DNA of 64,000 bases from Nitrospirota bacterium (GTDB lineage Bacteria; Nitrospirota; Thermodesulfovibrionia; Thermodesulfovibrionales; UBA6898): NCBI GenBank assembly GCA_016214855.1, contig JACRMT010000004.1:744001-808000 (forward strand), in the 5' to 3' direction. The notes under the pieces are model-generated. The model saw only the letters and a program-made list of their open reading frames with translations, was not told the DNA's origin and did not search any database. Positions 1 to 64,000 of the stretch are shown here, piece after piece. A program made the translations under genes and the position numbers. Each line of letters opens with the position of its first letter. Position 1 is the stretch's first letter.

Positions 1-2942
1 CCGCGGCCTGATCTCACGATCACCCGTTCTCCTGCACTGATGCTCTTTTCTTTTGCAAGTTCCTCGCTCAGCTCGACAAAAAGCTGGGGCGCCGTCTCAA
101 GAAGCCAGGGCATATGGCGCGTCAGAACGCCGGTCTGCCAATGCTCGGTCATGCGGTAGGTGGAAGCAACGAACGGATACCGCGTATCGCAGGAATAGAA
201 GATATCCTCGGCAGCACCGCTCTTCCCGTCATGGAACAGCTTTACCGCAGGGTTTATCTTGGTCTTGGACATCAGGTTTTCCTGGAGCGGGCATTCGAGC
301 GCTTCATAATGCTCAGGGAATGGACCGTCAGCAAGGCCGGGGCCGAAAAGGGCACCCATGCCATCAGCCCGCATGATGAACGGATTCTTCCCCTTCTCGT
401 CCGCCATAGGAGGAGCAGGCCCGTCCGGCACATCGCCGTCCCATCCGGGAGCAACCTTATTGGTCTTCGGATCCAGCTTATTGGGATTCCATTTGACAAC
501 TGCGCGTTTCGGGTCCCATGGCTTTCCGGTCATATCGACCGATGCGCGGTTATAGATGATCCTCCTGTTCACCGGCCATGCAAAAGACCACTCAGGGAAG
601 AGTCCGAGACCTGTCGGGTCAGTCTTGCCTCTTCTGGCCATCATGTTGATCACTTTGCCCTCCTTCTGCGTATAGCTGCCACTGTAGATCCAGCAGCCGC
701 AGGAGGTAGTACCGTCAGCCTGAAGGCTTACAAAGTTCGTTGCCAGTTCTCCCTTCTTGCCAACAGGAGCAGGCGGCGTCTTTGTCTTGTCAAAAATATC
801 GTCCAGATAGTAACCGTTGATCTCTTTTGCCACAAGATGGACATCAAACTCCTTTGCCTTGGACTTATAGTTCCAGGTGGTCTTTATTACAGGCTCCGGA
901 AATTTTCCACCCTTTGTCTGATACAGTTTCTTTACCCTGTGGTGAAGTTCATTAATGATCTCGCCATCAGGCTTTGACTGCCCGGCCGGGTTAACCGCAG
1001 CATACCGCCACTGAGCCCAGCGGCCTGAGTTTGTGATGCTCCCTTCCTTTTCGACTGATGAAGAGCAGGGCAGCATGAAGACCTCGGTCTGGATATCCTT
1101 CGGAACCATACCCGGACCTCTCCAGAAGGATGCGGTCTCATTATCAAACAGATTTACGTTCACCATCCATTTGAGCTTTGCCATTGCCTTACGGGTCTTG
1201 TTCGCATTGGCGCCTGAGCAGGCAGGGTTCTGACCCCAGGCAAAGAAACCCTCGAACTTACCCTTGAACATCTGGTCAAAGAGCATGAGCCAGGATGCAT
1301 TCATCCCCTCATCGATCTTGGGCAGCCAGGCATAACCGAAGTCATTATCCTTTGTGGCATGATCACCATAAATGGCCTTAAGATAGCTGGTGATATACTT
1401 GGGCCGGTTGCCCCACCAGTTGACGCTCTTGGGATCCTTGGTCTTGGGTGTGTTCTTTTCAATATACGTCTTGAGGTCAACTGCCGTAGCCGTCGGAACC
1501 GGCACATATCCCGGCAGGATATGGAAGAGGAGCCCGTAGTCAGTAGATCCCTGAACATTCGACTCACCTCTGAGGGCATTCACACCGCCGCCTGCCATGC
1601 CGATATTGCCGAGCAAAAGCTGAATGATCGCCATGGTCCTGATGTTCTGCGTACCAACCGTATGCTGGGTCCAGCCCATGGCATAACACTCAGTGCCGAC
1701 CCTGTTCGGTCTGCCTGTGGAGCCGTACACCTTGTAAACCTCTGTCAGCTTATCCTTCGGCGTGCCGGTAATGGCAGAGACCTTGTCGAGCGTATAACGT
1801 GAATAATGCTTTTTCAGGAGCTGGAATACGCAGTTCGGATCCTTGAGGGTCATATCTCTCTTTGGGAGTCCCTTATCATCCATCTGGATGGACCAGCTCT
1901 TCTTGTCATACTTCCTTGCCTTCTCATCATATCCCGAGAAGACCCCGTTAAGCTGGCCCGGCATCTTGAAGTCAGAGTTTATCAGGTAGGATGCGTTTGT
2001 ATAATTGACAACGTACTCCCTGAAATAAAGATTGTTGTCGAGGATATATTTGATCATGCCCCCAAGAAACGCTATGTCTGTTCCCGAGCGAAGCGAAGCA
2101 TAGATGTCCGCCTTTGAAGCAGTGCGGGTAAAACGGGGATCAACGACAATGAGCTTGCCGCCTTTTTCTCTTGCCTTCATGATCCATTTCATCGAGATGG
2201 GATGATTTTCGGCAGGGTTGCCTCCCATCACCAGAACAACATCAGCATTTTTGAGATCTATCCAGTGATTCGTCATTGCACCGCGACCATACGACTCTCC
2301 CAGAGCCGCAACAGTAGCGGAGTGTCATATTCGGGCCTGATGTTCTATATAGACAAGCCCCAGGGAGCGGAGCCATTTCTGCAGGATGTAGCATTCTTCA
2401 TTATCAAGGGCAGCACTTCCGACATGCGCAATGGCGTCTGTCCTGTTTACCGTAAACTCCTTTTCCACCTCTTTTTCGGTCCCGTCAGGCTGCTTCTCCT
2501 TGATCTTTGATTTGGAGAGGAACTTGAAGGTCTTGTCACGCGTCTCTTTGACCTTCTTTGCTATCTCGTCGAGTGCCCAGTCCCACTCCACCTCCTTCCA
2601 CTTGTCAGCGCCTGCTGCGCGATAAAGCGGTTTTGTAACACGAGCCGGGTTGTTCGCCATTTGGTATAGTGATGCACCCTTTGCGCAGAGAGAGCCCTCA
2701 CTGATCGGATGATCAGGATCGCCCTCGGAACTTATCACCTTGCCGTCTTTTGTATGCACCAGGATACCGCAGCCGACCGAGCAGAATGGACAGATCGTCT
2801 TCGTTTCTGTTGCACCCTTGATGCGTGCCTCAGGCACCTGAACCTCAGCAGATGCCTCCTGAGGCGTAATTCCCGCCCCCACGGCTCCTGCCACAGCCGT
2901 ACCCCCTGAAAGCTTAAGAAAGTCTCTTCTCGATAAACTCAT
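1..2942 (-). CDS. fdhA: Formate dehydrogenase catalytic subunit, selenocysteine-containing (partial, left edge)
   Basis: Catalytic subunit of a respiratory FdnG-type formate dehydrogenase, oxidising formate to CO2 at a bis-MGD Mo/W site; the Tat signal (SRRDFLKLS, then a hydrophobic stretch ending near EASA, residues 1-33) indicates export. The ATG at 2942 has GGGAGGT 8 nt upstream. 4Fe-4S ligands sit in CPFCSVGCG and LCAKG (about residues 50-90). An in-frame TGA at 2325-2327 is codon 206, in the context HQARI-U-HSATV, the place where FdnG/FdhF carry the Sec metal ligand. The same frame stays open and family-like beyond it (GRGAMTNHW, MGGNPAENHP, MGWTQHTVGTQN) to the window edge. About 980 codons are visible, so only the C-terminal end is missing; iron-sulfur and cytochrome subunits would lie further left. 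Read without recoding, the gene would be miscalled as a 205-residue fragment. Confidence 0.93.
2286..2327 (-). promoter_or_regulatory. Sec-coding TGA and bacterial SECIS-like hairpin of fdhA
   Basis: Directly after the UGA (2327-2325) the mRNA can fold into a stem of about 12 bp: ACUGU with AUGGU, then GCGGCUC with GAGUCGU (three G-U pairs), closed by the loop UGGGA (2315 down to 2286). The apical loop begins 22 nt after the UGA and has G at its second position. This agrees with the published bacterial SECIS rule (loop 16-37 nt from UGA, G in the first two loop bases). Such an element recruits SelB. The fold was drawn by hand and not computed. Confidence 0.7.
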
Positions 2943-3240
2943 ATGCTACCTCCCGCAGATGATTTAAGAGCCGCTGTATTGTGACAATAGTTAGTGATCG
3001 CTTTGGCCTGGTGAAAGAAGCCGCCATCAAGGCCCTGAAAGATTATGTTCTTAGAAAGTCTTATAAGCTCATTAAACTTCATTATCAACATCGTTAGATT
3101 AATGTATGTCTCTCACCGTGTCAAGAGTTTTGAGGAGATCTTCCCCGTGTGGAATCAGGCCGCGCGTTGTGCTAATATTGAGCTCGCCTGCCTGCGATAC
3201 ATAACCGAGGCAGAAAGCGTTACAACCATATCAGAAAACA
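2943..3240. other. Divergent intergenic region fdhA / sensor kinase
   Basis: A 298-bp spacer between divergent genes that must hold both promoters. The fdhA ribosome-binding site (GGGAGGT on the minus strand) is at its left end. The only open frame of note is a 38-codon GTG-initiated plus-strand frame at 2981-3097, with no convincing ribosome-binding site and no recognisable product; I do not call it a gene. No clear sigma-54 or sigma-70 motif could be assigned with confidence. Confidence 0.4.
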
Positions 3241-5186
3241 ATGTCTACGAGAACTCATACAGCCCAAAACCAGGTCCTGAGGAGGCTTCGGGCCATAAAC
3301 CTCTGGCACCTTGCCTTGATCACGGTCCTTGCCGAGATTGTCACTGCGTTCATGAATACCATGATGGGGATCCTCTGGTGGGGCAGTGTCTCCTATGACC
3401 TCATACAGATCGGGACCGTTGACGCCTTCGTGGCATCACTCGTGGTCGGCACGATCGTGCTGTATATTATCGAGCGCCTTCGTGAAACCGACAGGAAATA
3501 CCGCGATCTCGTGGAGCACGCCAACAGCATCATCCTCAGGATGGACGCAGACAGCAATATCACCTTTTTCAATGAATTTGCCGAGCAGTTCTTCGGCTTC
3601 TCCAAGGAGCAGGTACTCGGCCGGAGCGTTATCGGGACAATCGTTCCGGAAAAAGAGAGCACCGGCCGCGATCTGAAATTCATGATCCGGGACATCTGTA
3701 CGAACACGGAAAAATATATTTCTAACGTAAATGAAAATATGCGCAGCAGCGGAGAGTTGGTCTGGATATCCTGGACAAACAAGCCGCTGTTTGACCAGAC
3801 AGGCAGCATCTGCGAGATCCTCTGTATCGGCAGCGACATTACCGAAATAAGGGAAAAAGATGCGCAGCTGCGGGAACACAGCCATCAGCTTGAAAAACTG
3901 ATTTCTGAGAGGACAGCAGAACTGACCGCACTGGTAAATAAAATGCAGTTTGAGATCAAAGAGCGGGAAACGACAGAACTGGCCCTCCGCGAAAGTGAGG
4001 AAAGATTTCGTGAGATATTTGAGCAGAATGAGGATGCTCTGCTTATCCTTGAACACGCAACAGGCGGGATCATGGATGCAAATCCGACAGCAAAAGACAT
4101 TTTCGGATACTCACGGCAGGAGCTCATCTCCGGAGGTCTCCCCTGATACTGATGCCGGGGGAACTGGACCAGTTCATGGCCAAACTGCGCAGCAGATATG
4201 CCTCGGGAAGATTTCATGTTGCCCAGATCCCGACCAGGAAAAAAGACGGGGCAACGATCATTACCTCGATCTGGGGTAATGCCGTCAAGCTTGAAAAGAG
4301 CGAAGTTCTCTTCTGTTCCTTCCGCAATATTACCGACCGGCTTCGATTGGAAGAAGAAGCCAGGCTGCTTCAGGCAAAGCTTATCCAGATGAACAAGATG
4401 TCATCCCTCGGCATGCTCGTCTCCGGCATTGCGCATGAGATCAACAATCCGAACCATTTTATTTTGGCGAATGCACAGATGGTTTCCGATGCATGGAAAG
4501 ATGCAGCTAACGTGCTTGCAGATCACTATCGCGAACACGGCGACTTTCCTCTGGGAGGCGTGCCCTACACTGAAATGCGCTATATCATGCCCCGGCTTCT
4601 CACGGCAATGTCTGAAGGATCAGAACGTATCCGGAGCATCATTGACAATCTGAAAGATTTTTCCAGGCTGGGCAGGTCAGCACTCGACGCGGCTGTTGAC
4701 ATCAATGAGGTAATGGCTGCCGCAGCCGCGTTGCTGGGCAGCCAGACAGAAAAGTTCACTGACCATTTTGAGGTGAGAGAAAACGCTGATCTTCCGTTGG
4801 TAAAGGGCAACAAACAGCAGCTGGAGCAGGTGGTCATAAATCTTATTATGAACGCACTTCAGTCTCTACGAAACAGGAGCTCAAAGGTCATCGTATCGAG
4901 CGGTCACGGGAAAGAAGCAGACATGATCCTGATCGAGGTCAAAGACGAAGGCGTCGGCATGACGCAGGAAGTGCTCAGCCATATTGTTGAGCCGTTCTAT
5001 ACAACAAGGATCGATGAAGGCGGCACCGGCCTCGGCCTCTCGATCTCCTATTCTATTATCAGGGAACATCAGGGAACCCTGACCTTTTTTTCAGAGCCCG
5101 GATCAGGCACGACCGCAACCATCTCCCTCCCGGCATACCAAAGCACCACGGAAAGGAATACCCATGCAACAGACCAGATACCCTGA
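3241..5186 (+). pseudogene. PAS-domain sensor histidine kinase, interrupted by a -1 frameshift
   Basis: Membrane sensor kinase probably partnered with the NtrC-type regulator that overlaps its 3' end. Two N-terminal membrane segments (about residues 20-45 and 55-80) are followed by a PAS domain, a coiled coil (ISERTAELTALV), a second PAS domain, an H-box (GIAHEINNPNHF) and a HATPase domain with GTGLGLSISYS. The first part (3241-4146) ends at TGA inside the second PAS domain. The rest continues in the -1 frame from about 4137, joining ...RQELISGG to LILMPGELDQF without loss of PAS residues. The junction is a run of four C (4140-4143), so one missing base explains it: a recent mutation or a sequencing error. 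Without the shift the protein would be about 648 residues. No strong ribosome-binding site precedes 3241. Confidence 0.72.
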
Positions 5187-6585
5187 ACACCCGATTTTAC
5201 TGGTAGACGACGAGCCGATGATCCTTCTCAGCTTCGGCACGATCCTGCGCAAGTCCGGCATCAACAATTTTCAGACCATAGAGGACAGCAGGGAGGTTTT
5301 GCCGGCACTTGACGATCAGCCGGTGTCAGCAGTCGTGCTTGACCTGAGCATGCCCCACGTCTCAGGGGTTGAACTGCTTGAGAAGATCAATCAAAGCTAT
5401 CCCGATATTCTGATCATTGTGGTCACTGCAACAGACGATATCGAAACAGCAGTTGCATGCATGAGGTCCGGGGCCTTTGACTACCTCGTCAAACCGGTAG
5501 ACATGAACCGTTTTCTCTCAAGCATCCGGAAGGCCCTTGATATCTCATCGCTCATGAACGAGGTATCGTCTCTCAAGCAGCATCTCCTGACCGACAGCCT
5601 TGAGCATGAGACGGCTTTTTCTCCTATCGTTACTGAAAGCAAGAAGATACGCAGCCTTTTTCATTATGCTGAGGCGATTGCCCCATCACCGCAGCCTGTG
5701 TTCATAACCGGAGAAACAGGAACCGGCAAGGAACTTTTTGCCCGAGCCATTCATGACGCCAGCTGCAGAAAGGGAGCTTTTGTCGCCCTGAATATTTCCG
5801 GTCTCGATGACACTATGTTCTCTGACACGCTATTCGGGCATAAGAAAGGGGCCTATACAGGAGCAGATACATCCCGCGAGGGTCAGATAGCGCAGGCAGC
5901 AGGGGGAACCCTGTTTCTTGACGAAATCGGCGACCTCAGCGAAACATCACAGGTAAAGCTGCTGAGACTGCTTCAGGAGAAACAGTATGCGCCTCTCGGT
6001 TCTGATATCCTCAAACAGAGTGATGCACGGGTCATCGTTGCAACGAACCTTGACATACAGCAGCTTATAAACAGCGGAAGATTCAGAAAGGACCTATACT
6101 TCAGGCTCCGCACCCACCATATCCATATTCCGCCGCTGAGAGAGAGGCTTGAGGATATACAGGATCTATTGGAGCACTTTATTAAACAGGCGGCTGAATT
6201 ACTCAAGAAACATCAGCCTTCCTACCCGAGAGAACTGCTCACACTTCTGTCCACCTATCAGTTCCCTGGCAATGTGCGTGAACTCGAAGCCATGGTATTT
6301 GATGCAGTCACCCGCCACAGGATAGGAAAGCTCTCCCTGGAGAGCTTCAGGGAGACGATCCAGCATGATCAGGAACTGCATCCGCTCGTGTTGTCTGCAG
6401 ATGACGAAGCAGCGATCCTGCTGACAAAACTGTTCGGCAGATTCCCTTCCCTGAGGGAAGCTGAGGATCACCTTGTAGCAGAAGCGGTCAGGCTTTCTGA
6501 TAACAATCAGGGAATTGCCGCGTCACTTCTCGGCATCAGCCGTCAGGCACTCAATAAAAGACTGAGCAAGAAAAAAACCCGGTAG
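5164..6585 (+). CDS. Sigma-54-dependent NtrC-family response regulator
   Basis: Response regulator that activates sigma-54 promoters after phosphorylation. It has a receiver domain (residues about 8-125; acidic pair in LLVDDEP, phospho-acceptor Asp in VVLDLSMP, Lys in VKPVD), an AAA+ domain (Walker A GETGTGKE, Walker B LFLDEIGD, sigma-54-contact loop as GAYTGA rather than the commoner GAFTGA) and a C-terminal Fis-type helix-turn-helix (GIAASLLGISRQALNKRL). Length 473 aa is normal for the family. Its ATG lies 23 bp inside the end of the kinase gene, which implies translational coupling and a two-component pair. The target promoters are not evident here. The frame is intact, unlike its neighbours on both sides. 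Confidence 0.95.
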   Translation: MQQTRYPEHPILLVDDEPMILLSFGTILRKSGINNFQTIEDSREVLPALDDQPVSAVVLDLSMPHVSGVELLEKINQSYPDILIIVVTATDDIETAVACMRSGAFDYLVKPVDMNRFLSSIRKALDISSLMNEVSSLKQHLLTDSLEHETAFSPIVTESKKIRSLFHYAEAIAPSPQPVFITGETGTGKELFARAIHDASCRKGAFVALNISGLDDTMFSDTLFGHKKGAYTGADTSREGQIAQAAGGTLFLDEIGDLSETSQVKLLRLLQEKQYAPLGSDILKQSDARVIVATNLDIQQLINSGRFRKDLYFRLRTHHIHIPPLRERLEDIQDLLEHFIKQAAELLKKHQPSYPRELLTLLSTYQFPGNVRELEAMVFDAVTRHRIGKLSLESFRETIQHDQELHPLVLSADDEAAILLTKLFGRFPSLREAEDHLVAEAVRLSDNNQGIAASLLGISRQALNKRLSKKKTR

Positions 6586-6836
6586 GTTGGTCTCTTTTTT
6601 TTACCGCTCAAGGGTGCAACTTTTATTGCATGGAATTCTCTCCGATTTTATCATATAACCTATTGATTTAATGGTATTCTATAGTATAAATCAAGAAAGA
6701 CCATCATGAATGGTTTCACCCTTTTTCAAACATTTTTTTCGGCTTATGCCTTGGCATCCCCTTGTTTTTAAAGTCAATCTTATTTTTTTCAGATATTGGC
6801 AGGGTTACTGCATACAGAAATGTATGCTTGAGGGGT
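6586..6836. other. AT-rich spacer between regulator and downstream signalling genes
   Basis: About 250 bp of low-GC sequence. The open frame upstream of 6822 encodes only a hydrophobic, low-complexity stretch with no ribosome-binding site and I regard it as non-coding. It may contain the promoter of the downstream genes; nothing more specific is supported. Confidence 0.4.
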
Positions 6837-7183
6837 ATGGCAGAAAATGCAGAAAGCAGCCTCTGGGGACAAAAGAGCACGCAGAATGCATCAGGAAGCT
6901 CTCAGAATCCATCATCCTGCAATGCATCGAGGACCTATGGGACAAGGCCTCGATGAAACAGAGCGCAAAATTCTTTAGTCAGAAGGACTTCAGCATTTGT
7001 GCCAACATTGCAGGGATGGATATCTGCGACCAGGTAAAACTTCTCGATATTGTGAACTGCGCCATTTTCAGGCTTCGAAACCTGCACCGTGGGAGTTCAC
7101 CCCACGCAAGAACACGAGTTCCTTCCGTCTTCAGGGGAAATACTATGAAAAGGCTGAGAACAGCCGGCGAAGCAGGGGGATAG
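6837..7183 (+). pseudogene. Unknown protein of a chemotaxis-like cluster, probably frameshifted
   Basis: I do not recognise the family. The best reading starts at ATG 6837 behind GAGGGG, giving MAENAESSLWGQ, then requires a -1 shift in the A run at 6871-6874 to enter the frame KEHAECIRKLSESIILQC, continuing EDLWDKASMKQSAKFFSQKD and AGMDICDQVKLLDIV. A single extra A would join the two smoothly. The stop (7181-7183) is one base before the STAS start codon at 7185, so the two genes look co-translated. The last 30 residues (from about 7075) are Arg-rich and less gene-like, so a further lesion there is possible. A longer ORF from 6710 without a frameshift is the alternative. Confidence 0.4.
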
Positions 7184-7184
7184 C

Positions 7185-7519
7185 ATGGCCTTCAGTTTTG
7201 AAAAAAAGGCGCTGTCGGGACTCTGAACTGCGAGGGCGGACTTAATGCTGATCGGGCGCAGACGCTGCGGGACGCTCTCATGGTCTGCATAGAGAATGCA
7301 GATCATGTGGTAGTTAACTGCGGTGATGTAAAGACAATCGACAGCCAATGCATACAGATCTTCTGCACAGCTCACAGAATGGCAGTGAGAGCTGCCAAAA
7401 AGCTGATAATCACCGGCATAGCCCCTGATCTTTCACCGTCACCGCAGGAGATCAGCAGTCTCTGTCTGTCGCGCTCAGCCATCGGCTGCAACGACACCTG
7501 TATCTGGATCCCACGGTAG
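7185..7519 (+). pseudogene. STAS-domain protein, frameshifted in an A7 run
   Basis: Single STAS domain of the type found as anti-anti-sigma factors and in chemotaxis-linked clusters. The start ATG 7185 follows AGGGGG. MAFSFEKK is in one frame; the remainder (GTLNCEGGLNADRAQTL, VVNCGDVKTIDSQCIQIF, KKLIITG) is in the -1 frame after the seven-A run at 7201-7207. Eight A would give an uninterrupted protein of about 112 residues. The core STAS signature with the conserved residue before the second helix (TIDSQ; normally D-S/T) is present, and the C-terminal IGCNDTCIWI matches the Cys-containing tail seen in related chemotaxis STAS proteins. Possible explanations are pseudogenisation, sequencing error, or transcriptional slippage at A7. 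Confidence 0.6.
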
Positions 7520-7563
7520 GCCCTTCTTGCTGAAAGGGCAGAATAATAGCAAGGATGATTGAA

Positions 7564-8028
7564 ATGCATCAAAAAAAAGAGAAAATAAGCGTAATGGTCA
7601 TCGATGCTTCCGCCGTAACACGGTATCTCCTCACTGAAATACTGGAGCAGGCAGGAGACATTGAAGTCATAGCTTCGATCCATGATACTGCCGATGCTCT
7701 TAATAAGATCCAGAATCTCAGACCGCATGTAGTAACTCTTGATGTCGCTAAACCGGATCTAAACGGGTTCTCGTTTCTCGAGAAGCTCATGGAACTCCAC
7801 CCAACCCCCGTGGTTATCGTCAGCGCCACGTCAGAATATCAAGGCGATTCTGCGCTCAGGGCGATGCAGCTTGGAGCAGTCGGATACGTAGGGAAGCAGA
7901 AATCGCAAACGTGGAGCGGCATACTGAATCTTGCCGATGAGATCGTCGACAAGGTTAGAACTGCATCAACGGTCCAGTTCCAGGGAAGTATCCCCGCCGG
8001 GGGACAGGTCCCAGTCGTAAATTTCTGA
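7564..8028 (+). CDS. CheB-like receiver domain protein without methylesterase domain
   Basis: The sequence follows the receiver half of CheB closely (ISVMVIDASAVTRYLL, HVVTLDVAKPDLNGFSFLEK, PTPVVIVSA, LGAVGYVGKQK), including the phospho-acceptor Asp in TLDV and the conserved Lys. The methylesterase domain is absent: the protein ends at about 154 residues and only 120 bp remain before the tRNA. The usual DDS acidic pair is DAS, so one Mg2+-binding Asp is lost and phosphorylation may be impaired. AAGG at 7551-7554 favours ATG 7564 over ATG 7555. It may act as a phosphate-insensitive adaptor or be a decaying remnant; it sits downstream of the damaged STAS gene. Confidence 0.65.
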   Translation: MHQKKEKISVMVIDASAVTRYLLTEILEQAGDIEVIASIHDTADALNKIQNLRPHVVTLDVAKPDLNGFSFLEKLMELHPTPVVIVSATSEYQGDSALRAMQLGAVGYVGKQKSQTWSGILNLADEIVDKVRTASTVQFQGSIPAGGQVPVVNF

Positions 8029-8151
8029 ACACTTGCCTCGCCCCTTCTGATCTCGTGTCCGTGATCAACAGCTCCTTCAATCTCACATAAAATATAAGCT
8101 GACCTTCTTCACCCCAAATTATTTTTTCTTTTCTGGTAAAATACCAGTCTT

Positions 8152-8227
8152 GCCGGGATAGCTCAGTTGGTAGAGCAGCTGATTCGTAATCAGCAGGTCG
8201 GCGGTTCGAGTCCGCTTCCCGGCTCCA
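8152..8227 (+). tRNA. tRNA-Thr (anticodon CGU)
   Basis: A complete cloverleaf can be drawn: acceptor GCCGGGA (8152-8158) with TCCCGGC (8217-8223), D arm with GCTCAGTTGGTAGAGC, anticodon stem CTGAT/ATCAG with loop TTCGTAA (CGT at 8185-8187), T arm GGCGGTTCGAGTCCGC, and encoded CCA at 8225-8227. Its 3' half is duplicated at 9539, marking it as an integration site. Confidence 0.96.
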
Positions 8228-8229
8228 GT
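8183..8229 (+). repeat. Left attachment-type direct repeat (inside tRNA-Thr)
   Basis: The 47 bp from the anticodon loop through the CCA end plus GT are identical to 9539-9585. The segment begins in the anticodon loop and keeps the tRNA functional, the usual geometry of a tyrosine-recombinase attachment site. Between the copies lie 1,309 bp with a toxin-antitoxin pair. Confidence 0.85.
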
Positions 8230-8237
8230 GAGATCAA

Positions 8238-8267
8238 GGGGTTACGAGAAATCGTAATCCCTTTTTT
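8238..8267 (+). terminator. Rho-independent terminator after tRNA-Thr
   Basis: A 10-bp stem (GGGGTTACGA with TCGTAATCCC, one G-T pair) closed by GAAA and followed by six T (8262-8267). It begins 10 bp after the tRNA CCA end, inside the island, so it terminates tRNA transcription. Confidence 0.85.
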
Positions 8268-8308
8268 CTTTTCAAAATGGCTAAGTGTCATAGAAGTGTC
8301 ATAATCAC

Positions 8309-8503
8309 CTAATTAGGCAAAGGGAAGAAAGAGCTATCATCAAGTGCTATCCAGGCTGCTGGCGTCGCTGAAATACCAAATTCATGTTGAATACCCTTGA
8401 GTGTGATAGCTGCAACAATAGATCCGTTCTTTCTTTTCTTGAGCGACACTGAATAGCCAGCGTCTGCCTTCCCTTTCTCCTTGTCTTTTCTTCTCTTTTC
8501 CAT
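8309..8503 (-). CDS. Small island protein, unknown function
   Basis: A 64-residue ORF with a strongly basic N-terminus (MEKRRKDKEKGKADAG) and a beta-rich middle (YSVSLKKRKNGSIVAAITLK). GGCAAGGGA precedes the ATG. I do not recognise it. Its place next to the tRNA end is where an integrase gene normally lies, but it shows no recombinase motif. It could be a remnant or a DNA-binding accessory protein. Confidence 0.4.
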   Translation of the reverse strand: MEKRRKDKEKGKADAGYSVSLKKRKNGSIVAAITLKGIQHEFGISATPAAWIALDDSSFFPLPN

Positions 8504-8548
8504 TCCCTTGCCACTTCTCCTTTGTGGTTCTCCAGGGTAATCCAGAGG

Positions 8549-8571
8549 AAGGCGGCTAGAGTTGCCGCCTT
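8549..8571 (-). terminator. Hairpin downstream of the toxin gene
   Basis: Perfect 8-bp inverted repeat (AAGGCGGC / GCCGCCTT) with a 7-nt loop, 55 bp beyond the toxin stop codon. It has no long T run, so its terminator role is inferred from position. Confidence 0.4.
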
Positions 8572-8625
8572 GTCGGTCCCGGAGATAAGCCGGGCCCTTA
8601 TCCCCTGAAAGCTTTCACCGGCTGC

Positions 8626-8898
8626 TCAGTATTTCTTCCCGAAGTCCTGCCTTGTCAGTATCCTGAGAATCGTTACGGTATCGGCCTGCCATTCGAAGAC
8701 CGCCCTATAATCACCAATTCTGAGCCGGTACGTATCCCTGTAACCCCTCAGCTTCTTGACGTGCTTACCGTCCGACGATGGCTCCACCTGAAGCCTCAGG
8801 CAGCCCTTCAGTATCCGCTCATAAACGACATCAGGGAAATCTTCGATATCACTGAGGGCCTTGTCAGTGAAGTTGACCTTATGCTTTGGCCCTGGCAT
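8626..8898 (-). CDS. RelE/ParE-family toxin of a type II toxin-antitoxin system
   Basis: A 90-residue protein with the compact RelE fold pattern: N-terminal helices (DKALSDIEDFPDVVYERI), then the diagnostic KKLRGYRDTYRLRIGDYRAVFEW and a C-terminal RILTRQDFGKKY with basic and aromatic residues typical of mRNA-interferase toxins. It overlaps the 3' end of the antitoxin gene by 20 bp, antitoxin first, the usual order. It most likely cleaves mRNA on the ribosome; ParE-like gyrase poisoning cannot be excluded from sequence alone. It lies within the tRNA-Thr island. Confidence 0.88.
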   Translation of the reverse strand: MPGPKHKVNFTDKALSDIEDFPDVVYERILKGCLRLQVEPSSDGKHVKKLRGYRDTYRLRIGDYRAVFEWQADTVTILRILTRQDFGKKY

Positions 8899-9160
8899 GT
8901 TTTATGGTCCTTTTTGTCTTTAACAGATCCTCGATCGATGTCACCCGGCCAGCCCTGGCGTCTTTCACCCCTGCCTCAATCTTTTTTCTGATCGAGGGGC
9001 TATGCTCGATCAGGTAGTCTTCCATATCGCCTTCATTGAGGGGATAGATCACCGCAGCAGGCTTGCCGTGTTTGGTGATAATTATATCCTCGCCTTTTTC
9101 AGCCAGACCCACAATTGCAGATGCTTCTTTCTGCAGCTCACGCATCGATACAAATTTCAT
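8879..9160 (-). CDS. Phd/YefM-family antitoxin
   Basis: A 93-residue antitoxin. The N-terminal half has the Phd/YefM DNA-binding fold (VSMRELQKEASAIVGLAEKG, then IIITKHGKPAAVIYP). The C-terminal half is charged (IRKKIEAGVKDARAGRV) and would wrap the toxin. The mRNA has GAGGTGA ahead of ATG 9160, and a perfect palindrome lies immediately upstream, consistent with autorepression by the toxin-antitoxin complex. It would stabilise the small island against loss. Confidence 0.9.
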   Translation of the reverse strand: MKFVSMRELQKEASAIVGLAEKGEDIIITKHGKPAAVIYPLNEGDMEDYLIEHSPSIRKKIEAGVKDARAGRVTSIEDLLKTKRTIKHARAKA

Positions 9161-9171
9161 TTCTTCACCTC

Positions 9172-9197
9172 ATTGTATATATAGTTATATATACAAT
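9172..9197 (-). promoter_or_regulatory. Palindromic operator of the toxin-antitoxin operon
   Basis: Two perfect 12-bp half-sites (ATTGTATATATA and its complement) separated by GT, 11 bp upstream of the antitoxin start. The TATATA core also supplies a plausible -10 box. Phd/YefM antitoxins bind such palindromes; the specific binding is inferred. Confidence 0.75.
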
Positions 9198-9320
9198 ATT
9201 CCTTTCCGATGATCCATGTCAATGAGTCCTTCGCTTCAGCAGCTGCGCCAAAAAGTCATTTTTCATTTTTTCAGCGAGGCCTCCTGAGCATACTTGATCG
9301 CTCACCCGGTCCGCGCTTTG

Positions 9321-9503
9321 TTAAGCCCCGCAAGGAGCTGTATTTCTTATATACGCTTTTATGCGCTCAACTCTCTCTGTCGCCTCACTCATGAGTGCAG
9401 CTATCGCATCGTTTGTGACTTCATTATCACAATGTGGTAAAATTAAGCGTATTTCAGGGCATTCTAAATCGTTAAAACTTGTTACAAAATAGGGGGTTTG
9501 CAT
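9321..9503 (-). CDS. Small hypothetical protein in the island
   Basis: A 60-residue ORF from ATG 9503 (a TTG six codons earlier is possible). GCAGGAG lies about 8-15 nt upstream. It reads MQTPYFVTSFNDLECPEIRL, then NDAIAALMSEATERVERI; acidic to neutral, no membrane segment, no recognised family. Its 5' region abuts the right attachment repeat, so the promoter would lie across the island end. Low certainty that it is expressed. Confidence 0.35.
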   Translation of the reverse strand: MQTPYFVTSFNDLECPEIRLILPHCDNEVTNDAIAALMSEATERVERIKAYIRNTAPCGA

Positions 9504-9538
9504 ATTTACGGGCTCCTGCAAAAACCCTGTTTTAAATT

Positions 9539-9585
9539 TTCGTAATCAGCAGGTCGGCGGTTCGAGTCCGCTTCCCGGCTCCAGT
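9539..9585 (+). repeat. Right attachment-type direct repeat (tRNA-Thr 3' half copy)
   Basis: Exact 47-bp copy of 8183-8229. It lacks the 5' half of the tRNA and cannot fold as one, so it is a duplicated attachment site and not a second gene. It marks the right end of the mini-island; the next gene (9653) belongs to the backbone. Confidence 0.87.
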
Positions 9586-9652
9586 TTATTGTTATAGATC
9601 ATGGGGGTTACATGGCATGCATCTCTAATGTCCAAGGAACCGAAGAAATGTC

Positions 9653-10573
9653 ATGAAAAAAGTCGGTTTTTTTTACGATGATGTTTTTCTACTGCACGAA
9701 ATGCCCTTAGGTCATCCCGAATCAAAGGACCGCCTCATTGCTATCAACGAGAGATTAAGACAGTCTGTGCATTGGGACGCCCTCGATCATTATAAACCAC
9801 AAAAAGCAACTGAAGATGATATTCTCGCTGTACATACCGCATCCTATTTTTCTGAGATGCTGCATTTCACCGGTTATTTTGATCCGGACACCTATGTTTC
9901 ACCGCGCTCAGTGGAAGCAGCCCTCTTTGCCGCAGGCGCAGTAACTGAAGCAATTGACCAATGCAAGGCCGGCGAAATAGAAAGGGCGTTCTGCGCCGTG
10001 AGGCCCCCGGGCCATCATGCTGAAGCAGACAGGGCAATGGGATTCTGCATCTTTAATAATGTAGCTGTCGGAGCGCGCTACGCACAGAGGATAGGCTACA
10101 ACAAGGTGTTTATCATCGATTTTGACGTGCATCATGGCAATGGCACCCAGCATATATTTGAGGAAGATGACACGGTCTATTACTTCAGCACGCATCAATT
10201 TCCCCATTATCCCGGCACCGGCTCCGACGCTGAGCGGGGAAAAGGAAAAGGCAGGGGGTTTACCTACAATATCCCCATGCAGCACGGCTCGGGTGACAAG
10301 GACTTCTTTCATGCATACCAGGATATCCTTCCCGGGCTTGTGTCGAATTTTAAGCCTGACATTGTGCTGGTCTCTGCGGGTTATGACCTGCATGCGGCCG
10401 ATCCGCTTGCTGGTCTGCGGGTGACGAATGAGGGAATCAGAACAATTGTACGCGGGATACTGTCATCAAAACAGGGCATCCCCTATATCTTCTGTCTTGA
10501 AGGGGGGTACAACCTCTATTCGCTCAGCGAATCGGTGTTGATAACAATCGAGGAGTTGCTAACATATGAATAG
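9653..10573 (+). CDS. Histone deacetylase-fold (AcuC/HdaH-like) amidohydrolase
   Basis: A 306-residue class II-like arginase/deacetylase-fold enzyme, a Zn-dependent deacetylase acting on acetyl-lysine or small acetylated amines such as acetylpolyamines. Family marks: HEMPLGHPESKDRL near the N-terminus, the catalytic His pair in RPPGHHAE, Zn ligands in IIDFDVHHGNGTQ and the later Asp in SAGYDLHAADPL, and the C-terminal LEGGYNL. Length is normal. It is monocistronic, flanked by the island and a repeat-bearing intergenic region. The substrate cannot be deduced from context. Confidence 0.93.
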   Translation: MKKVGFFYDDVFLLHEMPLGHPESKDRLIAINERLRQSVHWDALDHYKPQKATEDDILAVHTASYFSEMLHFTGYFDPDTYVSPRSVEAALFAAGAVTEAIDQCKAGEIERAFCAVRPPGHHAEADRAMGFCIFNNVAVGARYAQRIGYNKVFIIDFDVHHGNGTQHIFEEDDTVYYFSTHQFPHYPGTGSDAERGKGKGRGFTYNIPMQHGSGDKDFFHAYQDILPGLVSNFKPDIVLVSAGYDLHAADPLAGLRVTNEGIRTIVRGILSSKQGIPYIFCLEGGYNLYSLSESVLITIEELLTYE

Positions 10574-10603
10574 TTGATAGACGAACCTGTTTTGTCACTC
10601 CGG

Positions 10604-10702
10604 CCTGCTTCTGCCCGATTTTTGGCGGCACCGTCCAGCCTACTGTTGGGTATCCGGAGTCTTTCTCCAGAAGGATTCCCGACCGCGGGAATGACAGAAA
10701 TG
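10604..10702. repeat. Intergenic palindromic repeat (REP/MITE-like)
   Basis: Between the convergent deacetylase and gspD genes. The ends are imperfect inverted repeats (TGTCACTCCGGC against the complement of GCGGGAATGACA) around further short palindromes. This is the common TGTCATTCCCGC type of dispersed element; only this copy is seen in the window. Confidence 0.45.
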
Positions 10703-10726
10703 AGAGATGGAAAGAGACGGTAATGA

Positions 10727-12682
10727 TCAGTCCTTCTTTTCTTCCTCTTCGTGTTTGTGCAGATGAACGTCTGCCTGTTTGTTTCTCTCGTCGATCTTTT
10801 TCTTGAGATTCTTGACCTTGTTTTTATAATCCTCAGTCAGCTGATCGGCCTCCTCATGATTTGCAACAACGTGAGGAGTAACCATGAGGATCAGTTCCTT
10901 CTTCTGCAGTTTATCAGTCGTAGTACCAAAGAGATACCCAAGGAGAGGAATCTTGCTCAGAAAAGGAACACCAGAGCGCGATTGCTCCTTCCGCTCTGTA
11001 ATGATACCACCGATGACAAGGGTATGGCCATCCTGCACAATGGCGGTAGTATTGGCTTTTCTCGTTTTAAAGCCCTGAAATGATCCGGAACCGACCTGAA
11101 TGGTCCCCCCCAATTCGCTCACTTCCTGCACTATTTTTAGTGAGACCTGTTTCTTATCATTGATATGAGGTGTTACTGTCAAGATAGTACCTGCAGATTT
11201 GTATTGTACCTGTGATGTTGTCGTATTGGCTACGGCACCAGCTGTCGCATCAGTTATGGACGTTGCAACAGGCACTTCATCAGCTATCTCTATCTTTGCC
11301 TCCTTATTGTCAAGCGCCAAAATATGAGGGCTTGCCAACACATTGACATTGCCATTGGTTGCCGCAGCACTTATCAGAACATTGAACTGTTTCGGATCAA
11401 TGATATTGGCAAAAAGTCCTCCGCTTACTACAGGCACAAATTGGGTAAGATTTGAGGTTGCTGTCCCATCTGTCTGCACCGATGTATTAATAAAAGTATT
11501 TGGATCTGCAGTATTCCCCGTGATAAAATCAAAACTATGCTTACCAATCTGATTCCGGCCTTTCAACATCCACTCCAGCCCCAACGTTGTCGAATCATCC
11601 AGAGAAATCTCTGCGATCAACACTTCGATGAGTACCTGTTTGGGCTGGACATCGATCTTCTTCAGCGTTTCAAGGAGTATCAGATAGGCGCGCGGTGATG
11701 ACTTTATGATCAATGCGTTGATGTCATCATATGCCTCGATGAGCACATCACCCTCAAGTTCGGCCGTCAGTATATCAGCCTGAACCGTTGCACCGGTAGC
11801 CGGGGCGGCCGCAGTAACGGGTGTTCTGGGTCTTGTCGCTGCCGCAGGCGTCGGCTGTGCCGGTCTTGCAGGCGCAGGCGTCGAAGAAGCCCCACCCTTC
11901 TTGCCATAAAGATTCTTCAGCACTTCGCCCAGTTTCTTTGCCTCGCCATTTTCAACATGATAGATAAAGGTCTTTACAGAATCTCTTTCCGTTGAAGTGA
12001 TGTCAATCGCCTCGAGCAGTTTCAGGAGTTTCATGATGCCTGAGGGCAATGCCGTTACGATCAGCATATTTGATGGCTCATAAACGATAATATCCGTGCC
12101 TTTGGGCATAAGGTTCCGGACAAGATTGGCGACATCATTTGCCTTCACATACTCAAGCGGTATCTGCTGCGTCACAAAACTCGAATCTTTGGGCAGCCCG
12201 GGCTTCTTCCCCATCTGGATCGGGACCGGCTGCTGTTTTGCGGTATCAATCGGAACAATGCGGTAAAAACTTCCTTCCTTTACCGCGGTGAAGCCATTAA
12301 ACTCCAGGACGGTCTGAAAGGTAGCGAAGAGTTCGCTGACCGGTATCTTGTTATGCGACTGGATCGTGATCTTTCCCGAGACACCGGGAGCAAGGATGTA
12401 ATTGATCTTCAGCATGTCGGAGATCGTCGAGACAACCGTTTCAATATCAGCATTCTCGAAGTTGAGCATGATATATTGTTCATCCGGCTTCTTCTCCGCA
12501 ACGGTCTTTTCCGCTTTCTTCAGTTCAGCCTTTGCGTCTGCCGGCGGCGGGGCCACAGGGAGCTTCACTTCCTCCGCTTTCGGAGGACCGGCAATGGGCT
12601 CATCAGGCTGTACCGTCTGCTTTGCTCCGCAGGCACTGATAAAGACAATAATGAGACATAAACTTAATAACTTCAGGTTCAT
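10727..12682 (-). CDS. gspD: Type II secretion system secretin GspD
   Basis: Outer-membrane secretin forming the exit channel of the type II system. N-terminal lipoprotein signal with lipobox-like ISAC (Cys18), an N0/N1 region with NADIETVVSTISDMLKINYI (about 75-110), further N domains, an Ala/Pro/Thr-rich linker at about 270-305, then the secretin core (about 340-610: VLIEVLIAEISL, VPVATSITDAT, the GVPFLSKIPLLGYLFG signature) and a Lys-rich C-terminal tail. 651 aa is typical. Last gene of the gsp run, overlapping gspC by 4 bp. The lipobox suggests self-piloting without a separate GspS. Confidence 0.94.
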   Translation of the reverse strand: MNLKLLSLCLIIVFISACGAKQTVQPDEPIAGPPKAEEVKLPVAPPPADAKAELKKAEKTVAEKKPDEQYIMLNFENADIETVVSTISDMLKINYILAPGVSGKITIQSHNKIPVSELFATFQTVLEFNGFTAVKEGSFYRIVPIDTAKQQPVPIQMGKKPGLPKDSSFVTQQIPLEYVKANDVANLVRNLMPKGTDIIVYEPSNMLIVTALPSGIMKLLKLLEAIDITSTERDSVKTFIYHVENGEAKKLGEVLKNLYGKKGGASSTPAPARPAQPTPAAATRPRTPVTAAAPATGATVQADILTAELEGDVLIEAYDDINALIIKSSPRAYLILLETLKKIDVQPKQVLIEVLIAEISLDDSTTLGLEWMLKGRNQIGKHSFDFITGNTADPNTFINTSVQTDGTATSNLTQFVPVVSGGLFANIIDPKQFNVLISAAATNGNVNVLASPHILALDNKEAKIEIADEVPVATSITDATAGAVANTTTSQVQYKSAGTILTVTPHINDKKQVSLKIVQEVSELGGTIQVGSGSFQGFKTRKANTTAIVQDGHTLVIGGIITERKEQSRSGVPFLSKIPLLGYLFGTTTDKLQKKELILMVTPHVVANHEEADQLTEDYKNKVKNLKKKIDERNKQADVHLHKHEEEEKKD

Positions 12683-13251
12683 TTTCCTGTCCTCGGTTTA
12701 CTGGATAGAGTCTTCACTTTTTCAATGGTAAGCGTAATCGTCTCACCCAACCATTTTAACACAACTGCTTTTTCTGATATATCGGAAACCTCTATGTCCT
12801 CCACTTTGTCTCCCTTGCGCAGCTGTGTTGTCTTTGCCTGATTTATATCGACATAGGCAACGTAGTCACCGAACGTGTCGAGGATGATGCCTTTAAGGGC
12901 AAGCTCCGGCCTCTTTGGCGGCGGAGGGGGAGGAGCCTCTACGCGCACCGGTTTCGGCTCCTTGTACGTCCGCAGGGTGTTAAAAAGATTTTTCTCATAG
13001 ATGATCTTGTCCCACGCCGCTGCGTACTTTGCCTTTATCGGCTCGGACTCCTTGATCTTCGCCTTTTTCACCAACTGGTCAGACAGGGGATTATAGAGCA
13101 CTGCGCTGACCGTAAACTTCCAGCTGACAACAAGGAACAGCGATCCGACAATGATAAGCATAGCTATTTTCCGTATCATGCTGATAAGTCCATAGGTAAA
13201 CTTACACCCTTCAAAAATCTCCCCCCACTCCTCTTTGTCAAAGAGGGGCAT
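12679..13251 (-). CDS. gspC: GspC-like inner-membrane protein of the type II secretion system
   Basis: Links the inner-membrane platform to the secretin. One membrane segment (about residues 30-50, IAMLIIVGSLFLVVSW), a Pro-rich linker (EAPPPPPPKRPE) and an HR domain (LALKGIILDTFGDYVAYVDI, then GDKVEDIEVSDI). No PDZ domain, so it is a short form. The start is unusual: ATG 13251 with GGAGG 5 nt upstream lies inside a dispersed palindromic repeat (13213-13291), which also encodes the first ~14 residues (MPLFDKEEWGEIFEG). ATG 13179 (MIRKIAM) would give the ancestral short form but has a poor ribosome-binding site; an upstream start at 13269 is also open. Confidence 0.85.
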   Translation of the reverse strand: MPLFDKEEWGEIFEGCKFTYGLISMIRKIAMLIIVGSLFLVVSWKFTVSAVLYNPLSDQLVKKAKIKESEPIKAKYAAAWDKIIYEKNLFNTLRTYKEPKPVRVEAPPPPPPKRPELALKGIILDTFGDYVAYVDINQAKTTQLRKGDKVEDIEVSDISEKAVVLKWLGETITLTIEKVKTLSSKPRTGK

Positions 13252-13291
13252 ATTACCTCCCCTTGACAAAGGGAGGATAGGAGGGATTTTT
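13213..13291. repeat. Dispersed palindromic repeat, copy A (over gspC start)
   Basis: About 79 bp with AAATC...GGGATTT ends and two internal hairpins (CCTCTTTG...CAAAGAGG and CTCCCCTTG...CAAAGGGAG). It matches 25802-25879 along its whole length with scattered differences. It supplies the ribosome-binding site, start codon and first codons of gspC. Confidence 0.85.
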
Positions 13292-13321
13292 CAATCAATC
13301 GTTTCATGCTCCTGAACTCCT

Positions 13322-13852
13322 TCATAATTTACCCAAACCCGATATCTGCATCTTAAACCGCAGCTCTCTGGGGTTCTGTATGTTTGTCACATTAACAGAC
13401 AGTTTCTCTACCTTCAGCAGCATGGTGTGCTTCTCGACCTCATTCAAAAAATCGCCTATCTGCTTGATCGTTCCGCTTCCCTCAAAATAGACCGGGATGA
13501 AGAAAAAGCCCTTTGCCTTCACGGTATTGAGCGGTCTGATGGTCTGCAGGTTCAGGCCTGCATTCTGCGTGAGTTCTGCAAGTTCCTTCTGAACACGTGC
13601 GGCTGCAAGAAATTCAGATGATTCCATCACCAGTTTCTTTTCAACAGCCTTCATTTCTTCCCCGGCCGTCCTGATCTCGGCATTGGTGATGGACGATCCC
13701 TCCAGATAGGTTTCGTATTTCTGCAAGGTGGCCGATTTGACCTGAATCTCATCGCGCATGGTTTCGGATTTTGGAGCCACCACGTATGTCTGAAAAAGAA
13801 GCAGCGTCATAACCAGCGCCGCGGCAAGCAGAATATATTTTTTTCTGTTCAT
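13322..13852 (-). CDS. gspM: GspM/PilO-like inner-membrane protein
   Basis: A 176-residue bitopic protein: membrane segment at residues 5-25 (YILLAAALVMTLLLFQTYVV), a coiled coil, then a ferredoxin-like PilO/GspM domain (VKAKGFFFIPVYFEGSGTIK, then FLNEVEKHTMLLKVEKLSV). It would partner GspL in the inner-membrane platform, and overlaps the gspL stop by 4 bp, which supports coupled synthesis. Similarity to PilO is at least as strong as to classical GspM; the assignment to type II secretion rests on its neighbours. Confidence 0.8.
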   Translation of the reverse strand: MNRKKYILLAAALVMTLLLFQTYVVAPKSETMRDEIQVKSATLQKYETYLEGSSITNAEIRTAGEEMKAVEKKLVMESSEFLAAARVQKELAELTQNAGLNLQTIRPLNTVKAKGFFFIPVYFEGSGTIKQIGDFLNEVEKHTMLLKVEKLSVNVTNIQNPRELRFKMQISGLGKL

Positions 13853-15117
13853 GGCTCCCTGACCTCAAACTTGAGAGAAAACCGCTCTTCGCCGTCGCGT
13901 GATAAGATCGGGGCAGCAAAAGCGATATTTTTAAAAAGGTTCGATTTGTCTAATGCCGTGACCAGGTCCGAGGTCTTTCTCGAAAAACCCTCTATCTCCA
14001 CAAGCCCCTTTTCATCGATGACGAGATTGATGATCCATGCGTTATCGGGAACTGCCACTGTCAGGTCCTTCAACACTTTGATCGCCATATTGGAACGGGC
14101 CTGAAAGGTGAGGAGAGTCTTCCTGTCATCCTGAAGCGCTTCAAGCTTCTTTCGGGCTTCAATGACGCCAGAGGCCTGGCTCTTGATAGTTTCGATCCGC
14201 GACTCGACCCTGCGGAGCGCGCGGGCATCCTTGGCATAGGCAACAAAGCCTGTCAGCAAATACAGACAGAGAGCTGCTGTTGCCAGACCTCCGATGATAT
14301 ACGGATAAAGATCTTTTTTCTCCCTGATCAACTCCTGCGGGATGAATTCAAGATTCAGCCGTGTTCTCTGGACAAAGGAAAAGATCAGCGCATTCGGCAC
14401 CGTAATCTGTGATTTCGTCATGGCAAAACGCTCAGCAACCAGTTGATCAACCGTCCCCGAACAGAAGACCTTTCCAGGATAGGATTTTCTAAAGGTCTCG
14501 AGGGTTTCGGCAAGGTCAGTGCCTCCAGAAATTCTCTTCATCGCATGAGGAAGGGAATCCTCAATGCCTGTCATTTCATAGCCGCTGTCCGTCGCCAGAA
14601 TAAAGATACCCTTCATATTCTTCTCCCCGCTGACCCCGAGCATGCTGTTCAGCACATCCATTACCCGGCAGCGGACAGAAAGGACTTCCAGTCCGGCAGC
14701 AATGATCAGTTTCACGACTGCACTGACCGTTTCTTTCTTTATCGAGAAGACAAGGGTTTTCATGCCCTTGTCTGTCCTGATCATGAGGAAATCAAAGAGG
14801 TATTCATCAACAGCAAGCGGCAGGTGTTTTTCAAGTTCAAAGAGCAGAGCCCTTCTCATATCCTCCCTGCCCATAACCGGCATATCAAGGAGCTTGCAGG
14901 TGAAAAGCTGCAGCGAAAGCCCTACAACGACACCTGAAGGGTCATAGGCACTTTTCCACTTCTGAAGCGCTTCTGAAAGCGCATTATTCCCCTCCGCCCT
15001 GTCCGCAGGAAGACTGATACCCTCCGAACGCAGATAGGTAATGCGCTTCAGCTGCCTGTCGGCAACAGACATGCGTATATATTTACTGTCTATGTCAAGT
15101 CCTAACAGTCTCGACAC
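13849..15117 (-). CDS. gspL: GspL-like protein (PilM/PilN-type actin-fold and membrane protein)
   Basis: A 422-residue inner-membrane platform protein that couples the GspE ATPase to the periplasmic part. It has an N-terminal actin-like cytoplasmic domain (LGLDIDSKYIRMSVA, then GVVVGLSLQLFTCKLLDMP), one membrane segment at about residues 262-282 (YIIGGLATAALCLYLLTGFV), a coiled coil and a PilN/GspL periplasmic domain (VPDNAWIINLVIDEKGLVEI). It starts 23 bp inside the end of gspK and its stop overlaps the gspM start, so translation is coupled on both sides. Confidence 0.85.
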   Translation of the reverse strand: MSRLLGLDIDSKYIRMSVADRQLKRITYLRSEGISLPADRAEGNNALSEALQKWKSAYDPSGVVVGLSLQLFTCKLLDMPVMGREDMRRALLFELEKHLPLAVDEYLFDFLMIRTDKGMKTLVFSIKKETVSAVVKLIIAAGLEVLSVRCRVMDVLNSMLGVSGEKNMKGIFILATDSGYEMTGIEDSLPHAMKRISGGTDLAETLETFRKSYPGKVFCSGTVDQLVAERFAMTKSQITVPNALIFSFVQRTRLNLEFIPQELIREKKDLYPYIIGGLATAALCLYLLTGFVAYAKDARALRRVESRIETIKSQASGVIEARKKLEALQDDRKTLLTFQARSNMAIKVLKDLTVAVPDNAWIINLVIDEKGLVEIEGFSRKTSDLVTALDKSNLFKNIAFAAPILSRDGEERFSLKFEVREP

Positions 15118-16126
15118 GTTCTCTCCAATAGATCGTTCTTAATTCGCTTCCCTTTGCCGAGGCCTCCCTGCTTACGATTCCCGTTATACGGGAACCGATG
15201 GGGCTGTTCTTCGCCCTCGCGGTAACCTCGATCCTGTATGTCTGTGTTGCCATGGCATTAAGGCCCCGCGCAGAAAACTGCTGCGGTATGAATCTGAATC
15301 CCCCATATGCCTTGTTCCTCTGTTTCATGATCGTCTCGATCTCGATTTCGTTAAGCCCGAGGAACTGCATAACCTCGCGTGACACGGTATTGATATTGAT
15401 CGCATTTTTTCCAAACGTGGTTATCAGGGAATGCAGCCCGGTATTGCCGGATCCGTCTCCATAATAATACTCGGGCTTCATTCCCCGGACCAAAGTCATT
15501 TCTTCCGGTATGTCAAAAAGGGCATTCTTGGTCTTGTACGGTTCCTTGAGCGCCTCATAGTATTCGTCCTCAGCGCCTGAGAGATGATGCTCTTTGTCAA
15601 GGTCCTTCCAGTCCATAATAGAATCCATTATGACTATAATCTCTTCTTCAGAAACGCCGGTGCGCTCCAGCAGTTTATGGAGCCGGTCCTGCTGCGCAAA
15701 GTTGATATTGATCCTCGAATTCTCATCCGTTATCCGGATCTCAAGTTCCCCGGCATCAGTGTCTCTCACTCCGGTAACAGGAACGGTCTCATTATCGATC
15801 CAGAAATTTCCCTCTTCATCCAGAAAATCCACCTGCGGATCTTTATCAGAGGCAATATACTGCAGAGCCTCGTGGTATCCTGACAATGCCTGATAGTATG
15901 CAAGGGTCTCTTCCTTCAGGTTGTGGGTGCTTCCGGTGACCCAGCGGGTTGACCCGAGAAAATTCATCGACAGGATACTCAGGAACACAAGCACCCAAAG
16001 CACCATCATCAAAGCAATGCCGCGGTTAGAAGACAATAATGAGCGATGAGTTAAGGGTGATGAGCCGGGGCAATTCTCTCCTTCACCGATAACGGATAAC
16101 TCATAACTGATACCTGCCTTACTCAC
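15095..16126 (-). CDS. gspK: Type II secretion minor pseudopilin GspK
   Basis: Minor pseudopilin capping the pseudopilus tip. The prepilin-type segment SSNRG/IALMMVLWVLVFLSIL puts the cleavage site after Gly36; the absence of Glu at +5 is characteristic of GspK. The large soluble domain contains RINLNFAQ-like RININFAQQDRLHKLL, MDSIMDWKDLD and ININTVSREVMQFLGL, as in GspK helical domains. The GTG start overlaps the gspE stop. The 36-residue leader is unusually long; its codons correspond to a repeat related to one at 56340-56420, suggesting that the leader was extended by repeat insertion. Confidence 0.9.
   Translation of the reverse strand: MSKAGISYELSVIGEGENCPGSSPLTHRSLLSSNRGIALMMVLWVLVFLSILSMNFLGSTRWVTGSTHNLKEETLAYYQALSGYHEALQYIASDKDPQVDFLDEEGNFWIDNETVPVTGVRDTDAGELEIRITDENSRININFAQQDRLHKLLERTGVSEEEIIVIMDSIMDWKDLDKEHHLSGAEDEYYEALKEPYKTKNALFDIPEEMTLVRGMKPEYYYGDGSGNTGLHSLITTFGKNAININTVSREVMQFLGLNEIEIETIMKQRNKAYGGFRFIPQQFSARGLNAMATQTYRIEVTARAKNSPIGSRITGIVSREASAKGSELRTIYWRERVETVRT
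16020..16112. repeat. Short repeat within the 5' end of gspK
   Basis: On the minus strand it reads GTTATCGGTGAA, then ATTGCCCCGGCTCATCAC and a run of CTCATCGCTCAT units. The same order of blocks occurs at 56344-56420 (GTGATCGGTGAA, ATTGCTGTCCCCGACTCATC, repeated CTCATCAC). In both places the repeat encodes the non-conserved N-terminus of a protein. Confidence 0.55.
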
Positions 16127-17832
16127 ATCTCCACCTGCGTGACTCTCAGCACCTCATCAAGTGTCGTAATCCCCTTCTTCACCTTCTCGATGCCGTCTTC
16201 CCTGAGCGTCCTCATGCCGAGACTGATGGCAAGGTCCTTCATCTCCTTGATGGTAGCCCTTTTCATGATCAATTCCCTGACCGGCCCGCCGATAGGCAGA
16301 ACTTCAAAGATGCCTATCCTTCCCTTATATCCGGTCCCTGAGCATTCGTCGCAGCCTCTTCCGGTCCAGACCTCGCGGATGTCCTTACTGATCCGGTCGA
16401 GAACGTCTTGCGGAACCTCGTCCTTCACCTTGCAGGATGGACATATCTTTCTTACAAGCCTCTGGGCCATAACACATACCAGGGTCGAAGCGACAAGGTA
16501 GTTCTCGATACCCATGTCCATAAGCCTTGTGATAGCACCCGGAGCATCGTTGGTATGAAGCGTGCTGAAAAGCAGGTGTCCTGTCAGCGCGGCATGGATT
16601 GCAATGCTCGCTGTTTCCATGTCCCTGATCTCACCGACCATGATGATGTCCGGGTCCTGCCTCACGATATGCCTCAGGCCGGACGCAAAGGTAAGACCTA
16701 TTTTCGGGCGGACCTGAATCTGGTTGATACCGGGCATCAGGTATTCTACCGGCTCCTCGACTGTGATGATCTTCTTTTCAGAAGAATTGATCTCCGCAAG
16801 AGACGCATACAGCGTTGTTGACTTCCCGCTGCCCGTCGGGCCGGTGATCAGGATCATGCCGTAGGGTTTTTTTATCACCTCTTCGTAGATATCACGAATG
16901 GTCTTGTCAAAACCGATATCCTCAAGGGTAATGAATGAGGCTGCCTTATCCAGCAGCCTCATTACAACACTTTCGCCATACACGGTCGGAATCGTGGATA
17001 CTCTGATATCAACGTTTCTGCCGGATGAAGAGACCTTAATCCTGCCGTCCTGGGGAAGCCTTCTCTCCGCAATATTCATCTGGGAAAGAAGTTTGATCCT
17101 TGAAGAGACCGCTGAATACATGCGCGCAGGAAGGGTCTCCTTTTCATAAAGAACGCCGTCAATCCGGTACCGGACGCGTACGCTGAACTCGCCCGGCTCA
17201 ACATGGATGTCACTCGCCCTGTCCCTGACCGCATTTTCTATAATAAGATTGACCAGCTGGATTATGCCCTTTTCCTGGGCAAGATCCCTGAGATGACTGA
17301 CCTCTCCGGTAAGATCGGCAGTCGGCAGGTCGTCCTCGGCAGCACCTTCGATAAGCCTCTGCATAACCGCAGTCCTCGATCCCTGAAGCAGTTGAAGCTG
17401 CTGGAGCACATCCGATTTTTTTGCCAGAGTTAGCGAAAGTTCATAGTCATAGGAAGACTGCAAGGCATCCACGCCCTCACTATTCGTCGGGTCGCCCAAT
17501 GCAATACTGAGCGTATTGTTCTTAAGCGACAGCGGTACGATAAGGTTCTTTTCGAGAAAACTGAAGGAAACATGATCCAGCGGAGTCTGCTCAGGGAAAT
17601 CTTCCGCCGCCATGAGGGGCATCCTGAACTGGATCGATAAGGCCTTGAATACATCTTCTTCGGCTATCCCTTCCTCTACAAGGATCTCTCCGAATCTGCG
17701 CGTATGCCCTTCCTGAACCTGCAGATCAAGCGTGCGGCTTATCATATCCTCTGATATGCTGCCCGATTCCAACAATATCTGTCCTATCATTTTATGCATA
17801 GTTGTTCTGCTCATATCCCCGTAAGACTTCAT
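16123..17832 (-). CDS. gspE: Type II secretion ATPase GspE
   Basis: Cytoplasmic hexameric ATPase driving pseudopilus assembly. N-terminal GspE_N domain (about 1-150), then the core ATPase: Walker A GPTGSGKSTTLYAS, Asp box, Walker B-like VRQDPDIIMVGEIRD, His box GHLLFSTLHTNDA. A zinc-binding tetracysteine (CPSCKV...CDECSG, about residues 460-505) marks the GspE/PilB branch and distinguishes it from PilT. 569 aa is normal. It follows mlaD by 3 bp and its stop overlaps the gspK start. A PilB role cannot be excluded, but the gspK neighbour favours type II secretion. Confidence 0.94.
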   Translation of the reverse strand: MKSYGDMSRTTMHKMIGQILLESGSISEDMISRTLDLQVQEGHTRRFGEILVEEGIAEEDVFKALSIQFRMPLMAAEDFPEQTPLDHVSFSFLEKNLIVPLSLKNNTLSIALGDPTNSEGVDALQSSYDYELSLTLAKKSDVLQQLQLLQGSRTAVMQRLIEGAAEDDLPTADLTGEVSHLRDLAQEKGIIQLVNLIIENAVRDRASDIHVEPGEFSVRVRYRIDGVLYEKETLPARMYSAVSSRIKLLSQMNIAERRLPQDGRIKVSSSGRNVDIRVSTIPTVYGESVVMRLLDKAASFITLEDIGFDKTIRDIYEEVIKKPYGMILITGPTGSGKSTTLYASLAEINSSEKKIITVEEPVEYLMPGINQIQVRPKIGLTFASGLRHIVRQDPDIIMVGEIRDMETASIAIHAALTGHLLFSTLHTNDAPGAITRLMDMGIENYLVASTLVCVMAQRLVRKICPSCKVKDEVPQDVLDRISKDIREVWTGRGCDECSGTGYKGRIGIFEVLPIGGPVRELIMKRATIKEMKDLAISLGMRTLREDGIEKVKKGITTLDEVLRVTQVEM

Positions 17833-17835
17833 GCA

Positions 17836-19284
17836 TTACTTGAAATCCTCTTCCTGGAACCGCACGCCCATGCCAACATATCCTCCGCGATACCGTCTGC
17901 TCATAAGATTGTCCCCGCCGGCGCTCAGAAAAAGATTTTTGAAAAGGAAATAACTGACACCGGCCTTCAGATGCACGGTCTTGGCATTCTCCTCATTCTT
18001 CTGAAAGTCCCAGACATCAATTGATATTTTACCTTTATCATTACCAAAAAAATAGTCGCCGCCCACGCCCAGGGTATTTTCAAAAAGACCTAACCGCAGT
18101 GCGGCATTGTCAAAACGCTTTCCAAACTGTGTATTGAAGCGGATCTTGCTGCTGAGTTCTTCCTCCCTGACCGTCATCTCCGGCGGCGTCTTCGTAACGT
18201 CCCTGACAAGAGACGTCCTCGGAGAGCCTCCGACAACGCCGAAAATATAGGATTGATCCTTATCCGGCTGGAGCGTCACATCAAAAGATGCCTTGCCGTC
18301 CTTATTGCGGGCCAGGTATTCGGCCTGGAAGGTGATATAAGCCCTAAACCGATCCACAGCCGAAAGCGTCTTGCCCAGTTCGTCGGCAGTCTTGCTGATC
18401 GAATCATAGAGACGGTCATCCCTGACCAGCTTGCCGAGCGTGCCCTCACCCTTCTCGACCTGCCGGGCGATCTTGTCAAAGGAATCCACGGCGCTCCTGA
18501 TGCCCGGCCTGTTCTCTTCAAGGATGGACTTCAGGTCCCTGGTAGCCCTGTTCAGGTTCTCGATCAGTTCCGGCCCTGTGTTCCTGAGGGTTGCAGAGAA
18601 ATCCTTCATGTTCGTTATGGAAGCAGTAAGCGGGTCCCTGTTCTTGTCAACCAGTCCGTTCAGAGAGGCTGTCAGGGTGCTGATATTGTCAAGAACGTTT
18701 CTGAGCTTCTGGTCGTTCAGCGTGATCGTCCTGTTAAGGGTTGAAGAGATCTCTCTGAGATTGGCGATCGTCTCGCTCAAAGATTTTTTTGTCTTATCAT
18801 CGCCGAACACGTCATTCATTGCCTCTGTAAGCCTGGTAAAGCTCTGCGAAACATTGATAAGATTCCTCGCAAGGTCATCCATGTCCGCCACTTCCATCAC
18901 ATCTGTTATGGTATCGCCGTCCTTCAATGGGACCGCTTCGGGCGTGCCGATACGGATATCGAGGTATTTATCGCCGAGCAGGCCCGCTGACCGGATAGAT
19001 GCCTGGGCATTCCTGTAGATCCGGACGCCGGGGTCGATCTTCAGCCTGACACGAGCCTTCCCTTCAAAGAGCCCGATGTCCTCGACAACACCTGCATCCA
19101 CGCCGGCGATCTTCACCCTCGTCTTCTCATCAAGCCCGGCAGTTGAACTGAACACGATATGAACGGCATATCCCTTCTTTTTTGCCCAGTCCAGACCGCC
19201 GACTTTAAATGTCATGAACGTAAGAACAGCCAGCACGATCAGAGCAAATGCACCGACCTTAAGCTCTGTTGACAGTTCTTTCAT
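17836..19284 (-). CDS. mlaD: MlaD-family MCE protein with a C-terminal beta-rich extension
   Basis: Substrate-binding component of the Mla phospholipid transporter. Membrane anchor at residues 8-28 (LKVGAFALIVLAVLTFMTFK), MCE domain at about 38-118 (TRVKIAGVDAGVVEDIGL, GDKYLDIRIG), and a long helical stretch (about 130-310). The last 170 residues are beta-rich with alternating aromatic residues (AEYLARNKDGKASFDVTL, FENTLGVGGDYFFGN, the terminal VGMGVRFQEEDFK), as in outer-membrane barrel strands. E. coli MlaD is about 183 aa, so at 482 aa this could span the periplasm without MlaC. It overlaps mlaF by 26 bp. Confidence 0.9.
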   Translation of the reverse strand: MKELSTELKVGAFALIVLAVLTFMTFKVGGLDWAKKKGYAVHIVFSSTAGLDEKTRVKIAGVDAGVVEDIGLFEGKARVRLKIDPGVRIYRNAQASIRSAGLLGDKYLDIRIGTPEAVPLKDGDTITDVMEVADMDDLARNLINVSQSFTRLTEAMNDVFGDDKTKKSLSETIANLREISSTLNRTITLNDQKLRNVLDNISTLTASLNGLVDKNRDPLTASITNMKDFSATLRNTGPELIENLNRATRDLKSILEENRPGIRSAVDSFDKIARQVEKGEGTLGKLVRDDRLYDSISKTADELGKTLSAVDRFRAYITFQAEYLARNKDGKASFDVTLQPDKDQSYIFGVVGGSPRTSLVRDVTKTPPEMTVREEELSSKIRFNTQFGKRFDNAALRLGLFENTLGVGGDYFFGNDKGKISIDVWDFQKNEENAKTVHLKAGVSYFLFKNLFLSAGGDNLMSRRYRGGYVGMGVRFQEEDFK

Positions 19285-20038
19285 TATTCACTCCTTCTGC
19301 CTTGATGGGCCCCACGGCACTGCCCGTAATAAACTGTCGCACGACCGGATTGGCTGTATTGCGTATCTCATCGGGCGTCCCGGTCTCGATGATCGTTCCC
19401 TGATACAGCATCGAGATGCTGTCTGCTATTTTATACGAACTGTGCATGTCATGGGTAATGGCAACGGAGGTCACTTTCAGCCGCTCCCTCAGGTCAACGA
19501 TAAGATCATTGATCGCGTCCGCAGTTATCGGATCAAGACCCGTGGTCGGTTCATCATACAGGAGGATCTCCGGCTCATGTGCAATGGCCCGCGCAAGGCC
19601 GACCCGCTTCTTCATGCCGCCCGACAGCTCTGAAGGCATCAGGTTCTCCACATTCATGAGACCGACCAGTTTCAGCTTCTCAACGGCAATATCTTTAATC
19701 TCCCAGGGTTTCAGCGTCCCTTTACGGGAGAGGGCAAATCCGACATTTTCCCAGACGCTCATGGAGTCAAAGAGCGCTGCCATCTGGAAAAGCATGCCGA
19801 ACTTCTTTCTGACCTCATACAGTTCGTGTTCTGTAAGGCTGGCAATATCGAGATCATCGATCAGCACCCTTCCCCGGTCAGGCCTCAGGATACCGACAAT
19901 ATGCTTCAGAATCACGCTTTTTCCGGAACCGCTGCCGCCGATCACAACCCTGCTCTCGCCTTTTTTCACCACAAAGCTGGTACCCATGAGCACATGGTTC
20001 GAGTTGAATGACTTATACACATCATCCAGACGGATCAT
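19259..20038 (-). CDS. mlaF: ABC transporter ATPase MlaF
   Basis: ATP-binding subunit energising the MlaEFD phospholipid transporter. 259 aa with Walker A GGSGSGKSVILKHI, signature LSGGMKKRVGLARAI, Walker B LLYDEPTTGLDP and the switch His in AITHDMHS. The motif MFQMAALFDSMSVWENV matches MlaF proteins. Its start overlaps the mlaE stop by 4 bp and it is followed by mlaD, the standard gene order. Confidence 0.95.
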   Translation of the reverse strand: MIRLDDVYKSFNSNHVLMGTSFVVKKGESRVVIGGSGSGKSVILKHIVGILRPDRGRVLIDDLDIASLTEHELYEVRKKFGMLFQMAALFDSMSVWENVGFALSRKGTLKPWEIKDIAVEKLKLVGLMNVENLMPSELSGGMKKRVGLARAIAHEPEILLYDEPTTGLDPITADAINDLIVDLRERLKVTSVAITHDMHSSYKIADSISMLYQGTIIETGTPDEIRNTANPVVRQFITGSAVGPIKAEGVNNERTVNRA

Positions 20039-20829
20039 CTGAACAACCAGCTCGAGAGAAAATAGTCGGAGATCAGGATCGTCATGGAAGAGAGCACAAC
20101 AGCGCCGGTAGTGGCCTTGCCAACCCCTTCAGCTCCGCCGCTTGTATAAAACCCCTTGTAACTGCTTATGATCGATATGGCCCCACCAAAGAAACAGGCC
20201 TTGATCAGACCATTGTAAATATCGGCGCTTTCGAGATAGCTCCAGGACTGTTTCCAGTACACGACCGAACTGGTATTGAAGAGAACCACGGTAACAAAAT
20301 AACCGCCGATAATACCGATAATGTCAGCGCAGATCGTAAGTGCAGGCATCATGATCAGCCCGGCGACGAACCGCGGAACGATAAGATACTTGACCGGATT
20401 CGTTGCGAGCGTCTCAAGGGCATCGATCTGTTCGGTCACCCGCATGGTCCCCAGCTCGGCTGCCATGGCAGCGCCGGCCCTTCCCGACACGATAAGCCCG
20501 GTCAGCACCGGGCCCAGCTCTCTTGTCAGTGACATTGCAACTACTGTTCCGACAAGCGTCTCTGCGCCAAAGCGCTTAAAGCCCGTATAGGTCTGAAGGG
20601 CAAAGACCATGCCGGTGAATATTGCGGTAACGACAACCACCGGCACTGACCGCACGCCGACCTCGAGCATCTGCTTCAATATATTCGGGATATCGAGAGG
20701 AGGACGCACCAGCTGCTTCAGCGTGGCCAGAAGAAGAAGGAGTATTCTGCCGGTCTCCTCGGCAACAGCTGCACCTTTTCTGAGAAGAGATATCATGAAG
20801 CCGCCGAGGCGTTCGACAAGACGGATCAA
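20035..20829 (-). CDS. mlaE: ABC transporter permease MlaE
   Basis: Membrane subunit of the phospholipid transporter, 264 aa with about five to six helices. Family features: VVTAIFTGMVFALQTYTGFKRF, the conserved central SLTRELGPVLTGLIVSGRAGAAM and AAELGTMRVTEQIDALETLA. It overlaps alr upstream by 4 bp and mlaF downstream by 4 bp, consistent with a single transcript. Confidence 0.95.
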   Translation of the reverse strand: MIRLVERLGGFMISLLRKGAAVAEETGRILLLLLATLKQLVRPPLDIPNILKQMLEVGVRSVPVVVVTAIFTGMVFALQTYTGFKRFGAETLVGTVVAMSLTRELGPVLTGLIVSGRAGAAMAAELGTMRVTEQIDALETLATNPVKYLIVPRFVAGLIMMPALTICADIIGIIGGYFVTVVLFNTSSVVYWKQSWSYLESADIYNGLIKACFFGGAISIISSYKGFYTSGGAEGVGKATTGAVVLSSMTILISDYFLSSWLFR

Positions 20830-21923
20830 TTAAGAAATACCTTTCTGGCCCGCGTTCCCAGGGCAGTCAGAATTTCATACGGAATGGTATTGATCTTCTC
20901 TGCAAGCTCTGTCGCAGTGATCATCGCCTCACCCTGTGTGCCCAGGATCATCACCTCGTCCCCTTCCGAGACATTAGGGATATCAGTAACGTCTATCATG
21001 GTCATGTCCATGCAGACCCTGCCGACCACTGGCACCCTGCGGCCCTTAACCAGCATATCTGCATTGTTCGAAAAAAGCCGGCTGTAACCGTCCGCATAAC
21101 CAACAGGCACGACCGCTATGCGGCTGTCCCGTTTCGTAATAAACGTTCTCCCATAACTGACCGGAGAATCGGCAGGGAGATTTCGCACGGCAAGGACCTT
21201 TGTCTTGAGGCTCAAGACCGGTCTGAGCCCGAAGCCCTCTTTGAGGGGGGAATAGCCATATAAGGCAATGCCCGGCCGCACAGCATCGAACAATGCATCA
21301 GGCAGCGAGAGAAGCGCAGCGCTGTTAGCAATGTGACAGCAAAGGCTCAGCCTGGTGCGCGACTGTACGGCATCCCGCAGACCACCGAACAACTGCAGCT
21401 GCTGCCGGACATAGGTCCTGTCCGCAAGATCAGCGTCAGAAAAATGGCTCATAAGTCCTTCCAGCCTGATCCCTTCCATGCCTGCTATCTCAAGCGCTGA
21501 TTCAACAGCCTGCTCAGGCCTGAAACCGATCCTTCCCATGCCGGTGTCGATCTTGATATGCACGGGGATACGCGATCCTCTTTTCACTGCCTCGTCAGAG
21601 AAGATCCCGGCAGTTCTCATGTCTCTCAGCACAGGCACCAGACCATACCGGAAATAATCATCAGGAACTTCCTGGTCAATAAATACCAGGACCGGCACGG
21701 TGATGCCTGCCTCCCTCAGGAGTTTTGCTTCATCAACATAGGCTACCGCAAGAAGGTCCGTGCCTGCTGCCACGAGGCTTCTCGCAACCTCTACTGCGCC
21801 GTGGCCGTATGCATCAGCCTTGACAACACCGATCACGGCTCTCGTTCCTGCCCTGCTGCGCATGATCCGATAATTGTGCTGCAGAACAGAAAGGTCTATC
21901 TCAGCAACAGGGCCTCTATGCAC
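20826..21923 (-). CDS. alr: Alanine racemase
   Basis: PLP-dependent interconversion of L- and D-alanine for peptidoglycan. The catalytic Lys is in [13 protein letters not shown]; the second-base Tyr region is [15 protein letters not shown], with GYADGYSR before it. The most likely start is GTG 21923 ([19 protein letters not shown]), overlapping the tatA stop by 8 bp and behind a GAAGAG stretch; the frame extends to ATG 21965 inside tatA, but those 14 residues ([10 protein letters not shown]) look like tatA read in another frame. About 365 aa, normal for Alr. First enzyme of the packed run leading into mla and gsp genes. Confidence 0.93.
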
Positions 21924-22131
21924 TCTTGTCTTTCTCTTCGTCCCTCTTTGCTTCGCCCTCCACATTCTTCTTGGGCGTCACATCGATCTCGTCGGGCTCA
22001 TTCGTCGCCTTCTTGAAATTCTTGATAGCCTTGCCCATGCCGCTTGCCAGCTCGGGGAGTCTCTTCGCCCCGAAAAGAACAAGAACAATGACGAGAATAA
22101 TGATAAGTTCCTGCATACCTAATCCAAACAT
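21916..22131 (-). CDS. tatA: Twin-arginine translocase subunit TatA
   Basis: A 71-residue pore-forming Tat component: an N-terminal short membrane helix ([20 protein letters not shown]), the [20 protein letters not shown] amphipathic helix, and an acidic tail ([13 protein letters not shown]). AAGGAGG precedes the ATG. The Tat system is relevant here because FdhA, the hydrogenase small subunit and HybA all carry Tat signals. tatC is not in the window. Confidence 0.95.
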
Positions 22132-22462
22132 TGTAAGCCTCCTTCTTCAGTCTCAATTGTTATCAAGACGTTTCTGTCATGGGACACCTCTGCTGCATCA
22201 GATCGTCCGGTATCAGCCTTCCAAGATAAAAAATCTTACGCATAAAGCAGTTGCATGACTTTATTAAAGTATATTTTGAAGACCTCTGTCGCTCTCGCGA
22301 TGAGTCATCCCCCCGAACTTCAACGAGGGCCTTGCAAGACAAAAAACGACTGTTTTCACCACGCGCAAGTATGAGCGCATCCATAAAGAATATATTCAGA
22401 TAGTCTATTAAAAAAATGCATGCAATACAAGCTAAAACTATGATTAGTAAAAGATTTTTTCC
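22132..22462. other. Intergenic region between tatA and the 6S RNA promoter
   Basis: About 330 bp of AT-rich divergent spacer containing the tatA promoter. A 73-codon minus-strand frame (22163-22384) has no ribosome-binding site and no recognisable content, and is not called. A small hairpin AAGATAAAAAATCTT (22228-22242) is visible; nothing else is supported. Confidence 0.4.
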
Positions 22463-22492
22463 TTGCTCATTCCATGCAATTTCTGGTATAAC
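22463..22492 (+). promoter_or_regulatory. Sigma-70-type promoter of the 6S-like RNA
   Basis: TTGCTC (22463-22468), 18-bp spacer, TATAAC (22487-22492). Transcription would start near 22499, just ahead of the predicted closing stem of the structured RNA. Confidence 0.6.
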
Positions 22493-22499
22493 AAAAGCA

Positions 22500-22701
22500 T
22501 GAAAATGGTGATTACCTGCCCTGTAGGTGATATGTGAAAAACTTAATCCGGCAAATTAGATCTTTCGGGAGCCTGTGTGATGCACTGGTGTGCATGTTGG
22601 CCATCTGCCAAAAGCCTGAAGGTGTATTTAAGGCACCCACCTATTTATTAGGCGGATCTAATTTTTCACGTACACGACAGGGCGGGCTTATATTCACCAA
22701 A
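22500..22701 (+). ncRNA. ssrS: Probable 6S RNA (SsrS)
   Basis: About 200 nt that fold by hand into one long rod. TGGTGA (22506-22511) pairs with TCACCA (22694-22699), GCCCTGT (22518-22524) with ACAGGGC (22677-22683), GTGAAAAA (22534-22541) with TTTTTCAC (22662-22669), and AAATTAGATC (22553-22562) with GATCTAATTT (22655-22664, alternative to the previous pairing). An open central region follows. Size, rod shape, an own promoter and location directly upstream of rarA (as for bsrA upstream of yrvN in Bacillus subtilis, from memory) all point to 6S RNA, which sequesters sigma-70 holoenzyme. No covariance model was run. The 111-codon frame across it is then spurious. Confidence 0.62.
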
Positions 22702-22852
22702 ATAACAATGCTGATGACTATGGTCCTGGAGCTTTTGGTTACGCACAACAAAAAAAATAATAGAGAAAACAATGGGTTCAAGTCTTTTATTTCGGGCTTT
22801 TTCATAGATTCCCTGCAAACATCTTTCCCCAAAGACGCTGTTTTCTCTGTAC

Positions 22853-22893
22853 CAAAAGGCCTTTTGTGACTATAGTCCGGCGCCGGACTATAG
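22853..22893 (+). promoter_or_regulatory. Two adjacent palindromes over the rarA translation start region
   Basis: A 14-bp palindrome (22853-22866, CAAAAGGCCTTTTG) is followed after 3 bp by a perfect 24-bp palindrome (22870-22893; half-site CTATAGTCCGGC). The second ends 3 bp before the rarA start codon and includes the first bases of its weak ribosome-binding site. It could be an operator, or an RNA hairpin limiting rarA translation; the first could terminate upstream RNA. Confidence 0.6.
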
Positions 22894-22896
22894 GAA

Positions 22897-24207
22897 TTGG
22901 AACTATTTAAGACCGAAAAGAAAGCCGCTCCGCTCGCCTGGAGGATGCAACCTGAGGATTTCGAGGATTTTCTCGGCCAGTCGCATCTGCTTGACAGGAA
23001 CAAGCCGCTCAGACGCCTCATAGAGGATGACAAGATCGTCTCGGTCATCTTTTACGGCCCCCCCGGCACCGGAAAGACCGCACTTGCTCACATCATTGCA
23101 CGTAAAACAAAGGCCCGCTTCATCTCTATCAATGCCGTAACAGCCGGGATCAAGGACATCAGGGAGGCAGTTGACTCATCTCGCGGACAGCGGGCGATCC
23201 TCTTTGTGGACGAGATCCACAGATTCAACAAAACACAGCAGGATGCGCTGCTCCCCCATGTCGAGAAGGGAGAGATCATCCTGGTCGGTGCGTCGACGCA
23301 GAATCCCTTCTTCTCGCTTGTTCCTGCCCTTTCTTCGCGCTCGCTTATCTTCCCGTTCAGACACCTACCGGCAGAAGAGCTGAAAAAGCTGCTCTACCGC
23401 GCGATCTCTGACAAAAAGGGGCTCGGGGAATATGAGATATCGCTTCAGGAAGAGGCGGCTGAATATATCGCCTCGGTAAGTGAAGGTGATGCGCGAAAGT
23501 CACTGAATATCCTTGAACTATCATTCCTTTCATCGCTTGGAAGCGGAACCGGTCCTGAAGATTTTTCGGGAGACGGAGCCATACACCGGGCGGCCATAAC
23601 CCTGGCGCAGGTGAAAGAGGTCACGCAGAACAGATCGATTTATTACGATGAAGACGAACATTACAACACCATTTCAGCCTTTATCAAGAGTATGCGCGGC
23701 TCTGACCCGGATGCCACGGTCTACTGGATGGCAAAGATGCTGGAGGCGGGCGAAGATCCGCTCTTCATTGCCCGCAGGATCGTTATCTGTGCAGCTGAAG
23801 ACGTCGGCAATGCAGATCCTCAGGCTCTTGTCGTGGCAGTCTCGGCGCTTCAGGCCTTCGAAAAGATAGGACTTCCTGAGGGAAGGATCCCTCTTTCCAT
23901 GGCAGCCCTGTATGTTGCGACCGCACCCAAGAGCAATGCAGCGTATGTTGCGATCGACAGTGCTATCGAGGCAGTCAGAAATGAACCTGCCCGGAACGTG
24001 CCGGATCACCTCAGGGACACCAGTTACAAAAGCGCAAAAAAGCTCGGTGCAGGAGCCGGGTATCTGTATCCCCACAGTTTTGCAGGACATTATGTGAAGC
24101 AGGCTTATCTGCCTGATCACAAAACCTTTTACACCCCCTCTTCCGAGGGCCTCGAAAAAATAATACAGGAAAGAATGAAAAAAAGGAGGGAAACACCAGA
24201 TGGATAG
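22897..24207 (+). CDS. rarA: Replication-associated recombination protein A (AAA+ ATPase)
   Basis: A 436-residue MgsA/RarA ATPase acting at stalled replication forks. Walker [13 protein letters not shown], Walker [12 protein letters not shown], sensor regions ([12 protein letters not shown]), and the C-terminal tetramerisation part ([34 protein letters not shown]). The start is TTG 22897: the N-terminal [19 protein letters not shown] matches the usual RarA start, and ATG 22945 would remove it. A perfect palindrome covers the ribosome-binding site, and the rny gene overlaps its end by 8 bp. Confidence 0.95.
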
Positions 24208-25762
24208 CATGTTCTATGTTGGTATTGCCATCGCAATCGGCATTACTGTTGGTCTCGTGATGAGCCTTGTGTATAAGAGCACGCTGAAAGGTCAGAAGGC
24301 TACCATTGATGTTGACAAGGGCAAGACCATTGAGATCGCACAGAAAGAAGCTGAGCACATCAAAAAAGAAGCGACCCTGGAGGCAAAGGATATTGTCTAC
24401 CAGGCCAAGAGTGACGCAGAAAAGGAGCTCAGGGAGCGCCGCAATGAAGTTAACCAGCTGGAAAAGCGCCTTCGGCAGAAGGAGGAGACGCTTGACCGCA
24501 AGTTTGACCAGAACGAGAAGCGCGATCAGGAGCTGAACAAACGCGAACGTGACTGCACGGCAAAAGAACGTTCGGTGCAGGAAAAAGAGACCAGGTATAC
24601 GGAGATCCTCAGGGAACAGACAGCGATACTCGAAAAGCTCTCAGGCATCTCTTCTGAGGAGGCAAAACAGGAGATACTCAGACGGACCGAGGAAGAAGCA
24701 CGCCTGGAGGTCGGAAAACTTATCAAGAAGATCGAGGACGAAGCAAAGGAAACCGCTGAGAAAAAGGCAAAAGAGGTGATCGGCTTTGCAGTGCAGCGGT
24801 ATGCAAGCGACTATGTTGCTGATGCGACCGTCAGCGCAGTGAGTCTGCCGAGCGATGAGATGAAGGGCCGGATCATCGGCCGTGAAGGAAGGAACATCAG
24901 GGCTCTTGAGGCAGCAACAGGCGTTGACCTCATTGTTGACGACACGCCGGAAATGGTGACCCTTTCGGGTTTTGACCCGGTTCGGCGCGAGATCGCGAAG
25001 CAGTCGCTTGAGCGTCTGATCGCAGACGGCAGGATCCATCCTACGAGGATCGAGGAAGTTGTCGAGAAGGTAAAGAAAGAGGTTGATGCGAACATCAGGG
25101 AAGAAGGAGAAAAGGCTGTCTTTGACCTCGGCCTTTCCGGCATCCACCCGGAGCTTATCAAGACCCTCGGCAGACTGAAATACCGGACCTCTTACGGCCA
25201 GAACATCCTCCAGCACTCACGGGAGGTGGCGTATCTCGCAGGCATGATGGCTGCAGAGATAGGCTCAGATCAGAAGCTCGCCAAGCGCGCAGGCCTTCTG
25301 CATGACCTTGGCAAGGCGATAGACCATGATGTTGAAGGCTCTCATCAGGAGATCGGATCGAACCTTGCGAAGAAATTCGGCGAAAACTACAAGGTGGTAA
25401 ATGCCATATTCGCCCACCATGGAGATGCCGACCCGCTGACCGTTGAGGCGGCGCTGGTTGCAGCTGCAGATGCGCTCTCAGCAGCCCGGCCGGGCGTGAG
25501 GCGTGAAAGCATTGAACATTACCTGAAGCGTCTTGAGGACCTTGAGAAACTGGCACTCTCGTTCAAGGGCGTGGAAAAGTGCTATGCGATCCAGGCCGGA
25601 AGAGAGATCAGGATCATTGTCAAGCCTGAAGAGGTGAACGATGAACTGTCTGCCCTTATCGCCCGTGACCTCTCGAAAAAGATCGAGGCTGAGATGTCCT
25701 ATCCCGGACAGATCAAGGTGACGGTCATACGAGAATCAAGACATGTGGAATATGCAAAATAG
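24200..25762 (+). CDS. rny: Ribonuclease Y
   Basis: Membrane-anchored endoribonuclease initiating mRNA decay. N-terminal membrane helix ([20 protein letters not shown], about 4-24), a long charged coiled coil (30-200), KH domain ([19 protein letters not shown], about 215-280) and an HD domain ([17 protein letters not shown], metal ligands; later FAHHGDADP). 520 aa is typical. Its start lies 8 bp inside rarA behind AAAAGGAGG, so it is translationally coupled. The ymdB-like gene follows, as in other RNase Y bacteria. Confidence 0.96.
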
Positions 25763-25801
25763 CTAAGTATAGGATCTGAAAATTGAACGAATATTATTTT
25801 A

Positions 25802-25879
25802 CAAATCTCCCCTCGCCCCTCTTTGCCAAAGAGGGGTATTATTCCTCCCTTTGGCAAAGGGAGGTTAGGAGGGATTTGT
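25802..25879. repeat. Dispersed palindromic repeat, copy B (rny-ymdB spacer)
   Basis: About 78 bp with AAATC and GATTT ends and two internal hairpins (CCCCTCTTTG...CAAAGAGGGG and CCTCCCTTTG...CAAAGGGAGG). Same family and same internal order as 13213-13291. It has no open frame of its own and lies wholly between genes here. Confidence 0.85.
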
Positions 25880-25916
25880 TGGTGAATTCAGTAATGGCAA
25901 TGAGACACTTATCAGC

Positions 25917-26699
25917 ATGAAGGTTTTATTTATCGGTGATATTGTCGGCAAGGTCGGGAGACAGGCAGTGAGCGCCTGTCTCCCCGGCCTTGTTGATAAA
26001 CAGAACATTGACCTGGTGATCGCCAATGGCGAAAATGTCGCTGCCGGTTTCGGCCTCACTGAGAGCCTTGTAAAGGACCTGTTCAGGATGGGCGTACACG
26101 TAATAACCACCGGCAACCATGTCTGGGACAAGAAAGATTTCGTCGGATATATTTCAAAAGAGAACCGCGTAATCCGGCCGGCCAATTTTGCACCGGGTGT
26201 CCCCGGGTACGGCAGCGTTATATACAGTCTGCCTGACAACACCAAGGTCGGCGTATTGAACCTCTCCGGCAGAATATTCATGACACCCGTAGACTGTCCG
26301 TTTCGTACTGCCCAGACAGAAATTGAGACCCTGCAGAAGGACGCAAAGATCATCATCGTTGACCTCCATGCAGAAGCTACGTCAGAAAAGGTTGCCTTCG
26401 GGTACTTCGTTGACGGCAAAGTGAGCGCTGTCATAGGAACACACACGCATGTGCAGACAGCTGACGAAAAGATACTCGCAAACGGCACTGCCTATATTAC
26501 GGATGTTGGAATGACCGGACCTGCTTATTCGGTAATCGGCATTGATGTTGACCAGATCATCAGGAGATTTTTAACCGGCATGCCTGACAGGTTCGAGACA
26601 GCCCAGGGCCAGGCAATTCTATCAGCGGTAGTTATTGATATTGACAAGGATTCAGGAAAGGCAAACGGAATAGAGAGGATACAACTTACCTATCCGTAG
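25917..26699 (+). CDS. ymdB: YmdB-like metallophosphoesterase
   Basis: A 260-residue calcineurin-like phosphoesterase of the YmdB family (TIGR00282 type), which hydrolyses 2',3'-cyclic nucleotides and was linked to RNase Y in Bacillus. Metal-binding residues are visible in FIGDIVGKVGR, IANGENVAAGFGL, TTGNHVWDKKD, IVDLHAEATSEK and IGTHTHVQTADE. It follows rny after a repeat-containing 154-bp gap and may be expressed with it. No clear ribosome-binding site precedes the ATG. The protein is soluble with no signal peptide. Confidence 0.92.
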   Translation: MKVLFIGDIVGKVGRQAVSACLPGLVDKQNIDLVIANGENVAAGFGLTESLVKDLFRMGVHVITTGNHVWDKKDFVGYISKENRVIRPANFAPGVPGYGSVIYSLPDNTKVGVLNLSGRIFMTPVDCPFRTAQTEIETLQKDAKIIIVDLHAEATSEKVAFGYFVDGKVSAVIGTHTHVQTADEKILANGTAYITDVGMTGPAYSVIGIDVDQIIRRFLTGMPDRFETAQGQAILSAVVIDIDKDSGKANGIERIQLTYP

Positions 26700-26716
26700 A
26701 ACTTCCGTCGGACAGT

Positions 26717-26992
26717 TCAACTACAGATTGGTGGAGTAGCGGCGGTAATTACTTCGGATTCCATCTCTTTTGAGACGTCATCGATAATAACAGATATGAC
26801 CTTCAGGGCCTCCTGGGCGGCTGCTTCATCAACCTTCTGGAGTGCGAACCCTGCATGCACCAGCACATAGTCTCCGATCTCAACGTCCTCGGCCATCAGC
26901 ATAAGATTTATCTCCCTGCGTGCACCGTATACGTCGACAACAGCCCTGAACTGGTCTTTCTCGATGATCTTTGACGGAATGGCAAGACACAT
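26717..26992 (-). CDS. hybG: Hydrogenase maturation chaperone HypC/HybG
   Basis: A 91-residue HypC-family protein. The essential N-terminal Cys is present (MCLAIPSKI), followed by the OB-fold (AVVDVYGARREINLMLM, VEIGDYVLVHAGFALQKVD). HypC carries the Fe(CN)2CO moiety between HypD and the large subunit. As the last gene of the operon it corresponds in position to E. coli hybG. hypA, B, D, E and F are not in the window. Confidence 0.93.
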   Translation of the reverse strand: MCLAIPSKIIEKDQFRAVVDVYGARREINLMLMAEDVEIGDYVLVHAGFALQKVDEAAAQEALKVISVIIDDVSKEMESEVITAATPPICS

Positions 26993-27005
26993 GGACTATT
27001 ATACC

Positions 27006-27560
27006 TTACATCTTGCCCCAGACACTCTCTGTCCGGGAGATCTCATGCGGTAAAAGAGGCACCACATCACAGCCCAATCTCTTTAATTCATCAACGACCA
27101 CCTCAACGAGATGGCCCATGCTCGCCCTCACCTCATCGGACAGGCCGATGACCATAACAATCTCCTTTGGTTCGATGCCGAAGAGCACCAGCTTCTTCGG
27201 GATCTCATCCGTAAGGGTCGCGGCGGCAAGAAGGTCAGAGATGCCGAGTTGATGAGGCGAGATCCTCGTCAGGAACTGGGCAGGCACATCCTCTCCTTCA
27301 ACCCTCAGCACGGTGCCGGGAGGGTTCCCGCTCTTTATCGCATCGATAATGATGAGATAGTCCTTGCCCGAAATATAGGAAAGAAGTTCGATCCCTGAAG
27401 TTCCGCCGTCAAGGATCTCGACGTTCTCCGGGAACCGATACCGCTTCTCTAATTCTTCTACTGCCCTGATACCGATCCCTTCGTCCATCATCAGGATACT
27501 GCCCACACCCAGGACAAGGATCTTCGGCTGCGATCCTGATGATGACAAAGGGTTTTCCAT
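27006..27560 (-). CDS. hybD: Hydrogenase maturation protease (HybD/HyaD family)
   Basis: A 184-residue Ni-sensing endopeptidase that removes the C-terminal tail of the large subunit after Ni insertion. Family motifs: VLGVGSILMMDEGIGIRAVE with the metal-binding Glu/Asp, LDGGTSGIELLSYI, IIIDAIKSGNPPG, and the later His in SPHQLGISDLLA. Its predicted substrate is the adjacent HybC, whose C-terminus reads DPCLACAIH/VLDKNRNE. The start overlaps the hybC stop by 1 bp. Confidence 0.93.
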   Translation of the reverse strand: MENPLSSSGSQPKILVLGVGSILMMDEGIGIRAVEELEKRYRFPENVEILDGGTSGIELLSYISGKDYLIIIDAIKSGNPPGTVLRVEGEDVPAQFLTRISPHQLGISDLLAAATLTDEIPKKLVLFGIEPKEIVMVIGLSDEVRASMGHLVEVVVDELKRLGCDVVPLLPHEISRTESVWGKM

Positions 27561-29260
27561 CAGACAGCTTTTACCTTTACGATCTCATTCCGGTTCTTGT
27601 CCAGCACATGGATCGCGCATGCAAGACAGGGATCAAAGGAATGGATCGTCCTCAGTACCTCAAGCGGCTTCTCAGGGTCCTTCACCGGGGTACCCAACAG
27701 CGCAGATTCATAAGGGCCGAGTGCATCCTGGCTGTTCCTCGGGCCTGCGTTCCAGGTGGACGGCACAACTGCCTGATAATTCTTGATCTTGCCGTTCTCT
27801 ATGACGATCCAATGAGAAAGAATGCCTCTCGGCGCTTCGTGATACCCAAAACCCTTCTGGATGCCCGAAGGGAAGCTCGGCACATTAAAGGTCTTTGTAT
27901 CACCTTTTGCGATATTTTCGACAAGGGCACTCCACTGGTCCTTGAGCGTATCATAAAGCACGGCGCAGCGGATCGAGCGGGCGCCGATCCGGCCGATCGT
28001 TGAATGCAGCGCTCCCACACCTACCTTGGCACCTGCAAGTGCGCTGATCGTATCGAGCATCTTTGTTGTGTATTTCTTTGTCGGCTCATGGCCTGCTGCG
28101 AACATGCAGAGAACATTTGCAAGCGGTCCGACCTGGGCAGGTTTTCCCATGAAGGTCGGTGATTTGACCCAGGAATATTTCCCTTTATCCTGGAAGTCCG
28201 TATATTTCGGGATCGTCTCTCCATCCCACGGATGTCTGTCCCAATCACCGTCATACCAGGAGTGCTTGATGCTCTCCTTTACGTTGGTCTTAAAGAACTC
28301 ATCGTTATAACTGGTTATAGCCTTGAACTTTGTTATGTCCCCGTCCGGTATATAACCGCCCGGCAGTGCGAACTTTGTGCCCTTGGTGTCCATTGGCATA
28401 TCAGGGGCTGACAGATAATTGGTCACTCCCTTTCCATGGCCTGTCCAATCGGCATAGAACGCGGCAACCGCAGCAGTGTCAACGAGGAGCACGTTTTCGA
28501 CAAAGTCGCCGACCTTATCGATAAGGGTCTTGATGAGATAGAGCCGCTCCATGTTCAGCGTGGACTGACTGTCGAGATTGATCGGATTGGATACACCGCC
28601 GACCGCAACGTTCTGGATATGCGGTGTCTTTGATCCGAGGATCGCAACGACCTTATTGATCTCCCTCTGGTATTCAAGCGCCTGCAGATAGTGATGAGCT
28701 GCAAGCATATTTACTTCAGGCGCAAGCTTCATCGCAGGATGGCCCCAGTAACCGCTGCCGTAGATGCCGAGCTGACCGGAACCGACGAAGGTCTTGAGCT
28801 TGTCCTGGGAGGCTTTAACTGCGTCATAGCTGTTGCCGGTCCAGGAGGAGAGCTTCTGTCCAAGGTTTGCGACCGCACGTGCATCAGCCTTCAGCGCGGA
28901 TACAATATCAACCCAATCAAGCGCTGCCAAGTGATAGAAATGCACGATATGATCATGAGTAGCGTGAGCGCCCATCATGATATTCCTGATGAACTGGGCG
29001 TTAAGCGGCACCTCCATCTGAAGTGCATTTTCGACCGAACGCACTGAAGCCAGTGCGTGAACGGTCGTTCAAACGCCGCAGAAGCGCTGCGTGAATATCC
29101 AGGCCTCACGGGGATCACGTCCCTTCAGGATCGTCTCGATGCCTCTCCACATCTGGCCTGACGACCAGGCATTCGTGACCTTGCCGTTGTCGATCTCGCA
29201 GTCAATTCTCAGATGACCTTCAATCCTGGTGATAGGGTCGATCGTAATTCTTTTAGACAT
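27560..29260 (-). CDS. hybC: [NiFe] hydrogenase large subunit with UGA (putative Sec) in the N-terminal L1 motif
   Basis: Catalytic subunit of a Group 1 uptake hydrogenase. The frame opens at 29260 (MSKRITIDPITRIEGHLRID) and runs to 27560, 566 residues, with one interruption: TGA at 29069-29071, codon 64, in QRFCGV-U-TTVHALASVR. Normal large subunits have RxCGVCTxxHALAS here, so the UGA replaces the second Cys of the L1 motif, the residue that bridges Ni and Fe. Everything after is intact and in the same frame, including the C-terminal DPCLACAIH with both Cys and a 15-residue tail for HybD. A strong SECIS-like hairpin follows the UGA at once. I interpret codon 64 as selenocysteine; a nonsense mutation is the alternative. 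Known [NiFeSe] enzymes have Sec elsewhere, at the first Cys of the C-terminal motif. Confidence 0.88.
29032..29071 (-). promoter_or_regulatory. In-frame TGA and SECIS-like hairpin of hybC
   Basis: From 2 nt after the UGA, CGACCG (29067-29062) pairs perfectly with CGGTCG (29037-29032), and CGCACTG with CAGTGCG, separated by a small internal loop (TTCA / TT) and closed by the tetraloop GCTT. The apical loop begins 18 nt after the UGA with G first, which satisfies the bacterial SECIS rule. Thirteen perfect pairs in 36 nt of conserved coding sequence are unlikely by chance. Hand-drawn; not computed. Confidence 0.75.
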
Positions 29261-29316
29261 AGAGTCCTCCTGACAGATAGTATTTTATAGAATTTTCTTT
29301 ATCCATGGATCTCATT

Positions 29317-30447
29317 TCAGTGCTCGGTTTCCGGAAAAACATTCAGATATTTTACCGAAAATTTGAAGCCGACAAACGCAAAGGCTATCATGGCAGCCGT
29401 AAGAATGATCTCCATCAGCGACGGGAAATAATCCACGCCGAATCTCCCTGCATATTCAGCCAGGCCGAAGATGCCGACATTCAGCCTGTTAAGAAGAATG
29501 CCGACGATCACCAGGATATTGATCGCAAAGATGCTGCTCAGCCTTGTCCTGAAGTCCTTAACGGCCAGCAGAATAAGCGGCAGAATAACACCGATCAGCA
29601 TCTCCAGAAGATACATGTTAGCCGTGAAGCTTCCGGTAAATGCCGCGCCGATGCCGGGACCGGACAGCAGGTCCCAGATCTTGAGCACGAAATAAAGGGC
29701 CGCAACGATCAGCGATCCCCGCGCCATGCCGGTAAGGATATCTATGGGGGGCTTGTGTTTGAAAATCCTTGCGCTCAGGATCGTCTCGAAGCTCACCATA
29801 GAGAGCCCCATCAGAACTGCCGAGACAAGGAACAGATACGGCAGTTTACTGCTGTACCAAAGCGGCGAAAGCTTTGAAGGGATGATCAGATAGACCGCAC
29901 CGAGCGAGGACTGGTGAAGCGTTGAAAGAAGCACGCCGAACAGGACGATCGGCAGCATGATCCCGTTGATAAAACGGTACGCCCCGGTCATCTTCAGTTT
30001 CTCGAAGATCATCGGGCTGGACTCTGCCGCAAGCGTTGTCGTATAGAGCACAACATGTATGGCAACAATGAACATGATTGAATTGACCTGCCACATGACC
30101 ATGGGATGCCAGATGCGGAACGACTGCCCGATGTCGAAGAAGATCGAAGTGGCAGCAAGAACGTATCCGAAAAAAGCGTTCAGGACGGCAGCCCTTACAA
30201 TGGGTTTGTATTTCTTCCAGTTCAGGATGTATACAACACCGGCAATGATAAAACCGCCTGCAGCCATTGCCACGCCGCCCAGCACATCAAAGCCGATCCA
30301 GAATCCCCAGGGCCAGATGTCATTAAGGTTGGTCGCAGCGCCGAGCCCGAACACCATCCTGTACAGTGCCACCACTCCTCCCGCTGCCATGACAAGAACC
30401 AATCCCAGGGTCATGGGAGTCATCATCTTAATGTCTTTATGGTTCAT
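29317..30447 (-). CDS. hybB: HybB/NrfD-like hydrogenase membrane subunit
   Basis: Integral membrane quinone-reactive subunit of the hydrogenase, 376 aa with nine to ten predicted helices (for example MTLGLVLVMAAGGVVALYRM, GVLLSTLHQSSLGAVYLI). The NrfD/HybB pattern WPWGFWIGFDVLGGVAMAAGG and the His in TLHQSSLG are present. It binds no haem in the family and passes electrons from HybA to the quinone pool. It lies 5 bp after hybA and 56 bp before hybC. Confidence 0.93.
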   Translation of the reverse strand: MNHKDIKMMTPMTLGLVLVMAAGGVVALYRMVFGLGAATNLNDIWPWGFWIGFDVLGGVAMAAGGFIIAGVVYILNWKKYKPIVRAAVLNAFFGYVLAATSIFFDIGQSFRIWHPMVMWQVNSIMFIVAIHVVLYTTTLAAESSPMIFEKLKMTGAYRFINGIMLPIVLFGVLLSTLHQSSLGAVYLIIPSKLSPLWYSSKLPYLFLVSAVLMGLSMVSFETILSARIFKHKPPIDILTGMARGSLIVAALYFVLKIWDLLSGPGIGAAFTGSFTANMYLLEMLIGVILPLILLAVKDFRTRLSSIFAINILVIVGILLNRLNVGIFGLAEYAGRFGVDYFPSLMEIILTAAMIAFAFVGFKFSVKYLNVFPETEH

Positions 30448-30452
30448 CGCAA

Positions 30453-31457
30453 TTATTCCCCCTTATCCTTGTTTCTGCCCTTGGTAACGGCCCAGGTTGC
30501 TGCACCACCGATCAGCACGGTGGCTATAACAGCAGGTATCTTGGAGATGTATGCCCAGGTGAGGTCAGGCAGGGCTTCGTCTTTGATGTTCTTATCGAAC
30601 CCCAGCATCTCAAAAGGCAGTCCGGCAAGAAGAAGATACTGGGTACCCCCGGCCTCCTTCATGCCATACACATGGCTGATATATTTTGATACGGTCCGCC
30701 TGCTCGTATTCTTCGAGTCCACGGTCTGTACCGGAAAGTCGTATTGATCACCGGTCTTAAGGGTCAGCCTCTTCTGCGCCTCCTTGCGGAGATCAAGCAC
30801 CTTGCCGAAGATGGAAGCGCCTGTCGGGCAGAACTCGCAGCAGGCGGAATATTTTCCTTCTGCATAGCGGTGATTGCAGAGCTGGCATTTCCTGACCTGC
30901 GGCAACGCCTTGCTGAATTCGTATTTCGGTATCCTGAAGGGGCAGGCAAGCTGGCAGTATCTGCAGCCTATGCATTTATTCTCTTCATAATAGACAACCC
31001 CGTTCTTCGGATCCTTCTGGAGAGCTGCCACAGGGCAGGCAGATACACAGGCCGGGGTGATGCAGTGCATACAGTGCTGTTTTACAAAAGAATACCCGTT
31101 TTCAGGCATATCCTTGGCTGCACCGGTCCCTTTTTTGGCAACCTTGATGACATTGAGCGTTTTCGCCGAAAGATCATGAGGATCGTCCCAGATCTTTTCC
31201 GGAGTAGAATATTCATAGGGAGGCTCTACCGCTTCCTTACCGTAAGAGAGTGCTCCCTTAGGCATACTGTTATAGGTCTTGCAGTTGACCATGCAGGACT
31301 TGCAGCCGATGCAGAGTGTTGCGTCGTAGAGGATACCGACCGCCTCAGGAGGAAGCTCCTTTGACATGGCCGCATTCACCGGCATTGCCTGTGAGGCAAG
31401 CAGCATGCCGCCGCCGGCAGCCGCTGTCTTGAGAAAATCTCGCCTGTTCATGCTCAT
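30453..31457 (-). CDS. hybA: Hydrogenase iron-sulfur electron-transfer subunit HybA
   Basis: Periplasmic ferredoxin-like subunit linking the small subunit to HybB. Tat signal MNRRDFLKTAAAGG; four 4Fe-4S clusters with motifs CIGCKSCMVNC, CMHCITPACVSACP, CIGCRYCQLACP and CQLCNHR...CCEFCPTGA; a C-terminal membrane anchor (about residues 303-325, IPAVIATVLIGGAATWAV). 334 aa is as expected. GGGGGAG lies ahead of ATG 31457, 3 bp after the hybO stop. Confidence 0.95.
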   Translation of the reverse strand: MSMNRRDFLKTAAAGGGMLLASQAMPVNAAMSKELPPEAVGILYDATLCIGCKSCMVNCKTYNSMPKGALSYGKEAVEPPYEYSTPEKIWDDPHDLSAKTLNVIKVAKKGTGAAKDMPENGYSFVKQHCMHCITPACVSACPVAALQKDPKNGVVYYEENKCIGCRYCQLACPFRIPKYEFSKALPQVRKCQLCNHRYAEGKYSACCEFCPTGASIFGKVLDLRKEAQKRLTLKTGDQYDFPVQTVDSKNTSRRTVSKYISHVYGMKEAGGTQYLLLAGLPFEMLGFDKNIKDEALPDLTWAYISKIPAVIATVLIGGAATWAVTKGRNKDKGE

Positions 31458-31460
31458 GGC

Positions 31461-32600
31461 TTACTCCCCCTTGTCTTTTTTGTCGTCGTCCTTTTTGCCA
31501 AGGCCTGACAGCACGGCAGCTCCGGCTGCGCCGATCGCTACGCCTGCCACGCCGGCAGCAAGCGCCTTGGTCCCGGGAGCCACGCCCTCTTTGCCGGGAA
31601 AAACTTCTGTAAAGAGCGACGGAGGTGTAATGTATTTCGGCCGCGCAGGGGAATGAAGGGGAACAGTAAATCCGACGCCCTTCTCTGTGCAGCCAAAACA
31701 GGGATGACCTGTGCCGACCGGCCATGCACCTGATCCGACGTCATTAAAGAGCTGAACCGGGCAGTTTGCAAAGGTCTCAGGCCCCTTGCACCCGAGTTTG
31801 TAAAGACAATATCCTTTTCTGTGGCCTTCGTCACCAAACTGCTGGGCAAATCTTCCGGCATCGAAATGAGGACGGCGTTCACAGTTCTCGTGAATGATCC
31901 TGCCATACGCAAACTTCGGTCTTGCCTGATCGTCCAGTTCAGGGAGTTTCTTGAATGTCAGGTAGTAAAGAACGGTAGAAAGAAAATTATAGGGGTTAGG
32001 CGGACATCCCGGGATATTTACAACCGGTGTCTTGATCCCTTTGCTCTTCAGCACTTCATGCGCAGCCGTCGCCCCTGTGGGATTGGGATCCGATGCAGGC
32101 AAACCGCCCCATGATGAGCAGGAACCCATTGCTATAACGGCAGCGGCGTCAGAAGCCATTTCAACAAGCAGGGAAAGAGCTGTTTTGCCGCCGATCTTGC
32201 AGTAGATGCCATTGTCCTTGACCGGAATAGAGCCGTCGACCACGAGGATATACTTGCCCTTGTACTCCTTCATCGCCTTCACGCGCCAGTCCTCAGCCTG
32301 TTTGCCTGATCCGACGAGCAGCGTCTCATGATACTCAAGCGAGATCAGCTCAAGGATAAGTTTTTCGAGGGTAGGATGGCTCGCCCTCAACAGCGTCTCT
32401 GTGCAGCCGGTGCATTCCTGTGCAGAAAGCCAGAGCACGGGCGGACGCTTCTGGGTCGCGACCGCTTCCGCGATCTCCGCCCCCATCCCGACGGGCAACC
32501 CCATGCCGACTGCCACGGTGCTGCAGAACTTCAGAAAATCCCTGCGGGAAAAACCGCAGATCGTCTCCTCTTCCTTAGCGATAAGTTCAAGTTCCTTCAT
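31461..32600 (-). CDS. hybO: [NiFe] hydrogenase small subunit
   Basis: Electron-transfer subunit with three Fe-S clusters. Start ATG 32600 (MKELELIAKEEETI) follows AAGGGGGAAGG; the frame extends to 32672 but that part is not family-like. Tat signal FSRRDFLKFCSTVAVGMG. Proximal cluster ligands in QECTGCTE, GSCSSWGG and PGCPPNPYN; medial and distal in HENCERRPHF, GYCLYKLGCKGPETFANCP and HPCFGCTEKG. A C-terminal Ala/Gly-rich membrane anchor (about 350-372) ends in a Lys/Asp tail. No extra Cys near the proximal cluster is apparent, so it does not look like the oxygen-tolerant 4Fe-3S type. First gene of the hyb operon. Confidence 0.94.
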   Translation of the reverse strand: MKELELIAKEEETICGFSRRDFLKFCSTVAVGMGLPVGMGAEIAEAVATQKRPPVLWLSAQECTGCTETLLRASHPTLEKLILELISLEYHETLLVGSGKQAEDWRVKAMKEYKGKYILVVDGSIPVKDNGIYCKIGGKTALSLLVEMASDAAAVIAMGSCSSWGGLPASDPNPTGATAAHEVLKSKGIKTPVVNIPGCPPNPYNFLSTVLYYLTFKKLPELDDQARPKFAYGRIIHENCERRPHFDAGRFAQQFGDEGHRKGYCLYKLGCKGPETFANCPVQLFNDVGSGAWPVGTGHPCFGCTEKGVGFTVPLHSPARPKYITPPSLFTEVFPGKEGVAPGTKALAAGVAGVAIGAAGAAVLSGLGKKDDDKKDKGE

Positions 32601-32892
32601 TGCCTTCCCCCTTCTTTTCCTGTGGATGTCATTCTTGCCTGCACGATAATCTCTGTTCACATACTGAACCATTTCAGCACATGCGACTAATGATTTTTTC
32701 TAATAGACCCATAAATTATGTCTATTATATTACTCAGAACTCAAATATATTCAACCTCTATTTTGAGTTCAAATTACGAAGTCAGGGAGGATAATAATTG
32801 CAAATATATATAAGACCGATTATATCCGACTGCTTCGGATATAATTTAGATAATAACTACTCAGAGGAACTCAACATCACAGGAGGTTCGTA
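32601..32892. promoter_or_regulatory. Divergent promoter region hyb operon / osmC-like gene
   Basis: AT-rich 292-bp region. Two inverted repeats stand out: AACTCAAATA (32739-32748) against TATTTTGAGTT (32759-32769), near the hyb side; and a perfect 10-bp repeat TTATATCCGA (32820-32829) against TCGGATATAA (32835-32844) with a 5-nt spacer, 50 bp upstream of the osmC-like start. Both are operator candidates; the regulators are unknown. Confidence 0.55.
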
Positions 32893-33315
32893 ATGGCAAA
32901 AGCAACGGTTACATTAACCGGCGGGATGCAGTTTGTGGCATCGGCAGATTCAGGGCATGCAGTGGTAATGGATGCGGCTGCGGATTCAGGAGGAAACAAC
33001 ACCGGTTCGCGTCCTATGGAGCTGCTCCTCATGGGCATCGGGGGATGCTCAGGCATGGACATTATCTCGATCCTCAGAAAGAAGAAGCAGCATGTAACAG
33101 GGCTGGAGGCTCAAGTCAACGGTACCATGGCAGACGACTATCCCCACAAATACACGGAGATAGCCATAGAATATATTGTCACCGGCAAAGGTGTGGCAGA
33201 GGAGGCTGTTAAAAGAGCAGTTCAACTTTCGATGGACAAATACTGTTCGGTCAAGGCCACTCTCGAAGGTTCTGCCAGGATCAGCTTCTCTTACCGCATT
33301 ATTGAGGAGGATTGA
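32893..33315 (+). CDS. OsmC/Ohr-family protein (YhfA-like)
   Basis: A 140-residue OsmC-fold protein. The family Cys of OsmC/YhfA is in MGIGGCSGMDIISILRKKKQ and the partner region is MDKYCSVKATL, giving two redox-capable Cys. Members reduce organic peroxides or act in sulfur or osmotic stress responses; YhfA-type function is uncertain. AGGAGG precedes ATG 32893. It is transcribed away from the hydrogenase, with a palindromic operator candidate upstream. Confidence 0.9.
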   Translation: MAKATVTLTGGMQFVASADSGHAVVMDAAADSGGNNTGSRPMELLLMGIGGCSGMDIISILRKKKQHVTGLEAQVNGTMADDYPHKYTEIAIEYIVTGKGVAEEAVKRAVQLSMDKYCSVKATLEGSARISFSYRIIEED

Positions 33316-33383
33316 CCGAATACTACGATCTTAAGGGTGGCCAGGAGAAGCGGCAGCTTTTCCTGACGCCCCGGCAGTGAATG

Positions 33384-34067
33384 CTAACGCCTGGATTCTA
33401 TGGCATCAATATATGAGGTGAGGATCTTCAGTTCTTCGTCGGGGATCCTGATAAACTCGATGCCGATGTCATATTTCACGCCGCCCTCGCCCTTCATCTC
33501 AGAACGGTTCGCAATGCGTCCGAATACCGTGATGGGAGTGCCGTCAAGGTGTATCTCCATCTCATGCTCTGAATCTATTTCATGTGCGATATCTGACGCG
33601 ATCAGCATGCCGGCAAGACTGATCTTCTTGATATCGTATTCGCAGGGCATGTTGATCATGGCATTATCAGGCTGCTGCACCTTGAACCGGACGCCAAGGA
33701 TCCTTTTTTCCATATCACTTGTCCTGCTCTTCTCAATATAGGTGATAAGGTTCGTCGCTTCATTGGTCAGGACATTGGTAAACTTGACGCCAGCTTTATA
33801 GACCGGCACGACTTCGCCATTTTTCAGAGTTTTTGAGTGGCTGAGCACAGACCATACGATCTTTCCCCTCAGTGTCAGACTGCTGCTCTCGTAGTTCAGT
33901 TTAAGCGCATATTCCCGGTCAAGGGACAACCTCTGCGTCGTCGCAATAGCAGCGCCGTCCATGCTGATATTCAGGATATTGATATCAGACAGGTAGGCCA
34001 TCTTGCCGTGGACGCTGTCAACCTCGTAGCGCCTGAACTTTCTGTTTTCCGAACTATCCTTTGCCAT
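33384..34067 (-). CDS. Tandem PilZ-domain protein
   Basis: A 227-residue soluble protein with two PilZ-like beta-barrels. The N-terminal one begins with NRKFRRYEVD and continues DINILNISMDGAAIATTQRL, the RxxxR...DxSxxG-type c-di-GMP motif (here N-I-S-M-D-G). The second (about residues 120-225) has RILGVRFKVQ and IKKISLAGMLIAS. It probably binds c-di-GMP through the first domain. It stands alone; the HD-GYP protein at 57.8 kb is a possible antagonist of its ligand. No membrane segment. Confidence 0.82.
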   Translation of the reverse strand: MAKDSSENRKFRRYEVDSVHGKMAYLSDINILNISMDGAAIATTQRLSLDREYALKLNYESSSLTLRGKIVWSVLSHSKTLKNGEVVPVYKAGVKFTNVLTNEATNLITYIEKSRTSDMEKRILGVRFKVQQPDNAMINMPCEYDIKKISLAGMLIASDIAHEIDSEHEMEIHLDGTPITVFGRIANRSEMKGEGGVKYDIGIEFIRIPDEELKILTSYIDAIESRR

Positions 34068-34131
34068 AGTATCTAAACTCTACCATGCCTCCCTCATCTT
34101 GTCCACCGGCAGCAGCATTGGGAACCATACG

Positions 34132-34938
34132 CTACCTGGTCAGCACGATCCCGGCATATCCGACAACACTGTCGTAATCGCCGCTCACATCTCCTGACGT
34201 CATATAATTAACAAGCCGCGCGTTCTTCGCTCCCAGCAGTTGCGCTGCAATAAGCATCACTGTTGCCGGAAGTACACCGCACATCGATATTCTCTCATGC
34301 ATCACCGTATCATAGAGTCCGCGGGGATCAAAACCGAGTATCTTCTCTATCGCTTTCCTGTCCTTCTGACGCGCTGCCCTGTCAGATATATAATGACTCA
34401 TATCAGAGCTCGCAAGGATCGTGACCGGATAATCCACCGAGCGAATTGCCTCAGCAATGCCCTCTGCAAGCCCTCTGCAGCTGTCATAAGATGCATTCAT
34501 CACGGCAATGGGAACAATAGAGACCGCAGGAGAAAAAAAGGCAATAAAGGGAAGCTGCACCTCAAGGGAATGCTCGTACACATGAGCCTGTGAATCGCTC
34601 ACCGCTAACGTGGTCCCCTGAAGTATCCTGCCTGCAAGTCTTCTGTCGATGTTGAAACTTCCGGTAGGAACCTCCCACGGTCCGTCATCCATAAGTGAAA
34701 CCGCAGGGCCAAGGCCCGTGTGATTTGGCCCCAGCATAACAAACGTCTTTGGCATGGTAATAGAGGAGTAAACCTGCCCTGCGACAGATCCCGAATAGAT
34801 GAGGCCGGCATGCGGGACCATAATACCGACAGCGTCCATGCGGGGCTGGTCCGGTACAACATACTGCCCAACCTGTTTCCTGAGTCCGGCCCCGGTGCCG
34901 TCATAGAATTTGCCTGCAACTGCCGGTGTGCGGTGCAT
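34132..34938 (-). CDS. AmmeMemoRadiSam system protein B (MEMO1-like)
   Basis: A 268-residue Memo-family protein, of the dioxygenase-like LigB fold. Conserved: PAVAGKFYDGTGAGLRKQV, MVPHAGLIYSGSVAGQVY, MLGPNHTGLG, EHSLEVQLPFIAFF and ASSDMSHYISD, with the His residues that bind metal in homologues. It usually occurs with AmmeMemoRadiSam A and a radical SAM protein; neither is adjacent here. It lies 2 bp after dnaB, at the end of an rplI-dnaB operon. Function is unproven. Confidence 0.92.
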   Translation of the reverse strand: MHRTPAVAGKFYDGTGAGLRKQVGQYVVPDQPRMDAVGIMVPHAGLIYSGSVAGQVYSSITMPKTFVMLGPNHTGLGPAVSLMDDGPWEVPTGSFNIDRRLAGRILQGTTLAVSDSQAHVYEHSLEVQLPFIAFFSPAVSIVPIAVMNASYDSCRGLAEGIAEAIRSVDYPVTILASSDMSHYISDRAARQKDRKAIEKILGFDPRGLYDTVMHERISMCGVLPATVMLIAAQLLGAKNARLVNYMTSGDVSGDYDSVVGYAGIVLTR

Positions 34939-34940
34939 TG

Positions 34941-36308
34941 CTAAAAAGTTTCTTCCATTTCCTGATATTCGACGTCAGTGGCATCGACAAACCGCGTGCA
35001 GTAAGCAAGGAAGGTGAGATTAACCTTGTCCGTGGGACCATTCCTCTGTTTTGCTATATCGATCACGATGCTTCCCCTGCCCTCTTTCTCGTCCTTTGCT
35101 TCTCGATAGAGGAACATGATTACGTCGGCATCCTGTTCGATTGCTCCGGACTCTCTGAGGTCAGCCAGCGTCGGGTTCTTATTGCTGCCGGTCCTCGTCT
35201 CAACACCTCGGTTCAACTGGCTCAGTGCAATGACCGGCACCTCAAGTTCCTTGGCAAGCGCTTTCAAAGAACGCGATATATCAGCGATCTCCTGCTCCCG
35301 CCGCTCAAACTTGCCGGTTCCTTTCATAAGCTGAAGATAGTCAATAATGATGAGGCTCAGGCCGTGCTGCTGCTTCAGCCTTCGCGCCTTGGCCCTCATC
35401 TCGAGCACCGAAAGACCGGACGAATCATCGATAAATATCTTGGACTCTGCAAGTTTGCCTGCAGCATTCGTCAGCTTGTTCCAGTCCTCCCGCTTATTGA
35501 TGAATCCTTTTCTCACCTTGTTCGAATCCACTTTCGCCTCGGAACAGAGCATTCTCATCACCAGCTGCTCCTTCGCCATTTCAAGGCTGAAGATCGCGAC
35601 AGGCTCGTTCATGCCTATGCCTACATGCTGAGCAATGTTCAGACAGAATGCGGTCTTACCCATGCCCGGCCTTCCGCCGATAATGATCAGATCTCCCTTC
35701 TGAAAGCCTGTGGTCAGGTCATCAATGTCCTTAAATCCTGACGGTACGCCTGTGATCGACTCTTTCCTGTCATACAGCCTTTCGATCGTCACAAAGGTGT
35801 CGGTTATCAAATCCTTCATGGGGTAGAAGGCGGTCTTTACCTTCCGGTCATGCAGGTGGAATATGGTCTTCTCGGCAAAATCGATCAGTTCATCAGCATC
35901 CTGCTCGCTTTCATAGACATTCTTCGCGATATCGGTAACTGAAGTGAGAAGCCCTCTGACAAGCGCCTTTTCTTTGATGATCCTGGCGTGATACCGCACA
36001 TTGGCAGAGGTCGCGACGATAGATGCAAGGGAGGAGAGATACTGCAGCCCGCCGACAGCCTCAAGCTCTCCGCGGACCTTCATGAATTCGGTCAGGGTGA
36101 TGATATCGACCGGCTCAGGTTTCCGCTGAAGGTCTGTCATGGCCTGATAGATCTTCTTGTGAGAGTCCCGATAGAAATCATCAGCCACGAGCATCTCCAC
36201 CGCGGAGAAAAGCGCGTCATTATCAAGCAGAATGGCGCCCAGAACAGACTGCTCCGCTTCTATGCTTTGCGGGGGGACGCGGTCTTTCTGGATTTCAGAA
36301 TCTCTCAT
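34941..36308 (-). CDS. dnaB: Replicative DNA helicase DnaB
   Basis: Hexameric replication-fork helicase, 455 aa. N-terminal DnaG-interacting domain (SIEAEQSVLGAILLDNDALF, about 15-115), linker, and RecA-like helicase domain (Walker A GGRPGMGKTAFCLNIA, H1a/H2 SLEMAKEQLVMRML, Walker B LIIIDYLQLM, the arginine finger region LNRGVETRTGSNKNP). No intein. It overlaps rplI by 4 bp, the frequent rplI-dnaB arrangement. Confidence 0.97.
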   Translation of the reverse strand: MRDSEIQKDRVPPQSIEAEQSVLGAILLDNDALFSAVEMLVADDFYRDSHKKIYQAMTDLQRKPEPVDIITLTEFMKVRGELEAVGGLQYLSSLASIVATSANVRYHARIIKEKALVRGLLTSVTDIAKNVYESEQDADELIDFAEKTIFHLHDRKVKTAFYPMKDLITDTFVTIERLYDRKESITGVPSGFKDIDDLTTGFQKGDLIIIGGRPGMGKTAFCLNIAQHVGIGMNEPVAIFSLEMAKEQLVMRMLCSEAKVDSNKVRKGFINKREDWNKLTNAAGKLAESKIFIDDSSGLSVLEMRAKARRLKQQHGLSLIIIDYLQLMKGTGKFERREQEIADISRSLKALAKELEVPVIALSQLNRGVETRTGSNKNPTLADLRESGAIEQDADVIMFLYREAKDEKEGRGSIVIDIAKQRNGPTDKVNLTFLAYCTRFVDATDVEYQEMEETF

Positions 36309-36748
36309 TCAGAAACAACATGCACTTTTACCGGAGCTGAAACCTCCGCGTGAATCTTGATATGAACAACGTATTCGCCTATGCGCTTTATCGGTTCATC
36401 AATATGAATTTTTTTCTTGTCGATATCAAACCCCTGTGCAGCGAGGGCCTCGGCAATATCCATGCTTGTTACGCTGCCGAAGAGCTTCTCTTCCTCTCCA
36501 ACCTTTGCCTTGATGACAAGCGTCAGCGCCGCAAGCTTTTCGGCAGACGCCTTCGAGGCATCCCGGATCTTGCCAGCCTTTTCCATGATGATCTTCTTGG
36601 TATGCTCAAGCTCCTTTATATTTTTTGTGCTTGCCTCTGCAGCAAGATTCTTGGGGATCAGATAGTTCCGTGCGTAACCGTCTGAAGCATTGACAACGTC
36701 ACCCATATGACCAAGACCCTTTACATCATCTTTGAGAATTACTTTCAT
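36305..36748 (-). CDS. rplI: 50S ribosomal protein L9
   Basis: 147 residues. The N-terminal domain MKVILKDDVKGLGHMGDVVN with KNLAAEAS and the long connecting helix (KELEHTKKIIMEKAGKIRD) are typical; the C-terminal domain includes KLFGSVTSMDIAEAL. The start is ATG 36748 with GGAGATG upstream; the frame extends to 36787 but that part is untypical. First gene of rplI-dnaB-memo. rpsF, ssb and rpsR, often upstream, are not here. Confidence 0.96.
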   Translation of the reverse strand: MKVILKDDVKGLGHMGDVVNASDGYARNYLIPKNLAAEASTKNIKELEHTKKIIMEKAGKIRDASKASAEKLAALTLVIKAKVGEEEKLFGSVTSMDIAEALAAQGFDIDKKKIHIDEPIKRIGEYVVHIKIHAEVSAPVKVHVVSE

Positions 36749-36845
36749 GATATGCATCTCCTTCGTATTTTTGTAATACGATACCACAATAATTACAAAA
36801 AATTCCTTGTCCCTCTCATGAGAAAAACTGCTTGAATTTACATGA

Positions 36846-36865
36846 ATAGATTGTTTACAATCTAT
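36846..36865. promoter_or_regulatory. Palindromic operator candidate between rplI and fadL-like gene
   Basis: Perfect 9-bp inverted repeat ATAGATTGT / ACAATCTAT with a 2-bp spacer. It lies 98 bp upstream of rplI and 137 bp upstream of the porin start. The size suits a dimeric TetR/GntR-type repressor; the regulator is unknown. Confidence 0.5.
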
Positions 36866-37001
36866 GAAACTGTATGGGAAATCAGCCTCGCAAAAGGAGG
36901 AAAACTATCAGTATATCTTTGATTATGGATTTTCGACTTTTCAAGTCACGCGGGATCATTCCATGTATAAATCTTTTCAACAACAAAAAGGAGGGTATTA
37001 A

Positions 37002-38285
37002 ATGAGGAAGACAGACAGTAAATGGGCTAACCGTATCATTTTGCTCGTGGCTCTTCTGGCAGGGGCAGGCTTTATGACAGGCAGTGCAGAAGCAACAAAC
37101 GGCTATTTTGCGCATGGATACAGCATTGAGAGCAAGGCACTGGGCGGCGCCGGAGTTGCGTTGCCACAGAGTTCACTTGATGCATCGGTAAACCCTGCGC
37201 TGATGGCTTTTGTGGGCAAACGTGCTGATATATCCCTCAGTATTTTTAATCCAAACAGGGAATATACTGTTGAGGGAAATCCTTCCGGCTTTCCGGGAAC
37301 ATTCGGCCTGGAGCCGGGGACGGTCAACAGTGACAGCAGCTATTTTCTTGTTCCTGCCATGGGTGCAAACTGGGTATTAAATAATACTACTTCAGTCGGC
37401 ATTTCAGTATACGGCAATGGCGGTATGAACACCGACTACGACAAGAACACATTCTATGGGACAAGGCCGACTGGCGTTGATCTGATGCAGTTATTTGTCG
37501 TTCCGACTCTTTCGGTAAAAGTAGCGCCGAAGCACTCTTTCGGCTTCAGTCCGATTATCGCCTATCAGAGCTTTGAAGTGGTCGGCCTTCAGGCCTTTAG
37601 TGCTTTTTCAAGCAAGCCGAATGATCTTACCAATAACGGTCACGACCATGCTTTTGGATTGGGCGGCAGGATCGGTTACTATGGTGAGCTATTGCCCTCT
37701 CTGAGCGTAGGTGCATCATACCAGACAAAGATCTGGACGTCTAAATTTGACAAATATGCCGGGCTCTTTGCTGATCAGGGAGGCTTTGACATTCCGGCGA
37801 ACTGGACGATCGGTATTGCCGTTAAACCGACTCCGGCATTGGCATTCCTCTTTGACGTTCAGAAGATCTACTACAGTGACATTGCCTCTATCAGCAATCC
37901 GATGATGCCGAATTTAATGACAACCACACTGGGCAGTAACGGCGGAGCAGGCTTTGGCTGGCATGACATGACTGTGTACAAGGCAGGCGTACAGTGGAAA
38001 AGCAGTGATGTCTGGACATGGAGAGCAGGCTATTCCTATGGCAAGCAGCCTATTCGCAGTGAAGATGTGATGTTTAACATCCTTGCTCCCGGCGTCATAG
38101 AGCAGCATGCAACGGTCGGTTTTACAAGAGCCATGTCAAAGACACAGGACCTCAGTTTTTCGCTTGTGCATGCGTTCTCAAAGTCCGTCAGCGGACCTAA
38201 CCCAATGGAAGTTCCCTCACTGCAGGAATTACGCATAAAGATGAACCAGTGGGAAGCAACGGTAGGATACACCTGGAAATTCTAG
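37002..38285 (+). CDS. OmpP1/FadL/TodX-family outer-membrane transporter
   Basis: A 427-residue outer-membrane barrel for hydrophobic substrates. Signal peptide of about 31 residues (membrane stretch LLVALLAGAGFMTGSAEA), then the FadL N-terminal hatch NGYFAHGYSIESKALGGAG and SSLDASVNPALMAF; barrel strands such as FGLGGRIGYYGEL and the C-terminal WEATVGYTWKF ending in Phe, as the BAM complex requires. AAGGAGG precedes the ATG. Monocistronic, with an operator candidate upstream and a strong terminator after it. The substrate could be fatty acids or aromatic hydrocarbons. Confidence 0.93.
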   Translation: MRKTDSKWANRIILLVALLAGAGFMTGSAEATNGYFAHGYSIESKALGGAGVALPQSSLDASVNPALMAFVGKRADISLSIFNPNREYTVEGNPSGFPGTFGLEPGTVNSDSSYFLVPAMGANWVLNNTTSVGISVYGNGGMNTDYDKNTFYGTRPTGVDLMQLFVVPTLSVKVAPKHSFGFSPIIAYQSFEVVGLQAFSAFSSKPNDLTNNGHDHAFGLGGRIGYYGELLPSLSVGASYQTKIWTSKFDKYAGLFADQGGFDIPANWTIGIAVKPTPALAFLFDVQKIYYSDIASISNPMMPNLMTTTLGSNGGAGFGWHDMTVYKAGVQWKSSDVWTWRAGYSYGKQPIRSEDVMFNILAPGVIEQHATVGFTRAMSKTQDLSFSLVHAFSKSVSGPNPMEVPSLQELRIKMNQWEATVGYTWKF

Positions 38286-38310
38286 GCTAAAGACCTATTC
38301 AACTGCTGTT

Positions 38311-38347
38311 AAAGGGGCCCGGGGTTCAATGCCCGGGCCCCTTTCTA
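38311..38347. terminator. Bidirectional terminator between fadL-like and M50 protease genes
   Basis: A 13-bp GC-rich stem (AAAGGGGCCCGGG, 38311-38323, with its complement at 38332-38344) and an 8-nt loop. The A and T ends serve both strands, so it terminates both convergent genes; the M50 stop codon lies at its right edge. Confidence 0.88.
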
Positions 38348-39187
38348 TTTAATACTTACCGGGACCGGGATAAAGGTCAGAACAAAGATAACCAGTGCAA
38401 TGAACCCTACCGCCTTACGCCTTGGATCGAGCGGCATATCAGGAAAGAGGATAGGCGGATGCTTTGTGCCAAGAAAGAAGAGCAGTAAAGCCCATACCAG
38501 CCAGCCCTGAAAAAAATAGCCGAGCAGGACAAGCAGTCCGATCATGAACTTTGAGAACGACCCGTGCCTTTCTCCTAAAACAGCGTACGCAATATGACCG
38601 CCGTCAAGCTGACCGGCCGGGATCAGATTCAGTGAAGTGACAAAAAAACCGATCCAGCCTGCAAAGGCAACGGGGTGCAGGTAAACTTCATAGGTATCGG
38701 GAATAGAGCCTATGACGACCTTTGACAGCGCGATAAACAGGAGGGAATCTCCCAACACTATCATCTCGCCTGTCTGACGGGGCATTGCATGCACTTCTGA
38801 ATAATGCAGACCAATAACAACGGCGACGATAGAGACCAGGAAGCCGGCGATCGGCCCTGATGCGCCGATATCCATAAGCGCATTTTTCGTGGTTATGGCT
38901 GAGCGCATTTTGATAAAGGCACCGAGCGTTCCGAACAGGGAAAGCGGGGGAGGCACAGGTATGAAGTAGGGAAGCGATGCATCAATACCATGATGACGTG
39001 ACGTTATATAGTGAGCAAACTCATGGACCAAAAGTATCGAAAGCAGCGTAAGGGAAAACGGCAGCCCTCGCAGAATGTCCTGAGGTTCTTTCAGCAGATC
39101 GACACCGGCATGGATGGCCCCGACCACAAGCGTTGAAGCAAATGTGAGAAGGAAAAGCACAAGATTAAGAAGCGGCGATCGCCTCAT
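38345..39187 (-). CDS. Site-2 protease family (M50) membrane metalloprotease
   Basis: A 280-residue polytopic intramembrane protease with about six helices. The zinc-binding HEFAH (in LLVHEFAHYITSRHHGI) and the second motif NLIPAGQLDGGHIAYAV (LDGG) are both present. It lacks PDZ and CBS domains, so it belongs to the small prokaryotic S2P group often of unknown substrate. It overlaps rimO by 4 bp. Confidence 0.92.
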   Translation of the reverse strand: MRRSPLLNLVLFLLTFASTLVVGAIHAGVDLLKEPQDILRGLPFSLTLLSILLVHEFAHYITSRHHGIDASLPYFIPVPPPLSLFGTLGAFIKMRSAITTKNALMDIGASGPIAGFLVSIVAVVIGLHYSEVHAMPRQTGEMIVLGDSLLFIALSKVVIGSIPDTYEVYLHPVAFAGWIGFFVTSLNLIPAGQLDGGHIAYAVLGERHGSFSKFMIGLLVLLGYFFQGWLVWALLLFFLGTKHPPILFPDMPLDPRRKAVGFIALVIFVLTFIPVPVSIK

Positions 39188-40461
39188 GCAACAACAGTTC
39201 CCTGCAGGTCATAGTCAAATGCCTGATCGATCCTGACCTGGACAAATTCATGTCTGTCAAAATCTGATCCCTTTATAAACACGACCCCGTCTATTTCAGG
39301 CGCCTGGGAATAGATCCGTGCAATCCCGACCCCGTCATCGATCTCATCCACAATCGCTCTGAAAGTCCTTCCGACAAGCCTCTGGTTCCTTTCAAGAGAG
39401 ATCGCTGACTGCGCCTCCATGATCCTGTCGCGCCGCTTCATCCGGATATGTTTCGGCACCTGACCCTTCAGCCCATAAGCAGCACTTCCCTCTTCCCGCG
39501 AATAGGTAAAGACACCAAGCATGTCCAATTTCACGCGCCGGACAAAAGCAAGCATGGCTGCAAAATCCTTTTCTGTCTCCTGGGGAAACCCGGTGATCAG
39601 GGTGCTCCTGAGTGCCACATCCGGCACGATATCCCTGATCTTCTGTATCAGTTTCTCGTAATAGTCGCTGCCGCCGCCGCGCTTCATCAGACTGAGGATC
39701 TTCTGTTCTGTGTGTTGAAGCGGTATATCAAGATAGTTGCAGATCTTCTCCTCTGATCTTATCGTTTCGAGGAGCTCATCCGTAATTGCGGTGGGATAGA
39801 GATAGAGAAGACGAATCCAGAAATCTCCGTTGATCGAGGCTATATCCTTTAAAAGCCTGGAGAGATCGTAATGGAGAAGATCGCTGCCATAGGCTGTAAT
39901 GTCCTGGGCAACAATGATCAGTTCACGCCGCCCTGCCCTGATAAGGGCCTCAGCCTCTTTCAGGATCTCCTCAGGCATTCTGCTCCTGAAGCTGCCGCGG
40001 ATATCCGGAATAACACAGTACGAGCAGCCCCTGTCACAGCCCTCCGCTATCTTGAGATATGCATAGGCCGTATCAGTGAGCCGAATATTCGTTTCTGCAG
40101 GAGCAGTGGCAGGCACTACACTGGCACAGTAATCAACGATCTTGTCATCATCGCCTACACCGTACAGAACATCGATCTCCGGGATCTCTTTTTTCAGGTC
40201 TTCGCCAAAGCGCTTGGCAAGGCATCCGAAGACCACAAGCTTCTTGTTCCCGGCCTCCTTGCCCGCTGCCAGCCTTAGTATCTCTTCTATCGACTCCTGT
40301 TTTGCCGCATCAATAAATCCACAGGTGTTGATCAGCAGGAGGTCTGCAGACTCACTATGTTCCGTGTAGGATAAACCCTTTGAGGCAAGCTTCATCAGAA
40401 GGTTTTCCGAATCGACAAGGTTCTTCGGACAGCCAAGACTTACCAGGGAGATCTTAGGCAC
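39184..40461 (-). CDS. rimO: Ribosomal protein S12 methylthiotransferase RimO
   Basis: Radical SAM methylthiotransferase modifying Asp of ribosomal protein S12. 425 aa: N-terminal UPF0004 domain with cluster Cys in SLGCPKNLVDSENLL, NTCGFID and GCLAKRF; radical SAM motif CDRGCSYCVIP; C-terminal TRAM domain (about 360-425). The SLGCPKNLVDSE signature marks RimO and not MiaB. It overlaps the DUF2062 gene by 8 bp upstream and the M50 protease by 4 bp downstream. Confidence 0.96.
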   Translation of the reverse strand: MPKISLVSLGCPKNLVDSENLLMKLASKGLSYTEHSESADLLLINTCGFIDAAKQESIEEILRLAAGKEAGNKKLVVFGCLAKRFGEDLKKEIPEIDVLYGVGDDDKIVDYCASVVPATAPAETNIRLTDTAYAYLKIAEGCDRGCSYCVIPDIRGSFRSRMPEEILKEAEALIRAGRRELIIVAQDITAYGSDLLHYDLSRLLKDIASINGDFWIRLLYLYPTAITDELLETIRSEEKICNYLDIPLQHTEQKILSLMKRGGGSDYYEKLIQKIRDIVPDVALRSTLITGFPQETEKDFAAMLAFVRRVKLDMLGVFTYSREEGSAAYGLKGQVPKHIRMKRRDRIMEAQSAISLERNQRLVGRTFRAIVDEIDDGVGIARIYSQAPEIDGVVFIKGSDFDRHEFVQVRIDQAFDYDLQGTVVA

Positions 40462-40789
40462 GGCTCTTCTTCACCGTTCTGTAGACGACAGCGTAACTCA
40501 GCAGCGCAGATACTGAGCCAAGGACCGTTGTACCCAGGAGAAATGGCATGAGAAGAGGCCCCAGCGTGTGAAGCAGTTCTTTCATGGACAGATGCGCCCA
40601 GTCAATATCCGGGATGATATGATTCAGGGAGAGGATCTTAGCGCCGATCCATATGCCAAACGAATAGATCGGTACAATGGTCCAGGGATTGGTCACGTAA
40701 ATGCCGACAATACTCACAAACTTATTCAGCCTGAAGGCCCATGCCACCAGAAGACCGAGGACGGTATGCAGCCCAATAAGCGGGGACAT
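40454..40789 (-). CDS. DUF2062 membrane protein, 5' end uncertain
   Basis: A DUF2062 protein with about three membrane segments (GLHTVLGLLVAWAFRL, NPWTIVPIYSFGIWIGAKI, FLLGTTVLGSVSALLSY). The first normal start is ATG 40789, but the frame is open and family-like upstream to the thiL stop (RQILTIRESPHRIALAFSVG, in front of VFIGMSPL), without any ATG, GTG or TTG. Either translation begins at a rare codon such as ATT near 40880 by coupling to thiL, or the first helix has been lost. Function unknown; position between thiL and rimO suggests cotranscription. Confidence 0.75.
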   Translation of the reverse strand: MSPLIGLHTVLGLLVAWAFRLNKFVSIVGIYVTNPWTIVPIYSFGIWIGAKILSLNHIIPDIDWAHLSMKELLHTLGPLLMPFLLGTTVLGSVSALLSYAVVYRTVKKSRA

Positions 40790-40865
40790 CCCGATGAATA
40801 CGCCGACAGAAAATGCCAGCGCAATTCTGTGCGGTGACTCCCTAATAGTGAGGATCTGCCTGAAC

Positions 40866-41852
40866 TTATCCCTGAGATGAGAAATGCTGATACCCCCGCG
40901 CAGAGACTTTTATTTTTTTCCCCTTATCGTCAATCACCGAGATTCCCGAATGCGTGATCTCCCCGATACAAAAAGCTTTTACCGCAGAAGCTGCGGGGGC
41001 CGTAAAAAGAAGCTCATAATCCTCGCCGCCGCTCAATGCCAGCTCAAGAGCCGGGACCCCCAACCATGCAGATGTCTCCCTCATCTCGTCTGAAAGAGGT
41101 ATGTCCATGGCCCTGATCCTGGCGCCGACCCCACTGTCCCTGCAGAGCCGTGAGAGATCGATCAGAAGACCGTCGCTGATATCGATCATTGCCGTGGCAG
41201 TGGATGAGATTTTTTTCGGATCTCTGGCTAACGGCATAAGATGCCTCCGCAGCAGCGGAGCGGCAACATCCCATGCCACAGGCAGTCCCTTTCTTGCGGA
41301 TTTAGAAAAATCGATCGTCCTTCGGATCTTCTTCAATAGTGCCAATCCGCATGCTGAATCACCGAGCGGACCGGTCACGTAGATCCCGTCACCAATCCCG
41401 GCCCCTTTCCGTTTTAGAACCTTTTCCGCACTTCCAACCGCAGTGAGAGAAAGCATGATCCTGTCAGCAGACGATATATCACCGCCGATAAGGCTTATGC
41501 CGTACGTTTTCAGCGCTTCCTCAATGCCGTCGAAGAACTGATCAAAAAAATTCATACGACTGTTTCCGTGCGCTGAGAAGTTCAGAAGAACATATTGAGG
41601 CATGCCGCCCATGGCAAAGATATCGCTGACATTTACGGAAACCAGCTTAAAACCTAACTGAAAGGGTGTTGTCCAGGAAAGGTCAAAATGCACTCCTTCC
41701 ACCATCATGTCCGTGGTAAGGAGGACATTCTTTCCGGCCTTGATCACAGCGGCATCGTCACCAATGCCGACCATAACGCCCGGGAACCTCTTTCCAAAGC
41801 GCTTTCTGAGAATCTCCAGGAGAGAGAGCTCGCCGGCCTGAGACAGTTTCAT
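40866..41852 (-). CDS. thiL: Thiamine-monophosphate kinase
   Basis: ATP-dependent phosphorylation of thiamine phosphate to thiamine diphosphate. 328 aa of the PurM-like fold: GIGDDAAVIKAGKNVLLTTD, MVEGVHFDLSWT, SLIGGDISSADRIML, and IDISDGLLIDLSRLC, with the Asp residues that bind Mg-ATP. It follows lon by 10 bp. No other thiamine genes are nearby, as is common for thiL. Confidence 0.95.
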   Translation of the reverse strand: MKLSQAGELSLLEILRKRFGKRFPGVMVGIGDDAAVIKAGKNVLLTTDMMVEGVHFDLSWTTPFQLGFKLVSVNVSDIFAMGGMPQYVLLNFSAHGNSRMNFFDQFFDGIEEALKTYGISLIGGDISSADRIMLSLTAVGSAEKVLKRKGAGIGDGIYVTGPLGDSACGLALLKKIRRTIDFSKSARKGLPVAWDVAAPLLRRHLMPLARDPKKISSTATAMIDISDGLLIDLSRLCRDSGVGARIRAMDIPLSDEMRETSAWLGVPALELALSGGEDYELLFTAPAASAVKAFCIGEITHSGISVIDDKGKKIKVSARGYQHFSSQG

Positions 41853-41862
41853 GATAGCGGGA

Positions 41863-44223
41863 TCAGGATTTTTTCTTGGCCTTGAGAGCCGCTTTCAATA
41901 CCTGATCCATGGTCTCGGCAAAGATGAACTCCATGTCCTTCTTGATATACTTCGGGATATCTTCAAGGTCCTTCTTGTTCCGCTTCGGAAGGATGATCTT
42001 CATGATGCCCATGCGCTTGGCTGCCAGGGTCTTTTCCTTCAAACCGCCGATCGGCAGCACCCTGCCCCTGAGCGTCACTTCGCCGGTCATCGCAATATTC
42101 TTGTTCACCGGCCTGCCGTTAAAAACAGATGCTATGGCAGTAGCTATCGTGATACCGGCGGAAGGACCGTCCTTCGGGATCGCGCCGGCAGGCACATGAA
42201 TGTGAACATCGGTCTTTGAAAAGATGTCATCCTTGATGCCGAGAGACCTGGCCGTTGACCTGACATAGCTGAGCGCTGCCTGCGCGGATTCCTTCATGAC
42301 ATCGCCCAACTGTCCGGTAAGCGTAAGATTGCCCCTGCCCTTCATGGTGGTAGCCTCTATATAGATGATGTCTCCGCCGGCCTCTGTCCAGGCAAGACCT
42401 GTCGAGACGCCGACCTCGTCCTTCGCCATCTCCTCTTCAGGCAGGTACTTCTGCACACCGAGAAAGCCCTGAAGATTCTTGGCGGTCACAATAAACTTCC
42501 TTTCTTTGCCTTCAGCGATCCTTTTCGCCACCTTCCGGCAGAGATTGGCTATCTCACGCTCAAGATTGCGGACACCTGCCTCACGGGTATACTGTGCGAT
42601 CAGCAGGTTCAGCGCCTGGTCCGTGATCGAGAGGATCGTGCTGGTTAGACCATGCTCTTCAAGCTGCTTTGGCAGCAGATATTTTTTTGCAATGCCGAGC
42701 TTCTCCTCTGTGGTATACCCCGAGAGATATATTATCTCCATCCTGTCCCTGAGGGGGCCCGGGATGGTATCAGCAAGATTGCCCGTTGTGATGAACATGA
42801 CATTGCTCAGATCAAACGGCACCGAGAGGTAATGATCGGCAAAAGCGAAGTTCTGCTCAGGGTCGAGCACCTCAAGCAGCGCTGATGAGGGATCTCCGCG
42901 ATAATCCATACCGATCTTGTCGATCTCATCAAGCATAAAAACCGGATTGTTCGTGCCTGCAGTCTTGATCCCCTGGATGATCCTTCCCGGCAGTGCACCG
43001 ACATAGGTGCGTCTGTGGCCCCGGATCTCCGCCTCGTCGCGAACACCGCCCAGAGACATGCGCACGAACTCTCTGCCCAATGAGCGGGCAATAGATCTGC
43101 CCAACGACGTCTTTCCGACGCCGGGAGGTCCGATAAAACAGATGATCGGTCCTTTCATCTTCTCCTTGAGTTTGCGTACACTGAGATATTCGAGGATCCT
43201 CTCCTTCACCTTTTCGAGGTCATAATGATCGTCATTGAGGACCTTCTTTGCTGCCTTGATGTCAAGATTGTCCTTGGTGCTCTTGGCCCAGGGGATCTCC
43301 ACAAGCCAGTCCAGATAGGTTCTGATCGTCGCAGCTTCCGCGCTGTCAGGGTGCATCTTCTCGATCCTCTTCAGCTGCTTCTCTGCTTCCTTCAGAACCT
43401 TTTCAGGCATTTTTGCTTCTTCAATCTTCTGCCTGAACTCCCTGATCTCTTCGGCCCGCTCGTCAATATCACCGAGCTCCTTCTGTATGGCCTTGAGCTG
43501 TTCCCTCAGGAAGTATTCGCGCTGCGTCTTGTCGATCTCTCCTCTGGCCTCAGACTGAATCTTCTGCTGCACGATCAGCAGTTCGATCTCATGGCCGAGA
43601 ATGTCGCTCACCCGCTTCAGTTTCTTTACCGGATCTGTAAGCTCCAGTATTTCCTGTGCCTGCTCTGTTTTCAGGCCAAGGTTGGATGCGACAAGGTCTG
43701 CGAGCCTTCCCGGCTCGTCGAGGTTCTCGATCACGACCATAATATCAGGGAGTATGGTCTTGCCGTAAGAAACTGCCTTGTCCAGCTGCTCCTTGACCGT
43801 TCGTATCTGGGCCTCTTCCTCGATAGTGACCTTTTCCGGTTTCATATCCTCGATCTTGGAGATCTCAGCTTCCATATACGGCGTTGCGCGAAGAAACTTC
43901 TTCACCTTTGCCTTTGAGAGGCCCTGCACCAGGATCTTCACCCTGCCGTCCGGCAGCTTGAGCATCCTCATGATCATGCCGACCGTCCCGCTCTCATACA
44001 GGTCGGTAGCAGCAGGATTTTCGATGCTCATATCCCTCTGTGTAAGCAGGAGGATCATCCTGCTTTCGGCAAGGGCCTGTTCAATAGCCTTTATGGACAT
44101 CTCCCTGCCGACGAAAAGGGGAATGATCATATAGGGGAAAACCACGATATCCCTGACCGGCAGGACCGGAATGATCTCCGGGATCTCGGTCTCTTTATCG
44201 TTATCTTTTTCTTTCTCCGCCAT
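41863..44223 (-). CDS. lon: ATP-dependent protease Lon
   Basis: A 786-residue LonA protease. N-terminal substrate-binding domain ([20 protein letters not shown], about 15-210), coiled region, AAA+ domain (Walker [14 protein letters not shown], Walker [10 protein letters not shown]), and the S16 peptidase domain with the catalytic Ser in [10 protein letters not shown] and Lys in [10 protein letters not shown]. Degrades misfolded and regulatory proteins, possibly the antitoxin at 8.9 kb (inference from Lon biology). galU lies upstream by 25 bp. Confidence 0.97.
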
Positions 44224-44248
44224 TGCTTCTCCTTATCTGTTCCTTGAA

Positions 44249-45127
44249 TTAATGTTTGAGCTTCTTCGCAACTTCCAGCAGATACTTTCCGAAATCCTTT
44301 GCAAGCTCCTTATTTTTGAGGGCAAAGTCCACGGTCGCCTTAAGATAACCAAGCTTGTCGCCCGCATCATACCGGCGCCCCTCAAAAAGATACCCGTATA
44401 CCGGCCTCTTCTGCAGGAGCAGATTGATCGCATCCGTTAACTGGATCTCCCCGCCTTTGCCCGGCCTGGCTTTAGCGAGGATATCAAATATGTCAGGGGT
44501 CAGGATATACCGCCCGATAATAGCCATATTGGACGGCGCTTTTTCAGGATCGGGTTTTTCAACAAGACTGTTGATTCTGAAGACATTGTCCCGCTCCTTC
44601 GTGCCGCTGATAATGCCATAACGATTGACCTCATTGGTCGGCACCCTCTCAAGCGCAAGGATCGGGCTCTTGAGCTTCCGGTATAGTTTGATCATGTCGG
44701 GAAGCAGCGTCTCTTCAGGAGGGATGATATCATCGCTCAGAATGACGGCAAAGGGTTCATCCTTTACAAAGGGCTTGGCGCAGAGGATGGCATGGCCGAG
44801 GCCGAGCGCATACCCCTGCCTGATATAGGCAATATTGATCTCGCTGAGTCTGTTGATCTCCTCAAGGAGCTTTTCCTTGCCGCTCTTCTTCAGCTTATCC
44901 TCAAGCTCAAAGGCATAGTCAAAATGGTCCTCGATATTTCTCTTATGCTTGCCGGTAATGATAATAAATTCGGATATTTCACAGGCTATCGCCTCTTCAA
45001 TGCCGTATTGGATCATCGGCTTGTCCACGATCGGCAGCATCTCCTTGGGAGACGCCTTGGTTGCAGGCAGAAACCGCGTGCCGAGACCGGCAGCAGGGAA
45101 TATCGCCTTTTTTATATCATCAGACAT
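44249..45127 (-). CDS. galU: UTP-glucose-1-phosphate uridylyltransferase
   Basis: Makes UDP-glucose for polysaccharide and LPS synthesis. 292 aa: nucleotide-binding AIFPAAGLGTRFLPATKASPKEM, LPIVDKPMIQYGIEEA, FAVILSDDI, and GEIQLTDAINLL. GTGAGGT precedes the ATG. It heads the galU-lon-thiL run. Confidence 0.96.
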   Translation of the reverse strand: MSDDIKKAIFPAAGLGTRFLPATKASPKEMLPIVDKPMIQYGIEEAIACEISEFIIITGKHKRNIEDHFDYAFELEDKLKKSGKEKLLEEINRLSEINIAYIRQGYALGLGHAILCAKPFVKDEPFAVILSDDIIPPEETLLPDMIKLYRKLKSPILALERVPTNEVNRYGIISGTKERDNVFRINSLVEKPDPEKAPSNMAIIGRYILTPDIFDILAKARPGKGGEIQLTDAINLLLQKRPVYGYLFEGRRYDAGDKLGYLKATVDFALKNKELAKDFGKYLLEVAKKLKH

Positions 45128-45288
45128 ATATCTACCTCACAGAGAAATTTCTTCATTATACCACAGATGAACAGGGGGATTTGGCCAGGTTTTCAGGTAG
45201 AACTCCGGTGCGCCCTGAGCTCATTGATCCTCACAGGGAATAACTTCAGGGTTCCCCTGTAACTGCTCACTATTACAGGGCAAGGTGT

Positions 45289-45375
45289 TGGTACCGAAGA
45301 CCGGACTCGAACCGGTACGAGGTTGCCCCCGAGGGATTTTAAGTCCCTTGTGTCTGCCAATTCCACCACTCCGGC
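45289..45375 (-). tRNA. tRNA-Leu (anticodon UAA)
   Basis: An 87-nt type II tRNA with encoded CCA (45289-45291). Acceptor GCCGGAG pairs with CTTCGGT (two G-U pairs); anticodon stem GGGA with loop CTTAAAA (UAA, 45339-45341); long variable arm (TCGGGGGCAACCTCGT region); T arm CCGGTTCGAGTCCGG. No attachment-site copy was noticed near it. Confidence 0.96.
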
Positions 45376-45494
45376 AAAGCAGGTAGGAAAGTTTGTAATG
45401 CTATCACAAAAAACGGCATGCTGTCAAAATGGATTATAACCGAAAAAGGCCTGATTTTCTCGGCCTTTGGAGAGTGTTTTTATCGTGCATACCG

Positions 45495-45716
45495 CTATTT
45501 TTTTATCGTTATCCTGCTGATACCGTCCTCTTCGCTGATATCGACCAACTCCAGCTTCAGCCTCTGCACAAGATAGACAACGTCGGTCTTTGCCGCAGCA
45601 TCTTTGGTGCTGACTTCAAGCAATTGACCGGGCTGCATGCTGTCGATCGCCTTTTTGGTCTTCAGCACCGGCAGGGGACAGGGCAGACTTGTAACATCGA
45701 GAACAACGTCCGGCAT
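45495..45716 (-). CDS. TusA/SirA-family sulfur carrier protein
   Basis: A 73-residue two-layer sandwich protein with the CPxP motif (LDVTSLPCPLPVLKTKKAID) whose Cys carries persulfide sulfur in TusA. ATG 45716 is chosen because the upstream extension overlaps cimA and is not family-like. It begins 10 bp after cimA at the end of the thrC-lysC-cimA run, which also contains a MoaD-like sulfur carrier, so a role in sulfur delivery is a reasonable inference. TusA, YedF and related redox roles cannot be separated by sequence. Confidence 0.85.
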   Translation of the reverse strand: MPDVVLDVTSLPCPLPVLKTKKAIDSMQPGQLLEVSTKDAAAKTDVVYLVQRLKLELVDISEEDGISRITIKK

Positions 45717-45726
45717 TATGTCTGTT

Positions 45727-47295
45727 TCAGCGTTCTTCTTTAAGGAGCTTGTATTCAATACCGTCGACGATAGCCTGGTAGGACGCCTCAATGATATTTT
45801 CAGATACTCCGACCGTGCCCCAGCGGTTATCTTTATCTCCCGATTCAACAAGAACGCGAACCCGTGCAGTAGTGCCCTTGCCGGCAGTGAGTACGCGGAC
45901 CTTGTAGTCGAGGAGCTTCACATCCCTGAGCGTGGGATAGAATTTCTCCAGCGCCTTGCGGAGCGCATTGTCAAGTGCATTGACCGGGCCCCTGCCTGTG
46001 GCAGCAGTGTGTTCCGTATGACCGCTCACCTTCACCATGATCGTCGCCTCGCTCAGCGGCTCCTCACCTTCTTTTCTCTTCTCAATGATCACCCTGAAGC
46101 CGATCAGGTCGAAGAACCGTTTATGAAGACCGAGCGCCTTCTTCATGAGCAGTTCAAAAGAAGCCTCTGCCCCCTCGAACTGAAAACCCTGGCTCTCAAG
46201 ATCCTTGAGCTGTGTAATGATGTCCTGAAGCTGCGTTGATTCACTGGTGAGCCTGATGCCGCATTCTTCTGCCTTTCGCAGGATATTCGCCCGCCCGGCA
46301 AGATCAGATATGAGAATGCGCTGCGAATTACCTACAAGCTCCGGCCTGATATGCTCATAGGTCTCGGGACGCTTGCGTATGGCGCTCACGTGCATGCCCG
46401 CCTTATGCGCAAACGCGCTGTCGCCGGTGTACGGCTGGCGCTTGAAATGTCTGAGGTTGGCGATCTCGGTCACAAACCGGGACACGTCCCGAAGCTTTGC
46501 AAGCTGATCGTCGCTGATACAGCGCATGCCGAGCTTGACCTGAATATTCGGAATGATCGATATAAGGTTCGCATTGCCGCAGCGCTCGCCAAGGCCGTTG
46601 ATCGTGCCCTGCACCTGAGTCACGCCCTCTTCAACAGAAACGATCGAGTTGGCGACCGCGCAGTCACTGTCATTATGCACATGAATGCCGAGGGGAGCAG
46701 TGCAATGCTTCTTCATCTTTCTGACAATCTCTTTGATAAGCGTCGGCGTGCAGCCGCCATTCGTATCACAGAGCACCAGACAGTCTGCGCCCGCATCCTG
46801 GGCAGCATCGAGGCATTTCAGCGCATAGTCAGGGTTAGTCCTGTACCCGTCAAAAAAATGCTCTGCGTCAAAGAAGACCTTGTCAGCATGTTTTTTCAGA
46901 TAGGCTACGGAATCAAAAATAATCTCCAGATTCTCTTTAAGCGGGACTTTCAGTGCCTCTCTGACATGGAAGTCCCAGGTCTTTCCGAAAATGGTTATGA
47001 CCGGGGTCTTTGCATCCAGAAGGGCCTTGAGTGTTTCATCCCTGGAGGCTTTTTTCTTTGGCCGGTGCGTGCTGCCAAAGGCAACCAGCTTTGCATTGAC
47101 CAGTTTTAATTTCGCCGCTTTCTTGAAATAATCAATGTCACGGGGATTTGATCCGGGATACCCTCCCTCGATGAACTGAACACCGAGATCGTCAAGCCTC
47201 TCGGTAATCCTGAGCTTGTCCTCCAGGGAAAAAGAGACATCCTCTGACTGGGCGCCGTCCCTCAATGTGGTATCGTATATTTCGATTTTGCGCAT
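45727..47295 (-). CDS. cimA: (R)-citramalate synthase, CimA type
   Basis: Condenses pyruvate and acetyl-CoA to citramalate, an entry to isoleucine that avoids threonine deaminase. 522 aa: TIM barrel with IYDTTLRDGAQSEDVSF, FIEGGYPGSNPRDIDYF, HVHNDSDCAVANSI and NGLGERCGNANL, and a C-terminal LeuA-dimer regulatory domain (about 390-520, VKVSGHTEHTAATGRGPVNA). The GYPGSNPRD segment and the length match the CimA family (TIGR00977 type) better than LeuA. It lies between lysC and the tusA-like gene. Confidence 0.93.
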   Translation of the reverse strand: MRKIEIYDTTLRDGAQSEDVSFSLEDKLRITERLDDLGVQFIEGGYPGSNPRDIDYFKKAAKLKLVNAKLVAFGSTHRPKKKASRDETLKALLDAKTPVITIFGKTWDFHVREALKVPLKENLEIIFDSVAYLKKHADKVFFDAEHFFDGYRTNPDYALKCLDAAQDAGADCLVLCDTNGGCTPTLIKEIVRKMKKHCTAPLGIHVHNDSDCAVANSIVSVEEGVTQVQGTINGLGERCGNANLISIIPNIQVKLGMRCISDDQLAKLRDVSRFVTEIANLRHFKRQPYTGDSAFAHKAGMHVSAIRKRPETYEHIRPELVGNSQRILISDLAGRANILRKAEECGIRLTSESTQLQDIITQLKDLESQGFQFEGAEASFELLMKKALGLHKRFFDLIGFRVIIEKRKEGEEPLSEATIMVKVSGHTEHTAATGRGPVNALDNALRKALEKFYPTLRDVKLLDYKVRVLTAGKGTTARVRVLVESGDKDNRWGTVGVSENIIEASYQAIVDGIEYKLLKEER

Positions 47296-47374
47296 AAGAA
47301 TTATGTATCCAGAATCCTGGATTCAACCTGTCTACGCTGATTGCTGACCGCTGATGGCCGAAAGCTCATATACA

Positions 47375-48592
47375 TTATCCTGCAAGTCCGAATGCCTCGT
47401 GAAGCACCCGGACAGCAAGTTCGGTATATTTCAGGTCTATGACACACGAAACCTTGATCTCGGATGTGCTGATCATGGCAATATTGATGTTATTCGCAGC
47501 AAGGGTCTGAAACATCTTCGAGGCAACACCGGAATGCGTCCTCATGCCGACACCGATGACAGAGATCTTGCTGATGTCTTCCCTCTTGTCAACACGCTCT
47601 GCACCCAGCGCCTTTGCAATGGCCTCTGAGACCTCAAGGGCCTTGCGTGTATCGGTCTTGGGCACGGTAAAGGAAATATCTGCAAACTTCCCGTCGCTGC
47701 TCACATTCTGCACGATCATGTCAACCACGATATTCGAAGCTGCTATGGCCTCGAAAAGCTTTGCAGCAATGCCCGGCCTGTCAGGCACGTTCACGATCGT
47801 GACCTTCGCCTGGTTCTTGTCGTATGCAATGCCTGAAACAAAAACATTCTCCATATCCCTATCCTCCTCAACAACCAGTGTTCCCGGATTATCATTAAAG
47901 CTGGACCGGACAACAACAGGCACCTTATATTTCATTGCAAATTCAACGGAGCGCGTCTGCAGGACCTTTGCGCCGAGACTTGCAAGCTCAAGCATCTCTT
48001 CGTAGGATATTTTGTCGAGCTTGCGCGCTTCAGGCACGATGTTCGGGTCGGTCGTATAGACGCCGTCAACATCTGTATAGATCTCGCAAAGATCAGCATT
48101 GATGGCAGAAGCGATCGCAACAGCAGAAAGATCAGACCCGCCTCTGCCAAGAGTGGTAACGTCCTCGTTCGGAGTAATTCCCTGAAACCCGGCGAGCACC
48201 ACCACAAACCCCTCGTCCAGCGCCTTACTGATCCGCTCCCCGTTGATCCGCTCGATCTTCGCCTTTGTATGGACCGCGTCCGTAACAATGCCTGCCTGAC
48301 GTCCGGTAAAAGACTTTGCCTTATGGCCCAGTGCATCGATTGCCATGGCGGTAAGCGCACTGGTAACGCGCTCGCCTGACGACAGGAGCATATCGAGTTC
48401 GCGCTCTGCAGGCGTTGCTGATAATTGATTCGCAAGACCGATAAGCTTGTCCGTCTCGCCCGACATGGCAGAGACTACCACAACAACCTGGTTGCCTGCC
48501 TGAACTGTTCTTGCAACACGGTTGGCAACATTCTTGATCCTTTCTATGTTGCCGACCGAGGTGCCGCCATATTTTTGAACTATGAGTGCCAC
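47375..48592 (-). CDS. lysC: Aspartate kinase
   Basis: First step of the aspartate family pathway. 405 aa: catalytic domain beginning [20 protein letters not shown], with [19 protein letters not shown] and [13 protein letters not shown]; two C-terminal ACT domains (about 265-405) for lysine or threonine feedback. The start is GTG 48592 with GGAGGAGAGA just upstream; the longer frame to 48634 merely reads through the end of an adjacent 124-bp repeat (RLNASWNG). cimA follows after 79 bp. Confidence 0.95.
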
Positions 48593-48610
48593 TCTCTCCT
48601 CCACCTGTCC

Positions 48611-48734
48611 ATTCCAGGACGCATTCAAACGCAAACTGCGTTGGCTTCGTCGTCAGCTCCTCAACATACCATTCAGTATGCCTGCGTCGCTTCCTTCTTG
48701 CCGCCTTGTTATCATTTTGAATGCGTCCTGGAAT
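48611..48734. repeat. 124-bp MITE-like element with perfect 19-bp terminal inverted repeats
   Basis: The ends 48611-48629 and 48716-48734 are perfect complements (outer ATTCCAGGACGCATTCAAA). The interior holds a smaller palindrome (ACCATTCAGTATG) and no gene. No target-site duplication is obvious. It lies between the apgM-like gene and lysC, 19 bp before the lysC start codon. Confidence 0.88.
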
Positions 48735-48755
48735 AAGAATCTTAACAAGACCAAG

Positions 48756-49964
48756 TTATCCTTTGATAAAAAAGTCCATCAGTTTATATCCTTCTTCAAA
48801 AACCATAATGTCATCTCTCTCCGTAATAGCCTCGTCATAGGCATGCACCGCATTATTCTTCTGAGCCCGGCTGTCATAGAGCATAAACGGAACAGGCTCT
48901 GCCGAATGGGTCCTGAGCTCTACCGGCGTCGCATGGTCAGGAAGCACAAGGATCCGGTATGTATCAAAGGCCTTCATCCCCTCCAGAACAGCCCCTACGA
49001 TAAACCTGTCAAAATCCTCAATGGCCCGGACCTTATCCTTGCATTTTCCGGAGTGGCCTGCCTCGTCAGGGGCCTCGACATGCAGGTACACAAAATCTAC
49101 CTGCTTCAATGCCTCGATCGTGGCATCAGCCTTTCCCTGATAATTGGTATCAAGATATCCGGTCATACCCGGGACCTCGAGAATTCTGAATCCTGCATAG
49201 ATGCCAAGCCCCTTGGTCAGATCAACCGCAGAGACAAGAGCGCCGCTGATGCCGTATTTTTCCTGAAAGGTCGGCATCTGAGGTCTTTTGCCCTGCCCCC
49301 AGAGCCAGACACTGTTGCCCGGGTTCTTCCCTTCCCTGACCCTGTTCCTGTTCACGGGATGGCTCTCAAGAATATCAACAGAATCCATCATGATCTTCCT
49401 GATCACCTCTTCGCCCCTGCCGACCGGAAGATAATCGATGATCTCCTTGCCGAGCATATCATGGGGAGGGACACATTCGATCTCGACTGATCCTTCAGCC
49501 CAGACCATCAGATGGCGGTAACTGACCCCGGGATAAAACGCGATCTTCCCGGTGCCGAGCTGACCGCTCACCTCTTTGATCAATTCCGCCGCTTCACCTG
49601 AAGAGATATGGCCGCTGCTGTAATCTTCCATCACTGCACTGGTCCTGTCCCGGTTGAACTTGAGCGTAACAAGATTGCACCTGAAGGCAACATCGTCCTT
49701 CCCAAGTTCAACACCGATGCTGGCCGCTTCAAGCGGGGCCCTGCCGGAATAATATTTGGCAGGGTCGTACCCGAGGATGCTCAGGTTGGCAACATCAGAG
49801 CCCGGGTGCATGCTTTCCGGAACAGTTCGCACCTTCCCCAGGCTGCTTGTCGCAGCAAGCCGGTCCATGTTCGGCGTATAGGCCTTCTGCAGCGGCGTCT
49901 TACCGCCAAGCTCCGCCAGGGGCCTGTCAGCCATGCCATCTCCAACGATCACAATATATTTCAC
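48756..49964 (-). CDS. ApgM-family phosphotransferase, putative homoserine kinase
   Basis: A 402-residue alkaline-phosphatase-fold enzyme of the archaeal-type cofactor-independent phosphoglycerate mutase family (COG3635). Metal and nucleophile motifs: YIVIVGDGMADRP, HPGSDVANLSILGYDP (nucleophile Ser), YLHVEAPDEAGHSG and LPDHATPVELRTH. Because it sits in an operon with thrC and lysC, and a second apgM occurs at 55.1 kb, I infer it supplies homoserine kinase activity in place of ThrB, a proposal already made for such neighbours. Glycolytic mutase activity is the alternative. Confidence 0.88.
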   Translation of the reverse strand: MKYIVIVGDGMADRPLAELGGKTPLQKAYTPNMDRLAATSSLGKVRTVPESMHPGSDVANLSILGYDPAKYYSGRAPLEAASIGVELGKDDVAFRCNLVTLKFNRDRTSAVMEDYSSGHISSGEAAELIKEVSGQLGTGKIAFYPGVSYRHLMVWAEGSVEIECVPPHDMLGKEIIDYLPVGRGEEVIRKIMMDSVDILESHPVNRNRVREGKNPGNSVWLWGQGKRPQMPTFQEKYGISGALVSAVDLTKGLGIYAGFRILEVPGMTGYLDTNYQGKADATIEALKQVDFVYLHVEAPDEAGHSGKCKDKVRAIEDFDRFIVGAVLEGMKAFDTYRILVLPDHATPVELRTHSAEPVPFMLYDSRAQKNNAVHAYDEAITERDDIMVFEEGYKLMDFFIKG

Positions 49965-49987
49965 AGGAATTCCTTGCTCTGCCGGAA

Positions 49988-50227
49988 CTACTCGATGACG
50001 TCGCCTACAGCCATCTCGACCTCGATGCCTTTTTCCTTCAGAAAAGCTATGCCGCGATCGAGATCATCCTGGGCTCCCTCGAGCTCAAGCACCATCTCTC
50101 CTACTGTTTCCGTGATCCTGGCCCGTCTGATATTCGGCATAACATTGAACTGCTTTGCCATAGAGAAGATAACCGGCTCCTTGATAAGGTTCTGCGGAAA
50201 GGTCAGCTTCACGCGTGATTTCATCAT
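49988..50227 (-). CDS. NIL (ACT-like) domain protein
   Basis: A 79-residue single NIL domain (RVKLTFPQNLIKEPVIFSMA, then ITETVGEMVLELEGAQDDLD). NIL domains bind methionine in MetN and occur in proteins of homocysteine synthesis. It lies between the MoaD-like carrier (6 bp away) and the ApgM-like gene, suggesting a sensory or scaffold role in the threonine/methionine branch. AGGAG favours ATG 50224 over 50227. Confidence 0.85.
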   Translation of the reverse strand: MMKSRVKLTFPQNLIKEPVIFSMAKQFNVMPNIRRARITETVGEMVLELEGAQDDLDRGIAFLKEKGIEVEMAVGDVIE

Positions 50228-50233
50228 AGACTC

Positions 50234-50512
50234 CTAACAGGCTCCGCCTGCGATGGCCGGGACAATGGAGACCTCGTCGCCGTCCTTGACGGGCGTCTCT
50301 TCAGCATTCAGGAACCGTATATCCTCATCATTAAGATAGATGTTGACGAACCTGCGGATCTTGCCATTCTCTGAGACCCTTTCTGCAAGACCGGGGTAAG
50401 CCTTGTCAAGTTCGTTCACCAATGCAATGATCGTTCCTGCGTTTCCGTCGACCTCTTCCTTTCCCTGTGTCAGTTTCTGCAGCGGTGTGGGTATTCTTAC
50501 TTTCACTGCCAT
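50234..50512 (-). CDS. MoaD/ThiS-family ubiquitin-like sulfur carrier
   Basis: A 92-residue beta-grasp protein (VKVRIPTPLQKLTQGKEEVD, YLNDEDIRFLNAEETPVKDG, VSIVPAIAGGAC). Carriers of this kind are activated at a C-terminal GG; here two residues (Ala-Cys) follow GG, so a peptidase would have to expose it, as JAMM proteases do for HcyS- and QbsE-type carriers. Its place directly after thrC argues for an amino-acid role (thiocarboxylate sulfur donor, CysO/HcyS-like) and not molybdopterin. AAGGAGG precedes the ATG. Confidence 0.88.
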   Translation of the reverse strand: MAVKVRIPTPLQKLTQGKEEVDGNAGTIIALVNELDKAYPGLAERVSENGKIRRFVNIYLNDEDIRFLNAEETPVKDGDEVSIVPAIAGGAC

Positions 50513-50528
50513 ATCACGTCCCTCCTTG

Positions 50529-51779
50529 TTATTGGGCGTTGTTTATTTTTTCGAGCACTTCCTCGAATGAGGCGAGGCTCGGCTTTATATAGTGCGGCAA
50601 TGTCGTCTGTCCCTGCAGCGCTTCCTGGGTCTTCAGCCCGTTTCCGGTAATGCAGATGACCGTCATCTCGTCGCGCTTTATCTTTCCGCTTGCGATCAGT
50701 TTTCGGGTCGCTGCCAGGGTCACGCCACCTGCCGTCTCGGCAAAGATACCCTCGGTCCTTGCGAGAAGCTTTATGGCATCGATGATCTCCTGATCAGAAA
50801 CATCCTCAGCATGTCCGCCCGTCTCCCTGATCACCTGGGACGCATAAAAACCGTCCGCAGGATTGCCGATGGCGAGCGATTTTGCGATCGTGTTCGGCTT
50901 CACCGGCCGGATGATGTCCGTGCCGGCCTTGACCGCAGCAGCAATGGGGTTGCAGCCTGCTGCCTGAGAGCCGAAGATCTTCGTATCAAGCTCCTTCAGG
51001 ATGCCTATTTCCTTGAACTCCTTGAGCGCCTTCCATACCTTGGTCAGAAGCGAACCGCTTGCACAGGGCACAACAATATTGTCAGGAGCCTTCCATCCAA
51101 GCTGTTCTGCGATCTCAAAACCGATCGTCTTTGACCCCTCTGCATAGAATGGCCTGATATTGATATTCACAAATGCCCAGCGGTATTTGTTCGCAACCTC
51201 GCTGCAGAGCCTGTTCACGTCATCGTAATTGCCGTCAACCGCTATGAGATTCGGTTCGTACACAAGAGATGCCACGATCTTGCTGGCCTCAAGCGTTGCC
51301 GGAATAAAAATGAAACGGTTGAAGCCTGCGCGCGCGCCATGAGCAGATACGGAATGGGCAAGGTTGCCGGTGGATGCGCAGGCAACCGTATCGAACCTGA
51401 ACTCCTTTGCCTTGGTAAGCGCAACCGCAACAACGCGGTCCTTGAATGAAAGTGTAGGATGGACAACCGTGTCGTCCTTGATATAGAGCGCATCAAGGCC
51501 GAGCGTCTTTGCAAGCCTGTCTGCCTTAATGAGCGGTGTGAACCCGGAATTGAGGCCAACCTGAGGCTCGCCGTCTATGGGGAGGAGTTCCCGGTAGCGC
51601 CAGAGGTTTTCCGGACGCTGCTCGATCTTTTTTCTCGTTATCGCCGCGGCTATGCCCGCGTAGTCATAGGCGACTTCAAGCGGGCCAAAACAGAACTCAC
51701 AGACATAAATAGGGTCAACCGGATATTCCCTGCCGCATTCCCTGCATTTTAGTCCTTTTACATGTCCCATCTCCTGCAC
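50529..51779 (-). CDS. thrC: Threonine synthase
   Basis: PLP enzyme converting O-phosphohomoserine to threonine. 416 aa with an N-terminal zinc-ribbon-like segment (LKCRECGREYPVDPIYVCEF), the PLP Lys in DDTVVHPTLSFKDRVVAVA, CASTGNLAHSVSAHGARAG, and VPCASGSLLTKVW. The zinc-ribbon form (class ThrC with CxxC at the N-terminus) is usual in archaea and many anaerobes. The start may be GTG 51779 or ATG 51770. First gene of the amino-acid run; a PLP enzyme that uses the carrier's sulfur cannot be ruled out. Confidence 0.92.
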   Translation of the reverse strand: MQEMGHVKGLKCRECGREYPVDPIYVCEFCFGPLEVAYDYAGIAAAITRKKIEQRPENLWRYRELLPIDGEPQVGLNSGFTPLIKADRLAKTLGLDALYIKDDTVVHPTLSFKDRVVAVALTKAKEFRFDTVACASTGNLAHSVSAHGARAGFNRFIFIPATLEASKIVASLVYEPNLIAVDGNYDDVNRLCSEVANKYRWAFVNINIRPFYAEGSKTIGFEIAEQLGWKAPDNIVVPCASGSLLTKVWKALKEFKEIGILKELDTKIFGSQAAGCNPIAAAVKAGTDIIRPVKPNTIAKSLAIGNPADGFYASQVIRETGGHAEDVSDQEIIDAIKLLARTEGIFAETAGGVTLAATRKLIASGKIKRDEMTVICITGNGLKTQEALQGQTTLPHYIKPSLASFEEVLEKINNAQ

Positions 51780-51920
51780 CTCTCCTGCTTAAAGTCCTTT
51801 ATTTTACTGCAAACAAAGAATAATTGAAAGTATCAAGAAAGCTTCTCAGAACGGCTCAGAACAGCTGACCTTACACCAAATTCAGCCCTGCAAATACTGC
51901 GGTTCTGCTCCCAAGCCGCT

Positions 51921-52691
51921 TCAGGATCGCTGCCGCCGTTTCGCCTCATCCCAGAGCGCATCCATTTCTGCAAGGCTCATGTCAGAGAGCTTATCACCGT
52001 TTTCAGCCGCAGCCATCTCGATATACCGGAAGCGGGATATGAATTTGCTGATCGTTTTTCTGAGCGCCTCTTCAGGATTCACTCCAATAAAACGGGAGAT
52101 ATTCACGATCATGAAGAGGATATCGCCAAGTTCGTCCTCGATCGGAGCTTCCTTCCTCTCTTTCACGGCCTGCTTGAATTCGCTCACCTCTTCGTCCAGC
52201 TTCAAAAGGACATCGTCGATCTTTTCCCAGTCAAAGCCGACCTTCGCAGCCCGGTCCTGGAGCTTTTTGGCACGCAGAAGCGCCGGCATGGTCTTTGGTA
52301 TGCCTTCCAGTATCGACTCTTTCTGCTTGCCTTCCCTTTTCTTGTGCTCGTCCCATTTGACCAAAACCTCTTCTGATGTTCTGATGTCCGAGTCACCGAA
52401 CACATGAGGATGACGGGAGATCATTTTCTTTGCTATGCCGTCAATGACATCTTCAAGCCTGAACTCGCCATTCTCTTCTGCTATCCGGCTCTGGAACACG
52501 ATCTGGAACAGGAGATCGCCTAATTCCTCTTTCACCTCATCGGGGGTTTTCTGATCGATGGCATCAATCACCTCGTATGCCTCTTCAATAATAAAGGGCT
52601 TGAGCGATTCCCGCGTCTGTTCCTTGTCCCAGGGACAGCCCTTCTCACTCCTCAGCGCAGCCATGATCTTTACCAGTTCTTCAAGGTTCAT
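51921..52691 (-). CDS. mazG: Nucleoside triphosphate pyrophosphohydrolase MazG
   Basis: A 256-residue house-cleaning enzyme with two MazG helical domains. The first has KGCPWDKEQTRESLKPFIIEE (split: CPWD and EEAYE metal site) and ELGDLLFQIVF (EExxE...ExxD type); the second (about 150-250) has EVSEFKQAV and EDELGDILFMIVNISRF. Typical length for the bacterial housekeeping form. Divergent from hemW. Confidence 0.95.
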   Translation of the reverse strand: MNLEELVKIMAALRSEKGCPWDKEQTRESLKPFIIEEAYEVIDAIDQKTPDEVKEELGDLLFQIVFQSRIAEENGEFRLEDVIDGIAKKMISRHPHVFGDSDIRTSEEVLVKWDEHKKREGKQKESILEGIPKTMPALLRAKKLQDRAAKVGFDWEKIDDVLLKLDEEVSEFKQAVKERKEAPIEDELGDILFMIVNISRFIGVNPEEALRKTISKFISRFRYIEMAAAENGDKLSDMSLAEMDALWDEAKRRQRS

Positions 52692-52748
52692 AGGGTCTTA
52701 TGATATCACAATAGTACAGATTTGCCCCCGAATGCCCTACAATATCCC

Positions 52749-53873
52749 ATGGCCGAATTTCTTTACATCCATATTCCGTTCTGCGCAAGAAAGTGTGTGT
52801 ATTGCGACTTTCTCTCGATCCCTTATGACGAGTCCCTCGCAGAGCACTATACCCACGCACTCTGCAGGGAACTGGATCTGAAAAAAGGTCTTGCCGACAC
52901 ACTGAAAACAATCTTCTTCGGCGGCGGCACGCCGACAATCCTTTCCGAAAACTGCTTTCATGATATCTTCAATCGGATCAGGGAGAACTACATTTTTGCA
53001 CCTTCAGCAGAGATAACGGTTGAAGCAAATCCCGGGACCTTAACAGAAAGAAAGGTCACTGCCCTCGTCAACCTCGGTGTCAACCGGCTGAGCCTTGGGG
53101 TTCAATCCTTTCAGAACGAAGAACTTAAAACCCTCGGGAGGATCCATGACGCAGATGAGGCAATACGGTCTGCAGAAATGATCAGCGCTGCAGGCATCGA
53201 AAACTTCTCCCTTGATCTTATATACGGCATCCCGGGACAGAACATGCAAACATGGAAGCATACTTTACAGCAGGCTGTCGCCCTTTCTCCAAAACATATA
53301 TCCGCATATGAGCTGACACCAGAGCCGGGGACGCAGCTGAAGAGATTCATTGAGGCAGGAGATCTGAAAATGCCTGATGAAGAGACGATCCTTGAGATGT
53401 CCGACCTCACAATCGATATGCTTGCGCAGGCAGGATATGAACAGTATGAGATATCGAACTATGCCCGGCCCGGCTATCGCTGCACTCACAATATGAACTA
53501 CTGGGACCGCGGCGACTATATTGGTATCGGCGCCGGCGCCCATGGCTTCATCAGGGGATTCCGGACAAGCAATACCCGCGATATCAAAGACTACATCGGG
53601 AAGCTGCAACTGGATATTATTCCAGAGATCGAGAAGACCGAGATATCGTGTGAAGATGCACTCAGGGAGTTTATCTTTCTCGGTCTGCGGAAAGCTGAAG
53701 GTATCCGCCTCTCAGATGCCGCAGATCTTGAGCTCAAGCTTCATGACGCCGGAGCTGATATGGTCAGAGATGGTTTTGCGGCGATCACAAAGACCCATTT
53801 CCGCCTTACCGGAAAAGGTCGTTATATCGCAAATACCCTAATCGTCCAACTCCTTGAGAACCTGGATCTTTGA
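52749..53873 (+). CDS. hemW: HemW-like radical SAM haem chaperone
   Basis: Radical SAM protein formerly annotated as oxygen-independent coproporphyrinogen oxidase. ATG 52749 gives MAEFLYIHIPFCARKCVYCDF with CxxxCxxC as CARKCVYC; a TTG at 52722 is an in-frame alternative. FFGGGTPTIL, VEANPGTLTERKV, GVQSFQNEELKTLGRIH and the C-terminal HemN domain follow. The fourth Cys of true HemN (CxxxCxxCxC) is absent, as D replaces it, so haem trafficking is more likely than decarboxylation. Convergent stop overlap with the next gene is nil (53873/53874). Confidence 0.93.
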   Translation: MAEFLYIHIPFCARKCVYCDFLSIPYDESLAEHYTHALCRELDLKKGLADTLKTIFFGGGTPTILSENCFHDIFNRIRENYIFAPSAEITVEANPGTLTERKVTALVNLGVNRLSLGVQSFQNEELKTLGRIHDADEAIRSAEMISAAGIENFSLDLIYGIPGQNMQTWKHTLQQAVALSPKHISAYELTPEPGTQLKRFIEAGDLKMPDEETILEMSDLTIDMLAQAGYEQYEISNYARPGYRCTHNMNYWDRGDYIGIGAGAHGFIRGFRTSNTRDIKDYIGKLQLDIIPEIEKTEISCEDALREFIFLGLRKAEGIRLSDAADLELKLHDAGADMVRDGFAAITKTHFRLTGKGRYIANTLIVQLLENLDL

Positions 53874-54446
53874 TTATGCGTGGATCTTCTTCAAAAGCCA
53901 GGCCATATTCTGGCCAAGGTGTCTGAATGTCGTAACACCTTCTTCGTCCTTCAGGACCTCTCCGGGGTTTCTGCCCTGGCCTATGCTCCAGTAGCTCGAA
54001 CCGGGGATGATCATATGGCTGATGCCAAAAAAGTAGTTGATGCTTGAGTATACATCTGTCCCTCCGGCACGCCTGAACGACACAACAGCGCTCCCTACTT
54101 TTCGCTTAAAGAGATGATCGTTTGCCCTGGCAACAAGACCGGCACGGTCAATGAGAGCCTTCACCTCGGTCGAGACGTTCGCAAAATAGGTCGGGGAACC
54201 GATAAGGATCCCATCCGCGCTGATCATCTTCTCGACGAATGTATTGAGTTCATCTGTCTGAATGCAGCGTTTGTTCTTCAGCTCAAAGCATTTGTAACAG
54301 GCTTTGCAGCCTTTGATGTCTGTGCCGCCCAGCTGAAGGTACTCTGTCTCGATCCCTTCCTTCTGCAGTTCCTCAAAAACAATGTTGATCGCATCTCGGG
54401 TATTTCCTTCTTTTCTCGGACTACCGTTCAAGGCCACTACTTTCAT
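53874..54446 (-). CDS. Flavodoxin-fold NAD(P)H-dependent FMN reductase (iron-sulfur flavoprotein-like)
   Basis: A 190-residue flavodoxin-like protein: FMN phosphate loop ALNGSPRKEGNTRDAI, SPTYFANVSTEVKALIDR, and VSFRRAGGTD. The Cys cluster KGCKACYKCFELKNKRC (about residues 46-63) resembles the compact motif of iron-sulfur flavoproteins, so a 4Fe-4S cluster is likely. Role in electron transfer or oxidative stress is inferred from the family. Single gene, between convergent hemW and yqgE. Confidence 0.88.
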   Translation of the reverse strand: MKVVALNGSPRKEGNTRDAINIVFEELQKEGIETEYLQLGGTDIKGCKACYKCFELKNKRCIQTDELNTFVEKMISADGILIGSPTYFANVSTEVKALIDRAGLVARANDHLFKRKVGSAVVSFRRAGGTDVYSSINYFFGISHMIIPGSSYWSIGQGRNPGEVLKDEEGVTTFRHLGQNMAWLLKKIHA

Positions 54447-54472
54447 GGCATTACTCCTTTTTGAGAATATTA

Positions 54473-55033
54473 TTAAGCGTTTCCTGATCTTTTGGAATAG
54501 CGGTGAAAATCAACACCGATAAGCCTTGCAGCAGATCTCCACCGCTCTGCCGGCTTTACCGAGAAGATGATATCCTCTGCCATCGGCACAACGAGCCAGC
54601 TGTCTGTCATGAGCTCTTCCTCTATCTGATTGGCGCCCCACCCTGAGTGGCCGAGCGAGAAGAGATAGCTGTCAGGCCCCTTGCCGTTCAGAATGTCCTG
54701 AAGCAGTTCCCGGGATGATGACACACCGATATTCTTCGTTATCTTCAGCAAACCGTATTTTTTCCTGAACGGGGCATAAATGATATAGCCCTGTTCGGGC
54801 TGAACGGGACCACCATAATATACCGGCATGTCAACCGGACCCTTTTTAAGGTCGAATCTGAAGGCAAGCGACTGAAAACTTTCGGTGAGCACCCTGTTGA
54901 CCACGATACCAAAGGCCCCGTTATCCGTATGGTCGCACATCAGCACAACAGACTGGCTGAAATGCGGATCATCCAGGCCTGGCGAGGCTATCAGGAAATT
55001 ACCTGCGAGACTATGCATCTTCATATTCTGCAT
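54473..55033 (-). CDS. yqgE: YqgE/AlgH family protein (UPF0301)
   Basis: A 186-residue protein of the AlgH family, unknown biochemical function. Conserved: SLAGNFLIASPGLDDPHFSQ, HTDNGAFGIVVNR, YYGGPVQPEQGYIIY and LGHSGWGANQIEEEL. ATG 55033 is chosen (GGAGTGG upstream, normal length); the frame continues to 55156 but that would overlap the divergent apgM gene. The two genes therefore share a promoter region of about 80 bp. Confidence 0.92.
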   Translation of the reverse strand: MQNMKMHSLAGNFLIASPGLDDPHFSQSVVLMCDHTDNGAFGIVVNRVLTESFQSLAFRFDLKKGPVDMPVYYGGPVQPEQGYIIYAPFRKKYGLLKITKNIGVSSSRELLQDILNGKGPDSYLFSLGHSGWGANQIEEELMTDSWLVVPMAEDIIFSVKPAERWRSAARLIGVDFHRYSKRSGNA

Positions 55034-55113
55034 CCACTCCGGCACTACTATAACACATATGTTTCTCCTGTAATTCTTGAAAAGATACCTTACTTTACAG
55101 TAATATTCAACCC

Positions 55114-56322
55114 ATGCAGAAACTTCTGAAAAGCCTGGTTCAAAAGAACAGATCAAAGATCGTGCTCGTGGTTCTTGACGGCCTCGGCGGCCTTCCTGTC
55201 AACGGAAGGACCGAACTTGAGACCGCGTCAACACCGAACATGGACAGCCTCGCCCGGGCATCGGCCTGCGGCCTGCATACGCCTGTTGCACCGGGCATCA
55301 CACCCGGCAGCGGCCCCGGCCACCTCTCTCTTTTCGGCTATGATCCGCTTGAGTTTCAGATCGGCAGAGGAATACTGGAGGCGCTCGGTCTTGGTATCGA
55401 GATCAGGAGAACTGATGTGGCGGTAAGATGCAACTATGCGACCATCAGGGATGGGCTGATTATTGACCGGAGAGCAGGAAGAATACCGACTGACCAGAGC
55501 AGAAAACTGACTGAACGGCTGCAGAAAGAGATCACAAGGATCGACGATGCGGAGATAACGTTTGCGCCCGGCATGGAGCACCGTTTTGCCGTGATCATGA
55601 GGTTCCCTGAAGATCTTGCCAAGGACGCGGCACAGATCCCCGACACAGACCCCCAGCAGGAAGGCAAGGCACCTCTTAACCCACAGCCACTTTCAAAGAG
55701 CTCTGAAAAGGTCGCTGCTGTCGCCGGAAAGATCATAGCACAGATACATGAGGCATTAAAAAATGAGGAACGGGCAAATTTCGCTCTTATGAGGGGATTT
55801 TCCGGCATGCCCGATATACCGACCTTCGATCAGGCATATGGCCTGAATGCCTTGGCCATTGCGACCTATCCCATGTACCGCGGCCTTGCAACCCTGGTCG
55901 GTATGCATGCTCCGGCCCTGGAAGGTTCAGTTGAGGATGAGATAGCATTTCTCAAAGATCAGTATGACAATTACGATTTCTTTTTTCTCCATGTCAAGAA
56001 GGTCGACTCATACGGTGAGGATGGCAATTTTTCCGAAAAGACCAGGAGGATCGAAGAATTCGATGTTCTCCTTCCGAAGATCATGGCACTGAATCCTGAT
56101 GTCCTTGCCATTACCGGCGATCACTCAACACCCGCTCTCATGGAGGGACACAGCTGGCATCCTGTGCCGATGCTTTTGAAGTCGCCGTATGTGCTTGGGG
56201 GCCTCTGCTCCTCATTCTCAGAGCGCGAATGCACAAAGGGAGAATTGGGGATCTTTCCAACCGTTCAGCTTATGTCATTCATGCTTGCCAATGCCCTGCG
56301 CCTCAAGAAGTTCGGCGCGTAA
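55114..56322 (+). CDS. apgM: 2,3-bisphosphoglycerate-independent phosphoglycerate mutase (ApgM)
   Basis: Interconverts 3- and 2-phosphoglycerate. 402 aa: VLVVLDGLGGLP, TPGSGPGHLSLFGYDPLEFQ (nucleophile Ser), VRCNYATIRDGLIIDRRAGR, FMLRGF-like FALMRGFSGMPDI, FFLHVKKVDSYGEDG and AITGDHSTPALMEGHSW. The RAGRI and GFS elements fit genuine ApgM mutases better than the paralogue at 48.8 kb, so this is the likelier glycolytic enzyme. It is divergent from yqgE. Confidence 0.93.
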   Translation: MQKLLKSLVQKNRSKIVLVVLDGLGGLPVNGRTELETASTPNMDSLARASACGLHTPVAPGITPGSGPGHLSLFGYDPLEFQIGRGILEALGLGIEIRRTDVAVRCNYATIRDGLIIDRRAGRIPTDQSRKLTERLQKEITRIDDAEITFAPGMEHRFAVIMRFPEDLAKDAAQIPDTDPQQEGKAPLNPQPLSKSSEKVAAVAGKIIAQIHEALKNEERANFALMRGFSGMPDIPTFDQAYGLNALAIATYPMYRGLATLVGMHAPALEGSVEDEIAFLKDQYDNYDFFFLHVKKVDSYGEDGNFSEKTRRIEEFDVLLPKIMALNPDVLAITGDHSTPALMEGHSWHPVPMLLKSPYVLGGLCSSFSERECTKGELGIFPTVQLMSFMLANALRLKKFGA

Positions 56323-56339
56323 CGACCGTAACGCGTAAT

Positions 56340-56420
56340 GAGTGATCGGTGAACAGTAAAAACAAGGATATTGCTGTCCCCGACTCATCACTCATCACTC
56401 ATCACCCATCACCGTCTTTT
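56340..56420. repeat. Short CTCATCAC-type repeat at the tatD fusion gene start
   Basis: GTGATCGGTGAA followed by ATTGCTGTCCCCGACTCATC and four CTCATCAC-like units. It shares block order with 16020-16112 (complement) and encodes the first ~22 residues of the downstream ORF, which are not part of any domain. Confidence 0.55.
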
Positions 56421-57776
56421 ATCGACACCCACTGCCACATCGAGATGAAGGAATTTGATCCTGACCGTGACGAGGTCATCAAGCGGGCCAGGGAGGCAGG
56501 CCTTGAGGCCATGATCACTATAGGTTCTGACCTTGAGGGAACGCTGCAGGGTGTGAAGCTTGCCGAACTGCATGACTGCATCTACTCTTCTGTCGGCATA
56601 CATCCCCATGAGGCAAAAGACTTTACCGATCAGACCTATTCACTTCTCAGGGATCTTGCGCAAAAACAGAAGGTGATCGCAATAGGAGAGACCGGTCTTG
56701 ATTATCATTACGATCATTCTCCGAGAGAGCTTCAGCAGACAGTCTTCAGGAAACAGCTTGAACTGGCGAATGAGACATGCCTGCCGGTTATCATTCATAG
56801 CCGTGAGGCAGATGAAGACACTCTCAGGATCGTATGGGAATCAGGCTGCAGCCGCGGCGTCTTCCACTGCTTCTCCGGTGATGCGGCAATGGCGGAACAG
56901 GTCATGGCATTGGGTTTTTATATCTCGATCGCAGGGCCGGTGACCTTCAGAAAGGCAACGGGTCTGCAGGAGGTTGCCCGGAGCATTCCTGACGACTATC
57001 TCCTGGTCGAAACAGATGCTCCCTATCTTACGCCTGAACCCTTCCGGGGCAAGCGCAATGAACCGGCTTATATTCTCAACACCGCAAAAAAGATCGCTGA
57101 ACTGAGAGGCATCAGCCTGCAGGACCTGTCACGTATCACGACCCTGAACGCCAAGAGGCTTTTCAGTATAGGAACACTCCCTGAAAAAGGAGAAATAACA
57201 TATCAGATACGGGACAGCCTGTATCTGAATATCACTAACCGCTGCACGAACAAATGCTCTTTTTGCGTCAAGTTCAACTCGGATTTTGTAAAAGGCCACA
57301 GACTGAGACTCTCACATGAGCCGTCTGCAGAGGAATTGAAGACAGAGATCGGTGATCCCTCGCGCTTCAGAGAGATCGTCTTCTGCGGGTATGGTGAACC
57401 CCTGCAACGGCTCGATCTGGTGAAAGAGATCGCCGGGTGGATCAAGGCAGGCGGAGGTCGGGTCAGGATCAATACGAACGGCCATGCGAACCTGATCCAT
57501 AAGCGGGACATCATTCCGGAACTGAAGGGTCTTGTCGACAGCGTCTCCATAAGCCTTGATGCACATGATGCAGAGACCTATAACAGGATCTGCAGGCCCT
57601 ATTTCCCGGATGCGTACGAAGAGGTTGTCAGATTTACGCGAAGGATAAAGGAAGCAGTGCCTGATGTTCAGGTAACGGTCGTAAACCTGCCCGAAGTTGA
57701 TCTGATAAAATGCGAAGAGCTCGCAAAAGAGCTGGGTGCAAGATTCAGGGTCAGAGAACTTGACGTTGTTGGGTAG
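56349..57776 (+). CDS. TatD-family metal-dependent nuclease fused to a radical SAM domain
   Basis: A 475-residue fusion. Residues about 24-280 are TatD: FIDTHCHIEMKEFDPDRDEV, SVGIHPHEAKDF, AIGETGLDYHYDHS, VIIHSREADEDTL, VFHCFSGDAAMAEQVM and VETDAPYLTPEP, with the metal ligands. Residues about 290-475 are a compact radical SAM domain: SLYLNITNRCTNKCSFCVKF (CxxxCxxC), FCGYGEPLQRLDLVKE and RINTNGHANL. The second part resembles stand-alone TatD-associated radical SAM proteins, so the fusion links two genes that elsewhere are neighbours. The start is GTG 56349 within a repeat; its 3' end overlaps the convergent HD-GYP gene by 26 bp. Confidence 0.9.
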   Translation: MNSKNKDIAVPDSSLITHHPSPSFIDTHCHIEMKEFDPDRDEVIKRAREAGLEAMITIGSDLEGTLQGVKLAELHDCIYSSVGIHPHEAKDFTDQTYSLLRDLAQKQKVIAIGETGLDYHYDHSPRELQQTVFRKQLELANETCLPVIIHSREADEDTLRIVWESGCSRGVFHCFSGDAAMAEQVMALGFYISIAGPVTFRKATGLQEVARSIPDDYLLVETDAPYLTPEPFRGKRNEPAYILNTAKKIAELRGISLQDLSRITTLNAKRLFSIGTLPEKGEITYQIRDSLYLNITNRCTNKCSFCVKFNSDFVKGHRLRLSHEPSAEELKTEIGDPSRFREIVFCGYGEPLQRLDLVKEIAGWIKAGGGRVRINTNGHANLIHKRDIIPELKGLVDSVSISLDAHDAETYNRICRPYFPDAYEEVVRFTRRIKEAVPDVQVTVVNLPEVDLIKCEELAKELGARFRVRELDVVG

Positions 57777-58884
57777 ATGGACAGGCCCACCCGAGAAATG
57801 CCTTTACGATCTCAGGGTCAAACTGGGAACCGGCGCATCTCTGTATCTCCTTTGCCGCTTCCTCCCTTGACCGCTTCGGCCGGTAAGGCCTGTCAGAGGT
57901 GAGCGCATCAAAGGTGTCTGCGACAGACAGGATCCTTGCCAGCAGCGGTATCTCTTCATTCTTGAGGCCGAAGATGCTCTTTCTGCCGTCCCAGTGCTCG
58001 TGATGATATTTTATGCCGAGGATAACATCCTTGAACTGTTTCATTTCACCTAATATTTCAGCACCCACGCCGGGATGTTTCTTCATCTCTATCCATTCGC
58101 TTTCGCTTAACTCCCCGCTCTTGTTTAATATCTCTCTTGGCGTGGCTATCTTGCCGATGTCATGAAGGAGCGAGCAGATCTTCAACTTTTCGAGCGTATC
58201 GCCGTCAAGATCAAGCAATCTGCCGATGGAAATTGCGTATTCAGTGACGCGCTCCGTATGACCGGCGGTCCAGTATGAGGTTGCTTCAAGGGCCTTTACC
58301 AGCGATTTGATCGCACCGACAAGCAAAACCTCCAATTCCGTATAGAGAAAAGCATTTTCAATGGCAAGGCCTGCCTGGGACGTGATTGCCATCAGGAGCT
58401 TGGTGTCATGAGAAAAGAACTCCTGATCACCCTCCTTATCAGCAACAACAATAGCACCGACGGTCTTGGCCTTGCCCAGAATGGGACAGACCATGATCGA
58501 CCTGATGCCGGGAATATAGTCGCGGTATTCCGAATCTGCCACCCTGCAGAAGGCTGAAGGCTTTTTCGATTCTATCGACTTCCATATGACCGCCTGGTCT
58601 CTCGGAAATGTCCTGTCAGTGTCCCATGCGCCCTTGAAGGTCTTGGTAAAAAGAAGGTCGTCCTTTTCATCATGAAAGAGAATTGCCGCAGTACTCACAC
58701 CAATGGTATCGATGGCCTCATCGATCATGCGATTGCAGATGTCATCGATACTGAGGGACGAAAAGATCCCGGACACCCGATAAAGGAGCGAGAGCTCCTC
58801 GTAGGCAATGCTGAGCTCCTGTATCGTCGCCGTCAGATCCTGCTGGTAGTCAGGCTTTTCCAACGATCTCCTGCACCATCTCAA
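57751..58884 (-). CDS. GAF and HD-GYP domain protein (c-di-GMP phosphodiesterase)
   Basis: A 377-residue output protein. A short coiled coil (about 15-45) precedes a GAF domain (about 50-195, CNRMIDEAIDTIGVSTAAIL) and an HD-GYP domain (about 200-365) with HTERVTEYAISIG, LLHDIGKIATPREILNK, HHEHWDGRKS and SDRPYRPKRS. The GYP signature region reads HWDGRKSIFG, so the canonical GYP triplet is altered and activity is less certain. It overlaps the upstream receiver gene by 35 bp, implying tight coupling: the kinase-receiver pair probably controls it. Confidence 0.9.
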   Translation of the reverse strand: MRWCRRSLEKPDYQQDLTATIQELSIAYEELSLLYRVSGIFSSLSIDDICNRMIDEAIDTIGVSTAAILFHDEKDDLLFTKTFKGAWDTDRTFPRDQAVIWKSIESKKPSAFCRVADSEYRDYIPGIRSIMVCPILGKAKTVGAIVVADKEGDQEFFSHDTKLLMAITSQAGLAIENAFLYTELEVLLVGAIKSLVKALEATSYWTAGHTERVTEYAISIGRLLDLDGDTLEKLKICSLLHDIGKIATPREILNKSGELSESEWIEMKKHPGVGAEILGEMKQFKDVILGIKYHHEHWDGRKSIFGLKNEEIPLLARILSVADTFDALTSDRPYRPKRSREEAAKEIQRCAGSQFDPEIVKAFLGWACPSTQQRQVL

Positions 58885-59218
58885 GAAGCGACCGCGGACT
58901 GAACGGCTTGGTAATGTACCGGCTCACGCCGCACTGGATACCCTGCTGCTCATCAGAATCCTGTCCCTTCGCCGTCAGCATAAAAATGGGTATGGCCTTC
59001 AGTTCAGGATCTGCCTTGATCATCCTGCAAAGATCTATGCCGCTCAGTTCGGGCATCATCCAGTCGAGGATAATGAGTTCAGGCTTCTCATTCTTGATCA
59101 CTGCAAGGGCATTTCTGCTCTCGCGCAGTGTCATGACATCGATCTTCGCCTTCTTGAGCTTGTCCTCTATCATCATCAGAATAAAGGGCTCGTCATCGAT
59201 CACAATAACCTTGCTCAC
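58850..59218 (-). CDS. CheY-like single-domain response regulator
   Basis: A 122-residue receiver: acidic residues in VIVIDDEPFILMM, phospho-acceptor Asp in LIILDWMMPELSG, Thr in MLTAKGQ and Lys in ITKPFSPRSLLEM. No output domain. It overlaps the histidine kinase gene by 4 bp and the HD-GYP gene by 35 bp, so it is the predicted phosphate relay between them. Confidence 0.95.
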   Translation of the reverse strand: MSKVIVIDDEPFILMMIEDKLKKAKIDVMTLRESRNALAVIKNEKPELIILDWMMPELSGIDLCRMIKADPELKAIPIFMLTAKGQDSDEQQGIQCGVSRYITKPFSPRSLLEMVQEIVGKA

Positions 59219-62200
59219 ACAACCTCCCTGTATGGAATGCTCATTGTTATTTTTGTTCCCTCGCCGAGCCTGCTTGCAATGTTCATGCTGCCATTAAGCA
59301 TGCTGAGGATCTCATGGCAGAGCGCAAGTCCAAGACCGGTGCCTTTTACCCTGTCGCCGTGTCTGCCGCGGTAAAAACGCTCGGTAAGATGAGGGATGTC
59401 CTCATCAGGAATGCCCCATCCGTTATCAGCAATGGTGATCTCAAGCATGGCATCCTTCCGCCTGGCCGACACCTCTATAATACACCCTTCGTCAGAGAAT
59501 GTTAACGAGTTATCAATAAAGTTGATCAGGAGCTGTTTCAGCTTCCCTTCATCTGCCACAATGCTCCTGATATCCCCAAGGTCGTAATTAAGAACTGCTT
59601 TTTTGTTCGCGAGCAGGGGCCCCAATGTTTCGGCAATTCCCTTCATGAGCTCACCGAGATCAAGGGAGCTGAATTTCAGCGTTTCTTTGCCGCTTTCGAT
59701 CCGGGCAATGCTCAGGAGCTCCGCAACCATATTGGTGAGCCGGATCCCCTCATTCCGTATGGTGCTGAGGTATTTATTCACCTTATCGCCCTCCACATCC
59801 CCGTGGAGCAGCATCTCGGTCATTCCCACAATTGCGGAAAGAGGTGTCCTGAATTCATGGGAAACAGACCGTATCAGCTCTGTCTTCATCTTGTCCAGTT
59901 CCTTTTCCCTGCTGACATCACGCACCAGGTTCACAATCCCGGTGACCGCACTGTTCTTATCCAGGATAGGCGAGCTCGTGATCGTGACCGGCACCCTGCT
60001 GCCATAGAGAGTCGTCACAACAGCAGGCCGAGCCATCGATCTGCCCTGCTTTGCCTCTTCCACACTTTCGCCGAGCTGCAGACGGAAGGAAATATTCTCG
60101 TCACTGAACCGGAAAACCTCGCAGACCGGCAGGTTGATCGCCCGCTCCGGCCGAATACCGGTCATCCGCTCAAAGGCCTGATTAACAGCTATGATGCGGC
60201 CGCCGAGGTCAACGGTTATGATGCCCTCCTGCACACTCTGCAGGATCGTATCGGCGAGCTCCTTTGCCTTACCGGCACGGGCATAGAACTCTGAACGTTC
60301 TACGGCAACGGAGATCATATTGGTAATGATCTCCATGAAGCGAAGGTCCTCCTCTCTGAATTCCCTATACAGCGAGTAGTACAACGTGCAGACGCCGACA
60401 GGCTTTTCTCCTATGAACATCGGCACAGCCAATGCCGAATGGTATGCAGAGACATCCCGTGAGATATAGAACTTCTCCTCTGACCGGATATCGTTTACCA
60501 TGATGGGGTGTCGCTTGCTGAGCGCGTATTTTTCGAGAGAGCTCACATCGGCAGGGTATATGGCCGTCCCTTCCCTGCCTGTTGATTCAGTGGCAAATCT
60601 CAGTAACAGGTTGGATGCCTGGTCATGAGACAGCATCCAGACAAAATCCGCACGGAAGACCTTCTTTATGAAGTCAAGCACCTGCATCATGCTGTCCCCG
60701 ATATCAACTGCAGCCCCGAGATTGGCCGATATATGCAGAAGCTGCTGATGCTCGTCAGCCCATCTGTTTCTCTGCTGCTCAAACAGGGAACGCATCCGGT
60801 CATAGAGCCTGATGTTCTCAAGCGCCATACCGGTCATTTCACCTATGGATGAAAGAATATTCTCCTCTTCGACAGTAAATAGATGCGCGTTAAAACTGAA
60901 AAGACAGAAGACACCGATGATCCTCTCCTTGCCCCTGACCGGGAAGCAGCAGTACCCCCGCATGCCGGAATGTTTCATGACCGAACGCTCTATTCTCTCA
61001 TCCTTTGAGATGTCCGACGTGGTAAGGATCTGTCCGGTAACCGCAACCTTGCCCGGTATGTCGTCGCCGAGCCGTATTCTGCCGAGCATCTTCACATAGT
61101 CCTCTGATATGCCTTTATGATATTGGCAGGTCATCTCTTTGGCCGTTTCATCAAGAAAGAAGATGCCGCCGCCATCCATGCCGAGCATCTCGATCATCTT
61201 GTCCAGGACCTTGCTGAATATCTCATCAGGTTTGAGCGACCGGTTGAGAATGCTCGAAATGCTGTTGAGCGAGATCAATTCCTTGTTCTTCTGGACGATC
61301 TGTTCTTCGCTCTTCATCTTGTCCGTAATATCGCTGAGCAGTTCTATGACATGAAGCACCTTGCCTGAAGGATCAGTGACCGGGCTTGCAGTGATCTCGT
61401 GGTATTTCTTCCTGCCGTCAGGCTCAACATGCTGGTGAACGGTCCGGTGCGTCTTGCCTGTGGCAAATACGATCTGGGTCGGACATTCGAAACCATCGGA
61501 CCAGCAGGGCACCGATGACCCGTGCAGGGCATGATGGCAGAACTCTCCGGTAAGATCACGCTCAGCGTGCATCAGGGAAACCCTGTTTGCCGTTATAATG
61601 CGGTAATCCCTGTCGATCACGACGATCTCGTCCGGAATGCTGTTCATGATCGTCTCGAAATAATCGAGAGACTGCTGAAGTTCACTGCGCAGGCTGCTCT
61701 GTTCTCTGAAATCCTTCAGAATGCCGATCTTGCCCACAATCCTGTCACCGTCAAAAATAGGCGAACCGCTTATGAGCACCGGTATCTGGACACCGCTTCT
61801 CGAAAGGATACTGATCTCATAGATGGAGGATTCTCCCTTGTCCCGCTTCTCTTCGACCTGTTTTCTGAGGATTGCAATATTCCTGTCGTCAACAAAATCA
61901 TAAACCGGGTAACCGATCATTTCTTCGCGCGAGTATCCGAAGAGCCGTGTAAAAGCAGGGTTGATGTCTGTTATGCGGTCTTCCGTATCAACGACCCAAA
62001 GAGGGTCGAGCATGGCGCTGATATACATATCTTTCTTGCCTAACTCCTCTGTCTTGGCCCCGAGCGATTCTGCCATGGCGTTGAAGGTGCGCGTCACATC
62101 GCCCAGTTCGTCATCGGAAATGACCGGGAGCCTCGTAGCAAGCCTGCCTTCCTGCAGCGCATGCGACCCTTCCTGCAGATTTTTGAGCGAGATCAGCATC

Positions 62201-62460
62201 TTCCTGAGGAAAAAAATGGCCATGATAAAAGAGAGAACGAGAATATAAAAAACAAAGGGTAGCATCTGCTCGACCAGTTTAGCGGTAAATTCTTTATGCA
62301 TAAGACTGTATTCCTCGGACTTGACCGGTTCAAGAGACTCTTCCTTTTCGATCATCTTCTGCACCTGTTTGACCACAGACAGGGAGAAAGGGATGACGAT
62401 CATCAGTGCAAAGATCAGAAGCACGGAAACGAAACGATAGAGGATCTTCGTCTTGAACAT
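59215..62460 (-). CDS. Multi-sensor histidine kinase (HAMP-PAS-PAS-GAF-GAF-PAS-HK)
   Basis: A 1,081-residue membrane sensor. Two membrane helices (about 8-30 and 66-88) enclose a very short periplasmic loop; HAMP (about 89-140); PAS (145-265); a second PAS (275-395) with clustered Cys/His (EFCHHALHG, VPCWSDGFECP); GAF (410-565); GAF (585-740); PAS (755-875); HisKA with SVSHEFRTPLSAIVGM; HATPase with IADNGWGIPDEDI and GTGLGLALCHEI. ATG 62460 overlaps the yeiH stop by 1 bp; the longer frame to 62508 is not needed. The short periplasmic loop and cytosolic PAS/GAF domains suggest sensing of redox or small ligands inside the cell. Confidence 0.93.
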   Translation of the reverse strand: MFKTKILYRFVSVLLIFALMIVIPFSLSVVKQVQKMIEKEESLEPVKSEEYSLMHKEFTAKLVEQMLPFVFYILVLSFIMAIFFLRKMLISLKNLQEGSHALQEGRLATRLPVISDDELGDVTRTFNAMAESLGAKTEELGKKDMYISAMLDPLWVVDTEDRITDINPAFTRLFGYSREEMIGYPVYDFVDDRNIAILRKQVEEKRDKGESSIYEISILSRSGVQIPVLISGSPIFDGDRIVGKIGILKDFREQSSLRSELQQSLDYFETIMNSIPDEIVVIDRDYRIITANRVSLMHAERDLTGEFCHHALHGSSVPCWSDGFECPTQIVFATGKTHRTVHQHVEPDGRKKYHEITASPVTDPSGKVLHVIELLSDITDKMKSEEQIVQKNKELISLNSISSILNRSLKPDEIFSKVLDKMIEMLGMDGGGIFFLDETAKEMTCQYHKGISEDYVKMLGRIRLGDDIPGKVAVTGQILTTSDISKDERIERSVMKHSGMRGYCCFPVRGKERIIGVFCLFSFNAHLFTVEEENILSSIGEMTGMALENIRLYDRMRSLFEQQRNRWADEHQQLLHISANLGAAVDIGDSMMQVLDFIKKVFRADFVWMLSHDQASNLLLRFATESTGREGTAIYPADVSSLEKYALSKRHPIMVNDIRSEEKFYISRDVSAYHSALAVPMFIGEKPVGVCTLYYSLYREFREEDLRFMEIITNMISVAVERSEFYARAGKAKELADTILQSVQEGIITVDLGGRIIAVNQAFERMTGIRPERAINLPVCEVFRFSDENISFRLQLGESVEEAKQGRSMARPAVVTTLYGSRVPVTITSSPILDKNSAVTGIVNLVRDVSREKELDKMKTELIRSVSHEFRTPLSAIVGMTEMLLHGDVEGDKVNKYLSTIRNEGIRLTNMVAELLSIARIESGKETLKFSSLDLGELMKGIAETLGPLLANKKAVLNYDLGDIRSIVADEGKLKQLLINFIDNSLTFSDEGCIIEVSARRKDAMLEITIADNGWGIPDEDIPHLTERFYRGRHGDRVKGTGLGLALCHEILSMLNGSMNIASRLGEGTKITMSIPYREVV

Positions 62461-63407
62461 CAGACCACTGCCTTCAGGAGATAAATGGCAATGAGAACAA
62501 CAGCCCAAACAGAAAGAATGACGACCAGGGGGGTCATGCCTTCCTGCACTATAGCGTCAAAGTCAACAGAGAAACCGATAGCGCCAAGCCCGGCGGCAAA
62601 ACAGAAGGTGCTGACCGTACGGCTGATATCCTGCAATTGCCGCAGGAGGGGAACCGTATTTACCAGGACGGCAAGGACAAGAAAAACAGCCGCAAACCAG
62701 GGGATCTTGACCTTGGCCCCTGATACCCCTGCCCTGAATACTACCAGGGGCAGAACAAAGAAGAGAAATGCGATGCGGACCAGCTTGATCTGAAGCGCGC
62801 TTTCGAGACTTTCAGGAGCGACACTGCCTGCAGCAACCTTTACCTGACCTACCATGGGGAGCGTTGTGCCGGCAAAGAAATTGAACTCTTCCCTGCTCAG
62901 GGGGGAAAAGTCATAGACAAGAGGATAGAAGATCATGCCGAAGAGGCCGAGCATCATTACAGAAAGTATCGAGATGGACGTCTCCTCCCGCTTTGCCCCT
63001 ATAAGCGGCGAGATGATCGCAATGGCCGAGGCCCCGCAGATCGAGAGTCCGGAGGCAAGGAGCAGAGTAAGATTGCTTCCCAGGGAAAAAACGCGCGAAA
63101 GCAGCATCGTTCCGCCAAAAAGCGCTGAAAAGACCAGGAAGATACTGAGAACAAGACCGGGCTGAAGAGCGCTTATTGAAAGCTGCATGCCATAAAGAGC
63201 GATCCCGACAGGCAGAAGCACCTGCGTCCCGATATCCATGCCGCGCGCCGACGATCTCCGCACGCCGGCCATGTTTCCGATCACCATGCCGATAATGATC
63301 GAAATAACAAGCGCATCAAAAGATGCATGCAGCGAGGCCAGATAGATGGACAACAAGGCGATACCGGTCAGAAGAAAAGCTCCCGGCATGTAATTTTTTA
63401 AGTTCAT
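62460..63407 (-). CDS. YeiH-family putative sulfate exporter (UPF0324)
   Basis: A 315-residue polytopic membrane protein with about ten helices. Conserved: IIGMVIGNMAGVRRSSARGM, LPVGIALYGMQLS, LASGLSICGASAIAIISPLI and TFCFAAGLGAIGFSVDF. The YeiH family is annotated as putative sulfate or sulfite exporter on limited evidence. It is the first gene of the run leading to the sensor kinase, so its expression may be linked to that signal system. Confidence 0.9.
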   Translation of the reverse strand: MNLKNYMPGAFLLTGIALLSIYLASLHASFDALVISIIIGMVIGNMAGVRRSSARGMDIGTQVLLPVGIALYGMQLSISALQPGLVLSIFLVFSALFGGTMLLSRVFSLGSNLTLLLASGLSICGASAIAIISPLIGAKREETSISILSVMMLGLFGMIFYPLVYDFSPLSREEFNFFAGTTLPMVGQVKVAAGSVAPESLESALQIKLVRIAFLFFVLPLVVFRAGVSGAKVKIPWFAAVFLVLAVLVNTVPLLRQLQDISRTVSTFCFAAGLGAIGFSVDFDAIVQEGMTPLVVILSVWAVVLIAIYLLKAVV

Positions 63408-63478
63408 AGCCGCGTGTATTTTACCATAAAAAAAGAGGCGGCAAGATCAAGATAAGAAGGAGCCGCTGTATTACGCGC

Positions 63479-64000
63479 TCAGGGCTGTCCGGCAAGAAAC
63501 GATTCCATGTCGGAAATCCTCAGTTCTCCCTGGCCTGGCTCTGCAAGGTTCTTCCACTTCACCATTCCGGAACGCAGTTCATCGTCTCCCATGATAAAGA
63601 CATGGCGCACTGCCATTCTGTCAGCCCTGCGCATCTGGCTCTTCAGCGAGCTTGCGGCATCACCGACTTCAACCCAGAGGCCCTGTCTTCTCAACTGTTC
63701 AGCAAGAACAAGACAGGCGCTGCCTGCTGCATCGCCGAGTGCAGCAAAAAAAACAGCAGGAGACGGAGGTTTCTGAAGTTCGGTCTTCTTCAACAGCTCG
63801 ATCACCCTCTCCATGCCCAGGGCAAAACCGACAGCAGGCGTCTCAGGCCCGCCGAACTCCTTTACCAGCCGGTCATATCTGCCGCCGGCTGCCACCGCAT
63901 TCTGCGCTCCAAGGCTCTGACTCGTTACCTCAAAAGTGGTTCTGGTGTAGTAATCAAGTCCCCGCACCATATCAGCATTAAGGGAGTAGGGCACCTGAAG
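63479..64000 (-). CDS. hisS: Histidyl-tRNA synthetase, C-terminal part (cut by right edge)
   Basis: Charges tRNA-His. Only the last 174 codons are inside the window. Class II motif 3 and the HisA motif are visible: MVRGLDYYTRTTFEV, AAGGRYDRLVKEFGG and TPAVGFALGMERVIELL; then the anticodon-binding domain (FFAALGDAAGSACLVLAEQLRR to the end). The frame continues unbroken through the window edge. Confidence 0.95.
   Translation of the reverse strand, partial: LQVPYSLNADMVRGLDYYTRTTFEVTSQSLGAQNAVAAGGRYDRLVKEFGGPETPAVGFALGMERVIELLKKTELQKPPSPAVFFAALGDAAGSACLVLAEQLRRQGLWVEVGDAASSLKSQMRRADRMAVRHVFIMGDDELRSGMVKWKNLAEPGQGELRISDMESFLAGQP

Follow-up and report, generated by a model that had tools for sequence, protein, structure and literature searches.

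The Rickettsia palindromic elements (RPE) are short repeats that bear open reading frames (ORFs) and are found fused in frame into host genes (Ogata et al., reviewed in PMC2229807, PMC10969869). Here we describe an element that agrees with published descriptions of bacterial MITEs (PMC2229807, PMC10969869) in its size, terminal inverted repeats (TIRs), terminal TA, hairpins and ORF fusions. By analogy, it belongs to the known kind of MITEs with ORFs, and it has entered a secretion operon of a Nitrospirota bacterium between the genes gspM and gspC. The locus lies in a stretch of 64,000 nucleotides, which we refer to as the window. In its behaviour, the RPE appear to be the nearest analogue: they are likewise ~105–150 bp long, palindromic, bounded by terminal inverted repeats and ORF-bearing, with additional intergenic copies. 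This likeness to repeats of another organism is one of description and serves as an analogy only; moreover, unlike in the RPE, the verified in-frame fusions of our element sit in signal-peptide n-regions, and at gspC its ORF is unfused and spans the gap between two genes that used to overlap. ERIC/IRU, Correia/NEMIS and other TA-ended MITEs (PMC2229807) resemble it in size, TIRs, TA termini, hairpin transcripts and open frames, again by description and without a sequence match being claimed. The REP/REPIN sequences (RAYT Y1 transposases) are also palindromic, dispersed and mostly extragenic, but our element is larger, has TIRs and a TA target, and none of the three Y1_Tnp genes in the genome adjoins a copy, so that a RAYT/REP origin was dropped. 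Nothing specific on this repeat in Nitrospirota came up in the literature search, and Rfam gave no RNA family match in 12600–13900.

A further known system bears on the site of insertion. Genes that share an ATGA overlap can be coupled by termination-reinitiation (PMC6728339, PMC10666635), which is nearly abolished by gaps of ~20–38 nt, in E. coli by one of 38 nt (PMC10666635). At our locus, shared ATGA motifs occur between gspM and an ORF running through the element, hereafter the bridge ORF, and again between the bridge ORF and gspC; in contrast to the known cases, the coupling partner is an ORF carried in by a mobile repeat. The junction is made up of the following features, given in window coordinates together with a second copy of the repeat:

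13322..13852, minus strand: gspM (T2SSM_b; Pfam PF10741, E 5.9e-10), with the same C-terminus in G006 and G005
12679..13179, minus strand: gspC from the ancestral start MIRKIAM, with start and ATGA context kept in all relatives
13181..13324, minus strand: full-length MITE-like element of 144 nt, delimited by end-to-end sibling alignment, end alignment and absence from eight relatives
13213..13291, minus strand: conserved double-hairpin core of the element, from 41 own-genome matches and copy alignment
13325..13326, minus strand: target-site copy TA next to gspM (AAATTA, then the element; the left-end TA occurs in 9 of 14 well-defined copies)
13179..13180, minus strand: second target-site copy on the gspC side, CA (from TA), its A being the A of the gspC ATG (the element, then CATGATACGG, against ancestral TATGATTCGG)
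25803..25877, minus strand: the other core copy within the window, intergenic, 85% identical to 13213–13291, between ORF 24200–25762 (rny-like by inspection) and a gene at 25917

The name of gspC follows from its place in the operon, flanked by gspM and gspD, and from its GspC-like layout, which makes it an inference, as no Pfam family matched the protein.

The state before the insertion is preserved in the relatives. The insert is absent at gspC in all eight relatives' orthologues checked, including that of G006 (91% identity); within the genus, gspC was present in each of the seven other genomes searched, and the insert in none. The insertion was found in one genome only. In the relatives, gspC starts with MIR[K/R] in a 4-nt ATGA overlap with the gspM stop, and a more distant MAG (L033) has a gspM/gspC layout with the same overlap. 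The G006 junction reads GGTAAATTATGATTCGG, with gspM ending in GLGKL and the stop codon. In the window, the gspM TGA (13324–13322, minus strand) is retained precisely at the insertion edge, the C-terminus GLGKL is unaltered, and the ancestral gspC start is preserved as codon 13179, now 146 nt further from gspM. Because the sites are empty in the relatives, the insertion is derived in the window's lineage, and codon 13179 is the ancestral start of gspC. These empty sites lend good support to the proposal, made in a first-pass annotation of the window, that a mobile repeat had inserted at the gspC translation start within a secretion operon.

The same annotation had recognized 13213–13291 as a dispersed palindromic repeat, and rightly so: besides the copy in the window, the 3.3-Mb genome holds matches to it with E-values down to 2e-35, far beyond chance. 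Its bounds, however, are those of the 79-nt core, while the full unit is the 144-nt element, with which siblings match end to end; together with the 2-nt TA target duplication, it accounts for the whole 146-nt gspM–gspC spacer. With the 150-nt junction as query, full-length siblings aligned over query positions 4 to 147 or 148 (C12:6286-6430 in the window's genome, C9:213-357 and C76:11485-11629 in G005). They are present in G000, G005 and other genera, and a sample of 149 genomes of the order included 64 with related elements; most copies in the genome are intergenic. In the end alignment, the lengths of well-defined copies cluster at 142–145 nt, with TIR-like ends of the CTAAGGAGTTCATAAG and CTAATAAGTTCATAGG types; terminal inverted repeats with CTAAGGAGTTCA / CTAATAAGTTCA-type ends are clearest in L003 and the G007 copies. 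Five of the 14 well-defined copies have TA on both sides, and the gspC copy has TA on one side and CA on the other. We also considered a target duplication of 4 nt, ATGA, but TA agrees better with the other copies.

With its 144 nt (<300 bp), ~41 core copies, terminal inverted repeats and lack of a transposase gene, the element has the features expected of a bacterial MITE. It also shows a target-site duplication and empty sites, the duplication being short evidence with its 2 nt and partly decayed at gspC (TA to CA). A search with the TIR pattern retrieved mostly element copies, and no transposase partner was among them. We consider it almost certain that the element inserted as a unit at a TA, presumably by transposition.

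Several observations concern the history of the family. G006, the closest relative by its gspC, has a single weak element match, compared with ~41 in the window's genome. One element with the same flanks is common to G000 and G005 (L003 and L053), and this shared occupied site is old or exchanged. In G007, the contig ends (L055, L068, L071, L075, L079) are rich in near-identical copies with TTAATCAGTTCATAAG ends, pointing to a recent burst that fragmented the assembly. In addition, L047 and L051 have an identical small palindrome (CCCCATYCGGGGACAG) nested in the element core, and L072 has another nested stretch close to the core's end.

The insertion raises the question of how gspC is translated. 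Since gaps of ~20–38 nt suffice to nearly abolish reinitiation, a gap of 146 nt should uncouple gspC from gspM unless it is bridged. The element provides three features relevant to this point:

13176..13325, minus strand: 49-codon bridge ORF through the element (MKEFRSMKRLIEKSLLSSLCQGEVICPSLTKRSGGRFLKGVSLPMDLSA, then a stop), from translation and scored starts
13317..13322, minus strand: AAGGAG Shine-Dalgarno (SD) sequence for ATG 13307, whose estimated initiation energy is below that of every other candidate start
13249..13262, minus strand: SD GGGGAGG and ATG for a 24-residue gspC extension, present, with the SD paired

The bridge ORF meets the gspM stop at one end and the gspC start at the other, each time in an ATGA overlap. 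ATG 13325 and ATG 13307 open one common frame, MKRLIEKSLLSSLCQGEVICPSLTKRSGGRFLKGVSLPMDLSA, whose closing TGA overlaps the gspC ATG; from ATG 13307, it spans 43 codons. As the bridge ORF keeps ATGA overlaps at both ends, gspM–gspC coupling is probably preserved. We propose that the ancestral gspM/gspC junction (AAATTATGATACGG) received, at its TA, a non-autonomous MITE-like element of 144 nt, which duplicated this TA; one copy would since have turned into CA, while gspM has retained its stop and gspC its ancestral ATG at 13179. Ribosomes that finish gspM (ATGA at 13325) or load at AAGGAG (ATG 13307) would then enter the bridge ORF, and the translation of its 43–49 codons would melt the element hairpins. 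They would end at the TGA overlapping the gspC ATG and re-initiate at 13179. We hold with moderate confidence that this combination of TA insertion, retained gspC start and bridge-ORF coupling is the best explanation as a whole. Regarding its parts, most GspC is likely to start at 13179, and we lean slightly towards it doing so by way of the bridge ORF.

This weighing rests in part on initiation scores from a home-made hybridization-minus-unfolding estimate, which is crude and gives ranks, not rates. ATG 13307, with AAGGAG 9 nt upstream, has the best estimate of the candidates (−2.2 to −4.6 kcal/mol). Start 13179, taken alone, has no real SD and an estimate of +0.1 to +5.9 kcal/mol, depending on the folding window. 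At ATG 13251, the SD is paired within the element hairpin except for one base, costing ~19.6 kcal/mol to unfold and leaving a net +7.1.

The last of these starts is the one that the first-pass annotation had considered best, with the repeat supplying both the ribosome-binding site and the start codon of gspC. Its description is accurate: on the minus strand, GGGGAGG (13262–13256) precedes ATG 13251 by 4 nt, a usable SD spacing, the other copy in the window has ATA instead, and the frame is open into gspC, so that 24 cytoplasmic residues would be added before MIRKIAM. Furthermore, where the closest copies end this frame with a TGA (GAGGGGTGA), the gspC copy reads TGG, and tsaD, also in this genome, does receive a strong SD and ATG from the element. 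However, the high cost of opening the hairpin speaks against ATG 13251, AAGGAG and ATG 13307 are better placed, and neither the old start nor its ATGA context has been disrupted. GGAGG and ATG are features of the element family, found as GGAGGTATCATGCCCC in many copies, and were not acquired at gspC. The extension is absent from all relatives: among the N-termini compared, none contains MPLFDKEEW, and all begin with the ancestral motif. Lastly, it would make the n-region acidic (net −1), in contrast to n-regions fused to the element at other loci, which are at +6 to +11. We regard an extended GspC as unlikely.

Initiation at 13179 without the bridge ORF, either by long-range coupling or by weak SD-less initiation, would reduce the element to a neutral spacer or mRNA hairpin. 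The retained ATG requires nothing new in this case, and a clear SD before the gspC start is likewise missing in the relatives. These, however, depend on direct overlap, the estimate for 13179 is poor, and the hairpin-filled gap should uncouple the two genes, which makes this reading quite improbable. That the insertion damaged gspC expression, leaving an operon in decay or served by a new internal promoter, is highly improbable: an insertion into so tight an overlap is potentially costly, but the gspM, gspC and gspD frames are intact, and the gspM stop is kept exactly at the insertion edge.

Coupling through the bridge ORF does not imply that the ORF was selected for it. When siblings were placed in silico at the ancestral TA, a bridge resulted in ~10 of 82 copy/orientation combinations. 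Among the siblings, the closest three (L002, L003, L005), in the same orientation, all yielded one: their own start codon makes an ATGA with the extended frame of gspM, and a stop-free frame reaches the TA end. As these insertions show that the bridge comes built in, we rejected it as proof of selection. It is a property carried along by the element subfamily and was probably not selected at gspC. The start codon creating ATGA, the stop-free frame through the hairpins and the TA end that becomes TA-TGA could be read as parts of a self-contained coupling cassette, which would enter ATGA overlaps and signal-peptide n-regions harmlessly and be kept for that; we find this very doubtful.

Mobile repeats that give translation starts probably do occur in this genome, and tsaD exemplifies the idea better than gspC. 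There (L035:501-576 and flank), the element end contributes AGGAGG-GATTTT-ATG, so that five residues are added ahead of the MLILGIDTSCD-type start seen in the relatives; the new start scores −3.6 against +9.8 for the old one. In folP (L016), the element's GGGGAGATTTT precedes the ATG, where G005 has AAGGAGATTTT. In tsaD, folP and the pilin-like L048, the outer element end (GGGGAGATTTT or AGGAGGGATTTT) has the spacing of an SD relative to the start codon and, judging from sequence, probably acts as their ribosome-binding site.

In four envelope-protein genes, named from Pfam, the element instead lies in frame behind the ancestral start, an arrangement that, as read from the sequences, resembles the RPE. 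These in-frame copies (L012, L005, L035, L041 in G000) follow the ancestral start codon and precede the hydrophobic core of the signal peptide. The gene for an RND adaptor (HlyD_D23) matches G003 in its SD and start region and has no ATG, GTG or TTG between element and hydrophobic core; hence, translation must pass through the element, unless a rare start is used or the gene is dead. In that for an FN3 lipoprotein, the element frame (KSLLSSLCQREVSCPSLSKRGEGRF), the same as the bridge frame, is fused behind a retained ATGA start. LolA has retained CAGGAG and a GTG start, with the element in the opposite orientation, and an outer-membrane efflux protein has the same SD region and ATGAAAAGAC as G004. 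The fused n-regions are lengthened to ~42–62 residues and strongly positive. A small exported protein (L051) resembles these cases by its own sequence alone. At two of the same n-regions, relatives have a different extra stretch (RND adaptor in G005, L082; efflux protein in G004, L122), which suggests repeated, independent insertions; neither stretch had a second copy among the fetched loci.

For annotation, the case is a warning that start codons called automatically upstream of repeats like this one are unsafe, with 24 residues at stake here. The gspM–gspC junction offers a clean before-and-after case of a mobile palindromic repeat entering a tightly overlapping operon without breaking it. 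The n-region pattern, which a single genome shows in at least four genes, two of them with different extra stretches in relatives, reaches wider than gspC and suggests that signal peptides are a tolerated landing place for mobile DNA.
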